Positions 1 to 64,000 of a stretch of 64,000 nucleotides of DNA are shown here, in pieces. The stretch comes from Parvibaculum sp. (GTDB lineage: Bacteria; Pseudomonadota; Alphaproteobacteria; Parvibaculales; Parvibaculaceae), in contig NZ_JAHBYN010000001.1 in NCBI RefSeq assembly GCF_019635935.1, positions 1,240,001-1,304,000 on the forward strand. The letters are read 5' to 3'. Both the position numbers and the translations under genes were made by a program. The notes beneath the pieces were generated by a model that saw only the letters and a list, made by a program, of their open reading frames with translations, was not told the DNA's origin and did not search any database. Within the stretch, counting starts at the first letter, position 1; each line of letters begins with the position of its first letter.

Positions 1-1
1 A

Positions 2-925
2 AGGATTCCGCTTCCCGACCCCGGACATGGCGAAATCCTGATCAAGGTCGAGGGTGCCGGCGTCAACCGCCCGGACACGATCCAGCGCATGGGCCTTTAT
101 CCGCCGCCGCCCGGCGCGCCGGAAACGCCGGGGCTCGAAGTCGCGGGCAAGGTCGTGGCCACGGGTCCGGGCGTGACGATGTGGAAAGCGGGCGACAAGG
201 TCTGCGCGCTGGTGGGGGGCGGCGGCTATGCCGAATACTGCCTTGCGCATGAAGCGCATGCCCTGCCTGTGCCACGGGGACTGTCGATGACGGAAGCGGC
301 GGCGCTGCCCGAAACCTTCTTCACCGTCTGGACCAATGTCTTCGGGCGCGGAAACCTGAAGGCCGGCGAGACCTTGCTGGTGCATGGCGGCTCGAGCGGC
401 ATCGGCACGACGGCGATCCAGCTTGCAAGCATTTTCGGCGCGAAGGTCATCGCGACGGCGGGCTCGGCCGAAAAATGCGCGGCCTGCCTGAAGCTCGGCG
501 CCGACGCGGCAATCAACTACCGCGACGCCGATTTCGTCGCCGAGACGAAACGGCTGACCGGCGACCGCGGCGCCGATGTGATCCTCGACATGGTGGGCGG
601 CGACTATATTCCCCGCAACATCCAGGCGGCCGCCACGGACGGGCGCATCGTCTCGATCGCCTTCCTGAACGGGCCGACGGCGGAGGTGAACTTCCTGCCC
701 GTGATGCTGAAACGGCTGATGCTGACGGGCTCGACACTCCGTCCACGGAGCATCGAGGAAAAGGCGGCGCTCGCCCGCGCCTTGCGCGAAAAGGTCTGGC
801 CGCTGATCGAGGCGGGGCGCATAAAACCCTTGATAGACACGGTCTTTCCGCTGGCCGACGCCGCGAAAGCGCATGCCCTTATGGAAAAGAGCAGCCATAT
901 CGGCAAGATAATCCTCACCGTTTGA
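2..925 (+). CDS. NAD(P)H:quinone oxidoreductase, zinc-independent MDR family (5' truncated by window edge)
   Basis: Reading frame open from base 2, so the N-terminus lies outside the window; 307 residues remain. The fold is that of quinone oxidoreductase/PIG3-type medium-chain reductases: a GroES-like N-terminal part (GAGVNRPDTIQR) followed by a Rossmann domain with the nucleotide loop VHGGSSGIGTTAIQLA. No structural zinc cysteines are visible, which fits the quinone oxidoreductase branch rather than alcohol dehydrogenases. Members reduce quinones or enones with NADPH in the cytoplasm. The exact substrate cannot be read from sequence. The frame ends with TGA, followed by about 160 bp without a gene. 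Confidence 0.85.
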   Translation, partial: RIPLPDPGHGEILIKVEGAGVNRPDTIQRMGLYPPPPGAPETPGLEVAGKVVATGPGVTMWKAGDKVCALVGGGGYAEYCLAHEAHALPVPRGLSMTEAAALPETFFTVWTNVFGRGNLKAGETLLVHGGSSGIGTTAIQLASIFGAKVIATAGSAEKCAACLKLGADAAINYRDADFVAETKRLTGDRGADVILDMVGGDYIPRNIQAAATDGRIVSIAFLNGPTAEVNFLPVMLKRLMLTGSTLRPRSIEEKAALARALREKVWPLIEAGRIKPLIDTVFPLADAAKAHALMEKSSHIGKIILTV

Positions 926-1085
926 GCCATATTCCGCGCGGCCTCATTCGCGCCCGAAATCATCACAGTCTCTCCTCTAAATCGTCATAAGCCTCCCCGA
1001 AGGTCCGGCCCGCGGATGTCGCCGCTCGCGCGATGCCGCACACGGTCGCAAGGCCGGATCTTCCATGACGCAAAGGAGAATACCG

Positions 1086-1646
1086 ATGAAGAACTTCAAA
1101 AGATTCATGCTTGCCGCCGCCTTCGCCGCGGCGACATCGGTTTCGCTTGGCGCATTTCAAGGCGCTCATGCGGCGACAGCCGAGGACTTGAACAAGGAGG
1201 CCGCGCATGCTCTCGAGAAGCTCTACGAGACCAATGCGGTCGCGAAGGAAATCGGCGAACAGGCGCAGGCGATCCTCGTCTTCCCCAATATCGTCAAGGC
1301 GGGCCTCGTTTTCGGCGGTGCCTATGGCGAGGGCGTCCTCAACGAAGGCGGCGCGATGCAGCGCTACTACAATTCCGTGACCGGCTCCTGGGGCCTGCAG
1401 GCGGGCGCGCAATCCTATGGCTATGCGGTTTTCCTGATGAACGACAAGGCCGTCGACTATCTGAAGGAGACGGCTGGTTGGGAGATCGGCGTCGGCCCGA
1501 CGGTCGTCGTGGTTGACGAAGGCGCCGCCAAGAACCTCTCGACCTCGACGCTGAAGGAAGACGCCTATGCCTTCATCTTCGACCAGAAGGGCCTGATGGC
1601 CGGCGTCAGCATCGAGGGCACGAAGATCACCGAAATCAAGCGCTAA
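1086..1646 (+). CDS. Exported YSC84-related (SYLF-domain) protein
   Basis: 186 residues beginning with a signal peptide (MKNFKRFMLAAAFAAA, cleavage probably after GAHA). The mature part matches the YSC84/SYLF lipid-binding domain: ILVFPNIVKAGLVFGGAYGEG, GSWGLQAGAQSYGYAVFLMN and GVSIEGTKI are family hallmarks. Bacterial members are exported and of uncertain role; lipid or phosphoinositide binding is known only for eukaryotic relatives. The start is set at 1086 because AAGGAG lies 7 bases upstream; the in-frame ATG at 1065 overlaps that ribosome binding site and lacks its own. A strong terminator follows directly, so it is probably monocistronic. Confidence 0.85.
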   Translation: MKNFKRFMLAAAFAAATSVSLGAFQGAHAATAEDLNKEAAHALEKLYETNAVAKEIGEQAQAILVFPNIVKAGLVFGGAYGEGVLNEGGAMQRYYNSVTGSWGLQAGAQSYGYAVFLMNDKAVDYLKETAGWEIGVGPTVVVVDEGAAKNLSTSTLKEDAYAFIFDQKGLMAGVSIEGTKITEIKR

Positions 1647-1664
1647 ACACCGCGCCCGCCATTG

Positions 1665-1700
1665 AAAAAGGCCGGAATCCCGAGGGTTCCGGCCTTTTTT
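1665..1700 (+). terminator. Intrinsic terminator of the YSC84-like gene
   Basis: Hairpin AAGGCCGGAA / TTCCGGCCTT with a short loop followed by a T run, 20 bp after the stop codon. Confidence 0.85.
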
Positions 1701-1847
1701 CGGTGCGCTTCACAAATCGCGAACGCCCCATCATTCCGCTTTCATTGACCGCTTTTTCGCCCTATATAACGGCCTTAATCCAACTCTTCGATGGACAGGA
1801 AAAGCGGTTTATCCGGCGGGCTCGCCGGGTGAACCAGAGGAAGCAAC

Positions 1848-2585
1848 ATGATTCAGCCCCTTATGCCCAAGGCGACGGCCGTCTGGCTTGTCGAAAACAC
1901 CGCGCTGACTTTCGACCAGGTGGCCGACTTCTGCGGCCTGCATGTGCTCGAAGTGAAGGGCATCGCGGATGGCGACGTGGCGCAGGGGATCAAGGGCATG
2001 GACCCCGTGGTCTCCGGCCAGTTGACGCGCGCCGAGATCGAGCGCTGCCAGCAGGACCCGGATGCGCGCCTGCAAACCGCTGAAAGCAAATACAAAATCC
2101 CGCCGATCCCGACGCGCAAGGGCCCGCGCTACACGCCCGTATCGCGCCGTCAGGACCGCCCGGACGCGATCGCCTGGCTGTTGCGCAACCACCCGGAACT
2201 GCCGGACTCGCAGGTCGCAAAGCTCGTCGGCACCACCAAGCCGACGATCCAGAGCGTGCGCGACCGCAGCCACTGGAATTCGCCCAACATCAAGCCGGTC
2301 GATCCCGTAACCCTCGGTCTTTGCACGCAAATCGAGCTCGACGCGGCGGTGCAGAAAGCCGCGCGCAAGGCCGAGCGCGAACGCAAGAAGGCCAACAAGG
2401 CGGCCGGCATCACCGAAACGCTGCTGCCGGCGAGCGAAACCGCGCCCCAGCCCGCCGAACCGCTGCACGCGACCATCGCCGCGCCGGAAAAGAAGCCGGA
2501 AGACGAGGAACGCAAGAGCTACGACGCCGACAGCGTTTTCGCGAAGCTGAAAGACGTCAAGATCGAGGAGGACGGCGAGGAATAA
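1848..2585 (+). CDS. trcR: TrcR/DUF1013 family cell-cycle transcriptional regulator
   Basis: 245 residues matching the alphaproteobacterial DUF1013/TrcR family. The N-terminal half (MIQPLMPKATAVWLVENTAL) begins a helix-turn-helix-like region. A second conserved block contains DAIAWLLRNHPELPDSQVAKL and GTTKPTIQSVRDRSHWN. The C-terminal third is charged and low in complexity (AERERKKANKAAG, then Pro/Glu-rich), as usual for the family. Members are cytoplasmic regulators linked to cell-cycle control in Alphaproteobacteria. Start chosen at the ATG with GAGGAAGC upstream. A terminator follows, then the composite intergenic element described separately. Confidence 0.85.
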   Translation: MIQPLMPKATAVWLVENTALTFDQVADFCGLHVLEVKGIADGDVAQGIKGMDPVVSGQLTRAEIERCQQDPDARLQTAESKYKIPPIPTRKGPRYTPVSRRQDRPDAIAWLLRNHPELPDSQVAKLVGTTKPTIQSVRDRSHWNSPNIKPVDPVTLGLCTQIELDAAVQKAARKAERERKKANKAAGITETLLPASETAPQPAEPLHATIAAPEKKPEDEERKSYDADSVFAKLKDVKIEEDGEE

Positions 2586-2899
2586 TCCCCGCTTGTTGTC
2601 CCTGTACTGTCACAAATGAAAAGGCGCGGAAACCCGCGCCTTTTTCTTTTTCGCCCGCGACTGTCATCGAACTGTCAAAAATCTGTCACAAACACCCGGA
2701 TTTTTGATCCGTCTACGGATGATAGGCGGGGATAAAAATAAGTAATCCCCGGTTTTGACACCCGCAATGAACCGGCGCCGAACATTTTGCGTTTTTGCGA
2801 GGGTGGTCTTGCGAGCCGGGGATAAGTTTTGCAGCGGCGTCATGCTCGATGAAAGCGGGGATAAGTAAAGTTATCCCCGGTTTGCGCGCACCGCCCGTC
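2586..2899. repeat. Composite non-coding element, copy A (convergent intergenic region)
   Basis: No gene fits this 314-bp stretch between the 3' ends of trcR and the SDR gene. It carries ACTGTCATCGAACTGTCAAA...CACAAA (33 nt, 2660-2692), the palindromic box ATCCGTCTACGGATGA (2707-2722), and GGGGATAA/TTATCCCC words at 2728, 2818, 2857 and 2871. The last two form a perfect dyad with a 6-nt spacer (2857-2878). The same 33-mer (one mismatch), the same box and the same GGGATAAGT dyad recur in copy B near 37.6-37.9 kb, again between convergent genes. Function unknown. Confidence 0.75.
2618..2646 (+). terminator. Terminator after trcR
   Basis: Stem GGCGCGG / CCGCGCC with AAA(A) before and TTTTTCTTTT after. 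Located 33 bp beyond the trcR stop. Confidence 0.8.
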
Positions 2900-3730
2900 C
2901 TACTTCTTCTTCTCTTCGTCCTTCGTCTTCACCGGCGGCGGGGCGAGGTAGTTGAGGGAGAGGCGGCCGCCATCGGCATAGATGGTCTGGCCGGTCATGT
3001 AGCTCGCGGCATCCGACGCGAGAAAGACCGCGATGGAGGCGATTTCCTCCGGCTGGCCGACGCGGCCCAAGGGCGTGCGCGACATCATCACTTTCTGCGC
3101 GCGCTCGTCGGTGTTGACGGCGCCGGCCATCGGCGTCGCGATGGTGCCGGGGCCGATCGCGTTGACGCGGATGCCGTAAGGCGCAAGCGACAGCGCCATC
3201 GCCTCGGTGAGCTGCTTGACGCCGCCCTTCGACGCGACATAGGCGGTCTGGTCGGCAATCGCGAGGACGGCGTTGATCGACGACATGTTGACGATGACGC
3301 CGGGCGGGTGACCTTCCTCGATCTGCTTGACCATTTGTTGCGCGGCCGCCTGGCCGACCAGGAAATGACCCTTGAGATTGATGCGGATGACGCGGTCGAA
3401 CTCTTCTTCCTCAAGCGTCAGGAAACTCGCGCCCTTCGAAACCACACCGGCATTGTTGACGAGAATATCGACGCGCTCGAAAGCATCCGTCGTCGCGCAG
3501 ACGAGATTGCGCACGTCGAGCCGCTCGCCGACATCGCAATACCGGAAGCGCGCCTCGCCGCCGCGGTCGGCGATTTCGGCGGCGACCGCCTCGCCCGCTT
3601 CCTCGTCGACATCGCAGAGCATCACCTTCGCGCCCTGATCGGCAAAGGCATGCGCGACCGCGCGCCCGATGCCGCTCGCGCCGCCGGTGACGATCGCAAC
3701 CTTGCCCTTGAGAGTTTCGCCTGCCGCCAT
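2900..3730 (-). CDS. Short-chain dehydrogenase/reductase (SDR)
   Basis: 276-residue classical SDR. Visible motifs: cofactor loop TGGASGIG near residue 15, NNAG in the middle, the active-site Ser in MSSINA and YVASK (Tyr-x3-Lys), and the GPGTIATPM segment after the catalytic site. The DVDEEAG stretch after beta-2 (acidic residue) suggests NAD(H) preference. The C-terminus carries an unusual tail, PPPVKTKDEEKKK. The start is set at the ATG at 3730 (GGAG 8 bases upstream) rather than a longer frame that would run through upstream non-coding DNA. Substrate unknown. Confidence 0.9.
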   Translation of the reverse strand: MAAGETLKGKVAIVTGGASGIGRAVAHAFADQGAKVMLCDVDEEAGEAVAAEIADRGGEARFRYCDVGERLDVRNLVCATTDAFERVDILVNNAGVVSKGASFLTLEEEEFDRVIRINLKGHFLVGQAAAQQMVKQIEEGHPPGVIVNMSSINAVLAIADQTAYVASKGGVKQLTEAMALSLAPYGIRVNAIGPGTIATPMAGAVNTDERAQKVMMSRTPLGRVGQPEEIASIAVFLASDAASYMTGQTIYADGGRLSLNYLAPPPVKTKDEEKKK

Positions 3731-3829
3731 GAGGATGCTCCGGGTTTCGGGAAGGGGGAGGTATAGCATCTGGGGGGTGCGGTGGGGAGAGGCAAGGGAG
3801 GGCTGCATTTCTCGAACCACCAACAGAGT

Positions 3830-3965
3830 TGTCACCCCGGCGAAAGCCGGGGTCCATTGGTTCCCTCAGCAAGTGCGATTGCGCATGGCGTCAGCGCCGG
3901 CGCGCAACATTCAAGGCCGTTGCAAGAAGCACTGCGAATGGGCCCCGGCTTTCGCCGGGGTGACA
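3830..3965. repeat. 136-bp inverted-repeat element, copy 1
   Basis: Begins TGTCACCCCGGCGAAAGCCG and ends with the inverted counterpart CGGCTTTCGCCGGGGTGACA. Each end is itself a hairpin (CCCCGGC-GAAA-GCCGGGG). A second copy of identical length lies at 6030-6165 in opposite orientation. GTCACCCCGGCGAAAGCCGGGG-type ends are common intergenic repeats in Alphaproteobacteria. No target-site duplication is obvious. Confidence 0.85.
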
Positions 3966-4005
3966 CTGATTTTTGTTGAGCGCATCGGAAAAACTCGCGC
4001 GCCCC

Positions 4006-5907
4006 CTACCGTCCCAGCCCCGCCTTCAGCACGGCTTCGATTTCGCCGAGCACCGCCGGGTCGTCGATGGTGGCGGGCGTGTCCCATTTCTCGCCGTCGG
4101 CGATCTTGCGCATGGTGCCGCGCAAGACCTTGCCCGAGCGGGTTTTTGGCAGGCGCTGCACGATCATCGCGGTCTTGAAGGCGGCGACGGGACCGATCCG
4201 TTCACGGATGAGTGCGACCGCCTCGCGCTCGATGTCGGCGGCGGGACGCGCGACGCCTGCATTGAGGACGAGGAAACCGACCGGCACCTGGCCCTTCATC
4301 GCATCCGCAATGCCGATGACCGCGCATTCGGCGACGTCCGGGTGGGCGGCCAGCACTTCCTCCATGCCGCCGGTCGACAGGCGGTGGCCGGCGACATTGA
4401 TGATGTCGTCGGTGCGGCTCATCACATAGAGATAGCCGTCCTCGTCCATGAAGCCGGCATCGGCGGTCTTGTAGTAGCCGGGGAAGTCGGCGAGATAGCT
4501 TTCGCGGAAGCCCTGTTCGTTCTGCCACAGCGTCGGCAGGCAGCCCGGCGGCAGCGGCAGCTTGACGACGATGGCGCCGGTCGTGTTGGGGCCGAGCTGC
4601 TTGTTGCTCTCATCCACCACATGGATTTCGTAGCCGGGCAGCGGCACGGTGGGCGAACCGTATTTGACCGGCAGGCGCTCGATGCCCATCGGGTTTGCGA
4701 CCATCGGCCAGCCGCTTTCGGTCTGCCACCAGTGATCGATGACGGGGCGGCCCGACAGCGCCTTCTCGGCCCACTGGATCGTGTCGGGATCGGCGCGCTC
4801 GCCGGCGAGATAAAGCACTTCGAATTTCGAGAGATCGTATTTGCCGACAAGCGCGGCCTGCGGGTCTTCCTTGCGGATGGCGCGGAAGGCGGTGGGCGCG
4901 GTGAACATCGCCTTGACGCCATGCTCGGCAATGATGCGCCAATAGGTGCCGGCATCGGGCGTGCCGACGGGCTTGCCCTCGAAGAGAATGCTCGTGCAGC
5001 CATGCACCAGCGGCCCGTAGACGATGTAGGAATGGCCGACGACCCAGCCGACATCGGACGCCGCCCAGAAGGTGTCGCCGGGGTCGATGTCGTAGACGTT
5101 CTTCATCGACCATTTGAGCGCCACCATATGGCCGCCATTGTCGCGCACCACGCCTTTCGGCTTGCCGGTGGTGCCGGACGTGTAGAGCACATAAAGCGGA
5201 TCGGTGGCGGCGACGGGCACGCATTCAGGCCGCGCATCGGCGGCGGCGGCCTTGTCCATCTCCTCCTTCCAGTCGAAATCGCGGCCCGCGACGAGCACTG
5301 CCTTTTCCATTTCGCGCTGGAAGACGATGGTGGCCGAAACCTTGTGGGCGCTCATCTCGATCGCCTTGTCCATCAGCGGCTTGTAGGCGATGACGCGGCC
5401 GGGCTCGAGGCCGCAAGAGGCCGAGACGATCAGCTTCGGCGTCGCATCGTCGATGCGGGTCGCGAGCTCCTTCGGCGCGAAGCCGCCAAAGACCACCGAA
5501 TGGATCGCGCCGAGCCGCGCGCAGGCGAGCATCGCGACGGCGGCCTGCGGCACCATCGGCATGTAGATCAACACGCGGTCGCCCTTCGTTATGCCGTGGC
5601 GCTGGAGCACGCCGGCAAAGAGCGAAACTTTTTCGAGGAGTTCGGCATAGGTGAATTTCTTGACGCGGCCGAGCATGGCGCTGTCATAGATGAGCGCGGT
5701 GCGCGCGCCATGCCCCGCCTTGACGTGACGGTCGAGCGCGTTCCAGCAGGTGTTGGTTTCCGCGCCGACGAACCAGCGCGAGAGGCCGTTTTTGACTTCG
5801 AGCGTTTGCGTCGCCGGCTTGAACCAGTCGATCTCTTTCGCGGCGTCGGCCCAGAAACCTTCCGGATCCCTTTTCCAGGCGTCGTAAGTGTCCTTGTAGC
5901 CGGTCAT
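4006..5907 (-). CDS. prpE: Propionyl-CoA synthetase (PrpE-like)
   Basis: 633 residues, the usual length of PrpE. An ANL-superfamily ligase that converts propionate, ATP and CoA to propionyl-CoA through an acyl-adenylate in the cytoplasm. Motifs: phosphate loop YTSGTTGKPKGVV, HWWQTESGWPM (PrpE/Acs-type acyl pocket), YKTADAGFMDEDGY, and the catalytic lysine region LPKTRSGKVLRGTMRKI. The tail IADGEKWDTPATIDDP is more like PrpE than acetyl-CoA synthetase. No prp methylcitrate genes are adjacent. The gene is bracketed by two inverted copies of a 136-bp repeat. Acetate as an alternative substrate cannot be excluded. Confidence 0.85.
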   Translation of the reverse strand: MTGYKDTYDAWKRDPEGFWADAAKEIDWFKPATQTLEVKNGLSRWFVGAETNTCWNALDRHVKAGHGARTALIYDSAMLGRVKKFTYAELLEKVSLFAGVLQRHGITKGDRVLIYMPMVPQAAVAMLACARLGAIHSVVFGGFAPKELATRIDDATPKLIVSASCGLEPGRVIAYKPLMDKAIEMSAHKVSATIVFQREMEKAVLVAGRDFDWKEEMDKAAAADARPECVPVAATDPLYVLYTSGTTGKPKGVVRDNGGHMVALKWSMKNVYDIDPGDTFWAASDVGWVVGHSYIVYGPLVHGCTSILFEGKPVGTPDAGTYWRIIAEHGVKAMFTAPTAFRAIRKEDPQAALVGKYDLSKFEVLYLAGERADPDTIQWAEKALSGRPVIDHWWQTESGWPMVANPMGIERLPVKYGSPTVPLPGYEIHVVDESNKQLGPNTTGAIVVKLPLPPGCLPTLWQNEQGFRESYLADFPGYYKTADAGFMDEDGYLYVMSRTDDIINVAGHRLSTGGMEEVLAAHPDVAECAVIGIADAMKGQVPVGFLVLNAGVARPAADIEREAVALIRERIGPVAAFKTAMIVQRLPKTRSGKVLRGTMRKIADGEKWDTPATIDDPAVLGEIEAVLKAGLGR

Positions 5908-6029
5908 CGCGTGGGCCTCCCCGGTGAGTTTCTTGTTGGGGCGAGACTAGCACAGCGGGTTTCGGGGTCGAGGGGTGGAGGATTGGGGCTGGGCGTGTCG
6001 ATCTGCCCATGCTCCAACCAAAAACGCAG

Positions 6030-6165
6030 TGTCACCCCGGCGAAAGCCGGGGCCCACTCGCAGTGCCTCTTGCCGCAGCTGCCCATCATTGAGCGTGGCG
6101 CAAACGCCATGTGCTATCGCTCTTGCTGAGGGAACCAATGGGCCCCGGCTTTCGCCGGGGTGACA
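6030..6165. repeat. 136-bp inverted-repeat element, copy 2
   Basis: Same element as 3830-3965 but inverted. The two end hairpins are nearly identical, and shared internal words in reverse complement include CCATTGGTTCCCTCAGCAAG and GCACTGCGA. It occupies most of the 385-bp gap between prpE and the acyl-CoA ligase. Confidence 0.85.
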
Positions 6166-6292
6166 CTCTTATTTTTGGTTTGTTCAGTGCTCAAAATTTG
6201 CGCATCGACGGCGATCGTCTCCCGCCTTGCCGCTCCGCCGGGTGCTGAGTAACGTGGGGCCAACTCCCCTCCCCCCGCGACGAGGCACGCTC

Positions 6293-7918
6293 ATGACCAA
6301 CCCCTATGAAACCGGTCTCGACAAGAACCCGGCCAATCACCAGCCGCTGTCGCCGCTGAGTTTCCTGAAGCGGGCGGCGGAGGTTTATCCGGACAAGATC
6401 GCGGTGGTGCATGGGAGCCTGCGCCGCGACTATGCGACGCTCTATGCGCGCTGCCGGAAGCTGGCCTCGGCGCTCAGCGAGCGAGGGCTCGGGCTCGGCG
6501 ACACGGTGGCGGTGATCGCGCCGAACATTCCCGAAATGCTGGAACTGCATTATGGGCCGGCGATGACCGGCGCGGTCGTCAACACCATCAACACGCGGCT
6601 CGACGCGGCGGCGATCGGCTTCATGCTCGATCACGGGGAGGCGAAAGCGCTCTTCGTCGACCGGGAATTCGCGGGGCTGGCGAAGGACGCGCTGGCGCTG
6701 GCGAAAGTGAAGCCGTTTGTCATCGACATCGACGACGAATTTTACGACGGGCCGGGCGAGAAGATCGGCGAGACCGATTACGAAAGCTTCATCGCCAAGG
6801 GCGACCCGCATTTCAACTGGCAATTGCCGGCCGACGAGTGGCAGGCGATCAGCCTGAACTACACATCCGGCACGACCGGCAACCCGAAAGGCGTTGTCTA
6901 TCATCATCGCGGCGCCTATCTGCTCGGCATGGGCAACATCGTGACGGCGGGGATGACGGGACACTCGGTCTATCTCTGGACGGTGCCGATGTTTCATTGC
7001 AACGGCTGGTGCTTCACCTGGTCCTTGAGCGTGGTCGCCGGCACGCATGTCTGCCTCAGGCGCGTGACGGCGGCGAACATTTTTGCCGCGATTGCCGACC
7101 ACAAGGTGACGCATATGGCCGGCGCGCCGACCGTGATGGGCTTCCTGATCAACGCGACGGCGGAAGAGAAGCGGAAGCTGCCGAATGTGGTCAACTATTT
7201 CGCCGCCGCCGCGCCGCCGCCGGCGGCCACCATCCGCAAGCTGGAAGCGGAAGGCTTCAACGTCATCCATGTCTACGGGCTCACCGAAACCTACGGGCCG
7301 GCGGTGGTGAACGCCTGGCACGACGAATGGGACGCGCTCGAAACGGACAAGCGCGCCGAGGTGAAGGCGCGGCAGGGCGTCAATTATGTGGTGCTGGAAG
7401 GGATTTCGGTGCGCGACCCGGAAACGATGGAGGAAGTGCCGCGCGACGGCGAGACGATGGGCGAAGTGATGTTCCGCGGCAATGTGACGATGAAGGGCTA
7501 TCTGAAAAACCCGAAGGCGACGGCGGAGGCCTTTGCCGGCGGCTGGTTCCATTCCGGCGATCTCGGCGTCTGGCACAAGGACAACTACATCCAGCTCAAG
7601 GATCGCTCGAAAGACATCATCATTTCGGGCGGCGAGAACATTTCATCGATCGAGGTCGAAGACGCGCTCTACAGGCATCCCGACATTCTGGAAGCGGCCG
7701 TCGTGGCGCGCCCCGACGAGAAATGGGGCGAGACGCCTTGCGCCTTCGTGACGCTGAAAGCGGGCGCGACGCTGACCGAGAAAGACGTGATCGAACATTG
7801 CCGCGCCAACCTCGCGCATTTCAAATGCCCGAAGACGGTGGTCTTCACCGAGCTGCCAAAGACGTCGACCGGCAAGGTGCAGAAATTCAAGCTGCGCGAG
7901 ACGGCGGAGGGGCTGTAG
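6293..7918 (+). CDS. Acyl-CoA synthetase (AMP-forming, medium/long chain)
   Basis: 541-residue ANL-superfamily acid-CoA ligase. Motifs: LNYTSGTTGNPKGVVYHHRG (P-loop), VYGLTETYGP, GGWFHSGDLGVWH, and the C-terminal catalytic lysine in LPKTSTGKVQKF. The pattern is that of FadD3/DmdB-like ligases acting on medium-chain or methylmercaptopropionate-type acids. Which acid is used cannot be told. Start chosen at MTNPYETGLDKNP (6293), because the upstream in-frame ATG would place low-complexity, Pro/Arg-rich residues at the N-terminus. A GC-rich hairpin lies after the stop. Confidence 0.85.
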   Translation: MTNPYETGLDKNPANHQPLSPLSFLKRAAEVYPDKIAVVHGSLRRDYATLYARCRKLASALSERGLGLGDTVAVIAPNIPEMLELHYGPAMTGAVVNTINTRLDAAAIGFMLDHGEAKALFVDREFAGLAKDALALAKVKPFVIDIDDEFYDGPGEKIGETDYESFIAKGDPHFNWQLPADEWQAISLNYTSGTTGNPKGVVYHHRGAYLLGMGNIVTAGMTGHSVYLWTVPMFHCNGWCFTWSLSVVAGTHVCLRRVTAANIFAAIADHKVTHMAGAPTVMGFLINATAEEKRKLPNVVNYFAAAAPPPAATIRKLEAEGFNVIHVYGLTETYGPAVVNAWHDEWDALETDKRAEVKARQGVNYVVLEGISVRDPETMEEVPRDGETMGEVMFRGNVTMKGYLKNPKATAEAFAGGWFHSGDLGVWHKDNYIQLKDRSKDIIISGGENISSIEVEDALYRHPDILEAAVVARPDEKWGETPCAFVTLKAGATLTEKDVIEHCRANLAHFKCPKTVVFTELPKTSTGKVQKFKLRETAEGL

Positions 7919-7938
7919 GCGGACGCCCCGAAATGCAA

Positions 7939-7962
7939 AGCGCCGGGCTTGGGGGCCCGGCG
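7939..7962. terminator. Possible hairpin terminator after the acyl-CoA ligase
   Basis: GCGCCGGGC / GCCCGGCGC stem with a short G-rich loop, but no T tract, so termination is only possible. Confidence 0.35.
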
Positions 7963-7995
7963 CCGGTCGTTTCACGTGAATGCCTGAGTTTCGTG

Positions 7996-8178
7996 TCAGG
8001 CGGCAACGGATCTTTCGCTGCCCAGCCTTTCGATTTCTTCCTTCAGTCGAAGCTTCTGCTTCTTCAATTCGGCGATGTGGAGATCGTCGCTGCTGGGATG
8101 GTGAATTTCGGCCTCGATTTCCACTTCCAGCGCCCGGTGGCGATCACGAAGCTCGGCAATGTGAGACTCCAGAGCCAT
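7996..8178 (-). CDS. YdcH family (DUF465) small coiled-coil protein
   Basis: 60 residues, predicted to be one helical hairpin: ALESHIAELRDRHRALEVEIEA and LHIAELKKQKLRLKEEIERL. Matches DUF465/YdcH, whose members are 60-80 residue cytoplasmic proteins of unknown function. It runs divergently from ubiX; a second YdcH gene lies just after ubiX. Confidence 0.85.
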   Translation of the reverse strand: MALESHIAELRDRHRALEVEIEAEIHHPSSDDLHIAELKKQKLRLKEEIERLGSERSVAA

Positions 8179-8286
8179 CTCATTCCGTCCTTTCGTTAAA
8201 CTTCAGACCTGAAAAGTGTGACTCTTTTCGGGCTCCTTGTCGAACCCTACTCGCAAAGAAAGCGCGGGCATTGTAAAGGTGGGGTT

Positions 8287-8934
8287 ATGAGCAAAACCGG
8301 CCGAACACCGCCCCGTCTTGTTGTGGGAATCTCCGGCGCCTCGGGCGTCGCCCATGGCGTGCGCCTGCTTGAAATGCTGGGTTCACTGGGCGTCGAAACG
8401 CATCTGGTGATGACGCGGGCCGCCGAAATGACGCTGGGCTATGAGACCGGGCTGAAACCGAAGGATGTCGAGGCGCTGGCCCATACGCGCTACCGGCTGG
8501 ACGATATCGGCGCGGCGATTGCGTCGGGCTCGTTCAAGACGCTCGGCATGATCGTCGCACCCTGTTCTGTGCGCACGATGTCGGAAATCTCGACCGGCGT
8601 CACATCGACGCTGTTGACGCGCGCCGCCGACACGATGCTGAAGGAGCGCCGGCGGCTGGTGCTGATGGTGCGCGAAACGCCGCTGCATACCGGCCATCTG
8701 CGCACCATGACGCAGCTTTCCGAAATCGGCGCCATCATCGCCCCGCCCGTGCCGGCGCTTTATGCAAAGCCCGCCTCGATCGACGAGATGGTGACGCAGA
8801 CCGCGGCGCGGATGCTCGACCTCTTCGGCCTCGAAGCACCCGATACGCGGCGCTGGGGCGAGGACCTGAAGGACGGCCGCCGCAGCCCGGTCCGCAAGGC
8901 CGCGCCGAAACCCGCGGGCAGCTCACGCAAATGA
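8287..8934 (+). CDS. ubiX: UbiX family flavin prenyltransferase
   Basis: 215 residues. UbiX enzymes prenylate FMN to make the cofactor of UbiD-type decarboxylases. Family motifs are clear: LVVGISGASGVAHGVRLLE (flavin phosphate loop), APCSVRTMSEISTGV, and RRLVLMVRETPLHTGHLR with the conserved catalytic segment. The start at 8287 follows AAAGGTGGGG. The C-terminus has an extra basic tail (GRRSPVRKAAPKPAGSSRK). The stop overlaps the next ATG (ATGA), suggesting translational coupling with the following YdcH gene. No ubiD is present here. Confidence 0.9.
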   Translation: MSKTGRTPPRLVVGISGASGVAHGVRLLEMLGSLGVETHLVMTRAAEMTLGYETGLKPKDVEALAHTRYRLDDIGAAIASGSFKTLGMIVAPCSVRTMSEISTGVTSTLLTRAADTMLKERRRLVLMVRETPLHTGHLRTMTQLSEIGAIIAPPVPALYAKPASIDEMVTQTAARMLDLFGLEAPDTRRWGEDLKDGRRSPVRKAAPKPAGSSRK

Positions 8935-9137
8935 CCGAACGCGAGGAACGGGAACTGCGTGAGGCGCTGGCGAAGCTCAAGGAAGAGCATCGCGATCTCG
9001 ACATGGCGATCTATGCGCTGGAGGAAACGCCGCGCCCCGACCACCTGCAGATCAAACGGCTGAAAAAGCGCAAGCTGCATCTGCGCGACCGCATCCAGGA
9101 GATCGAGGACATATTGTTTCCGGATATCACGGCCTGA
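8931..9137 (+). CDS. YdcH family (DUF465) small protein, coupled to ubiX
   Basis: 68 residues, mainly charged helices (EERELREALAKLKEEHRDLD, IKRLKKRKLHLRDRIQEIED) in the DUF465 pattern. Starts inside the ubiX stop codon (ATGA overlap). Paralogous to the YdcH gene at 7996-8178, so ubiX lies between two family members. Function unknown. Confidence 0.85.
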   Translation: MTEREERELREALAKLKEEHRDLDMAIYALEETPRPDHLQIKRLKKRKLHLRDRIQEIEDILFPDITA

Positions 9138-9146
9138 GGCCCACGC

Positions 9147-9866
9147 TCACTCCTCGCCGCGCTTGGCCTCGTACATCGCCTTGTCGGCGCGCGCCAGCGC
9201 ATCCGACGCCTCGTCCTCGCCGGTAAAGGCGACGGCGCCGACCGAAATCGACAGCGGCAATTCCTTGTCCTCGAATTTGAGTGGCCGCTCGGCCACGAGC
9301 TTGGCGAGCGCGGCGGCCTTCGCCTTCGCCGTCGCCTCGTCGGCGCGCGCCAGAATGACGCCGATCTCGTCGCCGCCGAGACGGCCGACAATGTCGGTCT
9401 CGCGGATATTGTCGAGGACGAGCTTCGTCAGGTGGTGCAGCGCCGCGTCGCCCGCCGGATGGCCGTGCTGGTCGTTGACCTGCTTGAAATTGTCGATGTC
9501 GAAATAGACAAGCCCCGCCGGCTCGCCATAGCGCCGCCCGAAGGCGATGACGCGGGATAGCTCACGCACGAAGGCGCGGCGATTGAGGACCGGGATCAGC
9601 GGGTCGCGGTCGGCAAGCGCTTCGGCCTCGCGCAACCGGTCCTGAAGGCCCGTCATGTCGCGCCGCAGCCGGTCGACCTCGCCCATCAGCGCCATCAGCG
9701 CGTCGCGCACGGCGGGCGTGATCTCGGCCTCGGGGATGCCCATGATGCTGGCGCTGTCGCTGACGAGGCGGCCCGCGCCGACACCCGCGGCCTCGCCCGT
9801 CCGGCCGCGCTCGCGCTGGGTCGAGGAGGAGGTGGTCGATACGGGCCGCGTGTCGCCGATCTTCAT
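9147..9866 (-). CDS. Diguanylate cyclase (GGDEF domain)
   Basis: 239 residues. The N-terminal 80 residues are low in complexity then helical (ITPAVRDALMALMGEVDRLR), with no membrane segment or recognised sensor domain. The GGDEF domain starts at DPLIPVLNRRAF. The active loop reads GGDEI rather than GGDEF, and an inhibitory I-site RETD sits exactly five residues before it. Members make cyclic di-GMP from two GTP; the fifth loop position tolerates change, so activity is likely. The start is set at MKIGDTRPV (9866), since the longer frame is Arg/Gly-rich non-coding-like sequence. Confidence 0.85.
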   Translation of the reverse strand: MKIGDTRPVSTTSSSTQRERGRTGEAAGVGAGRLVSDSASIMGIPEAEITPAVRDALMALMGEVDRLRRDMTGLQDRLREAEALADRDPLIPVLNRRAFVRELSRVIAFGRRYGEPAGLVYFDIDNFKQVNDQHGHPAGDAALHHLTKLVLDNIRETDIVGRLGGDEIGVILARADEATAKAKAAALAKLVAERPLKFEDKELPLSISVGAVAFTGEDEASDALARADKAMYEAKRGEE

Positions 9867-10039
9867 GCGGGGGTCGCCTGTCCTCTGCGGCCGGAGCCGC
9901 GATTCGCCGACAAAAATGCCATTTTTTCGGGAAAAGCGCCATGCGAACCGGAACCGGCGGACCCCGCGGCCGGGGCTAGGCGGCCCGCCCGGCGCGCCCC
10001 ATAATCGAGAAAACAAACAGCCCCGAAGGAAAACCCCCC

Positions 10040-11158
10040 ATGACCGCCGAAACGCCGAAATTCACGCCGGGGCTCGCCCTCGGCCTCCTCGCCATTGCGG
10101 CTGTCGCGCTCGGCGCCTTCGCGACGATGCGCGGCGGACCGGCCGAGGCGCTGCCGGCGCTGGCAAGCCTTGAGCCCGGCTGGACGACGCTGGCGCCCGG
10201 CGGCGAGACCTCCTGCGCGCTTGGCACGCCCTTCGAGTTCCATGTGAAGCCGGGGGCGTCCGACCGGCTCTTCGTCTTTCTCAATGGCGGCGGCGCCTGC
10301 TGGAACGGCAATCTATGTTCGCTCGACGAGGAACCGACGCCCTATATCCCGACATCGCAGATCGACCACAACGACCCGCGCAAGCTGAAGGGCGTCTTCG
10401 ACGAAGCCTATGACGACAATCCGCTGAAGGACTGGACGCAGGTCTTCGTCACCTATTGCACCGGCGACGTGCATCTCGGCAACCGCGACGTGACTTACGA
10501 TAGCTGGAAAGAAGAATTCACGGTGCGCCATCGCGGCCGCGCCAATGTCCGCGCCGTGCTCGACTGGGTCTACCGTAATGTGAAGGCGCCCGAGCGCGTG
10601 CTTGTGGCCGGGTCGAGCGCCGGCGGCATCGCCGCGCCCTGGTATGCGGTCGAAATCGCCGAACGCTATCCGGATGCGGGCATCGCGGTGCTCGGCGACG
10701 GCGCCGGCGGTTACCGCGACCCGGCCGTTGTGCCGCTGATGGAAGGCTGGGGCTTCTTCGACGATGCGCCGGTCTGGGTGAGCGACGGCGGCACGCCCGG
10801 CAGCTTCGAGGAAATCTGGCGCCGCGCATCCATTGCGGCACCGAACGTGACGATGGCGCAGTTCGACAACGCCTATGACGACGTGCAGGAAATGTTCCTG
10901 AAACTGCTCGGCACCGAGACGCGGCTGCACAAGCTGATCGAGGCCAACCGCAACGACCTCGCCGCCACCATCCCCGGCTTCCGTTCCTATGTGGCCGGCG
11001 GCACACCCCACACGCTGATCCGCTTCGATCGTCTTTATGCGTATGAAGTGGAAGGCGTGACGGCGACCGACTGGCTGCGGGCCTTGGCGGAGGGCGGAGA
11101 GGTGGCGAGCGTCAGTTGCGGGTCGGCGGCGGCGTGTGAGCGGGAGCCGGGCCGATAG
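10040..11158 (+). CDS. Pectinacetylesterase/Notum-like membrane-anchored hydrolase
   Basis: 372 residues with an N-terminal membrane anchor or uncleaved signal (residues 12-30, LALGLLAIAAVALGAF). The rest matches the pectinacetylesterase family of alpha/beta hydrolases: FLNGGGACWNG (oxyanion loop), VYRNVKAPERVLVAGSSAGGIAAPWYAV with the nucleophile Ser in GSSAGG, and a late GGTPHTL supplying the probable catalytic His. It probably acts in the periplasm. Bacterial members have unproven substrates, so pectin acetyl esters should not be assumed. Confidence 0.8.
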   Translation: MTAETPKFTPGLALGLLAIAAVALGAFATMRGGPAEALPALASLEPGWTTLAPGGETSCALGTPFEFHVKPGASDRLFVFLNGGGACWNGNLCSLDEEPTPYIPTSQIDHNDPRKLKGVFDEAYDDNPLKDWTQVFVTYCTGDVHLGNRDVTYDSWKEEFTVRHRGRANVRAVLDWVYRNVKAPERVLVAGSSAGGIAAPWYAVEIAERYPDAGIAVLGDGAGGYRDPAVVPLMEGWGFFDDAPVWVSDGGTPGSFEEIWRRASIAAPNVTMAQFDNAYDDVQEMFLKLLGTETRLHKLIEANRNDLAATIPGFRSYVAGGTPHTLIRFDRLYAYEVEGVTATDWLRALAEGGEVASVSCGSAAACEREPGR

Positions 11159-11310
11159 CGGTCATACGCAATCCCGTAGTCGCGGCAAACCTTCCCTTCC
11201 GACTCATCGGCGACAAGTCGTAGTCTTGGGCGCGGCAGGTTGCCTTGCGGTTTATATACACGGAAACAATGTAATATAAAATATTTTCTTGTGGTCGTGT
11301 GAAATTACTG

Positions 11311-11340
11311 TTGACTCGTCGCCGATCCCGTTGATACCCT
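11311..11340 (+). promoter_or_regulatory. Candidate promoter upstream of the Rrf2 regulator
   Basis: TTGACT at 11311 and TACCCT at 11335 separated by 18 bp, in an AT-rich stretch (11250-11300) unlike the surroundings. Only a weak -10 match. The distance to the ATG is short and no Shine-Dalgarno is visible, so the message may be nearly leaderless. Confidence 0.35.
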
Positions 11341-11357
11341 ACTTAACAGATAGACAA

Positions 11358-11804
11358 ATGTTATCGCAAAAAGCCAAATACGCGTTGAAGGCCATGATCG
11401 CGCTGGCCACCCAGAAGGAAGGCGACTTGCTTCAGGCAGCCGACATAGCGGAACGGCAGAACGTGCCCCGGAAATTTCTGGAGCTGATTCTGCTCGACCT
11501 GAGGAAACACGGCCTGGTGCGCAGCCAGCGGGGGAAACTCGGTGGCTATGCGCTGGCCAAGCCGGCCGATGCGATCACATTCGGGCAGATCATCCGCATT
11601 ATGGATGGTCCCCTGGCGCCGATACCCTGCGCCAGCCTGACCGGCTACCGGCGCTGTGCCGACTGCCGGGACGAGAAGGCCTGCGCCGTCCGCCGGACGA
11701 TGCGGGAGGTACGGGATGCGGCGGCGGCGATCCTCGACGGAACGACCATCGCCGATGCGACCGGAGCGGGCGCTACAGGATTGAGGGCCGCTTTGGGGGG
11801 CTGA
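11358..11804 (+). CDS. Rrf2 family regulator with cysteine cluster, likely of the sulfate operon
   Basis: 148 residues. Winged-helix Rrf2 domain: [36 protein letters not shown], and the wing [12 protein letters not shown]. Four cysteines follow with spacing C-x8-C-x2-C-x5-C around residues 93-111 ([18 protein letters not shown]), the region where IscR, NsrR and RirA bind Fe-S clusters. Relatives without a cluster (CymR) control cysteine metabolism. The sulfate transporter genes start 58 bp downstream on the same strand, so control of sulfur uptake is the simplest inference. Confidence 0.85.
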
Positions 11805-11862
11805 AAAAATTTTGCCCCGTAACACTACTAATTTGATCGACTTAATTACAAGGACAAGAGCC

Positions 11863-12888
11863 ATGACCCTTTCATCGCTGACACGCCGTTCGGCCGCCTT
11901 GCTGGGCGCCTCGCTGCTGCTGCTCGGCCTCACATTCGAAGTGCGCGCCGACACGACGATCCTCAACGTCTCCTACGACCCGACGCGCGAGTTCTACCGC
12001 GAATACAACGCCGCCTTCGCCGAACACTGGAAGAAGGAGACCGGCGAGACGGTCAACTTCGAACAGTCGCATGGCGGCTCGGGCAAACAGGCCCGCGCCG
12101 TGATCGACGGGTTGCAGGCAGATGTGCTGACGCTGGCGCTGGCCGGCGACATCGACGAGGTCGCCAATCACAGCGACCTGCTGCCGAAGGACTGGCAGGC
12201 GCGCTTGCCGCAGAACAGCTCACCCTACACCTCGACCATCGTGCTGCTGGTGCGCAAGGGCAATCCGAAGAACGTCAAGGACTGGGACGATCTCGCCCAG
12301 CCGGGCATCGCGGTCATCACGCCGAACCCGAAGACCTCCGGCGGCGCGCGCTGGAATTATCTGGCGGCCTATGCCTATGCCCTCGACACGTTCGGCAATG
12401 ACGACGCCAAGGCGCGCGCTTTCGTTGGCGTCATCTACAAGAACGTGCCGGTGCTCGACACCGGCGCCCGCGGCTCGCTGACTACCTTCGTGCAGCGCGG
12501 CATCGGCGATGTCTTCATCTCATGGGAAAACGAAGCCTTCCTCGCCCAGGCCGAATTCCCCGGCCAGTTCGAGATCGTCGTGCCGTCGATCTCGATCCTC
12601 GCCGAACCGCCGGTCGCCCTTGTCGACAAGAACGCCGACCGCAAGGGCAGCCGCAAGGTCGCCGAAGCCTATCTGAACTACCTCTATTCGCCCGAAGGCC
12701 AGCGTCTCGCCGCCAAGCATTATTACCGGCCGCGCGACGCACAACATGCCGCCGCGGAAGACATCGCGCGCTTCCCGGAGGTCAAACTCTTCACCATCGA
12801 CGACAAGTTCGGCGGCTGGGTGAAAGCGCAGCCCGAGCATTTCGGCGACGGCGGCGTCTTCGACCAGATTTACCAGCCCGGCCGATAA
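11863..12888 (+). CDS. sbp: Sulfate/thiosulfate ABC transporter periplasmic binding protein
   Basis: 341 residues with a Sec signal peptide ([20 protein letters not shown], cleaved near RADTT). The mature part follows Sbp/CysP closely: [69 protein letters not shown] and [16 protein letters not shown]. It binds sulfate in the periplasm and delivers it to CysTWA. AAGGACAAG precedes the ATG. The 58-bp gap after the Rrf2 gene is AT-rich and may hold an operator. Confidence 0.93.
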
Positions 12889-12898
12889 GACTCTTTCA

Positions 12899-12914
12899 TT
12901 TGATCACGTTCAAA
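12899..12914. promoter_or_regulatory. Small dyad TTTGA-N6-TCAAA between sbp and porin
   Basis: Perfect 5-bp arms in the 44-bp gap. Possibly an operator, or an mRNA processing or attenuation hairpin. There is no supporting second copy. Confidence 0.25.
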
Positions 12915-12932
12915 TTTCGGGGGTTCACCCAA

Positions 12933-14339
12933 ATGCACAAGACCACTTCGTTCAAACCCAAATCATTGAAGTCGACCCTCCTTCTGAGCACGGCGCTTTT
13001 CGGCGCCGTGCTCACCGGGCCGGCCCTTGCCGGCCAGCCGGTCGAGGCACGTGTCCAGAAGCTGGAAGCGACCATTCTCGAACTTCAGCGCGAACTCGAC
13101 GCGGTAAAAAAGGACCAGGCGGCCGTGGCCGCAAAGCCGGCGCAGGATATCGGTGTCGTCTTCAAGGGCCCCGCCATCGAAGCGTCCGACGGAAGCTGGT
13201 CCTTCAAGGTGCGCGGCCGCGTCGAAGCGGATGCCGCCTTCTACGACAAGACGGGCGGCAACAACCCGGTCGATCTCAACAACGGCACGGAACTGCGCCG
13301 CGCCCGTATCGGCGTCGACGGCAAAATTTTCCACGACTGGCTCTACCGCCTCGAGGCCGACGTCGCCAAGGGCAGCCGCAACGACCAGACCGGCAGCGAA
13401 GTGGACGTCAAGGACGCCTGGATTGCCTATGCGGGCCTTCCCAACACCCGCATCACGGTCGGCCAGCACAAGACGCCGAACTCGCTGGAACAATTGACGA
13501 GTTCGACCGATCTCGTGTTGCTGGAACGGCCGCTTGCGGTGGAGGCCTTCAATCACCGGCTGACCGCCGGCGGCGACTTCAAGGCCGGCGTCTCGGTCGG
13601 CTATACCGGCACCAACTACACGGCGACCGGCGGTGTCTTCGGTTCCAACTTCGCCGTCAACAGCAACACCGCCGGCGGCGCCGCCAATGACGAAGGCTGG
13701 GGTGTGCACGGACGCGCGACCTTCGCGCCCATTCAGGAGAAGGGCAAGGTGCTGCATCTGGGCACTTCGGGCTACTGGCGCAATGCCGGCGGCCAGAACG
13801 GTTTCGGCGGCACAAGCGTTCGCTTCCGCTCGACACCGGAAGTCTCGGCGGTCGACGGCCACCGTTTCGTCGACACGGGCAACCTCGCGGCCGATACCTA
13901 CACCTCGGCCGGCGTCGAACTGGGCGGCATCTATGGGCCCTTCTTCGCGCAGGCCGAATATCTGGTCGCCTCGGTCGATCAGACCGGCGTGCTGCCCGAC
14001 TATAATTTCGACGGCGGCTATGTGACGCTCGGTTACGTGCTGACCGGCGAAAGCCGCAACTACAGGAACGGCCTCTTCTCCCGCGTCAAACCCGCCAATC
14101 CGTTTTCGCTGAAGGGCGGCGGCGCCGGCGCCTGGGAAATTGCCGCGCGCTTCAGCACGATCGACCTCAACGACGGGGCGTTGCTCGGCGGGTCGCAGGA
14201 CAACTACGCTTTCGGTCTCAACTGGTATCCGAACGACAATATCCGCGTCGGCCTCAACTATGTGCGCATCGACGCGGAACGGGCCGGTGTCACGACCGAA
14301 GCCGACGCCGTCGTCACCCGCGTCGGCGTGAGCTGGTAA
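12933..14339 (+). CDS. OprP/OprO-type outer-membrane porin of the sulfate operon
   Basis: 468 residues: signal peptide (LLLSTALFGAVLTGPALA), a short coiled-coil (VEARVQKLEATILELQRELD, as in porins that trimerise), then a beta-rich barrel. Its features match the phosphate-selective porin O/P family: FKVRGRVEADAAFYD, LRRARIGVDGKIFHDWLYRLE, NTRITVGQHKTPNSLEQ, NIRVGLNYVRID, with a C-terminal aromatic VGVSW for BAM recognition. Its place between sbp and cysT suggests oxyanion (sulfate) passage across the outer membrane. Specificity is inference from context. Confidence 0.85.
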   Translation: MHKTTSFKPKSLKSTLLLSTALFGAVLTGPALAGQPVEARVQKLEATILELQRELDAVKKDQAAVAAKPAQDIGVVFKGPAIEASDGSWSFKVRGRVEADAAFYDKTGGNNPVDLNNGTELRRARIGVDGKIFHDWLYRLEADVAKGSRNDQTGSEVDVKDAWIAYAGLPNTRITVGQHKTPNSLEQLTSSTDLVLLERPLAVEAFNHRLTAGGDFKAGVSVGYTGTNYTATGGVFGSNFAVNSNTAGGAANDEGWGVHGRATFAPIQEKGKVLHLGTSGYWRNAGGQNGFGGTSVRFRSTPEVSAVDGHRFVDTGNLAADTYTSAGVELGGIYGPFFAQAEYLVASVDQTGVLPDYNFDGGYVTLGYVLTGESRNYRNGLFSRVKPANPFSLKGGGAGAWEIAARFSTIDLNDGALLGGSQDNYAFGLNWYPNDNIRVGLNYVRIDAERAGVTTEADAVVTRVGVSW

Positions 14340-14364
14340 CGGAAACAGGGGGGGAGATCGCATC

Positions 14365-15225
14365 GTGTCGACGCTATCACTCGCAGATGTCTTGCCGAAA
14401 CGGTCTCCCTCCGTGCTGCCGGGCTTCGGCCTGACCATGGGTCTGACGCTGACCTGGCTGAGCCTGATCATCCTGATCCCGCTGGCCGGCGTCTTCATCA
14501 CCTCGGCCGGTCTCGGCTGGACGGAATTCTGGCGGCTGGCATCGGACGCACGCACCGTGGCGGCGCTGAAGCTGAGCTTCGGCACGGCGCTGATCGCAGC
14601 CGGCCTCAATGCGGTGTTTGGCCTGCTCGTCGCCTGGGTGCTGGTGCGCTACAGCTTTCCCGGCAAGCGCCTGCTCGATGCGGCAATCGACCTGCCCTTC
14701 GCGCTGCCGACGGCCGTTGCCGGCCTCGCCTTCACCGCGCTTTATGCGCCGAACGGCTGGCTCGGCAGCTTTCTGGTGCCGCTCGGACTGAAGGTCGCCT
14801 TCACGCCGCTCGGCATTGTCGTCGCGCTGGTCTTTATTGGATTGCCTTTCGTCGTCCGCACGGTGCAACCGGTGCTGGCCGATTTCGACAAGGAGCTGGA
14901 GGAAGCCTCCGCCACGCTCGGCGCCACACGCTTCCAGACCGTCCGGCGAATTGTGCTGCCGGCATTGATGCCGCCGCTGCTGACCGGATTTGCGCTGGCC
15001 TTCGCGCGCGGCGTCGGCGAATACGGTTCGGTCATCTTCATCGCCGGCAACATTCCCTATGTGTCGGAAATCGCGCCGCTGCTGATCGTCATCCGGCTCG
15101 AGGAATTCAACTATGCCGGCGCGACGGCGGTGGCCGCCATCATGCTGGTGATTTCCTTCGCACTACTTTTCGTCATCAACCTGCTGCAGGCGTGGAACCG
15201 CCGCCGCATCGGACTGGCCGGCTAG
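14365..15225 (+). CDS. cysT: Sulfate ABC transporter permease CysT
   Basis: 286 residues with six hydrophobic segments and the permease EAA loop (EEASATLGATRFQTVRRIVL). The N-terminal VLPGFGLTMGLTLTWLSLIILIP segment is typical of CysT/CysU. Starts with GTG at 14365 preceded by GGGGGGAGAT. Forms the inner-membrane channel with CysW; CysA energises it. Followed 12 bp later by cysW. Confidence 0.93.
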   Translation: MSTLSLADVLPKRSPSVLPGFGLTMGLTLTWLSLIILIPLAGVFITSAGLGWTEFWRLASDARTVAALKLSFGTALIAAGLNAVFGLLVAWVLVRYSFPGKRLLDAAIDLPFALPTAVAGLAFTALYAPNGWLGSFLVPLGLKVAFTPLGIVVALVFIGLPFVVRTVQPVLADFDKELEEASATLGATRFQTVRRIVLPALMPPLLTGFALAFARGVGEYGSVIFIAGNIPYVSEIAPLLIVIRLEEFNYAGATAVAAIMLVISFALLFVINLLQAWNRRRIGLAG

Positions 15226-15237
15226 GAGAAAAACCCC

Positions 15238-16146
15238 GTGGCAATCGATCCCCTCGCCATCGACACCGCGCGCATTCCCGCCGGCAATACGCCGCCGCGG
15301 GCGCGCTTCCGCACACCGCTCAGCGAAGTCCCGTGGGTGAAGTTCGGCCTGATCGCCATCGCCGTCGCTTTCCTGGCGCTGATGCTGGTGTTGCCGCTGG
15401 CCGCCGTCTTCGCCGAAGCGTTCCGGCGCGGCGTCGAACCTTTTCTGGCGGCGCTGGTCGAGCCCGATGCGCTGTCGGCCGTGCGGCTGACGCTGTTCGT
15501 CGCCGCGATTTCTGTGCCGGCCAATCTGCTCTTCGGCCTCGTCGCATCCTGGGCGATCGCAAAATTCCAGTTCAAGGGCAAGTCCTTCCTGATCACGCTG
15601 ATCGACCTGCCCTTTTCGGTGTCGCCGGTGATTTCGGGCCTCGTCTATATCCTGCTCTTCGGTTCCTACGGTTTTCTCGGTCCCTGGCTGATCGCCAACG
15701 GCTACCAGATCGTCTTCGCGGTGCCGGGCATCGTGCTCGCCACCATCTTCGTCACCTTTCCCTTCGTCGCCCGCCAACTGATTCCGCTGATGGAGCAACA
15801 GGGCACGACGGAGGAAGAGGCGGCGCTCTCGCTCGGCGCCGGCGGGCTGCGCACTTTCTGGACCGTGACGCTGCCCAACGTCAAATGGGCGCTGCTCTAC
15901 GGCGTCCTGCTCTGCAACGCCCGTGCAATGGGCGAGTTCGGCGCCGTTTCGGTTGTCTCCGGTCATATCCGCGGCAAGACCAACACCATGCCCCTTCATG
16001 TGGAGATCCTCTACAATGAATACAATTTCGTTGCCGCCTTTGCGGTTGCCACCCTTCTGGCCCTCCTCGCCCTCGTCACCCTCGTCCTCAAATCCGCACT
16101 CGAGTGGCGCTACGGTGGTGAGCTTGCCGCGCACGGGCGGCACTAG
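15238..16146 (+). CDS. cysW: Sulfate ABC transporter permease CysW
   Basis: 302 residues, six membrane helices. [21 protein letters not shown] is the EAA coupling loop. [32 protein letters not shown] is the family's highly conserved C-terminal block (cited in pieces: [17 protein letters not shown], then [11 protein letters not shown]). GTG start at 15238 with TAGGAGAAAA. The cysA start is only 5 bp after its stop. Confidence 0.93.
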
Positions 16147-16150
16147 AACG

Positions 16151-17236
16151 ATGCCGGGCGAAGGCGCGCGGCGCGCACCGGTCCGCATCGACGTCGAGGA
16201 ACTGGGCAAGTCCTACGGTTCCTTTGCAGCGCTCGACAATGTCTCGCTGACGGTCAGGCCCGGCGAGTTGCTGGCGCTGCTCGGACCTTCGGGCTCGGGC
16301 AAGACGACGCTGCTGCGCGCCATCGCGGGCCTCACCGCGACGGAAGAAGGCACGATCCGCTTCGACGGCGAGGACGCGACGACGCTCAGCCTGCGCGAGC
16401 GCCGCGTCGGCTTCGTCTTCCAGCAATATGCATTGTTCCGCCATATGACGGTGTTCGACAACGTCGCTTTCGGGCTGCGCGTGCGCCCGCGCGACGAACG
16501 CCCGCGTGCCGGCGAGATCGCCCGCCGGGTGCGCCGCCTGCTGGAACTGGTGCAATTGCCGGGGCTTGAAAAGCGTTTTCCGAGCCAGCTCTCGGGCGGC
16601 CAGCGCCAGCGCGTGGCGCTGGCGCGCGCGCTCGCTATCGAGCCCAACGTGCTGTTGCTCGACGAGCCCTTCGGCGCGCTCGATGCGAAAGTGCGCAAGG
16701 AACTGCGCCGCTGGCTGCGCGAGTTGCACACCGAGACCGGGCTCACCACCATCTTCGTAACCCACGACCAGGAAGAGGCGCTGGAACTGGCCGACCGCGT
16801 CGTCATCATGCGCGAAGGAAAAGTCGAGCAGATCGGCACCCCCGCCGACATCTACGACGAACCGGCGACCCCTTATGTCTGCGAATTCCTCGGCGGCGTC
16901 GCCCGCTTCGAGACGAATGCAAAAGACGGTGAGGCCGACATACTGGGCAGCACCTTCCCCATTGAAAGCGACGGTGACTATTCGGGACCGGCGCTCGCCT
17001 ATGTCCGCGCGCACGAAATCGAAATCGTATCGCGCGAACTCGCCCAGGGCGTTCCGGCCGTCATCCGCGCCGTCCGGCCCTTCGGCCCGACGGTCACGGT
17101 GGAGCTTTCCATCGAGGGCCGGGCGGAAAGGATCGAGGCGGAAGTACCGCGCGAACTCCATAGCGGCGGCGAACTCGGCGTCGGTCAGGGCGTCTTCATC
17201 CGGGCAGTCTCGGCCCGGATATTTCCGGTGAATTGA
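16151..17236 (+). CDS. cysA: Sulfate/thiosulfate ABC transporter ATPase CysA
   Basis: 361 residues. Walker [18 protein letters not shown]-loop [14 protein letters not shown], signature [15 protein letters not shown], Walker [13 protein letters not shown] and H-loop [12 protein letters not shown] are all intact. A C-terminal TOBE-like domain follows (about residues 240-361), as in CysA. It couples ATP hydrolysis to sulfate import through CysTW. The ATG at 16151 is chosen; the longer upstream frame lies inside cysW. Last gene of the operon. Confidence 0.93.
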
Positions 17237-17338
17237 CGCCCCCGCCCCTTTCCTTGCCAAGCCGCGCCCCATGCCTATACTCCCTCGCTTTCCAAAGCTG
17301 GCGGGGGCGGGCCCCGGTGGCAGAAATCGGCGGAAAGC

Positions 17339-17845
17339 ATGGCAAAATCCTCCAATTCAGGCCGGGCTCTCGTCGGCATCATCATGGGCAGCCAGTCCGA
17401 CTGGCCGACCATGAAACACGCCGCCGAGGCGCTGAAGGCGCTGGATGTGCCCTTTGAGGCGCATATCGTCTCGGCCCATCGCACACCCGACCGCATGGTC
17501 GAATATGCGAAGTCGGCGAAGGCGCGCGGGCTGAAGGTGATTATCGCCGGCGCCGGCGGCGCGGCGCATCTGCCGGGCATGACGGCTTCGCTGACGCCGC
17601 TGCCGGTTTTCGGCGTGCCGGTCCGCTCGCAAGCGCTGTCGGGGCAGGACAGCCTGCTTTCGATCGTGCAGATGCCGGGCGGCATTCCGGTGGGGACGCT
17701 CGCCATCGGCGAGGCGGGCGCCAAAAACGCCGGGCTGCTGGCCGCCGCCGTGCTGGCGCTTTCCGACGAAGCGCTGGCCGAACGGCTGGACGCCTACCGC
17801 GCCGCGCAGACCGGTGCCGTCATCGACATGCCCGAGGACGAATAG
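17339..17845 (+). CDS. purE: 5-(carboxyamino)imidazole ribonucleotide mutase PurE
   Basis: 168 residues, class I PurE. Converts N5-CAIR to CAIR in purine synthesis. Motifs: [20 protein letters not shown], ahead of [17 protein letters not shown] (catalytic His) and [30 protein letters not shown] precedes the ATG. Its TAG stop overlaps the GTG start of purK, the standard purEK pair. Confidence 0.97.
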
Positions 17846-18942
17846 TGGCGGCAATCGCACCCGGCGGGCGGATCGGCATTCTGGGCGGCGGGCAGCTTGG
17901 CCGGATGCTGGCGATGGCGGCCGCCGAGCTCGGCCACAAATGCCATATCTATTGCCCGGACGACGAGGTGCCGGCGGCGGACGTCGCCGCCGCGCTGACG
18001 CGCGCGCCCTATGACGACGCGGACGCGCTGGCGCGCTTTGCCGACAGCGTCGATGTCGTGACCTATGAATTCGAGAACGTGCCGGCCGAAACGGCGCGGA
18101 TCCTCAGCGAACACGCGCCGGTGCGCCCCGGCGCCGCCGCGCTGGCGACCGCGCAGGACCGGCTGACCGAGAAGAACTTCCTGAAGCGGAACGGCATCGC
18201 GACCGCGCCCTTCGCCGATGTGGCGGACACGGACGATCTCGCGGCCGCGCTGGCCGCGATCGGCGCGCCGGCGGTGCTGAAGACGCGGCGCATGGGCTAT
18301 GACGGCAAGGGCCAGGCGAAGATCCTCGCGCCGAAAGCGGCGGCCGCCGCCTGGGACGCGATCGGCCGGCTGCCGGCAATCCTCGAAGGCTTTGTCGATT
18401 TCGAGCGCGAGATTTCGGTCGTCGTCGCGCGGGGGCTCGACGGCGAGGTCGCGGCCTACGATCCGGTCGAGAACATTCATACCAACCACATCCTCGACCG
18501 CACCTTTGCGCCGGCCGCGCTGACGCCGGCGCTGGCGGACGAGGCCCGCGCCATCGCCACGAAGATCGTTTCCGAACTCGACTATGCGGGCGTGATGGGC
18601 GTCGAGATGTTTGTCGGCCGCGACGGGCGGCTGCTCGTCAACGAGATCGCGCCGCGCGTCCACAATTCCGGCCACTGGACGATGGACGCCTGCGCGGTGA
18701 GCCAGTTCGAACAGCATATCCGTGCGATCTGCGGCTGGCCGCTGGGAAGCCCGGCGCGCCATTCCGACGCCGTGATGACCAACCTGATCGGCGCCGACGC
18801 CGGAAAATGGAGCGCCGTCGCCGCCGAACCCGGCGCCAAGCTCCATCTCTACGGCAAGGCCGAGGCGCGGGCGGGGCGCAAGATGGGTCACGTCAACCGG
18901 CTCTATCCGCTCGGAAAGCGTCCGCCGGTTACGCCCCGTTAA
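17845..18942 (+). CDS. purK: N5-carboxyaminoimidazole ribonucleotide synthase PurK
   Basis: 365-residue ATP-grasp enzyme making N5-CAIR from AIR, bicarbonate and ATP. GGRIGILGGGQLGRMLAMAA, TYEFENVPAETARIL, GYDGKGQAKI (glycine-rich ATP loop), EISVVVARG, and NEIAPRVHNSGHWTMDAC are family signatures. Starts with GTG, sharing the G of the purE stop (TAGTG), so translation is coupled. Confidence 0.97.
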   Translation: MAAIAPGGRIGILGGGQLGRMLAMAAAELGHKCHIYCPDDEVPAADVAAALTRAPYDDADALARFADSVDVVTYEFENVPAETARILSEHAPVRPGAAALATAQDRLTEKNFLKRNGIATAPFADVADTDDLAAALAAIGAPAVLKTRRMGYDGKGQAKILAPKAAAAAWDAIGRLPAILEGFVDFEREISVVVARGLDGEVAAYDPVENIHTNHILDRTFAPAALTPALADEARAIATKIVSELDYAGVMGVEMFVGRDGRLLVNEIAPRVHNSGHWTMDACAVSQFEQHIRAICGWPLGSPARHSDAVMTNLIGADAGKWSAVAAEPGAKLHLYGKAEARAGRKMGHVNRLYPLGKRPPVTPR

Positions 18943-19021
18943 CCGGTTGCCCTCACCCTGTAGGCAGGATGAAACCCGGCGGGCGCCCGAATTGGCCGCC
19001 GCCGGACCGGGAAAAACGCCT

Positions 19022-19642
19022 ATGGATTTGGCCGAAAGCCAGACATTCAGCGGGATCGGCGAGGACGCGCGCCGCCTCATGGAGGCGCATGCGCCGAGCG
19101 CCGGCCGTGGAACGGCCACGCCCGCATTCGGTCCGCGCGCGCTCACCGACTTCTTTGCCTACTGGTCGTCGCTGGCGCATGACAGCGGTGCGCCCGACGC
19201 CGCCGCCTTCGATCCGCTGGCGCTGACGCTATGGCTGCCCGACACGACCATCATGGAGATTCACAGGCCCGCCGATATTCGTTTCCGGCTCGTCGGGACG
19301 CGCGTCGCCGAACGCATGACGCACGATCCGACCGGCACCAACATGCTCGTCATGCTGGCGCCGGAGACGCGGGTCCAGGTCTGCCGCGACATGCACGAGA
19401 TCGCTTACCGGCCCTGCGGCTATCACGCGCGCTATGTGAATGTTTACGGCTCGGGCCGCGTGTCGCATGTGCAGAGCCTCTATTTGCCGCTGGCCGCGCC
19501 GGCCGGCCATCCGCCGCGCATGATTGCGGTGCATGCGCCGGAAGAGGCGGTGGAGTATCAGCAGCCCGCCGACCGCACGGTCTGCGCCACCTCGATCGAC
19601 GAAATCGTCTGGATCGATGTGGGCCGGGGTGTGCCGACTTAG
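19022..19642 (+). CDS. PAS_5-type PAS domain protein (first of a tandem pair)
   Basis: 206 residues, no membrane segment. One PAS-like domain of the PAS_5 type common in Alphaproteobacteria: LTLWLPDTTIMEIHRPADIR, FRLVGTRVAERM, TGTNMLVMLAP, and CRDMHEIAYRPCGYHARYV. No output domain is attached, so the ligand and partner are unknown. The start MDLAESQTF is preferred to an upstream ATG at 18947 whose extra residues look non-coding; no strong ribosome site is visible. A paralog follows. Confidence 0.75.
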   Translation: MDLAESQTFSGIGEDARRLMEAHAPSAGRGTATPAFGPRALTDFFAYWSSLAHDSGAPDAAAFDPLALTLWLPDTTIMEIHRPADIRFRLVGTRVAERMTHDPTGTNMLVMLAPETRVQVCRDMHEIAYRPCGYHARYVNVYGSGRVSHVQSLYLPLAAPAGHPPRMIAVHAPEEAVEYQQPADRTVCATSIDEIVWIDVGRGVPT

Positions 19643-19751
19643 ATCCTGTCCGGCAATTGGGCGTCAACGTTCCGGGGACCAGACTTTCGAGCGCTTGCGG
19701 CACCGCTCCGATGCGTCGAACACCTGCCGGAAATGGAAGCGAGAGATCGAA

Positions 19752-20375
19752 ATGCCCCCCAGTGCGGCCAGCTATGTCGGCGCCGTCGAGATGCCGGAGG
19801 ACGTCCGGCGTCTGCTTCGCACCTGCGACGCAAGCAAGGGCGAGCCGTCTGAATCGCCGCTGCTCGACAACCCCGCCCAGAGCGCCGTGTTTCGATACTG
19901 GAACGGTCTGCCGCGCATAAACGGAATGCCGGATGCGGCGGCATTCAGTCCCGCAGCCGTGAAGCGGTGGCTTCCAAGCCTGACGGTTCTGTCGCTGAAC
20001 AGCCCGGAACAGATCAGTCACAGACTGGTCGGAACGGAAGTTACCACGCAACTCGACTTCGAGTTGACGGGGGCGAACCTGCTGGACTTCATTCCGGCGC
20101 AGACACGGCTTCAATGCAGCCGGGATATGCACGAAATTGGCTACCGTCCCTGCGGCTGGCAGGCCCGTCACGTCACCCGCTTCAGATCGGGCCGCATTTC
20201 GAAAATAGAGACGCTCTATCTGCCGATGCATGCCCCGCATCCACAGCCGCCACGCATTCTCGGCATGCACAGCGCGCATGAGCCGACCGACTACGACATT
20301 ACGTTGGACGATACGGTCTTTGGCGCCGAATTCGATCGTATGATCTGGATCGATATCGGCTTCGGCACGCCCTGA
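19752..20375 (+). CDS. PAS_5-type PAS domain protein (second of a tandem pair)
   Basis: 207 residues paralogous to the preceding gene. Shared blocks include VKRWLPSLTVLSLNSPEQIS, HRLVGTEVTTQL, TGANLLDFIPAQTR, SRDMHEIGYRPCGWQARHV and a closing IWIDIGFGTP (the neighbour closes IWIDVGRGVPT). The similarity indicates tandem duplication with divergence. GCGAGAGATC lies before the ATG. Sensory role inferred from the domain only. Confidence 0.75.
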   Translation: MPPSAASYVGAVEMPEDVRRLLRTCDASKGEPSESPLLDNPAQSAVFRYWNGLPRINGMPDAAAFSPAAVKRWLPSLTVLSLNSPEQISHRLVGTEVTTQLDFELTGANLLDFIPAQTRLQCSRDMHEIGYRPCGWQARHVTRFRSGRISKIETLYLPMHAPHPQPPRILGMHSAHEPTDYDITLDDTVFGAEFDRMIWIDIGFGTP

Positions 20376-20376
20376 G

Positions 20377-21060
20377 CTATTCCCGGTAGCGCAGGCGGCC
20401 GAGCAGCGCGAAGGGGTCCGGCAGCTTTTCGACAACGCCCAGAACGGATGCCTTGGCTTTTTCGAAGCGCATCACATCCTCGATGCGTGCGTCGAGAAAG
20501 GCCCATGTGTCGGCGAAATCTTCCGAGCGGTCGGCAAGCCAGTAAAGCGTGACGGCGGAATAGACGCCGGCCAGCGTCGCGCGCTTGGTGTAGAAATTGA
20601 AATCGGTGGCGGTGTCGCCGGCGGCGCGCCAGATCGCGTCGACCGTGCGGTAGAGCGCGCGGGGGCCGCGTGTGCCCGATGTCGGCAACGCCAGCAGCGT
20701 GACGGCGCGGCGCACCGCCTCGACATGCGGGGCGTCGGTCTCGATACGGGTGCGCACGGCGCGCGTGATGCGTTCGCGCACTTTCATCGCGGCAAGGTCT
20801 TCGCCCGCCAGCGCTTCCGCCATGCGCCGGTCGCCATCTGCCAGGAAATAATCGACGAGATCGAGCGCGCCGTCCGGAAAGGCAAGACGCATCTCGTTGT
20901 GATCGACGCCCGCGGCTTCCGCCGCCTCGCGCATCAGGCGCGGCGTCCAGCCATCGAAGGCGACATGGGGGAGTGCGGCGGCGAGAATTTTCGCTTGCGC
21001 CGCCGCGACATGGGTGGCCTTGCGCGCATGGGCGCCGGGGCGGGCTTTTCTATCGGCCAT
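20377..21060 (-). CDS. COQ9 family protein
   Basis: 227 residues matching COQ9: an N-terminal TetR-like helical part (AKILAAALPHVAFDGWTPRL, REAAEAAGVD) and the C-terminal COQ9 domain (YTKRATLAGVYSAVTLYWLADRS, then TWAFLDARIEDVM). Eukaryotic COQ9 is a lipid-binding partner of COQ7 in ubiquinone synthesis; bacterial homologs are presumed to help the same pathway. The start at MADRKARPG is chosen because AAGGGA lies 8 bases upstream. It overlaps the end of def by 11 bp. The stop is directly beside the convergent PAS gene. Confidence 0.85.
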   Translation of the reverse strand: MADRKARPGAHARKATHVAAAQAKILAAALPHVAFDGWTPRLMREAAEAAGVDHNEMRLAFPDGALDLVDYFLADGDRRMAEALAGEDLAAMKVRERITRAVRTRIETDAPHVEAVRRAVTLLALPTSGTRGPRALYRTVDAIWRAAGDTATDFNFYTKRATLAGVYSAVTLYWLADRSEDFADTWAFLDARIEDVMRFEKAKASVLGVVEKLPDPFALLGRLRYRE

Positions 21061-21640
21061 CGGCATCGTCCCTTTCCGCTTCTTCCGCTTCAACTTGGGC
21101 CGCCAGCATGGCGCGCGCCTCGCTTTCGAATATCAGCTCGCCGAGATCGTCCATCCGCTGCGGATAGAGAATGCCGTCGAGATGGTCGCATTCATGCTGC
21201 ACGACGCGCGCATGAAAGCCGCGCGCGCGGCGCTCGATCGTATCGCCGTCGGGCGTGACGCCACGATAGCGGATGTCGAGGCTGCGCGGCACGAGACCGC
21301 GAAGCCCCGGCACCGACAGGCAACCCTCCCAGCCCTTTTCGGTTTCCCCCGACAGGATCTCGATTTCGGGATTGATGAGGACGGTCAGCGGCGCCGTGTG
21401 ATCGAAAATCTCGGCCTCGTCGACCGCCTCGCCCGCCCGCTCGGCCGGCGCCTGGAAAATGACGATCCGCCACGGCTCGTAAACCTGCGGCGCGGCGAGC
21501 CCGGCGCCGTTGGCGTCGATCATCGTCTCGATCATGTCGGCGACCAGCGCCTTCACCGCGGGCGCGGTGGGGTCGGGAACGGGCCGGGCGATGCCCCGGA
21601 GCACCGGATGTCCCATGCGGGCGATTTTTCGTATGGCCAT
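21050..21640 (-). CDS. def: Peptide deformylase
   Basis: 196 residues. All three metal-site motifs are present: NGAGLAAPQV (usual GxGLAAPQ), WEGCLSVPGLRG (metal Cys) and QHECDHLDGILY (metal HExxH). Removes the formyl group from nascent proteins. The start at MAIRKIARMGHPVLR is the conserved family N-terminus. A longer frame starting upstream would add non-conserved residues. Confidence 0.95.
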   Translation of the reverse strand: MAIRKIARMGHPVLRGIARPVPDPTAPAVKALVADMIETMIDANGAGLAAPQVYEPWRIVIFQAPAERAGEAVDEAEIFDHTAPLTVLINPEIEILSGETEKGWEGCLSVPGLRGLVPRSLDIRYRGVTPDGDTIERRARGFHARVVQHECDHLDGILYPQRMDDLGELIFESEARAMLAAQVEAEEAERDDADGR

Positions 21641-21807
21641 GGGCGCAATATGAGCCCGCCGCCCCCGCCCGGCAACGGGGCGGATTGCCCCGCTTTTCGG
21701 CCCCGCACCGGTGGACAAAGCCCCGATCCTTTGCTAGACAAGCGGCACTCTTGCGGGGGGCGCGGCCCGTCCGCGCTTAACCCATTGAAACTAGACAGGT
21801 TTTTCTC

Positions 21808-22035
21808 GTGCAGGTACTCGTTCGCGACAACAATGTCGATCAGGCCATGAAGGCCCTGAAGAAGAAGCTTCAGCGCGAAGGCGTGTTCCGCGAAATGAAG
21901 CTGCGCAACTTCTACGAGAAGCCCTCCGAGAAGCGCGCCCGCGAAAAGGCCGAAGCCATTCGCCGCGCCCGCAAACTGGCCCGCAAGCGCGCCCAGCGCG
22001 AAAGCGGCGTGCCGGCGGCAGCCGCCAAGAAATAA
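21808..22035 (+). CDS. rpsU: 30S ribosomal protein S21
   Basis: 75 residues: [20 protein letters not shown] followed by [20 protein letters not shown] and a basic tail, the standard alphaproteobacterial bS21. Starts with GTG at 21808. A clear terminator follows. Confidence 0.97.
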
Positions 22036-22060
22036 ACCCGGCGCGTTCAACCGCCGGAAC

Positions 22061-22090
22061 GACAACGCCCCCGAAATTCGGGGGCGTTTT
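22061..22090 (+). terminator. Terminator after rpsU
   Basis: Stem AACGCCCCCGAA / TTCGGGGGCGTT followed by TTCGTTTT. Confidence 0.88.
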
Positions 22091-22105
22091 CGTTTTCAGG
22101 GAAGC

Positions 22106-23110
22106 CTAGAGCCGCTCTGCCGCCGCGCGCGCGTTGCGCCCGTCATCCCATGTCCTGAGGCGTCCGGTGCGCTTGGCCCATCGATAGGCGGACTTGCCGG
22201 CGGCGTTCTGGTGATACCACTGGAAATAGAGCATGGGGCTGAACTTCGGGATCCAGAAACGCGGCGGCGACTCGGCCCGCGGCTGGACGGCGCCAAGCTG
22301 AAGATCGGCGACCGCGACGCCCGCACCTTCCTGGTAGCGCCGGCGCGCGAGAAGACGGCCCTCCCCGTCGATCACCTGCGTCTCGCCCATCAACTGCGTG
22401 CGTATCGGCGCCGTGAGACGCGTGCCCGGCAGGACCAGAAACCCGCCCTCAATGACACTCGCATGCCCCGCATGGAGCAGCGGCGCACCGATCAATGAGG
22501 CGAAGGTACGGGGCGTGCGCTCCATCAACCGGCCATTGCCCGCGTGAAAGCGCTGCCAATAGCCGCGCGCCCAGTTCCAGCCGGGCTCGCTCCACCAATG
22601 GCTGCCCGTCATCAGCAGGCCAACCTTGCCGCGCAGCCGCTTGACCGTCTGCGTCCGGACCGTCTCCCAGCAGACGGCTGCGCCGACCGGCCCGAGCGAG
22701 GTTTCCATGAGGCCGGTATCGTCCCCGCCGACGTAAAAGGCATTCTCGACCATTGTCGGAAGATCCTTGTCGTGGCGATGGACCTTGCCGTCGGGCTCGA
22801 CAAAGACATAGGTGTTGTAGACATCGCCGTCGCGCATTTCGAGATAGGAGCCGCCGATATGAATGCGGTGGCGGCGCGCCTTTTCCTTCAGCATATCGAG
22901 CGCCGGGTTTTCGGGCGGCAGCGAACAGCCGAAGACACGTTCGTCATAGACGATGCAGGTGGTGAAGAACTCCGGCAACGCGACAAGCTCCGCGCCCCGA
23001 TCGACCGCTTCGTCCACAAGGCGGCTCGCATGTTCGATGTTCCACGGAATGTCGGCGACGCGCGCCTCGACCTGGATGGCGGCGGCACGGATGGTCTTTG
23101 GCGGTGTCAT
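22106..23110 (-). CDS. Carbon-nitrogen hydrolase (nitrilase superfamily)
   Basis: 334 residues. The catalytic Glu-Lys-Cys triad is in place: ALPEFFTT, HRHDKDLPT and GAAVCWETVRT. The SHWWSEPGWNWARGYWQRF segment is unlike common amidase subfamilies, and the C-terminus has an extra block (WIPKFSPMLYFQWYHQNAAG). Members hydrolyse nitriles, amides or carbamoyl compounds. Immediately upstream on the same strand lies a small membrane protein gene; a TrmB-like regulator faces away from both. Substrate unknown. Confidence 0.85.
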   Translation of the reverse strand: MTPPKTIRAAAIQVEARVADIPWNIEHASRLVDEAVDRGAELVALPEFFTTCIVYDERVFGCSLPPENPALDMLKEKARRHRIHIGGSYLEMRDGDVYNTYVFVEPDGKVHRHDKDLPTMVENAFYVGGDDTGLMETSLGPVGAAVCWETVRTQTVKRLRGKVGLLMTGSHWWSEPGWNWARGYWQRFHAGNGRLMERTPRTFASLIGAPLLHAGHASVIEGGFLVLPGTRLTAPIRTQLMGETQVIDGEGRLLARRRYQEGAGVAVADLQLGAVQPRAESPPRFWIPKFSPMLYFQWYHQNAAGKSAYRWAKRTGRLRTWDDGRNARAAAERL

Positions 23111-23122
23111 GGGCGGCGCCCC

Positions 23123-23503
23123 TCAGATTGTGAACCAGGCATAGAGCAGCCAGGGATAGGCGACGCTCAAAAGCCCGAAGGAAATCATCGTCGCGATGTC
23201 GATGGCGCGGTGCTTGATGTAGCCCTCCTTCGAGAAGGCATGGACCATGAAAAGCTGTGCGTTGGTCCACGAGCCGACGACCAGCAGCCACCCGGCGACT
23301 TCCGGGATAGCCGGATGAACGGCGGCGATCGCGAATTGCAGCAACGCCATCAGAATGTTGTCGATATGGCACTGGAGAACGCGCTTTGCGTGGACCAGCG
23401 GGCCGAAACGCTTGCGCGGCCCGTACATCGCGACCATCACCCAACCGAGCGCAACGGCAAAGGTGATCTGGATCAGACCGGACGAGATCAGGATCGTCTG
23501 CAT
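23123..23503 (-). CDS. Small four-helix membrane protein, possibly styrene-oxide-isomerase-like
   Basis: 126 residues with four hydrophobic helices (near 4-25, 46-63, 69-88, 102-124). The central stretch (HAKRVLQCHIDNIL, then PEVAGWLLVVGSWTNAQLFM) recalls StyC-type styrene oxide isomerases (a conserved His followed by an AsnxMM helix and an AGxxxxxxGWxN segment). The resemblance is by eye and partial. It is likely co-transcribed with the nitrilase downstream (12-bp gap). If real, it would be an inner-membrane haem-dependent isomerase; otherwise an unknown membrane protein. Confidence 0.55.
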   Translation of the reverse strand: MQTILISSGLIQITFAVALGWVMVAMYGPRKRFGPLVHAKRVLQCHIDNILMALLQFAIAAVHPAIPEVAGWLLVVGSWTNAQLFMVHAFSKEGYIKHRAIDIATMISFGLLSVAYPWLLYAWFTI

Positions 23504-23518
23504 CGAGCGCCCTCAAAA

Positions 23519-23644
23519 CTGTCGAAACTTAAAAACAAATCTCCGAACGCATGGCGGCCAGAGACCCCGATTAGAAACTTTCACTATATATCTCCGTTGA
23601 CGGGCGCCTGGTCAATATGGAGAATGTCGGAAATTCTGTCGAAA
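23519..23644. promoter_or_regulatory. Divergent control region with repeated CTGTCGAAA
   Basis: CTGTCGAAA occurs at 23519-23527 and 23636-23644, and TCTCCG twice between them, in the AT-richer gap between the nitrilase operon and the TrmB-like regulator. Candidate operator half-sites; no footprint evidence. Confidence 0.35.
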
Positions 23645-23658
23645 TTTTTGGACACCCA

Positions 23659-24396
23659 ATGAAGCTCGAACCGAAACTGGCGGCGCTGGGTCTCGCGGGC
23701 AAGCGGGGGCGCTTCTACCTCTCCGCCCTCGAACTCGGCGACGAGACGGTGACGGCGGTGGCGCAACACGCCGGCATCGAGCGAACGACTGCCTATGCGT
23801 TGTTCGAGAAACTGCTGGAGGACGGGCTCGTCACACAGGTCGAGCGCGGCGGCCGCACCCATGTGGTGGCCGAGGACCCCGACGTGCTGGCCCGCAATCT
23901 CGACGAAAAGCGCCGCACACTCGACGAGGTCCTGCCCGACCTGCGCGCGATCCATGCCCGCACGCATGGCGCGCCGCGCTTCCGCCTTTACGACGGGGCC
24001 GACGGCATCCGAACCGTACTCAACGCGGTGCTGGCGGCGCCGCTGCCGGAAATCTGCGGCATTCTGTCGATGCGCGAGCTGCTTGCCGTGCCGGGCCCGA
24101 AAGCGCTGCGCAACTTCATCGCCGAACGCGTGCGCTTGGGAACGCGGCTGCGCGTCATCCGCGCGCAAAGCGAGGAAACCTACGACATCTGGAAAGCGGG
24201 AGAAGAAGAACTGCGCGAGGTGCGCTATGCGCCGTCGTCGGACGCTTTCCGCATCACCACTTTCATTTTCGGCGGCAAGGTGGCGCTGATCTCGTCGCGG
24301 CGGGAAAACTACGGGCTGATCGTCGACAGCGAGGAATTTGCACGATTGCAACAAGCCTTGTTCGAAACGATGTGGCAGACAAGCACCCCTGCCTGA
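23659..24396 (+). CDS. TrmB-like HTH transcriptional regulator
   Basis: 245 residues. The N-terminal winged helix (ALGLAGKRGRFYLSALELGD, VAQHAGIERTTAYALFEKLL, wing VERGGRTHVVAEDP) and a C-terminal domain (RFRLYDGADGIRTVLNAVLA, FGGKVALISSRRENYGLIVD) match the TrmB family, including the GxxKVALIS segment. TrmB proteins usually sense sugars in archaea; bacterial members are diverse. It is divergent from the nitrilase/membrane gene pair, so it likely controls that pair. An alternative ATG lies at 23617. Confidence 0.8.
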   Translation: MKLEPKLAALGLAGKRGRFYLSALELGDETVTAVAQHAGIERTTAYALFEKLLEDGLVTQVERGGRTHVVAEDPDVLARNLDEKRRTLDEVLPDLRAIHARTHGAPRFRLYDGADGIRTVLNAVLAAPLPEICGILSMRELLAVPGPKALRNFIAERVRLGTRLRVIRAQSEETYDIWKAGEEELREVRYAPSSDAFRITTFIFGGKVALISSRRENYGLIVDSEEFARLQQALFETMWQTSTPA

Positions 24397-24399
24397 CGC

Positions 24400-24876
24400 C
24401 TAGATGCGTTTGGCCATCAATCGCTCATAAGTGCGGTAGCCCGCTGCATCGTAGATGCGTCGCGCGCGCGCGTTGCTTTCGAGCACATAGAGCCTGATCT
24501 CGCCGATGCCGGCGGACCTGGTATGCGCCTCCGCCGCTTCGAGCAGCGCCCGGCCGACGCCCTTGCCGCGCGCGCCCTCATCGACGCTGATGTCCCAGAT
24601 CAACGCGTGGCGGCGATGCTCCGGCCGCACAAAGGTGCCCGGATCCTCCTCGAAGGCGAAGCTCAGAAAGCCGACGACCGATCCGCCTTCCTCGGCAACC
24701 AGCGTCACGCCGCCCTGGGCCGCGATTTCGCCGCTCACCCAATCGAGATGGCTTTCAGCGGCGGATGCGTCGGCGCGATTGTCCTCGATCGCGGCCTCGA
24801 ATTCGTTGAGGGCGCCCATCAGACGAACAAGCGCCGGGCGGTCTGCGTCCCGCGCAACACGAACGACGACACTCAT
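24400..24876 (-). CDS. GNAT family N-acetyltransferase
   Basis: 158 residues. Acetyl-CoA loop DEGARGKGVGRALLEAAEA (Q/RxxGxG/A motif A), preceded by IWDISV, and C-terminal ARRIYDAAGYRTYERLM. Substrate unknown. The stop lies 3 bp from the convergent regulator gene, and its start is 1 bp from the upstream DUF6614-like gene. Confidence 0.85.
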   Translation of the reverse strand: MSVVVRVARDADRPALVRLMGALNEFEAAIEDNRADASAAESHLDWVSGEIAAQGGVTLVAEEGGSVVGFLSFAFEEDPGTFVRPEHRRHALIWDISVDEGARGKGVGRALLEAAEAHTRSAGIGEIRLYVLESNARARRIYDAAGYRTYERLMAKRI

Positions 24877-24877
24877 G

Positions 24878-25228
24878 TCAGAACCGCTCCTCGCCCTGCT
24901 CGCGCACCGGATCGGGGAAATCGCGGTAGAGCGCGAACTGGATGCCCGTTACCAGCGAATTGACGTTGAAATGCTCGGTCTCGACCGGGTCGGCGCGCGT
25001 CGCCACCCAGTTGAAGGCCGAATCGAGCTGGGTCAGGTCCGCAACCTCGACCATGAAATGGAACTCGCCGAGATGCGCAGGCGCAAGGCCGAGCTTCTTG
25101 CGCATCAGCCGCCAGCCCTCGATGACGCCCTCGCGTTCGAGAAGCTCCATATAGGCGGTGAAGGCCTCGACGAAATCCATGTCGCGTATGCCGGGCTTCA
25201 GGTTGAACCAGCCGTGATAGATATCCAT
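24878..25228 (-). CDS. Small conserved protein (DUF6614-like)
   Basis: 116 residues, soluble, ferredoxin-like alternation: MDIYHGWFNLKPGIRDMDFV, YMELLEREGVIEGWRLMRKK, GEFHFMVEVADLTQLD and EHFNVNSLVTGIQFALYRDF. Looks like a conserved alphaproteobacterial unknown family (DUF6614 by recollection). GGGAGAGAG precedes the ATG at 25228, which excludes the longer frame that runs through the upstream terminator. Function unknown. Confidence 0.7.
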   Translation of the reverse strand: MDIYHGWFNLKPGIRDMDFVEAFTAYMELLEREGVIEGWRLMRKKLGLAPAHLGEFHFMVEVADLTQLDSAFNWVATRADPVETEHFNVNSLVTGIQFALYRDFPDPVREQGEERF

Positions 25229-25241
25229 GCCTCTCTCCCCC

Positions 25242-25279
25242 AAAAGAAAACGGGCGGCGCCCATGTGAGCACCGCCCGC
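25242..25279 (-). terminator. Terminator of the DUF4345-like gene (duplicated unit, copy 1)
   Basis: Read on the minus strand: CGGGCGGTGC ... GCGCCGCCCG stem followed by TTTTCTTTT. A near-identical unit lies at 25712-25747. Confidence 0.8.
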
Positions 25280-25301
25280 CGAATTCGTCCAGCGCGCGAT
25301 C

Positions 25302-25679
25302 TCAGCCGCGCGCCAGCGCCTTTGCGGCAAAGACCGAAAGCACCACCATCGTGAATTCGACGACAAGCGGCTGCACGATGCCATCCGGCACGCCATCGAC
25401 GACGATACCGAGGATACGACCGAGAAGGGCGAGGCCGTACAGCACCGCCGCGCCGAGAATCCAGTGCGGCCGGCCGCCGAACAGCGCCGCGCCGGCGGCG
25501 ACCGCGCTTGCCAGAAAGAAGGCGGCGATGTCGGCCCGCAGCGCATTGAGCCCGAGCGGCGACAACGCCCCGATGCCGAGCCCTTCGCCCATCTCCGCAG
25601 GCGACAGGATCGTCATGGCGCCGGCGCCCAGCGAAAACAGCCCCACCAGCGCGGCCGCGATACGAGCAATCCAGATCAT
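25302..25679 (-). CDS. Four-helix membrane protein (DUF4345-like)
   Basis: 125 residues with four membrane helices: IARIAAALVGLFSLGAGAMT, RADIAAFFLASAVAAGAALF, WILGAAVLYGLALLGRILGI and VVEFTMVVLSVFAAKALA. The layout and GRxxGxxxDG motif (GRILGIVVDGVP) match DUF4345. Flanked on both sides by copies of the same terminator unit. Function unknown. Confidence 0.7.
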   Translation of the reverse strand: MIWIARIAAALVGLFSLGAGAMTILSPAEMGEGLGIGALSPLGLNALRADIAAFFLASAVAAGAALFGGRPHWILGAAVLYGLALLGRILGIVVDGVPDGIVQPLVVEFTMVVLSVFAAKALARG

Positions 25680-25711
25680 CTATTCCCTCCCCTGTTATTC
25701 CCGCTTCCAAT

Positions 25712-25747
25712 GAAAACGGGCGGCGCCCATCTTGAGCACCGCCCGCC
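25712..25747 (-). terminator. Terminator of the pnt operon (duplicated unit, copy 2)
   Basis: On the minus strand, GGCGGGCGGTGC ... GCGCCGCCCG hairpin followed by TTTTCATT, 20 bp after the pntB stop. Shares about 45 bp with the unit at 25242-25279. Confidence 0.8.
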
Positions 25748-25767
25748 CGATCCGTCCAGTGCGGGGG

Positions 25768-27171
25768 TCAGAGCCCCTTGACGATTTCCTCGACCATTTT
25801 CTTGGCGTCGCCGAAAAGCATCATCGTATTGTCGCGGAAGAAGAGTTCGTTCTCGACGCCGGCATAGCCCGAGCCCATGCCGCGCTTGACGAAAAGCACG
25901 GTCTTGGCCTTTTCGACATCGAGCACCGGCATGCCGTAGATCGGGCTTTGCGGGTCGGTCTTGGCCGACGGATTGGTGACGTCGTTGGCGCCGATGACAA
26001 AGGCGACGTCGGCCTGTGAGAACTGGTTGTTGATGTCCTCAAGCTCGAAGACTTCGTCGTAAGGCACATTGGCCTCGGCCAGCAGCACGTTCATGTGGCC
26101 CGGCATGCGCCCGGCGACGGGATGAATGGCGTAGGAAACCTTCACGCCTTCCTTCTTCAGGATGTCGGCCATTTCGCGCAGCGTGTGCTGGGCCTGCGCC
26201 ACCGCCATGCCGTAGCCCGGCACGATGATGACCGAGCCGGCATTCTTCATGATGAAGGCCGCATCGTCGGCCGAGCCCTGCTTGACGGGCCGCGTCTCGA
26301 CGGCGCCGCTCGCGGCCGCGACATCGCCGCCGAAGCCGCCGAGAATGACGCTGAAGAAGGAGCGGTTCATCCCCTTGCACATGATGTAGGAGAGGATCGC
26401 GCCCGACGAACCGACCAGCGCGCCGACGATGATCAGCGCGAGGTTGCCGAGCGTGAAGCCGATGCCGGCCGCCGCCCAGCCCGAATAGGAGTTCAGCATC
26501 GACACGACGACGGGCATGTCGGCGCCGCCGATCGGGATGATGATCAGGAAGCCGATGACGAAAGCGAGCACCGTGATCAGCAGGAAGAGTTCGGTGGTCT
26601 GCCGCGATACGTCGGAAACGAGCCAGCCGATGCCGCCGACGATGACGATGGCGATGGTCGCGTTGATGACGTGCCGTCCGGGCAGCATGATCGGCGCGCC
26701 CGACATGTTGCCGTTGAGTTTGGCGAAGGCGATGATCGAACCCGAAAAGGTGATCGCGCCGATGGCCGCGCCGATACCCATTTCAATGAGATTGGCGGCG
26801 TGGATCGCGTGGAAGGTGCCGATGCCATAGGCTTCCGGCGCGAGGAAGGCCGACCAGGCGACGAAGACCGCGGCAAGGCCGACCAGCGAATGGAAGGCCG
26901 CGACGAGCTGCGGCATCTGCGTCATGGCGATGCGCCGCGCGATGAAGGCGCCGATGCCACCGCCAATGGCGACGCCGACAAGGATCAGCGTCCATGTCAG
27001 CGTGTTCTGCGCCTGCAGCAGCGTCAGCGTGGTGGCGACGGCGATCGCCATGCCGATCATGCCGTAGACATTGCCCTGGCGCGACGTTTCGGGCGAGGAA
27101 AGCCCCCTGAGCGCCAGGATGAACAGCACCGCCGAAACGACGTAGAGAATGGCCGCTATGTTGACTGACAT
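25768..27171 (-). CDS. pntB: NAD(P) transhydrogenase subunit beta PntB
   Basis: 467 residues: about eight membrane helices, then the NADP(H)-binding domain III. Hallmarks: IPIGGADMPVVVSMLNSYSGWAAAG, RPVKQGSADDAAF, IVPGYGMAVAQAQHTL, SYAIHPVAGRMPGHMNVLLA, and VIGANDVTNPSAK. With PntAA/PntAB it uses the proton gradient to make NADPH from NADH. Last gene of the operon. Confidence 0.97.
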   Translation of the reverse strand: MSVNIAAILYVVSAVLFILALRGLSSPETSRQGNVYGMIGMAIAVATTLTLLQAQNTLTWTLILVGVAIGGGIGAFIARRIAMTQMPQLVAAFHSLVGLAAVFVAWSAFLAPEAYGIGTFHAIHAANLIEMGIGAAIGAITFSGSIIAFAKLNGNMSGAPIMLPGRHVINATIAIVIVGGIGWLVSDVSRQTTELFLLITVLAFVIGFLIIIPIGGADMPVVVSMLNSYSGWAAAGIGFTLGNLALIIVGALVGSSGAILSYIMCKGMNRSFFSVILGGFGGDVAAASGAVETRPVKQGSADDAAFIMKNAGSVIIVPGYGMAVAQAQHTLREMADILKKEGVKVSYAIHPVAGRMPGHMNVLLAEANVPYDEVFELEDINNQFSQADVAFVIGANDVTNPSAKTDPQSPIYGMPVLDVEKAKTVLFVKRGMGSGYAGVENELFFRDNTMMLFGDAKKMVEEIVKGL

Positions 27172-27184
27172 GTCCCCGGCCCCC

Positions 27185-27502
27185 TCAGCGCTGCTTTTTC
27201 TTGTACATGGAGAGCATTCGCTGGGTCACCAGGAAGCCGCCGAAGATGTTGACCGACGCCAGCACCACCGCAACGAAGCCGAAGCTCTTGGAGAGCCAGC
27301 CGCCCTCGCCGGCTTGCGCGACATCGAGGCCGACGGCGATCAGCGCGCCGACAATGATGACCGACGAAATGGCGTTGGTGACCGACATCAGCGGCGTGTG
27401 CAGCGCCGGCGTGACGCTCCAGACGACGTAATAGCCGACGAAAATCGCGAGCACGAAGATCGCGAGCCTGAAAACAAAAGGATCGACAGCGGCCGCTTCC
27501 AT
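27185..27502 (-). CDS. pntAB: NAD(P) transhydrogenase subunit alpha part 2 (PntAB)
   Basis: 105 residues: three hydrophobic helices and the family motif [20 protein letters not shown] plus [18 protein letters not shown]. The separate small membrane subunit is typical of Alphaproteobacteria, unlike the fused E. coli PntA. Its ATG overlaps the pntAA stop (TGATG). Confidence 0.96.
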
Positions 27503-28635
27503 CAGTTGCCTCCCTCGCGAAGTGACGGATGCACGACCTGACCGTCGCGGGTCAGGCAGGTGCCCGTAATGGTTTCGTCGTCCCAGTCGATCTTCAGGGC
27601 CTTGGTTTCCTTGTCGATCATGGGCGTGATGAAGTTGAGGAGGTTTTTCGCATAGAGCGACGAGGCGTCGACCGCGAGCTGGGCGGCGACATTGAGATCG
27701 CCGATCAGCGTGACGCCGTGCTTGACGACGCGCTTGCCGGGCTCCGACAGCGGACAGTTGCCGCCGCGCTCGACCGCGAGATCGACCAGGATCGAACCCG
27801 GCTTCATCGTCTTGACCATCTCTTCGCTTACGAGTTCCGGCGCCGGACGGCCCGGAATGAGCGCGGTGGTGATGACGATGTCCTGCTTCTTGATGTGTTC
27901 GGCAACAAGCGCGGCCTGGGCGCGCTTGTAGTCATCCGACATTTCCTTGGCATAGCCGCCGGCGGCGTCGCCGCTCTCTTCGGATTCGACCATCACGAAG
28001 GTGCCGCCGAGACTTTCGACCTGCTCCTTGGTGGCCGAGCGCACATCGGTCGCCGAAACGATGGCGCCGAGGCGCTTGGCCGTCGCGATCGCCTGCAGGC
28101 CCGCGACGCCGACACCCATCACGAAAACACGCGCCGGCGCGATGGTGCCGGCCGCCGTCATCATCATCGGCATGGCGCGGGTAAAGGCTGCCGCCGCGTT
28201 GAGAACCGCCTTATAGCCGGCAAGGTTCGACTGCGAGGACAAGACGTCCATCGACTGCGCGCGGCTGATGCGCGGCATCAGCTCCATCGCGAAAGCATTG
28301 ACGCCGGCCGCCGCATATTTCTGGAAACGCGCCTTGTCGTCGTAAGGGTTGAGAATCGCGGCGAGCATCGCCCCGCGCTTCATCATCCCGAGTTCCTCGT
28401 CGGTGGGCGCACGCACCTTGAAGACGATGTCGGCATCCTTCAGCGCATCGGCGGCGCTTGAAGCAATCTCCGCGCCCGCCTCGCGGTAAAGCGCATCCGA
28501 AATCGAGGCGCCGGCGCCGGCGCCCGCTTCGACCGTCACCTGAAGGCCGAGCGCCGTCAGCTTCTTCACCGTCTCGACCGACGCCGCCACGCGGGGTTCG
28601 CCGTCGAGCCGTTCCTTCGGGATCGCAAGTTTCAT
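27502..28635 (-). CDS. pntAA: NAD(P) transhydrogenase subunit alpha part 1 (PntAA)
   Basis: 377 residues, the soluble NAD(H)-binding domain I, related to alanine dehydrogenase. [59 protein letters not shown] (dinucleotide loop) and [20 protein letters not shown] are typical. First gene of pntAA-pntAB-pntB. The 143 bp upstream is AT-richer and should hold the promoter. Confidence 0.96.
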
Positions 28636-28778
28636 GGATTGTCGCCTGTTCCCCGAACGGCCCGGCCGATGCCGTCACCGCTCAAGTGAGAATAAGAATT
28701 ATTCCAATACAACGCGCTAGCGGGTTGTTTCAAGCTGGAATGGCTCGACAAACCCCCGGGTCGCGCGTGAACGCTTCG

Positions 28779-28928
28779 TCAGAGAAGGAAGAACGCCATC
28801 AGGATGAGAAGCACGGCGATGCCGACGGTTCCCCATTTGCTCATCTCAATGAAGGCATCGTAGGTCGTGAGGTGGGATTTGACGTCCATCTCTTCGCCCC
28901 AGCCGTCCTGCGCCTTGTTCTCAGCCAT
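28779..28928 (-). CDS. aa3-type cytochrome c oxidase subunit IV (49 residues)
   Basis: Short gene with one membrane helix. It begins MAENKAQDGWGEEMDVKSHL, continues TTYDAFIEMSKWGTVGIAVL and ends LILMAFFLL. The MDVxSHLTTYxxFIxxxKWG pattern is the hallmark of the bacterial aa3 oxidase subunit IV family found in Alphaproteobacteria, a small accessory subunit of cytochrome oxidase in the inner membrane. It stands alone here, upstream of pnt on the same strand, away from any cox operon. Confidence 0.85.
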   Translation of the reverse strand: MAENKAQDGWGEEMDVKSHLTTYDAFIEMSKWGTVGIAVLLILMAFFLL

Positions 28929-29061
28929 GCTACCTCGCCCGGTTTCTGCTTCGCCCAAGCCTGTTTTGAGCGAGGCGGACTATAGCAAACGAACCGCCTG
29001 CGGCAAGCGCCCTCACCCAAAGGGGCGGCGCTAAATCCCCACAGCGGTTGTGCAATTCCGT

Positions 29062-29982
29062 TCAACGCGGCGAGGACACTCCGGGGTCCGGGGGAAGGCT
29101 GGAAATAGCGATGAAATCGGATAAACCCTTCGCATCGCGCGAAAGAAGCCTGTCCCTAGCCTCACCTTCCGGAATGCTAGAGAGCGCCCAGCGCTCGGTT
29201 CCTGAGATGAGGTCAAGCCATTCATTCTGCGGTGTTTCGGCAGTGAAGAACTGCCCGCTGAGCGCGGTATGTTCCGCGACGGTAACCGTGAATCGGCAAC
29301 GGTCACCAAGTAGACGCGCTCTTGCCTCAGACTGGTGGGCTGCGACCAAGCAGTCGATGACCGCCGGCCTCCCAAAAATGCCCGGCGCGGCGCTGACATA
29401 CCGTCTCGTCCGCATACCGCCTTGAGCCCCAATTTCCGCCACCAGAAGAGAGGGAACTTGTTGATTCACTTGAAAACCCGATTCGGATTGTTCTCCTTCC
29501 TTCAGTTTCTCCGAAAGCAGGACATCGGTATTTCGCGATCTGCCACCCAAAGAAAGCTCCCGGAGTTGAGGGGACAAACCAAGCGCTTCTCTGGACTTGT
29601 GATCGCCAACGAAAACTGACAGCCAGCCTGACCTGAACGGCAAGTCCTCTGGTGTCTGACAGTAAAAGCGGGAACCGCTTTCGCGGTACTTCCTGGGGGC
29701 GTCTTCGCCATAAAGAGAAACTTGTCCGTGCGGAAAACGGAACTCGACATCGCCCACGATGACCCTGACGGGCCCCAAAGGGGGATTACAGGGAGGACGG
29801 CGTTCGATTTGAAACCAAGCGTGAAGGACGAAAAGAGCGACGAACGGCCCAAGAACAACTAAGGCCACCGCCGAAAGGAGCAAGCGCGCCCAGCGCTTTT
29901 TTAGCCAGCGACTGAAAGCACACAATCGATCGGGGACGGAAATCGGCATCCATTCTTTCCCGAACCATTCAGCAAATTTCAC
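29062..29982 (-). CDS. Hypothetical protein with one membrane anchor
   Basis: 306 residues, unrecognised. Residues 34-55 (LLLSAVALVVLGPFVALFVL) form a membrane helix after a basic N-terminus, so the remaining 250 residues are probably periplasmic. Base composition is less GC-rich than its neighbours and the codon choice looks atypical (for example many AAG/TCT/GGA). Several cysteines (PPCNPP, FYCQTPEDLPF, DCLVAAHQ, GDRCRF) could form disulfides. Alone between intergenic stretches; possibly acquired. Function unknown. Confidence 0.6.
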   Translation of the reverse strand: MKFAEWFGKEWMPISVPDRLCAFSRWLKKRWARLLLSAVALVVLGPFVALFVLHAWFQIERRPPCNPPLGPVRVIVGDVEFRFPHGQVSLYGEDAPRKYRESGSRFYCQTPEDLPFRSGWLSVFVGDHKSREALGLSPQLRELSLGGRSRNTDVLLSEKLKEGEQSESGFQVNQQVPSLLVAEIGAQGGMRTRRYVSAAPGIFGRPAVIDCLVAAHQSEARARLLGDRCRFTVTVAEHTALSGQFFTAETPQNEWLDLISGTERWALSSIPEGEARDRLLSRDAKGLSDFIAISSLPPDPGVSSPR

Positions 29983-30025
29983 CAGAGCATGACAAGTCTA
30001 ACGAGAAGTAAAGGCTGTATGGCGC

Positions 30026-31009
30026 CTAGCTTTCGAAGGGAGACGGGATCGGGCCGCTTGCAACCTTGCGCGAGGGCGCCGAATGGTCCCAGTCGGCCAG
30101 AAGCGCGCGCAGCGCGGCAACGAAGGCCAGCGGCTGGTCGAGCATCACATGGTGCCGCGCCTGCGGAATCTCGATGACGGGCGCGGCCCGCCCGAGCAGG
30201 TTGAACATGTATTCGCCGATCTCGGCCGGCAGCAGCACCGAGAACTCGCCGCGCATGATCGCGATGCGGCAACGCGTGGCGGCAAGCCGGGCACCCATGT
30301 CGCCGATGTTGAAACGCTGCCAGATCGCCGGATCGAACTTCCAGGTCCAGCCGTCGTCGCCCTCCGGGTTTGCAACCGGCTTCAGCGAATGGCGCGCGAT
30401 GTAGTCGACGATATAGCGGTTCTCGCAAGGCTGCGGCGGCGCAAGGCGGAAGCGCCCCATTGCTGCATCGAGCGTCGGGTAGATGCGATGCGGCCGGAAG
30501 GCGCGGTCGGGCGGGCCGCCCGGCCTGTCCGGCGGATTGACCGGGCTGTCGACGATGACCGTGCCGGCCAGCCTGTCGCCATAAAGCGCGCCGGTGAGAA
30601 TGGTGATGAAGCCGCCGAAGGAGTGACCGACGATGATGGGCGGCTCCTCGCAGGCGAAAAAACCCGCATCCTCGCAGACCGCGATCTGTTCCTCGGCGAA
30701 AGTCTCGATCGTGTAGCGCTCGCGCCAGCCGCTATCGCCCATGCCGCTGACATCGATGGCGGCGACGGAATATTCCCGCGCGAGAAACGGCGCAACGAAC
30801 GACCACCAGCGCGCATGCGCGCCATTGCCGTGGACCAGCAGCAGGCCGGGATTGGCCGGATCGCCCCAGCGCAGATAGTGGATCGGCGTGCCGGCGACGT
30901 CGACAAAGCGGCTCTCGGGCTGCATATCGACGGCGCGCGCGAACCAGCCCGGCGCAACCGTAACGGCCGGGCCTTCCTCGTCGCCGGGCGCCAGCGGAAA
31001 ATCGCTCAC
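30026..31009 (-). CDS. Alpha/beta hydrolase, coupled to thioesterase
   Basis: 327 residues. Motifs: [13 protein letters not shown] (oxyanion region), [13 protein letters not shown] (nucleophile Ser in GHSFGG), and HHVMLDQP near the end (catalytic His). GTG start at 31009 overlaps the upstream thioesterase stop (GTGA), so translation is coupled. The family's distinctive segment [20 protein letters not shown] plus GWTWKFDP recurs in the hydrolase at 56618-57631, so the two are paralogs. Substrate unknown; an ester or lactone hydrolase is most likely. Confidence 0.85.
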
Positions 31010-31449
31010 TTGGGCGGCCTTTCGCTGAGCGCCTTGAAGACGGCGGTGCCGGTCATGATCGTGCGGTCGCCGCTCCAGATGCGGCCCTGCACGGTGAAGA
31101 AATCGTCCTCGCGGCCGACCACTTCCGCCGTTCCCTCGACCCATTCGCCGATCTTCGCGCCCGACAGAAAATCGGTCAGCAATCGGACCGTCACCCAGTA
31201 GCGATGCACCTCCATCGTGATCGCATGGCCGAACGCCATGTCGGCGAACGCCATCAACATGCCGCCATGACAATTTCCCATGCCGTTGGTGTGGTGCTCC
31301 TGCACCAGAAAGGCGCGCGTGTAGCGTCCGTCCGCCTCGATCTTCTCGTAGAGCGGACCGATCTGCCGTCCGAAACCGTGGAACCAGTTGAGGTTCTGGT
31401 AGCCCTCGGGCAGTGCGATGGAATTTTCTTCCAGCAGGTCGTCTGTCAT
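31006..31449 (-). CDS. PaaI-type hotdog thioesterase
   Basis: 147 residues of hotdog fold. [20 protein letters not shown] is the family's active-site helix region ([10 protein letters not shown]). Members hydrolyse acyl-CoA thioesters. First gene of a coupled pair with the alpha/beta hydrolase (GTGA overlap). Acyl specificity unknown. Confidence 0.88.
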
Positions 31450-31494
31450 GGCCGGGAACTCTATGCAAACAGATTGCGGAAATGCGCGGGGTGC

Positions 31495-32874
31495 TCAGGC
31501 GGCGAGCGGCACGCCCGCCTTCTTTAACGCGGCGCTCTGGCGCTTGTCGAGCGCCGCGGTATCGAACGCCTCGATAGCCGCATTGAACAGCCGATGGAAA
31601 TTGAGCTCGGCGCCGAGATGCAGGAAGACCGAACCGAGACCGATGGCGGCACGATCCATGAACACGAATTCGCGCGGCGGCGTCACCGGCCCAAGCTCGC
31701 GCAACCGCTTGTGAACCGCGAAGGCTTCCTTGCGGCCATATTCGCCGGGCCGGATGCCGTCGGCGACCGAACGCACCCGGTCGTCCAGCATCGGCGCATA
31801 GATGAACCGCGCCCAGACATTCAGCGTGTCGATCAGCTCGGTGGAGAGATTGCGAAAGCCCCAGTTTTCATAGGCCGCCGCCGCGCGGTCGCGGTCGTTC
31901 GTTTCGAGCGCCCGGTAAAGCTCGACAACGCCGGCGACGAAACCCGGCGGAAAGACGCGGATGCAGCCATAGTCGAGCAGGTTGATCCCGAAATCCGGCC
32001 GCACCGTGTAGTTGCCGAGATGCGGATCGCCGTGAATGACGCCGAAGCGCGAGAACGGCGTCCACCAGGCCGCGAACATCGTTTCGGCAATGGCGTTGCG
32101 CACCTCCATCTCGTGGTCGCGAAAGTCGAGCAGCGGCCGGCCGTCGAGCCAGCTCATGGTGAGGAGACGTTTGGTGGAGAGATCCGCATGAACATCCGGC
32201 ACGGCGACACGCGCGTCGCCGGCAAAGATATGCGCATAGAGGCGCATATGCGCGGCCTCGCGTTCGTAGTCGAGCTCCTCGCGCAATCGCTCGCCGATTT
32301 CGGCATACATTTCGCGCGTGTCGATCGCGCTGTCCATGCGGCGATGGATCGAAAAAATGAGCCCAAGCTGCCGGAGGTCGGCATCGACCGCCGATTGCAT
32401 GTCGGGATATTGGAGCTTCACGGCCAGCAACGTGCCATCGAGCGCTGTCGCGCGGTGTACCTGGCCGAGCGATGCGGCGGCGGCCGCTTCGCGCTCGAAA
32501 CGCCTGAACCGCGCCTCCCAGCCGGGACCCAGCTCGGCGCGCATCCGCCGCTTGACGAACGGCCAGCCCATCGGCGGCGCCGCCGACTGCAACTCCGCAA
32601 GCTCGGCGGCAAACTCGGCCGGCACCGCATCGGGAATGGTCGCGATCATCTGCGCGACCTTCATGATCGGGCCCTTGAGACCGCCCAAGGCCGATTTGAG
32701 CTCGCGCGCGGTGCGGTCGTTGAATGTGTTGACGCCGAAGAGCCGGCCCCCCGCGGCCCGCGCCGCAATGCCGCCGACACCGGCACCGACCTGCGCATAG
32801 CGGCGGACGCGGCGCCCGAGGCGATTGGCCTCGTCGTCTTTCGGCGGTCCGCCGCGTGGCGGTTTGTCGCTCAT
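31495..32874 (-). CDS. ABC1/UbiB family atypical kinase (AarF-like)
   Basis: 459 residues. Motifs of the UbiB/ABC1 family: GPIMKVAQM (a KxGQ variant, K-V-A-Q), the alanine-rich loop AAAAASLGQVHRA, VKLQYPDM, VIHGDPHLGNYTV (catalytic loop) and LLDYGC (metal Asp). Family members support ubiquinone synthesis or lipid homeostasis. The N-terminus carries AAGGRLFGVN. It overlaps the upstream M3 peptidase by 4 bp (ATGA), so the two are coupled. This paralog lacks the C-terminal membrane helices of UbiB, so a ubiquinone role is uncertain. Confidence 0.85.
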   Translation of the reverse strand: MSDKPPRGGPPKDDEANRLGRRVRRYAQVGAGVGGIAARAAGGRLFGVNTFNDRTARELKSALGGLKGPIMKVAQMIATIPDAVPAEFAAELAELQSAAPPMGWPFVKRRMRAELGPGWEARFRRFEREAAAAASLGQVHRATALDGTLLAVKLQYPDMQSAVDADLRQLGLIFSIHRRMDSAIDTREMYAEIGERLREELDYEREAAHMRLYAHIFAGDARVAVPDVHADLSTKRLLTMSWLDGRPLLDFRDHEMEVRNAIAETMFAAWWTPFSRFGVIHGDPHLGNYTVRPDFGINLLDYGCIRVFPPGFVAGVVELYRALETNDRDRAAAAYENWGFRNLSTELIDTLNVWARFIYAPMLDDRVRSVADGIRPGEYGRKEAFAVHKRLRELGPVTPPREFVFMDRAAIGLGSVFLHLGAELNFHRLFNAAIEAFDTAALDKRQSAALKKAGVPLAA

Positions 32875-34649
32875 TCCATCGCCTCAAGCTCGTCGATGAA
32901 GCCGCGGATCACCGAAAGCCCCTTGTCCCAGAACGCAGGATCCGACGCGTCGAGCCCGAACGGCGCCAGCAATTCCTTGTGGCGCAGCGTCCCGCCCGCC
33001 TCCAGCATCCGGAGATAGCGCTCGGCAAAGCCTTCCTGCGCCTCCTCGTAAACCGCATAGAGCGAATTCACCAGGCAGTCGCCAAAGGCATAGGCGTAGA
33101 CATAGAAGGGCGCGTGGATGAAATGCGAGATATAGCACCAATAGGTCTCGTAGCCCTCGCCGAGCCGGATCGCCGGCCCGAGGCTCTCGCCCTGCACGTC
33201 GAGCCAGATGCGGCCGATATCATCCGCCGTCAACTCGCCTTCGCGCCGCGCCGTGTGGACCCGCCGCTCGAATGTGTAAAACGCCGTCTGTCGCACAACG
33301 GTGTTGAGCATGTCCTCGACCTTGGAGGCGAGCATCACCTTGCGCCGCGCCGCGTCGGGCGCCGACGCCAGAAGCTTGCGGAAAGTCAGCATCTCGCCGA
33401 AGACGCTCGCGGTCTCGGCAAGCGTCAGCGGCGTGTCGGCCATCAGTGCGCCCTGCTTTGCCGCCAGCACCTGATGGACACCGTGACCGAGCTCATGCGC
33501 CAGCGTCATCACATCGCGCGTCTTGCCTTGATAGTTAAGCAGCACATAGGGATGCGCGCTCGGCACCGTCGGATGCGAGAAGGCGCCGCTGGCCTTGCCG
33601 GGGCGCATCGGCGCGTCGATCCAGCCCTGCTCGAAAAACCGTTCGGCAATCGACGCCATTTGCGGCGTGAAGCCGCGATAGGCCTCAAGCACCGTGGCGC
33701 GGGCTTGCGTCCACGGAATTGTCGCGTCGTCGGCCTGCGGCAGCGGCGCGTTGCGGTCCCAGTATTCGAGTTTTTCGAGACCGAGCCACTTTGCCTTCAT
33801 CGCATAGTAGCGATGCGAAAGCGCCGGATAGGAACGCTGCACGGCGCCGGCCAGCGCCGCAACGACTTCGGGCTCGACGCGATTGGCGATGTGTCGCGAC
33901 TGCGCGATGTCGGTGAAGCCGCGCAGCCGGTCCTCGATCTCCTTGTCCTTGGCAAGCGTGTTGGTGACGAGCGCAAAGAGCGGGATATTCGCCTTGAAGG
34001 TCCTGGCAAGCGCCTGCGCCGCCGCCGCGCGCTTCGTCCGGTCCCTGTCGGAAAGGAGATGCAGCGCGCCTTCGAGCGTCAGCGCTTCGCCGTCGACATC
34101 GAATGAAAGCCGCGCCATCGTTTCGTCGAACAGCCTGTTCCACGCCGCATGGCCGGTCACGCTCTTCTCGTGAAGCAGCGTTTCAAGCTCATCGGAAAGC
34201 TGAAACGGGCGCATCGCCCTGAGGTCGCGCAGCCACGGCCCGTAATGCGCAAGCGCGGGCGTCGCGAGCGCCTGCTCCAGTGCCGCATCTTCCAGCCTGT
34301 TGAGTTCAAGCGCGAAGAAGAGCAATCCGGTCGAGATCGTCGTCACGCGCTCCTGCATGTCGCCGTAAAACTTTGCATGAACCGGATTGATGTTGTCCTG
34401 CGCGTAGAGAAGCCCGGCAAAGGACATAAGGCGGCCAAGGCGGTCCTCGATCGCTTCATAGGCGCGGACGGCCTCGGCAAGTTGCGGGCCGCCATCCTGC
34501 GCCGCGACAATTGCCGCGATCCGGCCCCGATAGCGCGCATTGAACGCCTCGGCCTCGCGCGCCGCCGCCGCCAGATCGGCTTTCACCTCCGGCGCATCGG
34601 GGCCCGCATAGAGATCGGCGAGATTCCAGGTCGGCAAGGCAACGGACAT
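32871..34649 (-). CDS. M3 family oligoendopeptidase (PepF-like)
   Basis: 592 residues of gluzincin M3B type. Zinc motif TLAHELGHGVHQVLA (HExxH) and the downstream Glu in LAETASVFGEMLTF, with YAYAFGDCLVNSLYAVYEEA near the C-terminus. Cytoplasmic peptide degradation. The start is placed at MSVALPTWNL (34649), preceded by AAGGAA at 9 bases; the ATG at 34688 would add MATPLIPPKERRP. The stop overlaps the following ABC1 gene start. Confidence 0.9.
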   Translation of the reverse strand: MSVALPTWNLADLYAGPDAPEVKADLAAAAREAEAFNARYRGRIAAIVAAQDGGPQLAEAVRAYEAIEDRLGRLMSFAGLLYAQDNINPVHAKFYGDMQERVTTISTGLLFFALELNRLEDAALEQALATPALAHYGPWLRDLRAMRPFQLSDELETLLHEKSVTGHAAWNRLFDETMARLSFDVDGEALTLEGALHLLSDRDRTKRAAAAQALARTFKANIPLFALVTNTLAKDKEIEDRLRGFTDIAQSRHIANRVEPEVVAALAGAVQRSYPALSHRYYAMKAKWLGLEKLEYWDRNAPLPQADDATIPWTQARATVLEAYRGFTPQMASIAERFFEQGWIDAPMRPGKASGAFSHPTVPSAHPYVLLNYQGKTRDVMTLAHELGHGVHQVLAAKQGALMADTPLTLAETASVFGEMLTFRKLLASAPDAARRKVMLASKVEDMLNTVVRQTAFYTFERRVHTARREGELTADDIGRIWLDVQGESLGPAIRLGEGYETYWCYISHFIHAPFYVYAYAFGDCLVNSLYAVYEEAQEGFAERYLRMLEAGGTLRHKELLAPFGLDASDPAFWDKGLSVIRGFIDELEAME

Positions 34650-34747
34650 CGGGCGGCGTTCCTTCGGGGGAATGAGGGGCGTTGCCATCTATATTGCGCG
34701 GGAAGGCCCGGTGTTCAACGCGCGGGGCGCCGATTTGCCCGGCCCAC

Positions 34748-34782
34748 AAAAGAAAAGGGCCCCGGTCTTGCGACCGGGGCCC
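34748..34782 (-). terminator. Terminator of the OmpA-like gene
   Basis: GGGCCCCGGTC / GACCGGGGCCC stem with loop GCAA on the minus strand, followed by TTTTCTTTT. It separates ompA-like from the M3 peptidase gene. Confidence 0.88.
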
Positions 34783-34804
34783 TGATCTTGTCGATCGTCA
34801 GGCT

Positions 34805-35641
34805 TTAGCAGCCCGCAACAACCGCGCGGCGGTTGAGCGGCTCACGCACGCCGTCGCCCGTCTGCACCGCAAGCTGGGTTTCACCAGCCGAGGTGGCGCT
34901 GCAGAGCGACTTGCCCTGCGCCGTCAGCGCATTGGACACCGTGTTGGCACGGCGCTGGCCGAGGGCCTGGTTGTAGGCATTGCTGCCCGACGTATCGGTG
35001 TGACCGACAACCGAGAGCGAACCGGACGTCTCGGCGACGATCTGATCGATCACCGACTGCGCTTCCGGCGTCAGGTTGTACTTGTCGAAACCGAAATAGA
35101 TGGTCCACGGACCCGCGGCCTGCAGGGCGCAAGCGGTCAGGGCTTCGTAGAACGCGGCCTTTTCGGCTTCCACGCGATCCGGCTGCACAGGGCCGCCGGG
35201 GCCACCGAAATAAGAACCGCCGACGCCGAGCTTGTTGTCGCTCGCCTGTTCAACCCAGCCATCGTAGTAACGCTGGGCCTTGGCGCAGGCGCAACCGCGC
35301 TCGGTCCGGCCGCCATTGTCGAGGGCCGCCATCAGCTTTGCCCGGGCGTCCTGCAGCTCAGGCAGATCGCTCGGAAGAACCCCCATCGTCGAGGGATCGA
35401 AAGGAAGAACGGTTTCGCCAGCAGCCGCAGCGCGGCCCTTGGCGACGATCACAGCCGTATCGACCCAGTTGCAGTCGACATAAGCTTCCGAAGTCGCTCT
35501 GTCCTGATATTCGCGAGCCAGGCACGCGTTGAAGGAATCGCCCTGAATGTCTTGATGCAGGTACGATTCAGCCGTCCACGTGCCGCAACCAGCCAGCACC
35601 AGGAAGGAACCCAACGCTATCAGCCGGGATATCATTTTCAT
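34805..35641 (-). CDS. OmpA family lipoprotein
   Basis: 278 residues. Lipoprotein signal with lipobox LVLAGC (Cys19). The C-terminal OmpA-like peptidoglycan-binding domain starts near WTIYFGFDKYNLTPEA and includes VVGHTDTSGSNAYNQALGQR and a terminal NRRAVV. The middle region (residues 30-160) has many Cys and a Gly-rich loop (GGSYFGGPGGPVQP), not a known barrel. Likely an outer-membrane lipoprotein tethering to peptidoglycan. Divergent from the NtrC-type regulator. Confidence 0.88.
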   Translation of the reverse strand: MKMISRLIALGSFLVLAGCGTWTAESYLHQDIQGDSFNACLAREYQDRATSEAYVDCNWVDTAVIVAKGRAAAAGETVLPFDPSTMGVLPSDLPELQDARAKLMAALDNGGRTERGCACAKAQRYYDGWVEQASDNKLGVGGSYFGGPGGPVQPDRVEAEKAAFYEALTACALQAAGPWTIYFGFDKYNLTPEAQSVIDQIVAETSGSLSVVGHTDTSGSNAYNQALGQRRANTVSNALTAQGKSLCSATSAGETQLAVQTGDGVREPLNRRAVVAGC

Positions 35642-35984
35642 CCCAATCTCCGTCGTTATTTCGCTCTGCCCCCCGACAATACGACGGGTGGCCCGGACCC
35701 CACCGGTAAGCCCTCATAAGTTTAATTTCATCGCATGGAAGGCCTTGAACCATCAACCCGAATTGGCGGAATCCGGAAACTTCTGGCGGATGCGTCACAT
35801 GAGAGCAACACTGTTGCCCCGGGGAATCGGCCGGAATCGTCCAACCGCCTTCCATCTGCCCCGAAAGATCATGGTCTGGCGATTATCAGCCAAAGGATTA
35901 AGAGCCCCTTTACCAATCCGCCCCAATATGAGGCAAATGGGCGTTTTTATTGACGCCTTGCGACCGCACACAATTGAGGCCGAC
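35642..35984. promoter_or_regulatory. 343-bp divergent intergenic region
   Basis: Contains no convincing gene; it lies between the OmpA-like lipoprotein (minus) and the sigma-54 regulator (plus), so it should carry promoters for both. I see no confident -35/-10 pair or repeated operator. A candidate short leader ORF on the plus strand runs in the same frame as the regulator, but its residues are not conserved-looking. Confidence 0.4.
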
Positions 35985-37517
<1,533 letters not shown>

Positions 37518-37952
37518 AAAACTTATCCTTCCGTGAGACAGCGAACGGCGCCGGCGCAATCCGGCGCCGTTTTGCTTTTGGGGGGAAGTTTCGGGGCCCG
37601 CGCGCCCGCCCGGAATACCATCCGTCTACGGATGAGAAGGCGTTTTTGACAGTTCGATGACAGCGTTTTCAGCCTGTTTCGACGCCACTGTCACCGAACT
37701 GTCAAAAATCTGTCACAAATGGTTTCGGCGGCCTTTACGCACGCCCCGCGCACCCGAAAACCACCCGCCCCCTTGCGGGATAAGTCCAACTTATCCCCGT
37801 GTGGCCGGAAAGACATGTGGCAGGAACACATGTGGCTTGTGTGCATCAGCGGGGATAAGTGGCAATTCCTGATTTCATTGAGAAGTTCGGACACAAAATC
37901 GACGCCGTTGACGAGGAGATGGTCGCGCTTCGGGCAAATCTAGCTTCCGCCG
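37518..37952. repeat. Composite non-coding element, copy B (convergent intergenic region)
   Basis: 435 bp with no gene, between the regulator and the NDT-like gene, which converge. It has ATCCGTCTACGGATGA (37620-37635), the ACTGTCACCGAACTGTCAAA... block (37687-37719, 33 nt, one mismatch to copy A) and, 24 nt before it, the same word inverted (37643-37663). A perfect dyad GGGATAAGT-CCA-ACTTATCCC lies at 37777-37797, with GGGGATAAGT again at 37851-37860 and ACATGTGG twice at 37813 and 37828. Copy A (2586-2899) holds the same blocks. Function unknown. Confidence 0.75.
37543..37574 (+). terminator. Terminator after the NtrC-type regulator
   Basis: Stem ACGGCGCCGG / CCGGCGCCGT with loop CGCAAT and a TTTGCTTTT tail. 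Confidence 0.85.
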
Positions 37953-38792
37953 CTAGTGACCCAGAATAGTCTGCATTCTGGCTTGCAAGGCTTCGGTCAG
38001 CGCAGCGCGCCCTTGGTCGTTGTTGAGATAGCGAACATGGCGCAGATACCGAAGGTCGAACGGTATGTCCTGTTCGCTCTGCGTTATAAGGATCACTTCC
38101 CGCCCAAGTGTATGGGCGATGCCCGCTTCATAGAACACGTTCGGGTTTCGACCCGAGCAGTCGCATACGACGACTCGGGAACGATCAATTAAGGCAACCA
38201 CGTCCTGAATAATCGCGGCGTTCTCCCAGATGTCATCGGCGCGCCTGCACCGAAGCCCTGCGGCGTCTGCAGCTTGCCGTATGCTGTCGTAAACCGAGTT
38301 GAACCCCGCATCGAAGGGCATCATCGCCGATGCAAGAGCAGGCTCGATGTTTTCATGTTCAGGGATTTGAAAGACCGTTGGGCGCTGCCGACGCGGTCGA
38401 ATATTGCGGAGCAGAAATCGGTAAAGGTCCACGTCTTTCACAGCCCAATGATTGCGCGAAAACTCAAAATCACGGGGCATGTCGAGTGCCATACGATTCG
38501 CGTAGATCATGTTGTTTTGGAGAGGTGGAACCTCAGTATCAAGCGTGTATTCGAATGACACCTCATTGCCCACCACGCGCGCCCTGTTGATCTGGCCAAC
38601 ATAAGACATCTCGTCTCGGATGCCCTCCGGCATGAATAAGCAAGGCAGCGCCCTCAAACGATCCAAAAGCAAGCTCCCGTTCTGCCGAAACTGATTTGCA
38701 ATGTGATCTTCGGTGTACTCGAAGAACCTGCCGACGGGCATGGCCTCTTGACCGCTAGTCCAGTCAACTGAACGCATAATGAGATTGAACAT
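37953..38792 (-). CDS. Protein with C-terminal nucleoside-deoxyribosyltransferase-like (TIR-related) domain
   Basis: 279 residues. The C-terminal half (from 157) has MMPFDAGFNSVYDSIRQAAD, AGLRCRRADDIWENAAIIQD, VVVCDCSGRNPNVFYEAGIA and HTLGREVILITQ. The motif D-x-S-G-x-N-P-N-V-x-Y-E with Glu222 is the active-site segment of NDT-like proteins, distantly related in fold to TIR domains. Standalone members are frequent in prokaryotic conflict systems, where NAD or nucleotide cleavage is expected. The N-terminal 150 residues (MFNLIMRSVDWTSGQEAMPV) are unrecognised and may be the sensor. The HEPN gene lies 72 bp upstream on the same strand. Confidence 0.7.
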   Translation of the reverse strand: MFNLIMRSVDWTSGQEAMPVGRFFEYTEDHIANQFRQNGSLLLDRLRALPCLFMPEGIRDEMSYVGQINRARVVGNEVSFEYTLDTEVPPLQNNMIYANRMALDMPRDFEFSRNHWAVKDVDLYRFLLRNIRPRRQRPTVFQIPEHENIEPALASAMMPFDAGFNSVYDSIRQAADAAGLRCRRADDIWENAAIIQDVVALIDRSRVVVCDCSGRNPNVFYEAGIAHTLGREVILITQSEQDIPFDLRYLRHVRYLNNDQGRAALTEALQARMQTILGH

Positions 38793-38864
38793 TATTTCCT
38801 CCCTCGATCTTGCCTACTGTATCGGAACAGACGCGAATGGCGGCACACTCGGACGCTGAAGAGG

Positions 38865-40433
38865 CTATCGCTTCCAATCATCTTCCCAAGACATCAGCGG
38901 CATATCGACAACCAGATCCGATTTCGACCCCAGGCGGCGTGCGCGCTCTTCCATATGCACCGCCAATGGCAGGTATATCATTGCTGCGCGCGTGATCTTC
39001 AGCAGTCGTACCGCTTTGGAAGCAAAATCGTCACTGGATATGGAGTACCCGATCGAATCTGTACTTGGGTCACGGATAGCGGCTGATGCCCAGCTCTCGT
39101 GAACCTGCAGATACTTATGCTCAAGATGGTTGCGGATATTAAAGATTTGCTGAGCGTCTGGGTTAGTGGCGCGCTGAAACCTGTCGTCAAACAAATCTTT
39201 TGAAAGCCAAAACAGCCCATGAAGAGGCCAATTCTCGTAGTCCTTGAAGCGGTTATGAAGTTTGGGTTTCTCAACCGTATGGTCGTACCAGACTGATCGG
39301 AACCCAACCCGATGCGGCTCCGTCCCGAGCCGCCAGTAGCTGTTGATGAAATAGCCGACCTTGTCGAGGATGGAATAGGCGAGCCGGAAGGCAGCGCGCA
39401 TCTTTTCAGTTGCCATGGAGAAGCTGGGATAATTGAGAGTGTTGGTGAGACGCACTCGGCGATCAGCGAAGTGTACGTAGTCGCGCGGCTGTCCCTCGTA
39501 GAGAAGTAATCGTGCAAAGGCGTATTCTTGCTTCATCTGGCTGTAAAAGCCGATGATCGACGGCATGCCTGCTTCTTCCAAGCCAACGCGGAGCGATGGC
39601 AGCATCAGATAGTCGCTCGCCGCGATCGGATGTGGCCCCAGATCGTTCAGAGGGTTAAGGAAGAGCCGATGCCCGAGACACCAGCGGCGGTAGGCCTCCT
39701 CCGCCTTGCTGCGCCCCAACCTGGGACTGTCTAGATCCAGATCGCTGGCGATTGCTGCAAGGTCGAGCCGTTCATCGATCTCGCGGGCTCCGGTTCGGAA
39801 ATGCTCCCTGAATGCAGGGGGATAGTCCGAGTCCCAAAGCGCTCCTTTCGCTGTGGCCGAAACAAAAGCGCGGTGCGCCGCAAGCAGCAGCACTTCGCGG
39901 TCATAGCCATCTTCCGATGCTAGCCCGTAATATTTCAGGCCGTCGCCGCGGCTACCATGGGCCATGGCAAAATTAGGCAAGATATCGAGTGCACGATCCC
40001 AGAGCTCTATAGCCTCGATGAACCTGCCGACCTCGTTGAACTGGATTCCCAGGTTCGTAAGAATCTGACAGCGGCGAATCTCATTGAGGCTCGCGAACCC
40101 GTCATGATTCTTGGCCATGAAGAGCGCAAGAATCTGTTGCTGGCGATCGGGTTGCTCCCACTGCCTAGGCTCAACCTTTGCTTCGATGACGCGCTTTGCG
40201 CCCCAAGCGTTCGCCCTGAAATAGTGGAGCGTCGCTTGCTGTGCCGGTGTCAGACTACGCCGGTTGATCTCCTTCAGCATCCCGAAGGCGCGTTTAATTC
40301 CAGCCTCCGAGCGCACTTCGGTGGACAGATCGATCAGCCGTGCAACGCAATTGATGGCGTCACCGTCTGATAAAGTGTGTGTGGGCGCCCTGATCAGTTC
40401 GCCAATGTCAGTGTCATGGGAATATCGGGACAT
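38865..40433 (-). CDS. TPR-like protein with C-terminal LA2681-type HEPN domain
   Basis: 522 residues. The N-terminal half looks like TPR repeats (GIQFNEVGRFIEAIELWDRA, LDILPNFAMAHGSRGDGLKY). The C-terminal half matches the LA2681-like HEPN domain: PLHGLFWLSKDLFDDRFQRA, then NIRNHLEHKYLQVHESWAS. This holds the R-x4-H catalytic motif (Arg434-His439) of HEPN ribonucleases. HEPN proteins act as toxins in toxin-antitoxin and anti-phage systems. The less GC-rich sequence suggests acquisition. It likely forms an operon with the NDT-like gene downstream. Confidence 0.75.
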   Translation of the reverse strand: MSRYSHDTDIGELIRAPTHTLSDGDAINCVARLIDLSTEVRSEAGIKRAFGMLKEINRRSLTPAQQATLHYFRANAWGAKRVIEAKVEPRQWEQPDRQQQILALFMAKNHDGFASLNEIRRCQILTNLGIQFNEVGRFIEAIELWDRALDILPNFAMAHGSRGDGLKYYGLASEDGYDREVLLLAAHRAFVSATAKGALWDSDYPPAFREHFRTGAREIDERLDLAAIASDLDLDSPRLGRSKAEEAYRRWCLGHRLFLNPLNDLGPHPIAASDYLMLPSLRVGLEEAGMPSIIGFYSQMKQEYAFARLLLYEGQPRDYVHFADRRVRLTNTLNYPSFSMATEKMRAAFRLAYSILDKVGYFINSYWRLGTEPHRVGFRSVWYDHTVEKPKLHNRFKDYENWPLHGLFWLSKDLFDDRFQRATNPDAQQIFNIRNHLEHKYLQVHESWASAAIRDPSTDSIGYSISSDDFASKAVRLLKITRAAMIYLPLAVHMEERARRLGSKSDLVVDMPLMSWEDDWKR

Positions 40434-40554
40434 TCCGTATCTTATTCAGGAATGCTGCAAGCGACACTTGAATTCGAACGCGCGTGGTGGATCGGCCTAT
40501 TCCTGTGGCATCTCCTAAGCAAAGAACAACATGACAATAATCGTCTGTTCGTCT

Positions 40555-40695
40555 TCAACGCGCTGGCGGCTCGACATCTGGCGGGCTTATGGACGCACGG
40601 AAGCTGGCTAGCTCCGCGTCGCTCGGGTTCTGCGCTTCGGGGATGAACCTGATCGTCTCGGTGATATCGCGACACGGGACAAAATCGATGCTCAA
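40555..40695 (-). CDS. Candidate 46-residue ORF coupled to the TumA-like gene (TTG start)
   Basis: TTG overlaps the stop of the HTH gene (TTGA). It reads SIDFVPCRDITETIRFIPEA, QNPSDAELASFRASISPPDV, then EPPAR and stop. The residue mix is protein-like (not the Arg/Ala shadow seen elsewhere), so it is either a small coupled gene or the tail of a longer lost protein. No family recognised. Confidence 0.3.
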   Translation of the reverse strand: MSIDFVPCRDITETIRFIPEAQNPSDAELASFRASISPPDVEPPAR

Positions 40696-41051
40696 CCTGC
40701 CACCCCAATTTCCACATCGAGCCGGATGCGGTCGTAAGGGAAGCTGACGCCTTCTTCCGTGCGGTCGATCATGCCGGCGTTGATCAGCGCGGTGATGTCG
40801 CTGTGGACGGCCTTCACGTCGCGGCCGATGCGGCGCGCGACCTCGCGCATGCTGAGCGGCCCCTGCCCCGCCAGCGCCTTGACGACTTCGAGGCGCGCGG
40901 GCGAGAGCACACGGTGCATGTCTTCGTAAGAATGGAAAATCAGCTCGTGGCGCGGCTTGACGCGCTTGCCCGCCCCCGCATCCTTCCAGGCTTTCAGGAA
41001 ACCGGATTTCATGTCGGCGAATTCGCCGATCCTGACGCGCAACGTGGTCAT
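40692..41051 (-). CDS. TumA-like (COG4190) HTH regulator, probable orphan antitoxin
   Basis: 119 residues. MTTLRVRIGEFADMKSGFLK, HELIFHSYEDMHRVLSPARL, VARRIGRDVKAVHSDITALI (winged helix) and FPYDRIRLDVEI follow the pattern of the TumA antitoxin of TumE/TumA systems. In those loci the toxin gene sits immediately upstream; here there are two operator palindromes and a repeat element, and no TumE-like ORF. So either the toxin was lost or the regulator serves the downstream HEPN/NDT genes. Twin TGTTGTC-N6-GACAACA sites suggest autoregulation. Confidence 0.75.
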   Translation of the reverse strand: MTTLRVRIGEFADMKSGFLKAWKDAGAGKRVKPRHELIFHSYEDMHRVLSPARLEVVKALAGQGPLSMREVARRIGRDVKAVHSDITALINAGMIDRTEEGVSFPYDRIRLDVEIGVAG

Positions 41052-41072
41052 TCGAGCATCCTTCGATTTTGA

Positions 41073-41092
41073 TGTTGTCGATGATGACAACA
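41073..41092. promoter_or_regulatory. Operator palindrome 1 (TGTTGTC-N6-GACAACA)
   Basis: Perfect 7-bp arms around GATGAT, starting 22 bp before the TumA-like ATG. An identical-arm site lies at 41101-41120, centres 28 bp apart. Confidence 0.7.
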
Positions 41093-41100
41093 TCAAGAAG

Positions 41101-41120
41101 TGTTGTCGATAGAGACAACA
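41101..41120. promoter_or_regulatory. Operator palindrome 2 (TGTTGTC-N6-GACAACA)
   Basis: Same arms as operator 1 around GATAGA. Duplicated operators are expected for cooperative autorepression by an antitoxin-type regulator. Confidence 0.7.
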
Positions 41121-41123
41121 CTG

Positions 41124-41293
41124 CACCCGGACGGCCCCCTCACCCTTCCCAACACAGCTTCGCTGTGTTGGGCCCCTTCCCTCTCCCCGCTGGGGAGAGG
41201 GAGCGAAGAAACGCACTCATATTTCCCTCTCCCCGCCGGGGAGAGGGAGGGAGACGCCGCAGGCGTCGGAAGGGTGAGGGGAGCGTCCGGGTG
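41124..41293. repeat. 170-bp MITE-like element with 26-bp imperfect terminal inverted repeats
   Basis: Left end CACCCGGACGGCCCCCTCAC...CTTCC, right end GGAAGGGTGAGGGGAGCGTC...GGGTG. Two internal CCCTCTCCCCG...CGGGGAGAGGG hairpins and AACACAGCTTCGCTGTGTT. This belongs to the widespread CCTCACCCTTCCC-type intergenic repeats. It sits exactly between the operators and the channel-tail scar. Confidence 0.75.
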
Positions 41294-41301
41294 GGCGTCA
41301 G

Positions 41302-41424
41302 CGCGACCGCGTCTCCATCAGCGCCCGCAGTTCCGCGAGTTCCTTGCGCAGCGCGTGCACACCCTCAAGCGTCGCCTCGCGTTCGGCGTGCGCGCGGCGT
41401 TCGATTGCCGCGCGTTCGGCGCGG
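41302..41424 (-). pseudogene. Duplicated 3' end of the sodium channel gene (fragment)
   Basis: 41307-41424 matches 44202-44319 over 118 bp with 5 mismatches, same orientation. The frame reads HAEREATLEGVHALRKELAE then LRALMETRSR and stop, against LRALVETRLGGG in the full gene. No start or upstream part; the other side abuts an mgtE remnant. Confidence 0.85.
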
Positions 41425-41606
41425 CCTCGATGGTGCTGATCGTCGTCATCGGCAGCCTGATCGGCATGACGCTGCCTTTCGTCCTGACGCGCTTCAACCT
41501 CGACCCGGCAACCGCCAGCGCGCCGCTCGTCACCTCGATTGCGGATTCGGCGGGCGTCATCGTCTATTTCGCGATCGCGACGGCCTTCCTGCCGCTACCG
41601 GGCTGA
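41424..41606 (+). pseudogene. mgtE: C-terminal remnant of a MgtE-type magnesium transporter
   Basis: 60 residues: SMVLIVVIGSLIGMTLPFVL, TRFNLDPATASAPLVTSIAD and SAGVIVYFAIATAFLPLPG, the last two membrane helices of MgtE. The 5' end is cut abruptly at 41424, where the channel-tail copy begins on the opposite strand. It overlaps the 3' end of the convergent minus-strand gene by 12 bp. Confidence 0.8.
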
Positions 41607-42419
41607 GGCGGCCGGCCGCGTCACCGCATCGACGGGCACATAGCCGCAACCGCCTTCCACAAGGCAGACGCGGAGCCAGCCGTCGACTTCCCAGTGCGGC
41701 GCCTCCGCCCGCTCGTCCCCGGGGACATGGACGAGGATCGAGGCGCCGGCCCGCTCGAACCAGGGCGCGTCTTCCGCGGGGCCGAGGCGCAGCGGCATAT
41801 CCGGGTCGTGCGCGATGCGGTAATGCGCGGGATCGAGCCCCGCAGGCAGCGTCCCTTCGGCGGTGAAATGCTTGCCGAGCGCCGCGTCGCGCGCATCGCG
41901 GAAGGCATTGCTGCCGAAGGAAGACGGATAGGGTTCCCAGAACCGGGTCGTGAAATTTTCAGGCTCGTCCGGATTCCGGAACGTCACGGCGATACCGCCC
42001 GAAGCGACCGAGACGAAGAGCGGCCCCACGCTTTCGGCACTGAATACGGGGCGCAGCGGATCGTCTTCCGGTGCGAAGATCAGGAGCGTCTGGCTGTTGT
42101 CCGCTCGCTCGCAGACAAGCGCCACCACGGGCGCCTCGCCGATCCCGTCGAGAAAGGGAAAGTGACCCGTGCCGGGGCCCGCAAGTCCGCAGCCATCGAG
42201 CGGATAATGCGCGATGGTTTCCTCGCCGCCATCCGCGGCCTTGAAGAAGACGAGATCGCGCTCGAAGGGACCGCGCCAGAGAAAGCGGTAGAACACATCC
42301 TGCCGGAATGTCTCGCGCGGCTCTGCGGCGGCGGGAAAAGGATCATCGGCAAGCGCCGGCAGCGCCGCACATGCCAACCACAGAAAGCAGAAGAAGGCCC
42401 GGCTCATTACGCCGCTCAT
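41595..42419 (-). CDS. Exported protein of unknown function, coupled to the gene upstream
   Basis: 274 residues with a signal peptide (RAFFCFLWLACAALPALA). The mature part is beta-rich and acidic (ERDLVFFKAADGGEETIAHY, ESVGPLFVSVASGGIAVTFR) and ends with an SH3-like segment (WEVDGWLRVCLVEGGCGYVP). Unrecognised. The ATG overlaps the upstream gene's stop (ATGA), so the two are probably co-expressed and co-function in the periplasm. Its stop overlaps the mgtE remnant. Confidence 0.7.
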   Translation of the reverse strand: MSGVMSRAFFCFLWLACAALPALADDPFPAAAEPRETFRQDVFYRFLWRGPFERDLVFFKAADGGEETIAHYPLDGCGLAGPGTGHFPFLDGIGEAPVVALVCERADNSQTLLIFAPEDDPLRPVFSAESVGPLFVSVASGGIAVTFRNPDEPENFTTRFWEPYPSSFGSNAFRDARDAALGKHFTAEGTLPAGLDPAHYRIAHDPDMPLRLGPAEDAPWFERAGASILVHVPGDERAEAPHWEVDGWLRVCLVEGGCGYVPVDAVTRPAASAR

Positions 42420-44083
42420 CGATAGCCCGGAATGACATAGGGCTGCGGCTGCGGCAGGGTTTGCGGCGTAAAGGCCGGCGGCGCTTCGTAGTAATAGCCG
42501 CCGCCATCGTCCCATTGCCGCGAGGCATCGAGACGCCTGAAATACTCCTCGCGCCCCCGGTTGAACCGCCTGATCTCCTCGTTCAAACGTTCGACGTCGT
42601 CGCTCCGCATTCCGACGCGCTCGTTGGCGAGCCTGATCAGATCACCGATCATGCCGTCACATTCACAGACGGTCGGCATGACGCGGCTGATCCTTCGGTC
42701 GGCGCCTTTCGACCATTGGCCGCCGAGACCGACGACCAGATTCTCCAGCGCCGACCAGTCCCGCTCGCTGGCCCGCTCAAGACAGCTGTTCCATTCACGG
42801 ACGCGCCGCTGGGCCTCATCGACCTCGTATTCCGGCGCATCGACGCGCAGCAACGGCGGCGACCCGCAATTCGTATCCGGAAAACGAAAATCGCGTATCC
42901 TTGCCTGCAATTCATCGCGCTCCTTATGGCGCTCATTCTGCTGAGTTCGCACCACCTCACGCGCTGCTTCGGCTAAACTCCGGCGGCGCTCCGCTGCCAA
43001 TCGCTCTGCCTCGGCTTCCGCTTCGGCCGTTGACTGCGGCGCGGCGGAAGACGGCCTCGCCGCCGCACGCTCTATCGCCTCATGCAGATCGGCTTGCCTT
43101 AGCTCGGCTATTTTCTTGCTGAATCGCTCCCGCAGGGAGGCTTCGTTCGAGCCGTCTGCCTTCAACGCGAAACCGTAGGCCGGGTCGCAAAGCCATTCTT
43201 CTTCCGTTTCCTTGCCGCGCTGAAAGCAAATCCGCTGCCGCATGGGCGGATCAAACTCTCCCGACGGCGTGAGAACGGGATGTATCACGACCCATCCATT
43301 CAGCCATCTGATAAACATGGTACTTTCCATATAGAGCATCTCGCCGATCCAGACGACGAGTTCCGATGTGGCTTGCTGCGCCGCCCCCGAGGGCGGCCTC
43401 GATATGGTGGTAATGAGCGGCGGTCCATCATCGCCTGGCGCCGAAAAGTCGATCTCTATCCATTTCGCCTGCCTCAGGCCCTTCTCCCGGATTTCAATGA
43501 CATGCTGCCACCCCTTGACCTCGGCGGCTTCGACTTTCCAGAATCCGAAACTGCGCAATTCCCCCTCAAGTTCGCCGCCGCGCATCGTGCCCTCGATACG
43601 CACCCGGTGTCTTGCCGTCTCACGACGATCTCCGTCCGCTGAGGAGGACTCCATTTCGGCGACGGCGACGAACGGGCCTTCCGGCCGGCCCTGTCTGCAT
43701 GTGCCCTCAATGAGTGTCACGCGGACAGTGTCGAAGCCCGATGCCGCGCCATCGGACAAACCTGGGTCCCGATCAGCCGCCTCCTTGTTCCTGCCGACTG
43801 CAATCTTCCACTTCGTCTCTTCGCTCATGTCGCAGGCGATGCTCGTCGCCGCGGTGAACCAGCGATCGGGATTGTTCGACATCTGCGCGTGACGGCCGAT
43901 GATCTCCTCCTGCCATGCGTCGAGCTGGGCATCGCCGATACGCGGGTGCTTGAGGAACGAGGCTTCCGTGTAGTCCGAAGCGGCGAGCGCCGGCATTGCG
44001 GCAATGAGGGGAAGTCCCAGGGCGAGAAGACAGGAGAGCAGGCCGGCACGGGCACGCAAGATGGACGAAAGCGCAATGCACAT
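42416..44083 (-). CDS. Exported protein of unknown function with coiled-coil region
   Basis: 555 residues with a signal peptide (LLSCLLALGLPLIAAMPALA, cleaved near ALAAS). Residues about 60-330 carry pairs of Cys (IACDMSEET, EGTCRQGRP, RICFQRGKE, WLCDPAYG). Then comes a Glu/Ala/Arg-rich coiled coil (AEAEAEAERLAAERRRSLAE) and a C-terminal Tyr/Pro-rich tail (YYYEAPPAFTPQTLPQPQPY). No family recognised. GGGAGGGG stands before the ATG at 44083; the longer frame is unlikely. Coupled to the following exported-protein gene. Confidence 0.7.
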   Translation of the reverse strand: MCIALSSILRARAGLLSCLLALGLPLIAAMPALAASDYTEASFLKHPRIGDAQLDAWQEEIIGRHAQMSNNPDRWFTAATSIACDMSEETKWKIAVGRNKEAADRDPGLSDGAASGFDTVRVTLIEGTCRQGRPEGPFVAVAEMESSSADGDRRETARHRVRIEGTMRGGELEGELRSFGFWKVEAAEVKGWQHVIEIREKGLRQAKWIEIDFSAPGDDGPPLITTISRPPSGAAQQATSELVVWIGEMLYMESTMFIRWLNGWVVIHPVLTPSGEFDPPMRQRICFQRGKETEEEWLCDPAYGFALKADGSNEASLRERFSKKIAELRQADLHEAIERAAARPSSAAPQSTAEAEAEAERLAAERRRSLAEAAREVVRTQQNERHKERDELQARIRDFRFPDTNCGSPPLLRVDAPEYEVDEAQRRVREWNSCLERASERDWSALENLVVGLGGQWSKGADRRISRVMPTVCECDGMIGDLIRLANERVGMRSDDVERLNEEIRRFNRGREEYFRRLDASRQWDDGGGYYYEAPPAFTPQTLPQPQPYVIPGYR

Positions 44084-44186
44084 GAAAACCCCTCCCGCGC
44101 CGCCTTCGGGCGCACCGCATGTCCCCGTTTTTAATGAGGGAACATCGTCCGCAATTCCGCGGCATGAGGCAAATCTTTTCGGCCCG

Positions 44187-45068
44187 CTATCCGCCGCCGA
44201 GCCGCGTCTCCACCAGCGCCCGCAGTTCCGCGAGTTCCTTGCGCAGCGCGTGGACGCCCTCAAGCGTCGCCTCGCGTTCGGCATGCGCGCGGCGTTCGAT
44301 TTCCGCGCGTTCGGCGCGGGCGCGCGCCTCGCGTTCGTCCTGGGCGCGGGTGTGTTCCTCCTCGTGCAGCGCCTGCATCGAATTGACGATGATGGCGATG
44401 AAGAGGTTGAGCACCATGAAGCTCGTCATCACGATGAAGGGGACGAAGAAAATCCAGGCGTAGGGGTAGACCTCCATCACCGGGCGGACGATGCCCATCG
44501 ACCAGCTTTCGAGCGTCATGATCTGGAAGAGCGAATACATCGATCCGCCGATGGTGCCGAACCAGTCGGGGAAGCTGGCGCCGAAGAGCTTGGTCGCGAG
44601 CACCGCACCGACATAGAAAACGAGGAACAGCACCGCGATGATCGAGCCCATGCCGGGCAATGCGCCGATCAGCGAGGCGATAACCTTGCGCAGCGACGGC
44701 ACGACGGAGAGGAGCCGCAGCACGCGCAGGATGCGCAGCGCGCGCAACACCGAGAACGGCCCCGCCGCCGGCACCAGCGCGATGGCGACGATGATGAAGT
44801 CGAAGACGTTCCATCCGTCGGTGAAGAAGCGCCAGCGCCGGGCATAGAGCTTCAGCGCGAGTTCGACGACGAAAATCGAAAGCGCGATGCGGTCGAGCGC
44901 GATCAGCAAAGGCCCGGCCGCCTGCATCGCCGAGGCGGAGGTTTCAAGGCCGAGCGTCACCGCATTGACCAGAATGACCGCGGTGGCGAAATGCTGGAAC
45001 AGCGGCCGCTCGACAAGCGCCGCGACGCGGGCGCGCAAGGACGCCGGTTGGGGTTCGGTCGTCGTCAT
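44187..45068 (-). CDS. BacNav-type voltage-gated sodium channel
   Basis: 293 residues, six-helix single-domain channel. S4 voltage sensor RALRILRVLRLLSVVPSLRK has arginines at every third position. The pore loop reads TLESWSMG, the selectivity signature of prokaryotic sodium channels (NaChBac TLESW). S6 is FMVLNLFIAIIVNSMQAL, followed by a cytoplasmic coiled coil (RAERAEIERRAHAEREATLE) used for tetramerisation. The inner-membrane channel probably passes Na+. The start at MTTTEPQPASL is chosen over a longer frame. A copy of its 3' end is present at 41307-41424. Confidence 0.92.
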   Translation of the reverse strand: MTTTEPQPASLRARVAALVERPLFQHFATAVILVNAVTLGLETSASAMQAAGPLLIALDRIALSIFVVELALKLYARRWRFFTDGWNVFDFIIVAIALVPAAGPFSVLRALRILRVLRLLSVVPSLRKVIASLIGALPGMGSIIAVLFLVFYVGAVLATKLFGASFPDWFGTIGGSMYSLFQIMTLESWSMGIVRPVMEVYPYAWIFFVPFIVMTSFMVLNLFIAIIVNSMQALHEEEHTRAQDEREARARAERAEIERRAHAEREATLEGVHALRKELAELRALVETRLGGG

Positions 45069-45073
45069 GGGGT

Positions 45074-45709
45074 TCACACCAGATGCTTGACCATGCGGAT
45101 ATGCGGGGGCACGGCGTGGGAGGCGGCGATCTTGGGCACCGTGGTTTCGGCAAGCCGCTCGAGCCCCATGCGCTCGTAGAAGCGCACCGCCGGGTTGACG
45201 CTCGCGACATCGAGATGGAGCGACGCGCAGCCGGCGGCCCTGGCGCGCGCGAAACAATCGAGAAGCAGCTTTTCGCCGATGCCGCGGCCGCGCGCTTCAG
45301 GGTGCGCGGAGAGGAAAAGCAGGTACCACGCATCGTCCGGCACTTCGGGAAAGAGCCAGGGGATGTGTCCGGCGACGGTGGGGAGATGCGCCAGCAGCTC
45401 CGGCGTTCCCATCTCGGCCATCGCCATCATGCCGGTGCCGAATTCCTGCGCGTAGAGCGCCTGCGGGAAGCCGAGCGCGATGCCGGCGAGGCGGCCGTCA
45501 TGGAGCGCCGCCCTGGCGTGGACATGCGAGAAAGCCCCGCCTTCGCGGAGCCACAGCGCCGAGGTGATTTTCAGGAAGGTGTCGAAGTCGCGGTTGTAGA
45601 GACAATCGAAGACGTAAGAGCCGGTGTCGTAGATCAGCCTTGCGGCTGTTTCTTCCTCGGCGGGTTCCGCCTCCGCCAGCGTCACCGTCTCCGCATTAAT
45701 GATTGTCAT
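45074..45709 (-). CDS. GNAT family N-acetyltransferase
   Basis: 211 residues. Motif A: LSAHPEARGRGIGEKLLLDC, then SLHLDVASVNPAVRFYERMG. The N-terminal 50 residues are extra compared with short GNATs. Located 5 bp upstream of the sodium channel gene on the same strand, so they are probably co-transcribed. Substrate unknown. Confidence 0.85.
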   Translation of the reverse strand: MTIINAETVTLAEAEPAEEETAARLIYDTGSYVFDCLYNRDFDTFLKITSALWLREGGAFSHVHARAALHDGRLAGIALGFPQALYAQEFGTGMMAMAEMGTPELLAHLPTVAGHIPWLFPEVPDDAWYLLFLSAHPEARGRGIGEKLLLDCFARARAAGCASLHLDVASVNPAVRFYERMGLERLAETTVPKIAASHAVPPHIRMVKHLV

Positions 45710-45843
45710 GCCGCACTCCCGTTAAATTCGGGGGCGACATTAGCCCAAAGCCATGGCGCGGGGGAACCCGTGGAGGGCTCCCCCGTCCTTCATGGCCACC
45801 TAGGGGTGTGCGTCCGGGTTGACGCCTAAGGCTGCCATGAAAC

Positions 45844-46284
45844 TCAGCAGCCTTTGCCCTGGTAGATGCCTGTCAGCACCTGACGGCGCACATCGGCCTG
45901 CTGCGCGCGGGCCTGCGCCTGCTGGCGCTGTTGTTCGGTCAACTGGCCGGCCGCGCCGCCCGCCTGGATCATCGACAGCGCCCCGCCGCCGCCCATATGC
46001 AGGCCGAGCGACTGGGCAATGCCGATGCCGGCATTGGTCAGCTGCGCATTGGACTGGCTCTGATTGGCTTCGGCGACGATCCCGTCCATTTCGCCGATTT
46101 CGGCGAGCAGTTGCTCGCAGCTCTTGTTGCCGTCATTGGCCTGCGAGGCGGAGATCGGCGCGTAGGCCGGCGCGGTGGCGGCGTTTGCCCCCATCATCGC
46201 GGCCTGCGTGCCGGCGCCTGTGGTCTGGCAGCCGGCCAGCATCGCGGCGGCGGCAAGGAGCGCGCATACGGATTTGACGTGCAT
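45844..46284 (-). CDS. Putative lipoprotein, glutamine-rich
   Basis: 146 residues. Signal with lipobox AMLAGC (Cys19). Mature part Ala/Gln-rich, with a hydrophobic GIGIAQSLGLHMGGGGALSM segment and a QLTEQQRQQAQARAQQADVR helix. Two further cysteines (NKSCEQLLAE and the C-terminal GKGC). GGAGGGA precedes the ATG at 46284. Function unknown. Confidence 0.75.
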   Translation of the reverse strand: MHVKSVCALLAAAAMLAGCQTTGAGTQAAMMGANAATAPAYAPISASQANDGNKSCEQLLAEIGEMDGIVAEANQSQSNAQLTNAGIGIAQSLGLHMGGGGALSMIQAGGAAGQLTEQQRQQAQARAQQADVRRQVLTGIYQGKGC

Positions 46285-46405
46285 CGGAATTCCCTCCGGG
46301 AAAGACGCCGAACCGGCACCCCATGTCCGGTCGAGATCGTCTGGAGAGAGTCCTAGCGGCGGGCAGGCGCCGCCTGAATAGTGCAAATGGACCAAGGCCT
46401 GAGCG

Positions 46406-48238
46406 TTAACGGGCCAGGAGGTCGTAATAGAGCTCGCGTATCTGTTCGAGAAGGAGGTGCCCCATGCCCGGAAAGGTCCGGAGTTCCTCGACCTTGAGGT
46501 TGGTCCGCGCGAGCTGCGCCTTCATTTCGTCGAGCGGGATGACACCGTCCTCCTCGCCATGCAGCAAATGGACCGGCGCCGTCACGCCCGAAAAATCCGG
46601 CTGCGCCATGCGCAGCAACAGATGCGACTCCTGCACAAGCCCCTGCACCGTTTCGCCGATCGACTCCATCGTCTGGTCGATCAGCGACTCGACCAGCGCC
46701 GGATCGCGCTCGATCAATGCGAAATCGGCGGGCGACTTCTCGAAGAAGTGGAACACCAGCGAGCGCATGAAGGGCCGCGACATCTTGGCGCGCAGGATAA
46801 AGAGCGTCGAGTCGAGCAGCCAGGGATGGCGGCGCAGATTGCTGAAGAAGTAATTGACCATGCCGGGCCGGCCTTTGCGCGGCATCGGCGCCTCGAAACG
46901 CGACGTCATCAGCACGATGCGGCGAACCCGCGTCCCGAGATGCGCGGCGGCGAAGAGTCCCAGCGGCACGCTGGAGGAATTGGCGGCAAGCGTGAAGGTG
47001 CCGACGCCGATCGCATCGACAAACAGCTCGACGTCGCGTGCAAAACTCGCATGGGTGAGATCGGGATGGGGCGTCGAGAGGCCGCTGCCCGGCCGCTCGA
47101 GAACGACGAGGCGCAAGCCGCGCGTTTCGGCCGCCTCGACGTCTTCCGACGCGACCAGCGAACTTCCAAGCGGGCTCCGAAGCATCAGAACCGCAGGCCC
47201 CGCCGGATCGCCATATTCGCGATAACAGAGACGCCGCCCGTCCGGCAGCGCGACGAAGCGGCGCGGCACCGCCGCAGGGTTGGACACAGGCGCGCCTGCA
47301 TCGAGATCGGCCACCGGCTGGTCGAGCTGGATGAAGGCCGCGAGCTGCGACAATTCCGTCAGATGGCGGATCAAATCGCTCTGCCGGTTGACGCCGAGTT
47401 TCTCGAATACGCTCTTGATCTGGTTGCGCGCGGTGTTGACCGCGATGTTGAGTTCGGCGGCCGCTTCCTTCAGCGACAGCCCGTCCTTCAGCCGCGCCGC
47501 AAGACGCGCCTCGGCCGGCGTCAGCCCGAAAGTCTCGCGATAGATCTGCGCCTCGTCCGCCGCCGCCCCGCGGTCGGGCGCAACGAAAACGAGCGCCCCC
47601 TTGCGCGCCGGCTGGACGAGCCCGAGCCGGCGGCGCAGCGCATCGGGCACCTGCGTTTCGGCGACGACATAGCCGAAAACCGCTTCCTCGCCGCTCTCCG
47701 CGACGAGCCGCAGCAGCGCCGGACCTTCGCTGGCGCCTTCTTTCCCGATCGAAGCGGCAAGCGCCCGGAAGCGCGCCGCGTTTTCAGGGTCGGCGAACGA
47801 AAGACGCGCGCCGGTTTCGAGCGTGCCGCAATAGGGCCGGAGCATCGCCGCCGCCGCATCGGAAACATCGAGCACACGCATGTCGCGGCCGATGACGAGA
47901 TGGCAATAGCTCGGCGCGGGCGCCTCCGCATCCGGCGTGTCGTGCAGGCGCTCCGCCAGCATCTCGGCGCGGGCAAGGTGCTGGCGCACGCCTTCGATGA
48001 CGGTGCGCATCTCCTCGTCGTCGCCATTCGAATCGAGATGGGCGAGCAGGGAGCTCATCTCTTCCCAGTTTTCGGGATCGGTCGCATAGGCGTAGATGGC
48101 GTCGAGCGCCATGGCGAGATCGGGCCGGGCGAGATCGGGCCGGGCGAGATCGGGACGCGCCGCCGCGCCGCCCGCCCGCTCCGGCGCTGCGTCGTTCTCA
48201 CGCGAAAGATCGTCGATCCCCGACCCGGTTACTGCCAC
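46406..48238 (-). CDS. LuxR-type HTH regulator fused to an alpha/beta hydrolase domain
   Basis: 610 residues. Order: N-terminal linker with three ARPDL repeats (28-42), PAS-like region (about 108-220; HLVIGRDMRVLDVSDAAAAM), LuxR/GerE HTH (238-293; LTPAEARLAARLKDGLSLKE, INTAVxxQIK-like NTARNQIKSVFEKLGV), then an alpha/beta hydrolase domain (325-610). The hydrolase nucleophile elbow reads AANSSSV instead of GxSxG (residues 419-423), though Asp564 (HGEEDGVIP) and His594 (GMGHLLL) are in place. The fusion suggests a one-component regulator that binds or cleaves a small ester or lactone. Confidence 0.85.
   Translation of the reverse strand: MAVTGSGIDDLSRENDAAPERAGGAAARPDLARPDLARPDLAMALDAIYAYATDPENWEEMSSLLAHLDSNGDDEEMRTVIEGVRQHLARAEMLAERLHDTPDAEAPAPSYCHLVIGRDMRVLDVSDAAAAMLRPYCGTLETGARLSFADPENAARFRALAASIGKEGASEGPALLRLVAESGEEAVFGYVVAETQVPDALRRRLGLVQPARKGALVFVAPDRGAAADEAQIYRETFGLTPAEARLAARLKDGLSLKEAAAELNIAVNTARNQIKSVFEKLGVNRQSDLIRHLTELSQLAAFIQLDQPVADLDAGAPVSNPAAVPRRFVALPDGRRLCYREYGDPAGPAVLMLRSPLGSSLVASEDVEAAETRGLRLVVLERPGSGLSTPHPDLTHASFARDVELFVDAIGVGTFTLAANSSSVPLGLFAAAHLGTRVRRIVLMTSRFEAPMPRKGRPGMVNYFFSNLRRHPWLLDSTLFILRAKMSRPFMRSLVFHFFEKSPADFALIERDPALVESLIDQTMESIGETVQGLVQESHLLLRMAQPDFSGVTAPVHLLHGEEDGVIPLDEMKAQLARTNLKVEELRTFPGMGHLLLEQIRELYYDLLAR
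48114..48158. repeat. Triplicated 15-bp tandem repeat within the LuxR-hydrolase gene
   Basis: GCGAGATCGGGCCGG twice and GCGAGATCGGGACGC once, encoding the ARPDL repeats. In frame, so copy-number change would alter linker length only. Confidence 0.85.
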
Positions 48239-48367
48239 ACGTCACCCCTGACGGATTGCCCGAACGCACCATCGTTCCGGCAAACGGCAGTTTAGGCCGG
48301 TTCAAGCGCCGGGGGGAACCGGTATCGGCAATTAATTGAAGCCCTTACAGGCAAGGTGGTTAAGCGG

Positions 48368-48631
48368 TCAGGCCATCCCCAGCGCGCTGAGATAAAGCTC
48401 GAGGATCGCTTCCTGCTCCTGCCGTTCGGCCTTGTCCTGCTTGCGGATGCGCACGACCTGACGGAGCGTCTTGGTGTCGAAACCGTTGCCCTTGGCTTCG
48501 GCATAGACTTCCTTGATGTCGTTGGCGAGCGCCGCTTTTTCTTCTTCGAGACGCTCGATGCGCTCGACGATGGACCGGAGCTGGTCCCTTGCGACGCCGC
48601 CATTGTTCACGGGTGTATTGCCGTCCGCCAT
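48368..48631 (-). CDS. gapR: GapR family DNA-binding protein (DUF2312)
   Basis: 87 residues: [40 protein letters not shown] and [20 protein letters not shown]. This is the standard DUF2312/GapR sequence. In Caulobacter, GapR clamps overtwisted DNA ahead of replication forks and RNA polymerase. A short cytoplasmic dimer; a good hallmark of Alphaproteobacteria. Confidence 0.95.
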
Positions 48632-48745
48632 GCTGCGCCGCTCCGTTTACTTACGATAAATTGAAGGCCGCGACCGTAGCCGCAAGCCGTGCGGCGGGCA
48701 ATATCGCCGCGCGAGAAAGCTGTGGATAGTCGGCGTGGACCGGCG

Positions 48746-49048
48746 CTACCCGTGCGATTTTTTCTGCGCCGCTTCGAAGGCGGCAAGCTGTTCGGGCGTC
48801 GCGTCGGCCTGGTGCTTCGCCTTCCACTGCGCGAAAGGCTCGCCATAAACGATCTCGCGCGCTTCGTCCTTTGTGAGCTTGAGGCCTTTCGCCTCGGCCG
48901 CCTCGCGATACCAGTCGGCCAGACAGTTGCGGCAGAAACCGGCAAGGATCATCAGGTCGATATTCTGCACGTCGGTGCGTGCGCCGAGATGTTCGACAAG
49001 CCGGCGAAAGGCCGCCGCCTCAAGTTCGGTGCGTGTCGTCTGATCCAT
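48746..49048 (-). CDS. DUF1244 protein
   Basis: 100 residues: LEAAAFRRLVEHLGARTDVQ, NIDLMILAGFCRNCLADWYR and AKGLKLTKDEAREIVYGEPF. The GFCRNCLxxWY core defines DUF1244, a small family of unknown function known from structural genomics. The C-terminal tail (KAKHQADATPEQLAAFEAAQ) is variable. GGGAGAGCG precedes the ATG at 49048. Confidence 0.85.
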   Translation of the reverse strand: MDQTTRTELEAAAFRRLVEHLGARTDVQNIDLMILAGFCRNCLADWYREAAEAKGLKLTKDEAREIVYGEPFAQWKAKHQADATPEQLAAFEAAQKKSHG

Positions 49049-49083
49049 GATCGCTCTCCCTCGCCCGTCTACAACTCCGGTGT

Positions 49084-49941
49084 CTATACGCCGGATATAG
49101 GTGACGCAGCGTCCGTATGCGAGCCGAAATGACGGATGGCGCGCAGGCCCGGCCGGCCGGCGATCTCGCGCAGAAGCGCCGCATAACGTGCCGCCCATGC
49201 CGCCTGCCCCGCCGCGTCTTCGATCAGGTCCTGACGAATTTCGATCAGCGCATGCGGCAGCCCGCGCGCCGTGCCGTGCCGGTAGAGGCAGTCGTTCTTC
49301 AGACGGCCCGTATAAGGCGCGTTGTCGCCGACGACGAGGCCGGGCTCGGCGCGCAGGCCCGCGATGAGCGGCGCCGCGAGCCGGTCGTCGCGGTCCCAGA
49401 GGATGCCGGTTTGCCAGGCCCGCGCGCGACCACGCCATGAAGGCGTGAAACTGTGCACCGACAGGATGACCGGCACGACGCCCGCTTCTTCCGCCCGCGT
49501 CAGCGCGGCGGCGATCGCCGCATGATAGGGCGCGTGGAACATTGCAATGCGGCGCGCGAATTCATCCGCATCGCGGCTCGCATCGACATCGCGGTTGGCC
49601 GGGATGACGGCGCCGTCCGACAGCTTCATCACGATGGTCGGATCGTCCTCGCCGCGGTTGAGATCGACCAGCAGCCGCGAGAAGCGCGCCAGCACCGCCG
49701 GCGCCCCGAGCGCCCGCGCCAGTTCGCGCGCAACGCCGGCCGCGCCGATGTCCCAGGCGATGTGACGCGAAAATTCCGACGGCGCGAGGCCGAGCGTTCC
49801 GTAACCCGGCGGCAGCGCGTTCGACGCATGGTCGCAGATCACCAGAAAACCGGGATCGGCGTCGCGGTCGAGGAGTTCATAGGGGCAAAGCGCCCCGGCG
49901 GAAGCATCGGCGTCGGGCGCGGCGAGTGGCAAATCGTCCAT
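49084..49941 (-). CDS. N-formylglutamate amidohydrolase family protein
   Basis: 285 residues. FLVICDHASNALPPGYGTLG, HIAWDIGAAGVARELARALG, RLLVDLNRGEDDPTIV, VILSVHSFTPSW and LPHALIEIRQDLI are the family blocks (metal-binding Asp/His residues in CDHASN and HSFTP). Family members hydrolyse N-formylglutamate in histidine degradation, but no hut genes are nearby, so the substrate is unsure. Divergent from the glycerate kinase gene. Confidence 0.85.
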   Translation of the reverse strand: MDDLPLAAPDADASAGALCPYELLDRDADPGFLVICDHASNALPPGYGTLGLAPSEFSRHIAWDIGAAGVARELARALGAPAVLARFSRLLVDLNRGEDDPTIVMKLSDGAVIPANRDVDASRDADEFARRIAMFHAPYHAAIAAALTRAEEAGVVPVILSVHSFTPSWRGRARAWQTGILWDRDDRLAAPLIAGLRAEPGLVVGDNAPYTGRLKNDCLYRHGTARGLPHALIEIRQDLIEDAAGQAAWAARYAALLREIAGRPGLRAIRHFGSHTDAASPISGV

Positions 49942-49985
49942 CGGCGCATTATACCGGAGGCAGGGATGCGGGAGAACGGCCGACC

Positions 49986-51326
49986 ATGACGCGCGCCTAT
50001 CAACAAACGCGAGCCCGGCTGCGCCGCCTCTACGATGCGGCGGTGGAGGCGGCGTTGCCGGTGCATTGCCTGCCGCCGCACCTGCCCGACCCGCCCCAGC
50101 CCGATGCCGGCCGCCTCGTCATTTTCGCCATCGGCAAGGCCGCCGCCTCGATGACCGCGGCGGCCGAGGATTATTACGACCGCAAATTTCCGGGCACCCA
50201 TATCGAGGGCTTGGCGCTGACGCGTTATGGACACGGGGTGCCGACACGCCATGTCGCGGTGGTGGAGGCCGCCCATCCCGTGCCCGACGAGGCGGGCGCG
50301 GCCGCCAGCAAGCGGCTGATGCGCATGGCCGAATGGCTCGGGCCGCACGACCTTGCGCTGGTGCTGCTGTCGGGCGGCGGCTCGGCGCTGACGGCGCTGC
50401 CGGTGGCCGGTATCACGCTGGCCGACGAACAGGTGCTGACGCGCGCGCTTGTCGCATCGGGGCTGCCGATCGCCGACATCAACTGCGTGCGCAAGCATAT
50501 CAGCCGCATCAAGGGCGGCCGACTTGCCGAGGCGATGCATCCGGCGCGTTCGGTGACGCTGGCGATTTCGGATGTGGCCGGCGACGATCCGAGCACCATC
50601 GCCTCGGGACCGACCGTGCCCGACACGACCGCGAAGGCGCGCGCGCTGACGATCCTCGACGAGCTTGCCGGCCTGCCGCCGCATATCCGCGACGCGCTCG
50701 AAGCCGCGCCGGAAACGCCGAAGCCGGATGCCGAATTCTTCGCCCACGCGACATACAAACTCGTCGCCAGTGGTTCGCAGTCGTTGATCGCGGCGGCAAC
50801 GCTGGCGCGCGCCGACGGTTACGAAACGCTGGTGCTGGGCGACAATATCGAGGGCGAGGCCCGCGTGCTGGCGCGCGAACATGCGGGCCTTGTCCGCATG
50901 GCGCAGGGCGAAGGCCGCAAGCTCGCCATCATTTCGGGCGGCGAGGCCGGCGTCACCTTCGGCGATGCTGCCCCCCCAGGCGACGTGGGCGGCAAAGGCG
51001 GCCCGAGCCAGGAATACGCGCTGGCGCTGGCCGTGGCGCTGAAAGGCGCGCCGGGCGTCGCGGCGCTGGCGGGCGACACCGACGGCATCGACGGCGGCGC
51101 GGGCGCGGCCACCGACCCGGCAGGCGCCTTCGTGCTGCCCGACACGGCATCGCGCGCCGACGCCCTGGGTCTCGATGCACCGGGCGCGCTCGACCGCCAC
51201 GACAGCGGCGGCTTTTTCGCCGCCCTCGACGACCTGTTTGTCACAGGCCCGAGTTACACGAATGTCAACGACTTCCGGGTCATACTGGTCGACAATGAAA
51301 TATCCGCAGAGGAAAACCCGTCTTGA
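49986..51326 (+). CDS. Glycerate 2-kinase (GckA/MOFRL type)
   Basis: 446 residues with the N-terminal DUF4147 domain (GRLVIFAIGKAAASMTAAAE, VLLSGGGSALTALPVAGITL, NCVRKHISRIKGGRLAEAM, SDVAGDDPSTIASGPTVPD) and the C-terminal MOFRL domain (GGKGGPSQEYALALAVAL, GDTDGIDGGAGAATDP, HDSGGFFAALDDLFVTGPSY). Makes 2-phosphoglycerate from glycerate and ATP. Homologs are often mis-named hydroxypyruvate reductase. Its stop is shared with the TTG start of pyruvate kinase, consistent with 2-phosphoglycerate feeding to pyruvate. Confidence 0.88.
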   Translation: MTRAYQQTRARLRRLYDAAVEAALPVHCLPPHLPDPPQPDAGRLVIFAIGKAAASMTAAAEDYYDRKFPGTHIEGLALTRYGHGVPTRHVAVVEAAHPVPDEAGAAASKRLMRMAEWLGPHDLALVLLSGGGSALTALPVAGITLADEQVLTRALVASGLPIADINCVRKHISRIKGGRLAEAMHPARSVTLAISDVAGDDPSTIASGPTVPDTTAKARALTILDELAGLPPHIRDALEAAPETPKPDAEFFAHATYKLVASGSQSLIAAATLARADGYETLVLGDNIEGEARVLAREHAGLVRMAQGEGRKLAIISGGEAGVTFGDAAPPGDVGGKGGPSQEYALALAVALKGAPGVAALAGDTDGIDGGAGAATDPAGAFVLPDTASRADALGLDAPGALDRHDSGGFFAALDDLFVTGPSYTNVNDFRVILVDNEISAEENPS

Positions 51327-52753
51327 TTCGCCGCCGCAACGTCAAAATCATCGCCACGCTCGGCCCCGCCTCCGACACGCCGGAAACGATCCGTGCGCTG
51401 TTCGACGCCGGTGCCGATGTCTTCCGGCTCAACATGAGCCATCTCGACCACGAGAATCTGCGCCGCGTCCACGCCGCCGTGCGCGCGGTTGAGGCCGATG
51501 TCGGCCGGCCGATCGGCATTCTTGTCGACCTGCAGGGGCCGAAGCTCAGGGTTGGCGAGATGGCGGCCGGCGGCGCGACGCTGAAACCGGGCGACCGTTT
51601 CCGCTTCGACATGCAAAAGACGCCCGGCACCGCCGAACGCGCGCCGCTGCCGCATCCCGAAATTTTCGAGGCGCTCTCCGAAGGACAGATGCTGCTGCTC
51701 GACGACGGCCGCATCCGCCTGCGCGTGACGAAATGCGGGCCCGATTTCGCCGACGCCGAAGTGCTGGTCGGCGGCACGCTCACCAGCCGCAAGGGCATCA
51801 GCCTGCCCGACACGCTGCTGCCGGTGAAGGCGATGACCGACAAGGACCGGCGCGACTTCGACGCCGCGCTCGATCTCGGCGTCGACTGGGTGGCGCTTTC
51901 CTTCGTTCAGCGCGCCGACGACGTCGCCGAGGTGCGCAAGATCGCGCGCGGACGCGCCGCCGTGCTGGCCAAGATCGAAAAGCCGAAGGCGCTCGAACAT
52001 CTGTCCGACATCATCGACATCGCCGACGCGATCATGGTGGCGCGCGGCGATCTCGGCGTCGAACTGCCGCTGGAGCAGGTGCCGGGCTGGCAGAAGCGGC
52101 TGGTCCGCGCGGCGCGGCGCGCCGGCAAGCCCGTCGTTGTCGCGACGCAGATGCTGGAATCGATGATTACGTCGCCAACGCCGACCCGCGCCGAAGTGTC
52201 CGACGTCGCGACCGCCGTTTTCGAAGGCGCCGACGCCATCATGCTGTCGGCGGAATCGGCGGCCGGCGAATATCCGGTCGAGGCGGTGCGCATGATGAAC
52301 CGCGTCGCGCAATCGGTGGAGGCCGACCCGACCTATCCCGGCATCATCTACGCCCAGCGCGCCGAGCCCGAAGCGACCGGCGCCGACGCCATCAGCGCCG
52401 CCGCGCATTCGGTCGCCGACACGCTGAAGGCCGCGGCCATCGTCTGCTGGACCAATTCGGGTTCGACGGGCCTGCGCGCGGCGCGCGAACGGCCGCTGCT
52501 GCCGATCGTCGTGCTGACGCCGGTGCCGGCGACGGCGCGGCGCCTCGCGCTGGTCTGGGGCCTGCACTGCGTCGTGACGGAAGATGCGCGCGACCTCGAC
52601 GATTTGTCGGACCGCGCCGGCCGCATCGCCTTCCAGGAAGGTTTCGCCCAACCCGGCCAGCGCATCGTCGTGACGGCCGGCGTGCCGCTCGGCACGCCCG
52701 GCGCCACCAACATGCTGCGCGTCGCCTTTGTCGGCCGCCAGCGCGGCGACTAG
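51323..52753 (+). CDS. pyk: Pyruvate kinase
   Basis: 476 residues. RRNVKIIATLGPASDTPETI (N-terminal hallmark), DVFRLNMSHLDHENL, KIEKPKALEHLSDII (catalytic Lys), ADAIMVARGDLGVELPLEQV, VATQMLESMI. Converts PEP and ADP to pyruvate and ATP. TTG start at 51323 overlapping the glycerate kinase stop (TTGA), so it depends on translational coupling. The C-terminal domain is complete. Confidence 0.95.
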   Translation: MIRRRNVKIIATLGPASDTPETIRALFDAGADVFRLNMSHLDHENLRRVHAAVRAVEADVGRPIGILVDLQGPKLRVGEMAAGGATLKPGDRFRFDMQKTPGTAERAPLPHPEIFEALSEGQMLLLDDGRIRLRVTKCGPDFADAEVLVGGTLTSRKGISLPDTLLPVKAMTDKDRRDFDAALDLGVDWVALSFVQRADDVAEVRKIARGRAAVLAKIEKPKALEHLSDIIDIADAIMVARGDLGVELPLEQVPGWQKRLVRAARRAGKPVVVATQMLESMITSPTPTRAEVSDVATAVFEGADAIMLSAESAAGEYPVEAVRMMNRVAQSVEADPTYPGIIYAQRAEPEATGADAISAAAHSVADTLKAAAIVCWTNSGSTGLRAARERPLLPIVVLTPVPATARRLALVWGLHCVVTEDARDLDDLSDRAGRIAFQEGFAQPGQRIVVTAGVPLGTPGATNMLRVAFVGRQRGD

Positions 52754-53772
52754 CGCGACGCCCGCGCTTCCCGCTCCACGCGCCCATCCGCGTAAATCGT
52801 CACCATGCCGTCGAAGGGCGTCTCGCCGCGCGCCAGCCGCAGCACCGCATCGGCGACGACCGCGCGCCGCGAGTGATGCGGCATGTGACCCGCGCCCTTG
52901 AGCTTGACGAGTTCGGAACCCGCGACCGCGTTGTGAAACGCATAGGAATGGATTTTCGGCGACACCGTGTAGTCGGCATTGCCGGTGACGACGATCGCCG
53001 GCACAGCGATTTCGCCGTAGCGCAGGCTCTGCACCGCGAGCCGCGCCTTGAGGCCCGCCGTGTCGGCGCTGTTGGCGCGGAAATGCGACGGGCGAAACAA
53101 GAGCGGCAGGCCGATGCGTTCCGCATAGCCCTCGGGCGCGGGATCGGGGTGGAAATTGCCCTTGACGCCAGCCGCCGCCAGCAGCGACCCGCCCGGCACC
53201 GTCAGGATACGGAGGAAGGCGCCGCCGAAAAACGGTGTGCCGACGACCCGGTGATACCAGGCGATGTCGCCGGGCCAGGGATAAAGCGCGCCGGAAAGCA
53301 GCAACACGCCCGAAATCTCGTCGGGGTAATGACGCGCCCAGCTCGCCGCCACCGCCGCGCCCCAGCTATGGCCGAGCACGACGGGCCGCTCGACGCCGCG
53401 TTGCCGCATCGCGTCGCGAATGACGCGCGCCTGCGCAATCGGATCTGAAATTTCGGGATGCGGCCCCCGCGTGCTCCAGCCATGCCCCGGCCGGTCGATG
53501 GCGATGACGCGCGTATGGCCCTCAAGCGCCGGCACAAGGCTCGCCGTCATGTCGCGCAGATTGCCGCTGGCGCCATGGATGAGAATGACCGGTGCGACGC
53601 CCGGCCGCGCCGTTCCGCGATCGACATAGTGAATCCGCACCGGCGCGAATTCGGTGCCGGTCTCGACGAATTCACCTTCCGGCGGAAAGGCGCGCGCCGC
53701 GCGCGCCGCGGCAATGGCCGACCAGACGGCAAGACCGGCAATAAGGAGTACGAAAAGGGCGAGCGCGACCAT
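52750..53772 (-). CDS. Membrane-anchored alpha/beta hydrolase
   Basis: 340 residues. N-terminal helix (VALALFVLLIAGLAVWSAIA), then an alpha/beta hydrolase: PVILIHGASGNLRDM (oxyanion), IDRPGHGWSTRG, VVLGHSWGAAVAASWA (nucleophile Ser), VTGNADYTVSP (Asp region) and GAGHMPHHSRR (His). The sequence resembles epoxide hydrolase/haloperoxidase-type proteins. Convergent with and overlapping the pyk 3' end by 4 bp; 2 bp after the upstream TPR gene. Confidence 0.85.
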   Translation of the reverse strand: MVALALFVLLIAGLAVWSAIAAARAARAFPPEGEFVETGTEFAPVRIHYVDRGTARPGVAPVILIHGASGNLRDMTASLVPALEGHTRVIAIDRPGHGWSTRGPHPEISDPIAQARVIRDAMRQRGVERPVVLGHSWGAAVAASWARHYPDEISGVLLLSGALYPWPGDIAWYHRVVGTPFFGGAFLRILTVPGGSLLAAAGVKGNFHPDPAPEGYAERIGLPLLFRPSHFRANSADTAGLKARLAVQSLRYGEIAVPAIVVTGNADYTVSPKIHSYAFHNAVAGSELVKLKGAGHMPHHSRRAVVADAVLRLARGETPFDGMVTIYADGRVEREARASR

Positions 53773-53774
53773 CG

Positions 53775-54377
53775 TCAGATGCCACGCCCCTCGACTTCGA
53801 GTTCGAGAGGCGCGATGCGGTCCTTGAGGTCTTCGAGCCAGGGGTTGAGCGCCAGCGCGCGGCGAAACGCCTCCAGCGCGCCCTTCTTGTCGCCGAGTTC
53901 CTCCAGAATGATGCCGAGCCCGGCCATCGCCTGATAATGGCGCGGTTCGAGCCGCAACACCTGCTCGATGTCGCGCAGCGCCTCGGCGTAATCCTCCCGC
54001 ACGTAATGGACGGCGGCGCGCTTGTCCCAGCCTTCGGCGAAATCGGGCGCCAGCGTCACCACCTCGTCGAAATAGAAATAGGCGCGGTCGTAGTTTTTCT
54101 CGCGCAGCGCGTCGAAGCCGCGCTCCATCAGCAGATCGATGCTGGGACTGCCGGAATCGAGCCAGATCTCGCGGATCGCGCTTTCGAAGGAACGGCTCTC
54201 GGCTTCGTTCTCGGCCGCCGCCAGACGCTCGAACAGCACATCGAGCACTTCCTCGCGTCCGGGCGGCACGACGTCGCCCTCGCGCAGATCGTATTCGCGC
54301 ATCTGCGTTTCGGCCCATGCGGCATTCGCCGTGAGAAGCATGGCGGCCAGCAACGCGGCAAGAATGCGGAACCTCAT
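53775..54377 (-). CDS. Exported TPR protein
   Basis: 200 residues with a signal peptide (FRILAALLAAMLLTANAAWA). Three TPR-like helical repeats in the C-terminal half: MERGFDALREKNYDRAYFYF, DKRAAVHYVREDYAEALRDI, AMAGLGIILEELGDKKGALE. A periplasmic scaffold by domain. Followed at 2 bp by the membrane-anchored hydrolase, so likely one transcript. Confidence 0.85.
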   Translation of the reverse strand: MRFRILAALLAAMLLTANAAWAETQMREYDLREGDVVPPGREEVLDVLFERLAAAENEAESRSFESAIREIWLDSGSPSIDLLMERGFDALREKNYDRAYFYFDEVVTLAPDFAEGWDKRAAVHYVREDYAEALRDIEQVLRLEPRHYQAMAGLGIILEELGDKKGALEAFRRALALNPWLEDLKDRIAPLELEVEGRGI

Positions 54378-54400
54378 GGGGCCCTGTGCCAATTGTTGTC

Positions 54401-55456
54401 TCAACTGTTGATGTCGGTCCGGACGCAGCCGTCGAATTCGGTGATGAAATCGGCGCCGAAAACCGATGACGGCGTCTGGTAGCCGGGCGTCGCATCGCCC
54501 GCCAGCACACGGCGCACGATTTCGAGGCCGGTCATCGCGGTCAGTGTGTAGCCTTCCGGCGTCCGGAGCCGCGACACCGCCCTTTCGCCGGCGGCGTTGA
54601 TCGCCTCGCCGTAAAGCACCGAATAGCCTTCCGCGCGCTGCGCGTCGGTCGGCCCTTCGGGCATTTTCTCGATGCGCTTTTTCAGCGCCCGCTGCGCCGG
54701 GCCGAGGCTCAGCAACCAGCGCATCAGACTGCCCATCTTCGCCATCTGTTCGAGCTGCGGGCTCGCTTCGAAATAAACCGTGATGTCGGGAATATGCGTC
54801 GAATGCCAGGCGGTGGCGACATCGCCCCAGCCGATGGCGATGGCCGATTTCGCGCCGCTGCCGAAATCGATTTCGCGCTGCGGCGGTTTGCGCAACGCCA
54901 GAATGTGTCCCTCGCGCCGGACCCGCGTACCGGTGCCGATGCTCTCGACGCCGGTTTTCGCCGTGCCATGCGACATCTGCCCGAGGCCCGAAATGCCGAG
55001 CGTCAGTTCGGTGGCGTCGGGCAGCCGCCGTTTCATATGCGCGGCAAGGCAATCGCTCGGCACCACGTCGAAGCCGACGCCGGGCATCAGCATGACCTTC
55101 GCATCCTTCGCCTCGGCGTCGCGCGCCGCACAGGCTTCGAAGACGTCGATCTCGCCGGTGATGTCGAGATAATGCGTGCCGGTGCGGATACAGGCATCGA
55201 CCATCGGCCGCGAGGTTTGCGAAAAGGGCCCGGCGATGTGCAGAACGGCGTCAACCTGCGAAAGCCCGGCATCGAGCGCTTCGGGATCGTCGAGCGATAT
55301 GGCCTGGTATTCGAAACCGTGCTGCGCGGCGATCGACTTCAGCCGCGCCTCGTTGCGCCCCGCCAGCAGCGGCTTCATGCCCAAAGTCTTTGCCGTCCGC
55401 GCGACGAGCTTGCCCGTATAGCCCGTGGCGCCGTAGATCATAAACCGGTCGCTCAT
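54401..55456 (-). CDS. Saccharopine dehydrogenase-like NAD(P)-binding protein
   Basis: 351 residues. Rossmann start MIYGATGYTGKLVARTAKTL, then VDAVLHIAGPFSQTSRPMVD, ACIRTGTHYLDITGEIDVFE and MPGVGFDVVPSDCLAAHMKR. This matches the trans-acting enoyl reductase/saccharopine reductase-like family used in lipid metabolism of mycobacteria and Alphaproteobacteria. Reaction here unknown. Likely in one operon with the TPR and hydrolase genes. Confidence 0.85.
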   Translation of the reverse strand: MSDRFMIYGATGYTGKLVARTAKTLGMKPLLAGRNEARLKSIAAQHGFEYQAISLDDPEALDAGLSQVDAVLHIAGPFSQTSRPMVDACIRTGTHYLDITGEIDVFEACAARDAEAKDAKVMLMPGVGFDVVPSDCLAAHMKRRLPDATELTLGISGLGQMSHGTAKTGVESIGTGTRVRREGHILALRKPPQREIDFGSGAKSAIAIGWGDVATAWHSTHIPDITVYFEASPQLEQMAKMGSLMRWLLSLGPAQRALKKRIEKMPEGPTDAQRAEGYSVLYGEAINAAGERAVSRLRTPEGYTLTAMTGLEIVRRVLAGDATPGYQTPSSVFGADFITEFDGCVRTDINS

Positions 55457-55533
55457 GCCGCCTGCCTCCGCTTGGCTTCTGTCCCGCTCACACTATAGCG
55501 CGGGGCCCGGCGCCGAAACCCGGCAAGCCGCCT

Positions 55534-56151
55534 TCATTCGGCCGAAAGCAGGCCAAGCCGCCGCAATTCGCCCTGAAGCCCGTCTGCATCCGCAAAGCGA
55601 TGCACGGCAAAGCCGAGGCCGGCGGCGGCGGCCACATTGGCCGCCGAGTCGTCGATGAAGAGCGTCCGCGCCGGCGCGAGGCCGGTGCGCGCGATCAGGA
55701 TTTCGTAGATTTTCGGGTCGGGTTTGAGGATCCCCTCATCGCCGGACACAACCGTTTCCTCCAGCAATTCAAGCTCCGGGTAAAGCCCCGCCAGCACCGG
55801 GAAGAAGTCCGTCGGCATGTTGGTGAGGCCGTGAACGGCATGGCCCGCCGCTTTCAGCCCCTGCAGCAGCGCCGCCGTGCCCGGCACGCGCGCGGGCGCC
55901 ATCTCGACATAGCGCGCGCCCCACATGTCGATCAGGTCGGCGCGATCCGGGTGAACCGCCTTCAGCCGCGCCGCATTCTCGGCAAAGGAAAGGCCCCGGT
56001 CGTGCTCGAGATGCCAGTCCATCGTGCAGACATGGGCGAGGAAATGTTCCATCTCGGCCTCGTCGGCAAAGACCGATCGATAGAGATGCCGCGGATCCCA
56101 CCGGACCAGCACATTGCCGATGTCGAATACGACGGTGTCGATCCGGCTCAC
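55534..56151 (-). CDS. HAD family hydrolase
   Basis: 205 residues. Catalytic DxxN-type motif I FDIGNVLVRWDPR, motif II GLTNMP, motif III EGILKPDPKIYE and motif IV FIDDSAANVAAA. The VRWDPR and LIDMW segments resemble 2-haloacid dehalogenase/epoxide hydrolase N-terminal relatives and YihX-type phosphatases (GNVLVxWDP). The start is placed at GTG 56151; a longer TTG frame would begin inside the rpmJ terminator. Confidence 0.85.
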   Translation of the reverse strand: MSRIDTVVFDIGNVLVRWDPRHLYRSVFADEAEMEHFLAHVCTMDWHLEHDRGLSFAENAARLKAVHPDRADLIDMWGARYVEMAPARVPGTAALLQGLKAAGHAVHGLTNMPTDFFPVLAGLYPELELLEETVVSGDEGILKPDPKIYEILIARTGLAPARTLFIDDSAANVAAAAGLGFAVHRFADADGLQGELRRLGLLSAE

Positions 56152-56163
56152 GGGCGGCCACCA

Positions 56164-56197
56164 AAGGAAAAGGCCGCGCAAACGGGGCGCGGCCTTC
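56164..56197 (-). terminator. Terminator of rpmJ
   Basis: Minus strand stem AAGGCCGCGC / GCGCGGCCTT followed by TTCCTTT. Confidence 0.82.
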
Positions 56198-56228
56198 GAA
56201 TTTCATCGCCGAAGCGCATGAGCCGGTG

Positions 56229-56354
56229 TCAGCCCTGACGCGCCTTGAAGCGGCGGTTGGTCTTGTTGATGATGTAGACGCGGCCCTTGCGGCGCACCAG
56301 ACGATTGTCGCGGTGCCGGCCACGGAGCGACCTCAGGGAATTGCGGACTTTCAT
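56229..56354 (-). CDS. rpmJ: 50S ribosomal protein L36
   Basis: 41 residues, too short for a standard ORF list: [20 protein letters not shown] then [20 protein letters not shown] and G. Matches alphaproteobacterial bL36 of the cysteine-free type (no zinc-binding Cys). GAGGTAGAACC precedes the ATG. Confidence 0.96.
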
Positions 56355-56617
56355 GGTTCTACCTCGGACCGGGCTCTCCGGCGGGCGACAATCGCCGCCC
56401 CGCCTCCGGCCCGATGCCGGAAAATGCCCTTAAGTTGGCGCGGAACCTAAGGGGCCGAACCCCGCCTGTCAACCGGCGAGACCCCGCCAGACCGCCCCTT
56501 CCGGCCCGATTTTCCACCCCCTTTCCGAGGCGTCCAAATCGGGCTAGACCTTGCCCCGGCCCAAACATGGCGCAGGCGTCATTTTTGGCCGGATTCCCCC
56601 GTTTGACGGACAGTTCG

Positions 56618-57631
56618 ATGGCGTATGACAGACCGGAAGAGAAACCCGACTACCTGAAGGAGCCGGCCGCGCGGACGATCCCGGATGAGGACGTGATCCG
56701 CCACCGGCCGCAATGGTTCCGCGAGGCGCTGGCCCATGCGCCGGAGAGCCGCCGCCTGACGGTTGACGGCGCCGGCATTCACTATCTGCGTTGGGGGCCA
56801 AAGAACCGGGATGACGACCCGAAGCGGCCGGGCATCCTCTTCGTGCATGGCAACGGCGCCCATGCCTGGTGGTTCGCCTTCATCGCACCGCTGCTCAGCC
56901 AGCACTACAACGTCGCCTCGATCGACCTCGGTGGCATGGGCGACAGCGACTGGCGCCTCGCCTATTCGCGCGACACATTCGCCCGCGAGATCGGCGAGGT
57001 GGCGCTCGATGCCGGCCTCGGGCCGAAACCCGTCATCGTCGGCCATTCCTTCGGCGGCTTCGTCTCGCTGATTGCCGCGAAACATTACGGCGACAGGCTC
57101 GGCGGGTTGATCCTTTGCGATTTCACGGTGCGTCCGCCCGAGGAAGTCCGCGAATGGTTCCTCGACGGCCCGGAACGCAAGCCGACCCGCATCTATCCCG
57201 ATTTCGAAACGGCAAAGGCGCGCTTCCGCCTCGCGCCGCTGCAGCCTTGCGCCAACGGCTTCATCCTCGATTACATCGGCGCTCTGAGCCTGCGCGAAGT
57301 GACGAAGGGCGAGACGCGCGGCAAGCGCACCTTCGAGGAAACGGGCTGGACCTGGAAATTCGATCATTCGATTTTCGACGGCTTGCGCATGGGCAGCGAC
57401 CACGCGGACTTCTATGCCAACCTCGCCTGCCGCGGCGCCACGATGTTCGGCATCGAAAGCAAGGACTACGAACCTTCGAGCCTCGACTTCCTGCGCAAAC
57501 TTGCGCCCGAAAAGCCGGTCTTCACCATCCCCGGCGCCCAGCACCACATCATGCTCGACCAGCCGCACGCCTTCGCCGCCGCTGTCGGTGCGCTGATGGC
57601 CCAATGGCGCGCCGAAGGCGCGCTGGAATAA
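56618..57631 (+). CDS. Alpha/beta hydrolase (paralog of the 30-kb hydrolase)
   Basis: 337 residues. [35 protein letters not shown] (nucleophile), and QHHIMLDQPHAF (His). It shares HYLRWG, GMGDSDWR, LQPCANGFILDYI and GWTWKFD with the hydrolase at 30026-31009. Extra N-terminal 50 residues (DRPEEKPDYLKEPAARTIPD). The ATG at 56618 is weakly supported by its ribosome site; an upstream ATG at 56567 is an alternative. Substrate unknown. Confidence 0.85.
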   Translation: MAYDRPEEKPDYLKEPAARTIPDEDVIRHRPQWFREALAHAPESRRLTVDGAGIHYLRWGPKNRDDDPKRPGILFVHGNGAHAWWFAFIAPLLSQHYNVASIDLGGMGDSDWRLAYSRDTFAREIGEVALDAGLGPKPVIVGHSFGGFVSLIAAKHYGDRLGGLILCDFTVRPPEEVREWFLDGPERKPTRIYPDFETAKARFRLAPLQPCANGFILDYIGALSLREVTKGETRGKRTFEETGWTWKFDHSIFDGLRMGSDHADFYANLACRGATMFGIESKDYEPSSLDFLRKLAPEKPVFTIPGAQHHIMLDQPHAFAAAVGALMAQWRAEGALE

Positions 57632-57675
57632 ATAAAATGAGGAACGCCGAGGGCGCGTTGGGCTAGGCTCGTCCG

Positions 57676-57903
57676 ATGGGACAGGGATTGTCGCTCACCG
57701 TGACGCTGATCGTGCTGGCATCGAGCCTTGCCGGCGCGGCTGTGCTCGTCTGGATGGAAAAACGGCCGGTGACGCCCGGCCGCATTCGCTTCCTGCCCAC
57801 GACACCCCTGATCTTCCTTGCACTGATCGTCGCCGTCGTGATGATCGTGCATCTGCTGACGCTGATGGGCGCCGACACAGGGGGCGGACGGCGGCCGTTC
57901 TGA
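57676..57903 (+). CDS. Small membrane protein, two helices
   Basis: 75 residues: LTVTLIVLASSLAGAAVLVW and LIFLALIVAVVMIVHLLTLM with a basic link (EKRPVTPGRIRFLP). Unrecognised. Placed 44 bp after the hydrolase and 16 bp before the CPBP gene, so probably co-transcribed. Confidence 0.65.
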   Translation: MGQGLSLTVTLIVLASSLAGAAVLVWMEKRPVTPGRIRFLPTTPLIFLALIVAVVMIVHLLTLMGADTGGGRRPF

Positions 57904-57919
57904 CCGCAAGCCGCGCAAC

Positions 57920-58705
57920 ATGCGCGAGGAGGCTCAATTGGTTTACCGCTATTTCGCGCTTGTGATCCTGCTGACGGTGCCGCTCTGGATCGCCGGCTAT
58001 TTCATCGACACCGCTCCGCATCTGCCGATCGCCTTGCCTGTGAGCGCGCTGATGGCCTTCCTCCCGGCGGCGGTGGCGCTGGTCTTCGTCTGGCGCGAGG
58101 ACGGCGCCGGCGCGGCAAAGCGCCTCCTCGCCCGCTCCTTCGACTGGCACCGGACCCTCAACAAGCTCTGGTATCTACCCGCGATCCTCTTCATGCCGGC
58201 AGCGCTCGTTATCGGCTATGCGGTCCAGAAATCGATGGGCGTCGAACTTCCCGAGCCCCGCATCGAGCTTCTGGTCATCCCGGTCTTCTTCGCAATGTTC
58301 TTCGCCGCCGGTCTCGGCGAGGAAATCGGCTGGCAGGGCTATGCCTATGACCGCATGAAGGGAAGCGCGTTACAGGCCGCGCTCATTATCGGCACGGTCT
58401 GGATGGTCTGGCACATCGTTCCGTTTTTCCAGACCGGGCGAAGCACCGAATGGGTCGTCTGGCATTGCGGCGTCACGATCCTGCTGCGCATCGTGACGGT
58501 CTGGCTCTATGTCAATGGCGGACGCAGCGTCTTCATCGCCGCGCTTTTCCACGCAATGTGCAACGTCGCCTTCTTCCTCTACCCGGTCTATGGATCGCAT
58601 TACGATCCGGTCTCGACCTTCGCCGTTCTCGGCATTGCCGTCGCCGCCATCCTCTGGCTCTGGGGCCCGCAAACGCTGGCCCGCTTCCGCTTCGCAAGGG
58701 ATTAA
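57920..58705 (+). CDS. CPBP family intramembrane glutamic protease
   Basis: 261 residues, about seven helices. Active-site motifs: GLGEEIGWQGYAYDRMKG (EExxxR-like), WHIVPFFQ and FHAMCNVAFF. CPBP (Abi/Rce1-type) proteases cleave in or near membranes; bacterial ones often protect against bacteriocins, but their role here is unknown. ATG follows CAACATGCG with no strong ribosome site. Convergent overlap of 4 bp with the MFS gene. Confidence 0.82.
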   Translation: MREEAQLVYRYFALVILLTVPLWIAGYFIDTAPHLPIALPVSALMAFLPAAVALVFVWREDGAGAAKRLLARSFDWHRTLNKLWYLPAILFMPAALVIGYAVQKSMGVELPEPRIELLVIPVFFAMFFAAGLGEEIGWQGYAYDRMKGSALQAALIIGTVWMVWHIVPFFQTGRSTEWVVWHCGVTILLRIVTVWLYVNGGRSVFIAALFHAMCNVAFFLYPVYGSHYDPVSTFAVLGIAVAAILWLWGPQTLARFRFARD

Positions 58706-60000
58706 TGCAGCCCGATCTCTTCGTCTTCCTCGTCGATCCCGCCATCGGTTTCGCGCAGACTCTTCAGAATCGGGTGGAAGATCGCGAACAGCAGCACCAG
58801 CACCGACAGCGCCATGCCCAGCATGAACGGCGCCGAATGCAGCAGGTAGAAAAGCGGAATGCCGATCGCCGGATTGAGAATATGGCCGGTCGCCGCCGTC
58901 GAGCCGATCAGTCCCGCCATCGCACCCTGATCCTTCAGCGACACGGATAGCGACGCCCCCGCCGAAAGCCCGGCGCGCAGGAAACCGAAGCCGAGGCCGG
59001 CCAGCGCCAGCGCCGACACCAGCACGCCGTAGGAACCGCCGAACACCAGCATGCCGAACGAGACGACCATCGTGACCGCGCCCCAGCGCAGCAGGAACGG
59101 CACCGGCAGGTTGAAGCGCTGAATAAGCCCGAGCTGCGCCACCAGCGTCGCCATCGCCATCGCCATCATGCCGACCGAGACGAGCTGCGTCGCCGCCGAG
59201 CCGCCCATGTCGAGCTCGGCCATCAGGTAGAAGGCGAAAAGCTGCATCATGATCGACTGCATGAGGCTGAGCACGACGCCGGCGACGAGCCAGGGCCGGA
59301 CATTGGGCGCCGACCATTTGAGTTCGGCGCGCTTTTCCTGCTTCTCGCCCAGCATCTTTTTCGGCGCCGTGCGCTCGGGCAGCAAAATCCAGATCGCAAC
59401 GCCGCTGATGAAGGCGAGCGCTCCGACGGCGAAGAAGGGCGCGAGGATGTGGATTTCGGCAAAGGCCGCCGCGACGCCCGGCCCCACCACCGTGCCGAGG
59501 CCGAAAGCGGCGCCGATCTGCGCAATGCTCCCTGCGCGCTCGGCCCGCGTCGTGCGGTCGGCGACATAGGCCTGCGAGGCCGGCATCGCGCCCGAGCCGA
59601 AAATGCCGAATATCGCCCTGGCGCCCATGACCAGCGGAAACATCAGCGCCATCGAAATCCACGCCCAGTAACCGGCCAGCAGCACGACGCCGACAAGCGA
59701 CGTCGAAATCGCAAAACCGAACACGCCGATCAGGATGACCGGTTTGCGGCCCATGAAGTCGCTGCGCTTGCCCCAGAAGGTGCTGGTGAGGATCCACAAG
59801 AAAGCCGAGAGCGAGAAGATCATCGTCGTCTCGAACTCGCTCATGCCGAGATCGGCGGCAATCGGCGGCAGCACCGCGAACACCAGCGTCTGTCCCATGC
59901 CGACCGAAAGCAGGCAGACAAACAGGATCGCAAAGGCGCGCTGGCGCTCTTGCGGCGTCGTCTTGCGGTTGTCGGGCGTCGGCTTGCCGTCGTCGGACAT
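58702..60000 (-). CDS. MFS transporter
   Basis: 432 residues, twelve helices. Loop motifs WGKRSDFMGRKPVILIG (MFS motif A) and GARAIFGIFGSGAMPASQAY; the second half begins GVVLSLMQSIMMQLFAFYLM. Looks like the TetA/multidrug-efflux-like DHA1 subfamily; substrate unknown. The C-terminus is acidic (GIDEEDEEIGLH). The 3' end overlaps the convergent CPBP gene by 4 bp. Confidence 0.88.
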   Translation of the reverse strand: MSDDGKPTPDNRKTTPQERQRAFAILFVCLLSVGMGQTLVFAVLPPIAADLGMSEFETTMIFSLSAFLWILTSTFWGKRSDFMGRKPVILIGVFGFAISTSLVGVVLLAGYWAWISMALMFPLVMGARAIFGIFGSGAMPASQAYVADRTTRAERAGSIAQIGAAFGLGTVVGPGVAAAFAEIHILAPFFAVGALAFISGVAIWILLPERTAPKKMLGEKQEKRAELKWSAPNVRPWLVAGVVLSLMQSIMMQLFAFYLMAELDMGGSAATQLVSVGMMAMAMATLVAQLGLIQRFNLPVPFLLRWGAVTMVVSFGMLVFGGSYGVLVSALALAGLGFGFLRAGLSAGASLSVSLKDQGAMAGLIGSTAATGHILNPAIGIPLFYLLHSAPFMLGMALSVLVLLFAIFHPILKSLRETDGGIDEEDEEIGLH

Positions 60001-60177
60001 CGGGGGGAAGCCTTCCGGGGTGGATCATGCGCGGATCGCGGGCGCGGCCCTTCCTTTACGTCAATCCCGCGCCGCCGCCAATGCCCGCCCCGGAAATCGG
60101 CCTTGAAAATTTGACAGGTCCGCGCCCCCCGGCGCCTACTTCGCCCCAACAGCCATTGGAATACGGGGAGAAACGGA

Positions 60178-61413
60178 ATGGAACTCGGGCTCGGCGCAAA
60201 GGACGCGGCCTTCAGGGACGAAGTCAGGCGCTTTCTGGACGAGAAGCTGACGCCGGAACTGCGCGAAACCGGCAAGCTGATGACCAGCGTCTATGCCGAC
60301 TACGAAACCACCATGACCTGGCACAAGGCGCTCTACGAAAAAGGCTGGGTCGCCCCCGCCTGGCCGGTCGAACATGGCGGCTGCGACTGGTCGGTGGTGC
60401 AGCACTACATCTTTTCAAGCGAACTCGCCGCCGCCGGCGCGCCGTCGCTGTCGCCGATGGGGCTCGGCATGTGCGGCCCGGTGCTGATCGGCTACGGCAC
60501 GCCCGAACAAAAAGCGCATTACCTGCCGCGCATCCTCAACGGCGAAGATTTCTGGTGCCAGGGCTATTCGGAACCGGGCTCGGGCTCCGATCTTGCGAGC
60601 CTTCAGATGAGCGCGGTCGAGGACGGCGACGATTTCATCTGCAACGGCCAGAAAATCTGGACGACACATGCGAATTACGCCAACCGGATTTTCAATCTGG
60701 TGCGCACCTCGAAGGAAGACATTCCCCAGCGCGGCATCACCTTCATCCTGATCGACATGGACACGCCCGGCGTCAAGGTCGAGCCGCTGATCATGCTGTC
60801 GGGCGAGCACATCCAGAACCAGATCTTCTTCACCGATGTCCGCGTGCCGAAAAAGAATGTCGTCGGCAAGGTCGGCGACGGCTGGACGGTGGCGAAATAT
60901 CTGATGCAGTTCGAGCGCGGCGGCCACGCCTATGCGCCCGGCCTGCACAACCGCCTCGCCCGCATCCGCCGCATGGCCGAGAACGAACGCGGCGGCGACG
61001 GCACGCGGCTGATCGACGATACGGGCTTCGCGGCAAAGCTCGCCGCCGCTTCCGTCGAGATCACGGCGCTCGAATATACCGAACACCGCATTATGTCGGC
61101 CTTGAGCCACGGCCAGGCGCCGGGCGCCGAATCGTCGCTGCTGAAAACGCGCGGCACCGAAGTGAGCCAGCGCCTGACGGAACTGGCGCTCGAAGCGGTC
61201 GCGCATTACGCGCTCCCCTTCCAGCCGCATGCGACGCGGCCGGGCGGGCCCGTGCCCGGTGTGCCGAAGCCGACGGGCAACGAAAAGCCCGTCGGTCCCG
61301 AACATTCATGGCCGGTAACGCCGAAATATCTCAACGACCGCGCCGGTTCGATCTATGCCGGCACCAACGAAATCCAGCGCAACATCATGGCCAAGGCGGT
61401 GCTGGGGCTGTGA
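60178..61413 (+). CDS. Acyl-CoA dehydrogenase
   Basis: 411 residues. FAD-binding motif YSEPGSGSDLASLQMSAVED, and KIWTTHANYANRIFNLVRTS; C-terminal helical part with YAGTNEIQRNIMAKAVLG. The catalytic base is probably within the GAESSLLKTRGTEVSQRL region, as in FadE-like enzymes. FAD-dependent alpha,beta-dehydrogenation of acyl-CoA. Preceded by GGGGAGAAACGGAATG (good ribosome site). Confidence 0.9.
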   Translation: MELGLGAKDAAFRDEVRRFLDEKLTPELRETGKLMTSVYADYETTMTWHKALYEKGWVAPAWPVEHGGCDWSVVQHYIFSSELAAAGAPSLSPMGLGMCGPVLIGYGTPEQKAHYLPRILNGEDFWCQGYSEPGSGSDLASLQMSAVEDGDDFICNGQKIWTTHANYANRIFNLVRTSKEDIPQRGITFILIDMDTPGVKVEPLIMLSGEHIQNQIFFTDVRVPKKNVVGKVGDGWTVAKYLMQFERGGHAYAPGLHNRLARIRRMAENERGGDGTRLIDDTGFAAKLAAASVEITALEYTEHRIMSALSHGQAPGAESSLLKTRGTEVSQRLTELALEAVAHYALPFQPHATRPGGPVPGVPKPTGNEKPVGPEHSWPVTPKYLNDRAGSIYAGTNEIQRNIMAKAVLGL

Positions 61414-61417
61414 GCGC

Positions 61418-62764
61418 CTAGAACCTGAGCGTCGTTCTCAGCGCCGTCCCGTAGAAACTCGAATTCTCGAACTCGATCCGCGACGGGCCCACGCCGTCGC
61501 GCACGATCGACGGTGTATTGCCGATCCCGCCGCCGAAGAGATCGAGATCGAAGCGGACCGGCGCCTGCGCACCGACCGTCACGCCGGCATTGGCCGTATA
61601 GCTGAACGTCGTGTCGTTGTTCTTGACCCGCATCGTCTGACTGCCGAAGCCGGTGAAGTCGAGACTGTCGCTGCCTTTTGCGCGGTTGAAATCGGCTTGT
61701 CCCGTCAGGCCGGCACGCAGCATGACCGGCGAACCCGTAATCGGTTTCATCACCTGCCCGCCCAGGATCACGCCATACGAATTATTGCGCAGACTTGTGT
61801 CGTACTGAAAATTGACACCGAAGCCGGGGACGGCGCCGCCGAAATTCTGCTCGAACCGGATGCGGTTATAGGTGAGCCCGAAATGGGGCGTAAAACCGAG
61901 ACCGCTGAATACGCCCGGACCGTCATCATCGTCGTCGTCGCACCAGAAGTCGGTCGAGAATTTGCCGGTGAACGATGTCTGCGAGTAGTCGAGCCTGTAG
62001 TCGGACGTCGTCACGGCATTGACGCCGGGCGCACCGGGCGCCAGCGCAAAGCCCGCGCCGAACGGTCCGTCGCCGGTGCCGGGAATGAGCAGGAACGTGC
62101 CCGGCCCCGGATCGAAACCGCCGCGCGGTCCCGAGACATCGACCTCGTTGCGCGCGATATTGAGGTTGAAGCGCAGCCGCTGGCCGCCGAATGTGCCGAT
62201 GCCGAAGCTGCCGCCGACGCCGCCGCCGATGCTGCTCTCGTCGTCCTGCAGACGGTAGCCATTGTCGAGATTGATGGTGCCGCCAAACTCGGTGCCGAGA
62301 TATTTGTATTTTGGCAGGCCGATCCGCGCCGCGGCGAGATAAGCATGGGCGCTGGCGTCGTTGGGGGGTTCATATGCGCCGCGCTGCGCCCAGCGTTGCG
62401 CGAGCCTTCTCTCATAGGCGCTTGCCGGAGTTTCTTGACCCGTCGCCTTGTCCGGATAGTCCGTACGCGGAGCAACTTCGCTGGGCGGCGTGGCCGGCAG
62501 GTCGCCCAGCGCATCCTCGATCACATTTCCCTCTTCATCGAAAGTGGGCGCATTGACCGAAGCCATGCCGCCACCCTCTTGTACGGCCTGGTTGTTGTCC
62601 GAGATCGACGTCCCGGTCCAGTTGCCCGAACCACCCGTTATGACCGTCTTCTTGTAATTATCGTCGAAGATCGAACAACCCGGCAGGGCCAGCAGCACGA
62701 CCGCGAGAATCGGCAGAAAAGACAGCCGCAACAGGCTGTTACGCGGCAATTCGGTCCCGTTCAT
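61418..62764 (-). CDS. Outer-membrane lipoprotein with barrel-like C-terminus
   Basis: 448 residues. Lipoprotein signal with lipobox LLALPGC (near residue 30). The next ~100 residues are Gly/Asn/Ser-rich; the rest alternates Gly and aromatic residues typical of beta-barrels (GQRLRFNLNIARNEVDVSGP, SPVMLRAGLTGQADFNRAKG) and ends with TALRTTLRF, an outer-membrane C-terminal Phe signal. A stretch of six aspartates (CDDDDDD) lies mid-protein. Function unknown. GGAGGGGTG precedes the ATG at 62764. Confidence 0.75.
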   Translation of the reverse strand: MNGTELPRNSLLRLSFLPILAVVLLALPGCSIFDDNYKKTVITGGSGNWTGTSISDNNQAVQEGGGMASVNAPTFDEEGNVIEDALGDLPATPPSEVAPRTDYPDKATGQETPASAYERRLAQRWAQRGAYEPPNDASAHAYLAAARIGLPKYKYLGTEFGGTINLDNGYRLQDDESSIGGGVGGSFGIGTFGGQRLRFNLNIARNEVDVSGPRGGFDPGPGTFLLIPGTGDGPFGAGFALAPGAPGVNAVTTSDYRLDYSQTSFTGKFSTDFWCDDDDDDGPGVFSGLGFTPHFGLTYNRIRFEQNFGGAVPGFGVNFQYDTSLRNNSYGVILGGQVMKPITGSPVMLRAGLTGQADFNRAKGSDSLDFTGFGSQTMRVKNNDTTFSYTANAGVTVGAQAPVRFDLDLFGGGIGNTPSIVRDGVGPSRIEFENSSFYGTALRTTLRF

Positions 62765-62939
62765 TTCACCCCTCCATCGTCGCGCGCCCGGCCCGCCGGG
62801 CATCGTTCAGCCAAGGTTTGGCGAATGCCGGATTCCAAAAATCATCAAAACTGGTGATGCCGGGGCCGTTTTCCCGGCATACTGAGGACGAGGCCGCCGA
62901 ACAGGCGTTTGACGATCCACTGGCTGGGGGTTCGCGCAA

Positions 62940-63968
62940 ATGACGACACGGGTTCTCGATTCCGATGCTTCATTGGCCGCACCGCGGCGCATCGTGCCCG
63001 GCCTGAGCTGGCGCGGGCGGATATTCAATCTTCTTTTCGGTCTGGCCGGGCGCATCTTCGCGCCGTCGCAACCGCGAACCGTTGCCGATTTCGATTTTGA
63101 AACGGCGCGGCAGCGCCTGCACCGCACCGAAAACCTGATGACCTCGGCTCCGGCCGGCATGCAGGTGGAGCCTGTATCGGGCGCGCCTGTCGCCGCCGAC
63201 TGGGTCGTCATGCCGGAATCGCAGGCCGACAGGATCCTCGTCTTCGTTCACAGCGGCTCCTTCATCTTCGGCCAGTCGCGTCTCTTTCAGTCGCTGGCCG
63301 CGCGCATCTGCAAGCAGGCGCATGCAAAGGCGCTGTCGGTCGACTACCGTCTGGCGCCGGAAAATCCCTTTCCGGCCGCGATATCCGATGTTGCCGCCGC
63401 TTATGAATGGCTGCTGGCCGAAGGCGCCGATCCCGCGCAGATCCAGTTCGTCGGCGATAGCGCCGGCGGCGGCATCGCGCTGGGCGCGCTTCTGCTGCTG
63501 CGCGAGCGCGGCGTTCCCATGCCGGCGGGCCTGGTGCTGCTGGCGCCCTGGGCCGACATGACGCTGTCCGGCCGCTCGGTGCTCACCAATGCGCGCAAGG
63601 CGACGCTCGCCAACAACATCGAGATCATGATGGTCTGCCGCGAACTCTATTTGCAGGGCCACGCGCCGGGCGTTCCGCTGGCCTCGCCCGTTTTCGCCGA
63701 CCTCGAAGGTCTGCCGCCGGCGCTGATCCAGGCCAGCACCGTCGACATCCTGCTCGACGACGCCACGCGCATCGACGAGGCGCTGCGCCGCGCGGGCGTC
63801 GACAGCGAGTTGAGCCTCTATCCGCCGATGCCGCATGGCTGGCAGCGCCTCGGCACGCTGTTGCCGGAATCGCGCCGCGCCATCGAAGAGGTCGGCGACT
63901 TCATCGCCCGCCGCTTCGGCGACGATGCCAGGCCCGGCGCGCGGCGCGCGGAAGCCCTCCATGTCTGA
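62940..63968 (+). CDS. Alpha/beta hydrolase of hormone-sensitive-lipase type
   Basis: 342 residues. FVHSGSFIFGQ (HGG-like oxyanion, here HSG), FVGDSAGGGIALGALLLL (nucleophile Ser in GDSAGG), LSVDYRLAPENPFPAA, Asp in ASTVDILLDD and His in PPMPHGWQRLG. Carboxylesterase of the HSL family. The next gene (partial) starts before its stop. Confidence 0.88.
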   Translation: MTTRVLDSDASLAAPRRIVPGLSWRGRIFNLLFGLAGRIFAPSQPRTVADFDFETARQRLHRTENLMTSAPAGMQVEPVSGAPVAADWVVMPESQADRILVFVHSGSFIFGQSRLFQSLAARICKQAHAKALSVDYRLAPENPFPAAISDVAAAYEWLLAEGADPAQIQFVGDSAGGGIALGALLLLRERGVPMPAGLVLLAPWADMTLSGRSVLTNARKATLANNIEIMMVCRELYLQGHAPGVPLASPVFADLEGLPPALIQASTVDILLDDATRIDEALRRAGVDSELSLYPPMPHGWQRLGTLLPESRRAIEEVGDFIARRFGDDARPGARRAEALHV

Positions 63969-64000
63969 CCGGGAAGAACGCCGCAACCTCTATGCGGGCA
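63961..64000 (+). CDS. Truncated CDS at window edge
   Basis: ATG at 63961 overlaps the hydrolase stop region. Only MSDREERRNLYAG is inside the window; the rest lies beyond. Assigned as a gene by position and reading frame only; product unknown. Confidence 0.4.
   Translation, partial: MSDREERRNLYAG

Follow-up and report, generated by a model that had tools for sequence, protein, structure and literature searches.

We analysed a 64,000-nucleotide stretch of Parvibaculum sp. DNA (hereafter, the window) and found that one site in it is a defence hotspot, at which sister genomes carry other defence systems in the same slot. In the window, this slot probably holds two independently acquired single-gene modules of the abortive-infection type, a HEPN gene and an NDT-like gene, beside a leftover resident tumA. 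Both genes are probably phage-fighting. With the pair, known conflict families gain two further members; of greater weight than the pair is the N-terminal domain of the NDT-like protein, which is shared with other effectors.

The variable slot (about 37863–40691, not assigned to a strand) finds no equivalent at this position in the sister genomes, which belong to the same genus, apparently Parvibaculum. It lies between tumA and the gene for a response regulator with a sigma-54 activator domain (35982–37517, plus strand, start approximate). Junction alignments showed where homology with the sister genomes breaks off: position 37862 marks one edge and the tumA stop the opposite edge; in the blastn comparison, which took in loci L164 to L168, matches ended at 37862 for L166 and L167 and at the tumA stop for L164, L165, L166 and L168. 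The second conserved flank is an ion-channel-like gene (44187–45080, minus strand, start approximate), which adjoins the slot in the sister genomes G013, G016, G022 and G025. A 123-nt piece of the end of this gene is present twice (41307–41429 and 44202–44324, 94% alike), which bears out the flanking recombination scar proposed in the earlier note. At the same site, G013 carries an ABC-3C system behind an intact TumE-TumA pair, G016 a methyltransferase/REase/Vsr restriction-modification set, G022 a cyclase/E1-E2/JAB/NucC CBASS, and G025 pAgo with SIR2. We know of no earlier description of a hotspot at this chromosomal site, and the hotspot supplies sister-genome controls.

All four open reading frames that the earlier note had listed were found exactly where it placed them, intact and on the minus strand. 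The larger of the two cargo genes (38865–40433) encodes a 522-amino acid protein with TPR and HEPN_LA2681 regions. It matches PF18733 (E = 1.9e-74; 249.9 bits against a cut-off of 27), the HEPN domain lies at 38949–39575, and a weak TPR_1 match, under the Pfam cut-off, covers residues 124–155. The predicted RNase motif RNHLEH (39117–39134), previously noted as an R-x4-H signature, is present, and R434, N435, L437, E438 and H439 are invariant in six homologs. Elsewhere, HEPN homologs adjoin helicases, type IIG restriction-modification systems or an AAA ATPase, or stand alone, and a search for relatives in viral contigs found none. The LA2681 family has been listed as an active HEPN family fused to TPR (PMC3710099).

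The other cargo gene (37953–38792) encodes a 279-amino acid protein that we assign, on the basis of its reading frame, alignment and AlphaFold model, as an NDT-like effector of the DrHyd/TIR superclass with an undescribed N-terminal domain. Its PADLOC match is "Effector TIR" (6.9e-9). The Pfam profile for nucleoside 2-deoxyribosyltransferase (PF05014) scored 14.5 bits against a cut-off of 28.8, and the NDT-like alignment, searched against PDB sequences, returned no meaningful match. Foldseek with the AlphaFold model gave as best matches the NDT structure 8qc0 (E = 4.8e-5), DNPH1 and the SPARTA/SARM1 TIR domains. The model thus places residues of about 150–279 (37956–38345) in the NDT/DrHyd-TIR fold superclass, with Glu222 (codon at 38127–38129, in NPNVFYEAG) as the predicted catalytic residue. 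The motif described in the earlier note also held up, since D211, N216, N218, Y221 and E222 are invariant in a 37-row alignment of homologs. Beside the NDT-like gene, only integrases and resolvases recur as neighbours. DrHyd, TIR and Frg domains have been described as NAD-directed immune effectors (PMC9503650). We rejected the gene as a retron effector, there being no reverse transcriptase among the scanned slot reading frames, and as a CBASS effector, there being no CD-NTase in the slot (the cyclase lies at the same site in G022).

The two cargo genes look acquired. Third-position GC content (GC3) is 0.625 for the NDT-like gene and 0.642 for the HEPN gene; most neighbours range from 0.75 to 0.88, and one nearby gene has 0.647. 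The low-GC stretch reported earlier therefore comprises these two genes and excludes tumA, whose GC3 of 0.833 is host-like. Both families are tied to biological conflict and the site is a defence slot; to this extent the earlier interpretation was supported.

The N-terminal part of the NDT-like protein (residues 1–130; 38403–38792, minus strand; R22, P50, E56, G66, H115 and W116) is a candidate sensor or adaptor. This domain of about 130 residues had no match in Pfam, NCBIfam or PADLOC, was modelled with a pLDDT of 95.7, and a search of the literature for it yielded nothing on point. Fusion proteins pair it with five or more kinds of effector (NDT-like, FRG, TIR, SEFIR and CAP12-TIR), and the TIR and SEFIR proteins that carry it occur on many E. 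coli plasmids. In prophages, it forms a separate gene of a conserved A-B-C-D cassette, the last gene of which encodes an AAA_13 or SNF2 effector. The domain appears to be a modular sensor that serves several effectors, most of them NAD-directed. To the broader proposal, that it is an undescribed and widely shared infection-sensing domain, a common front end to which bacteria and prophages attach exchangeable killing modules, we give an even chance. Its fold weakly resembles YTH (E = 0.018) and Lon-N (E = 0.05), which may point to a PUA-like domain and perhaps to a role in reading modified bases; we offer this last step only as a lead. If the domain is a sensor, it would by itself explain the trigger of several single-gene NAD-directed defence proteins, the explanation would extend to the E. 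coli plasmid TIR/SEFIR proteins and to the prophage cassette with its swapped ATPase and helicase effectors, and a single trigger screen could be read across many systems.

The presence of a TumA-like HTH gene with two operators was likewise confirmed. The gene (40692–41051, minus strand) encodes a winged-HTH antitoxin of the HVO_A0114 family (PF25212, E = 1e-25), and upstream of it, within 41073–41120, lie two operator-like palindromes, TGTTGTC-N6-GACAACA, at 41073–41092 and 41101–41120. One such palindrome is found upstream of tumE in G013 and one upstream of tumA in G016. Among 27 genomes of the genus, tumA was found at the same site in five, with its TumE partner kept in one and tumA truncated in two (G012 and G022). 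The window protein shares 91% identity with TumA from the intact pair of G013 and 84% with the G016 copy. A search for TumE (PF20126) gave no match in the window genome and one match among the 27 genomes. An orphan antitoxin is the best reading of the window TumA. The 46-amino acid reading frame that overlaps the tumA stop (40555–40695, minus strand), described earlier as a short coupled ORF, is present and is probably not a gene: it has no family match, has no homolog at 80 loci and lies past the homology break, and on the latter two grounds we also rejected it as an antitoxin.

The two modules may work as follows. On infection, the TPR part would release or assemble the HEPN domain, which would then cut RNA through R434 and H439. 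Separately, the N-terminal domain of the NDT-like protein would detect an infection signal, presumably from a phage, and switch on the NDT/DrHyd-fold N-glycosidase, which, by analogy, would split NAD+, or less likely another nucleotide, by means of Glu222, so that growth stops. TumA would be the remnant of an earlier TumE-TumA pair at the site, with its own operators kept.

The earlier note had instead proposed a single two-effector system with a repurposed TumA regulator. In such a system, the HEPN and NDT-like proteins would act jointly, for example as sensor-RNase and amplifier, under TumA control. The two genes are indeed adjacent and co-directional with a gap of 72 nt and share an atypical, foreign-looking composition, and TumA and its operators lie directly upstream; given this gap, common strand and similar GC3, the genes may be co-transcribed and may have been acquired together. 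The co-occurrence check suggested with that proposal nevertheless came out against it, with HEPN_LA2681 found within up to 10 kb of the NDT-like homolog at 0 of 80 loci, in a scan backed by a positive control, and an NDT-like gene at 0 of 13 other HEPN loci; only a single genome was found to carry the pair. In sister genomes, moreover, the cargo next to TumA is unrelated, and in one of them TumE is intact. Given the native composition of TumA and its occurrence without the pair, we rejected it as part of an acquired module. A joint system is quite improbable. TumA might alternatively serve as a landing-pad regulator, with defence cargo read through from its autoregulated promoter and the orphan antitoxin kept because it restrains cargo expression. 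TumA may control the cargo in this way, since cargo lies downstream of and co-directional with tumA at four of five tumA-bearing sites (the window, G013, G016 and G022), and the operators were retained in the window and G016 despite loss of tumE. However, tumA of G022 lacks its first part and operator, the gene next to the truncated tumA of G012 is on the opposite strand, G025 carries cargo without tumA, and only five sites are concerned. We regard this reading as unlikely.

We also doubt that the NDT-like domain is no toxin and works instead as a sensor that binds nucleotides or as a metabolic N-glycosidase, such as a DNPH1-like nucleotide sanitiser. The structural matches to DNPH1 and nucleoside deoxyribosyltransferases would suit such a role, as would the phage proteins of this fold, which include CMP and hydroxymethyl-CMP hydrolases, but NDT-like homologs are associated with mobile elements, integrases and restriction systems, the effector domain is joined to AbiJ_NTD5 in other genomes, and elsewhere the N-terminal domain is linked to TIR and FRG effectors. 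That the slot is a decaying island with an inert pair is very improbable: TumE has been lost and TumA is truncated in some sisters, whereas the HEPN and NDT-like genes are full length with all predicted catalytic residues conserved. Two independent modules beside a resident tumA is our preferred reading.

Comparison with known systems places each component. Like TumE-TumA (PMC10584680), the window has a TumA-type winged-HTH gene with palindromic operators, whereas the toxin gene tumE is missing here. The HEPN protein shows the arrangement of the HEPN_LA2681 family (PF18733; PMC3710099), in that an LA2681-type HEPN domain with a conserved R-x4-H comes after TPR, and differs from other members in adjoining an NDT-like gene. 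To judge from its citation in PMC12548924, the Retron-Eco1 effector (Carabias 2024), an example of the NDT/DrHyd NADase effectors, shares with the window protein an NDT-type fold, a conserved catalytic Glu and a defence context, whereas the window gene stands alone, has its own N-terminal domain and has no reverse transcriptase in its slot. In the AbiJ-NTD single-gene modules, an N-terminal recognition domain is swapped among nuclease, TIR, NDT and HEPN effectors, with fusions to NDT and TIR described (PMC3710099); the window domain is not AbiJ-NTD1–5 by Pfam. The PADLOC models PDC-S15 (FRG), PDC-S35 (CAP12-TIR) and bSEFIR span the effector parts only, and these candidate effector domains are preceded, at loci L033, L189 and L187, by the same N-terminal domain as in the window.

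The four open reading frames (ORFs) described in the earlier note were all present on the minus strand: an NDT-like gene (37953-38792, 279 amino acids), a TPR-HEPN gene (38865-40433, 522 amino acids), a 46-amino-acid ORF (40555-40695), and tumA (40692-41051). A Pfam search placed HEPN_LA2681 (E = 1.9e-74) C-terminal to the TPR stretch, the TumA-like gene matched the HVO_A0114 wHTH (E = 1e-25), and the NDT-like gene fell under the Pfam cut-off for PF05014 and was matched by the PADLOC TIR effector model (6.9e-9). GC3 values were 0.64 for the HEPN gene, 0.63 for the NDT-like gene, and 0.83 for tumA, with the majority of neighbours at 0.75-0.88 and the nearby gene at 42416 (0.65) as an exception. 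The acquired stretch therefore ends short of tumA.

The proposal that HEPN, NDT-like, and TumA proteins form a single system found no support. Among 80 NDT-like loci collected by a genome-contig scan (up to 10 kb per side, 1.26 Mb in total), none contained HEPN_LA2681 (E ≤ 1e-3), TumA, or the 46-amino-acid ORF, and integrases (11 loci) and resolvases (8) were the only recurrent neighbours. Conversely, a search with an NDT-like model that recovered the window gene at 1.2e-140 found no such gene at 13 distinct, mostly plasmid-derived HEPN loci (14 stretches, L032 and L185 being the same plasmid). The HEPN gene was uncommon, occurring in 3 of the 289 genomes examined from the class; one genome, G022, carried a homolog (46%) elsewhere, unaccompanied by the NDT-like gene, and in another, G040, the NDT-like gene (48%) occurred with no HEPN gene. 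The two genes may still have become associated very recently. Related large helicases adjoined HEPN_LA2681 genes at L024:3362-6841, L031:2532-5906, and L038:6450-9977, and a helicase-related gene lay near one at L202; a helicase is possibly a genuine HEPN partner, missing from the window.

The best account is that the site is a defence hotspot carrying two independent modules, HEPN and NDT-like. Flank-DNA searches in 27 same-genus genomes, together with direct sequence comparison, showed that homology to the window ends at 37862 on one side and at the tumA stop codon on the other, and that the cargo in between differs from genome to genome: intact TumE (PF20126, 2.4e-14) with TumA, followed by an ABC-3C system (CTD9, MC5, and an LmuB-like ATPase), in G013; a methyltransferase, type II REase, GIY-YIG, and Vsr in G016; CD-NTase, E1-E2, JAB, and NucC in G022; and pAgo with SIR2 in G025. 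In G012, tumA was truncated and methyltransferases lay on separate contigs. The second conserved flank is an ion-channel-like gene, copies of whose end form a 123-nt direct repeat (94%; 41307-41429 and 44202-44324). These repeats bracket an insertion of ~2.8 kb that is absent from G022. Neither of the two genes in the insertion (41595-42515 and 42416-44284) belongs to a known family. Most genomes in the genus contain partial copies of a palindromic dispersed element (41124-41293), and a short repeat of about 30-50 nt (37685-37735) has dozens of copies genus-wide.

TumA is resident at the site: the gene occurred in 5 of the 27 genomes, at the same position every time, with truncation in two, and TumE was kept in G013 alone. 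TGTTGTC-N6-GACAACA sites lay upstream of tumE in G013 and of tumA in G016, and two lay upstream of tumA in the window. The simplest reading is an orphan antitoxin that has retained autoregulation; control of downstream cargo by TumA is possible, although such control is not conserved.

The NDT-like protein is probably a modular sensor-effector. In its AlphaFold model, two domains are predicted with confidence, and the linker between them (about residues 130-150) is weak. Structures matching the C-terminal domain were NDT, human DNPH1, and the TIR domains of SPARTA and SARM1, and D211, N216, N218, Y221, and E222 were invariant across 37 homologs. The same domain is C-terminal to AbiJ_NTD5 (PF18865) in L012, and also in the second gene of a Sphingorhabdus tandem beside a restriction system. 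This plasmid-borne tandem (L027:6001-7621), downstream of restriction-modification genes, has differing N-terminal domains, the shared one first and AbiJ_NTD5 second.

No Pfam, NCBIfam, or PADLOC entry matched the N-terminal domain (residues 1-130); PHROG 4962, whose function is unknown, covered it weakly, jointly with FRG. At the phylum level, a profile search recovered the domain from 10 of 349 genomes, and it was present in about 50 E. coli plasmid records. It was fused to FRG (L033, L224, L225), TIR_2/SEFIR (L187, an E. coli plasmid, and L223), TIR_2 (L188, L229), or CAP12-TIR (L189, L226), with domain and CAP12-TIR in separate, adjacent ORFs at L227; assignments for L190, L194, L198, L222, L225, L228, and L230 were made by eye from sequence alone. 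R22, P50, E56, and W116 were invariant in 24 diverse rows. The model was confident (pLDDT of 95.7), and its weak PDB matches were YTH (E = 0.018) and the Lon N-domain (0.05), both PUA-like folds; a PUA-like N-terminal domain is a lead rather than a result. Mechanistically, TPR contacts would release or assemble HEPN, a predicted RNase. The NDT-like protein is a predicted N-glycosidase. Its most likely substrate would be NAD+, given that elsewhere this N-terminal domain is coupled to TIR, CAP12-TIR, and FRG, families treated as NAD-directed (PMC9503650).

This shared domain is the part of the locus worth pursuing. On ten viral contigs (L231-L240) it forms the C-terminal part of a ~215-amino-acid protein B within a cassette A-B-C-D (for example, L233:3839-8948 and L231:3673-7906). 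A and B were present in all ten, an HTH gene C (HTH_17) in eight, and effector D was AAA_13 in seven and an SNF2 helicase in two. Gene A (~305-340 amino acids) has no assigned family, and in a scan of L233 both A and B were without matches in Pfam and PADLOC. The AAA_13 effector is PDC-S06-like, and the conserved prophage cassette as a whole looks like an undescribed defence system in which effectors are swapped.
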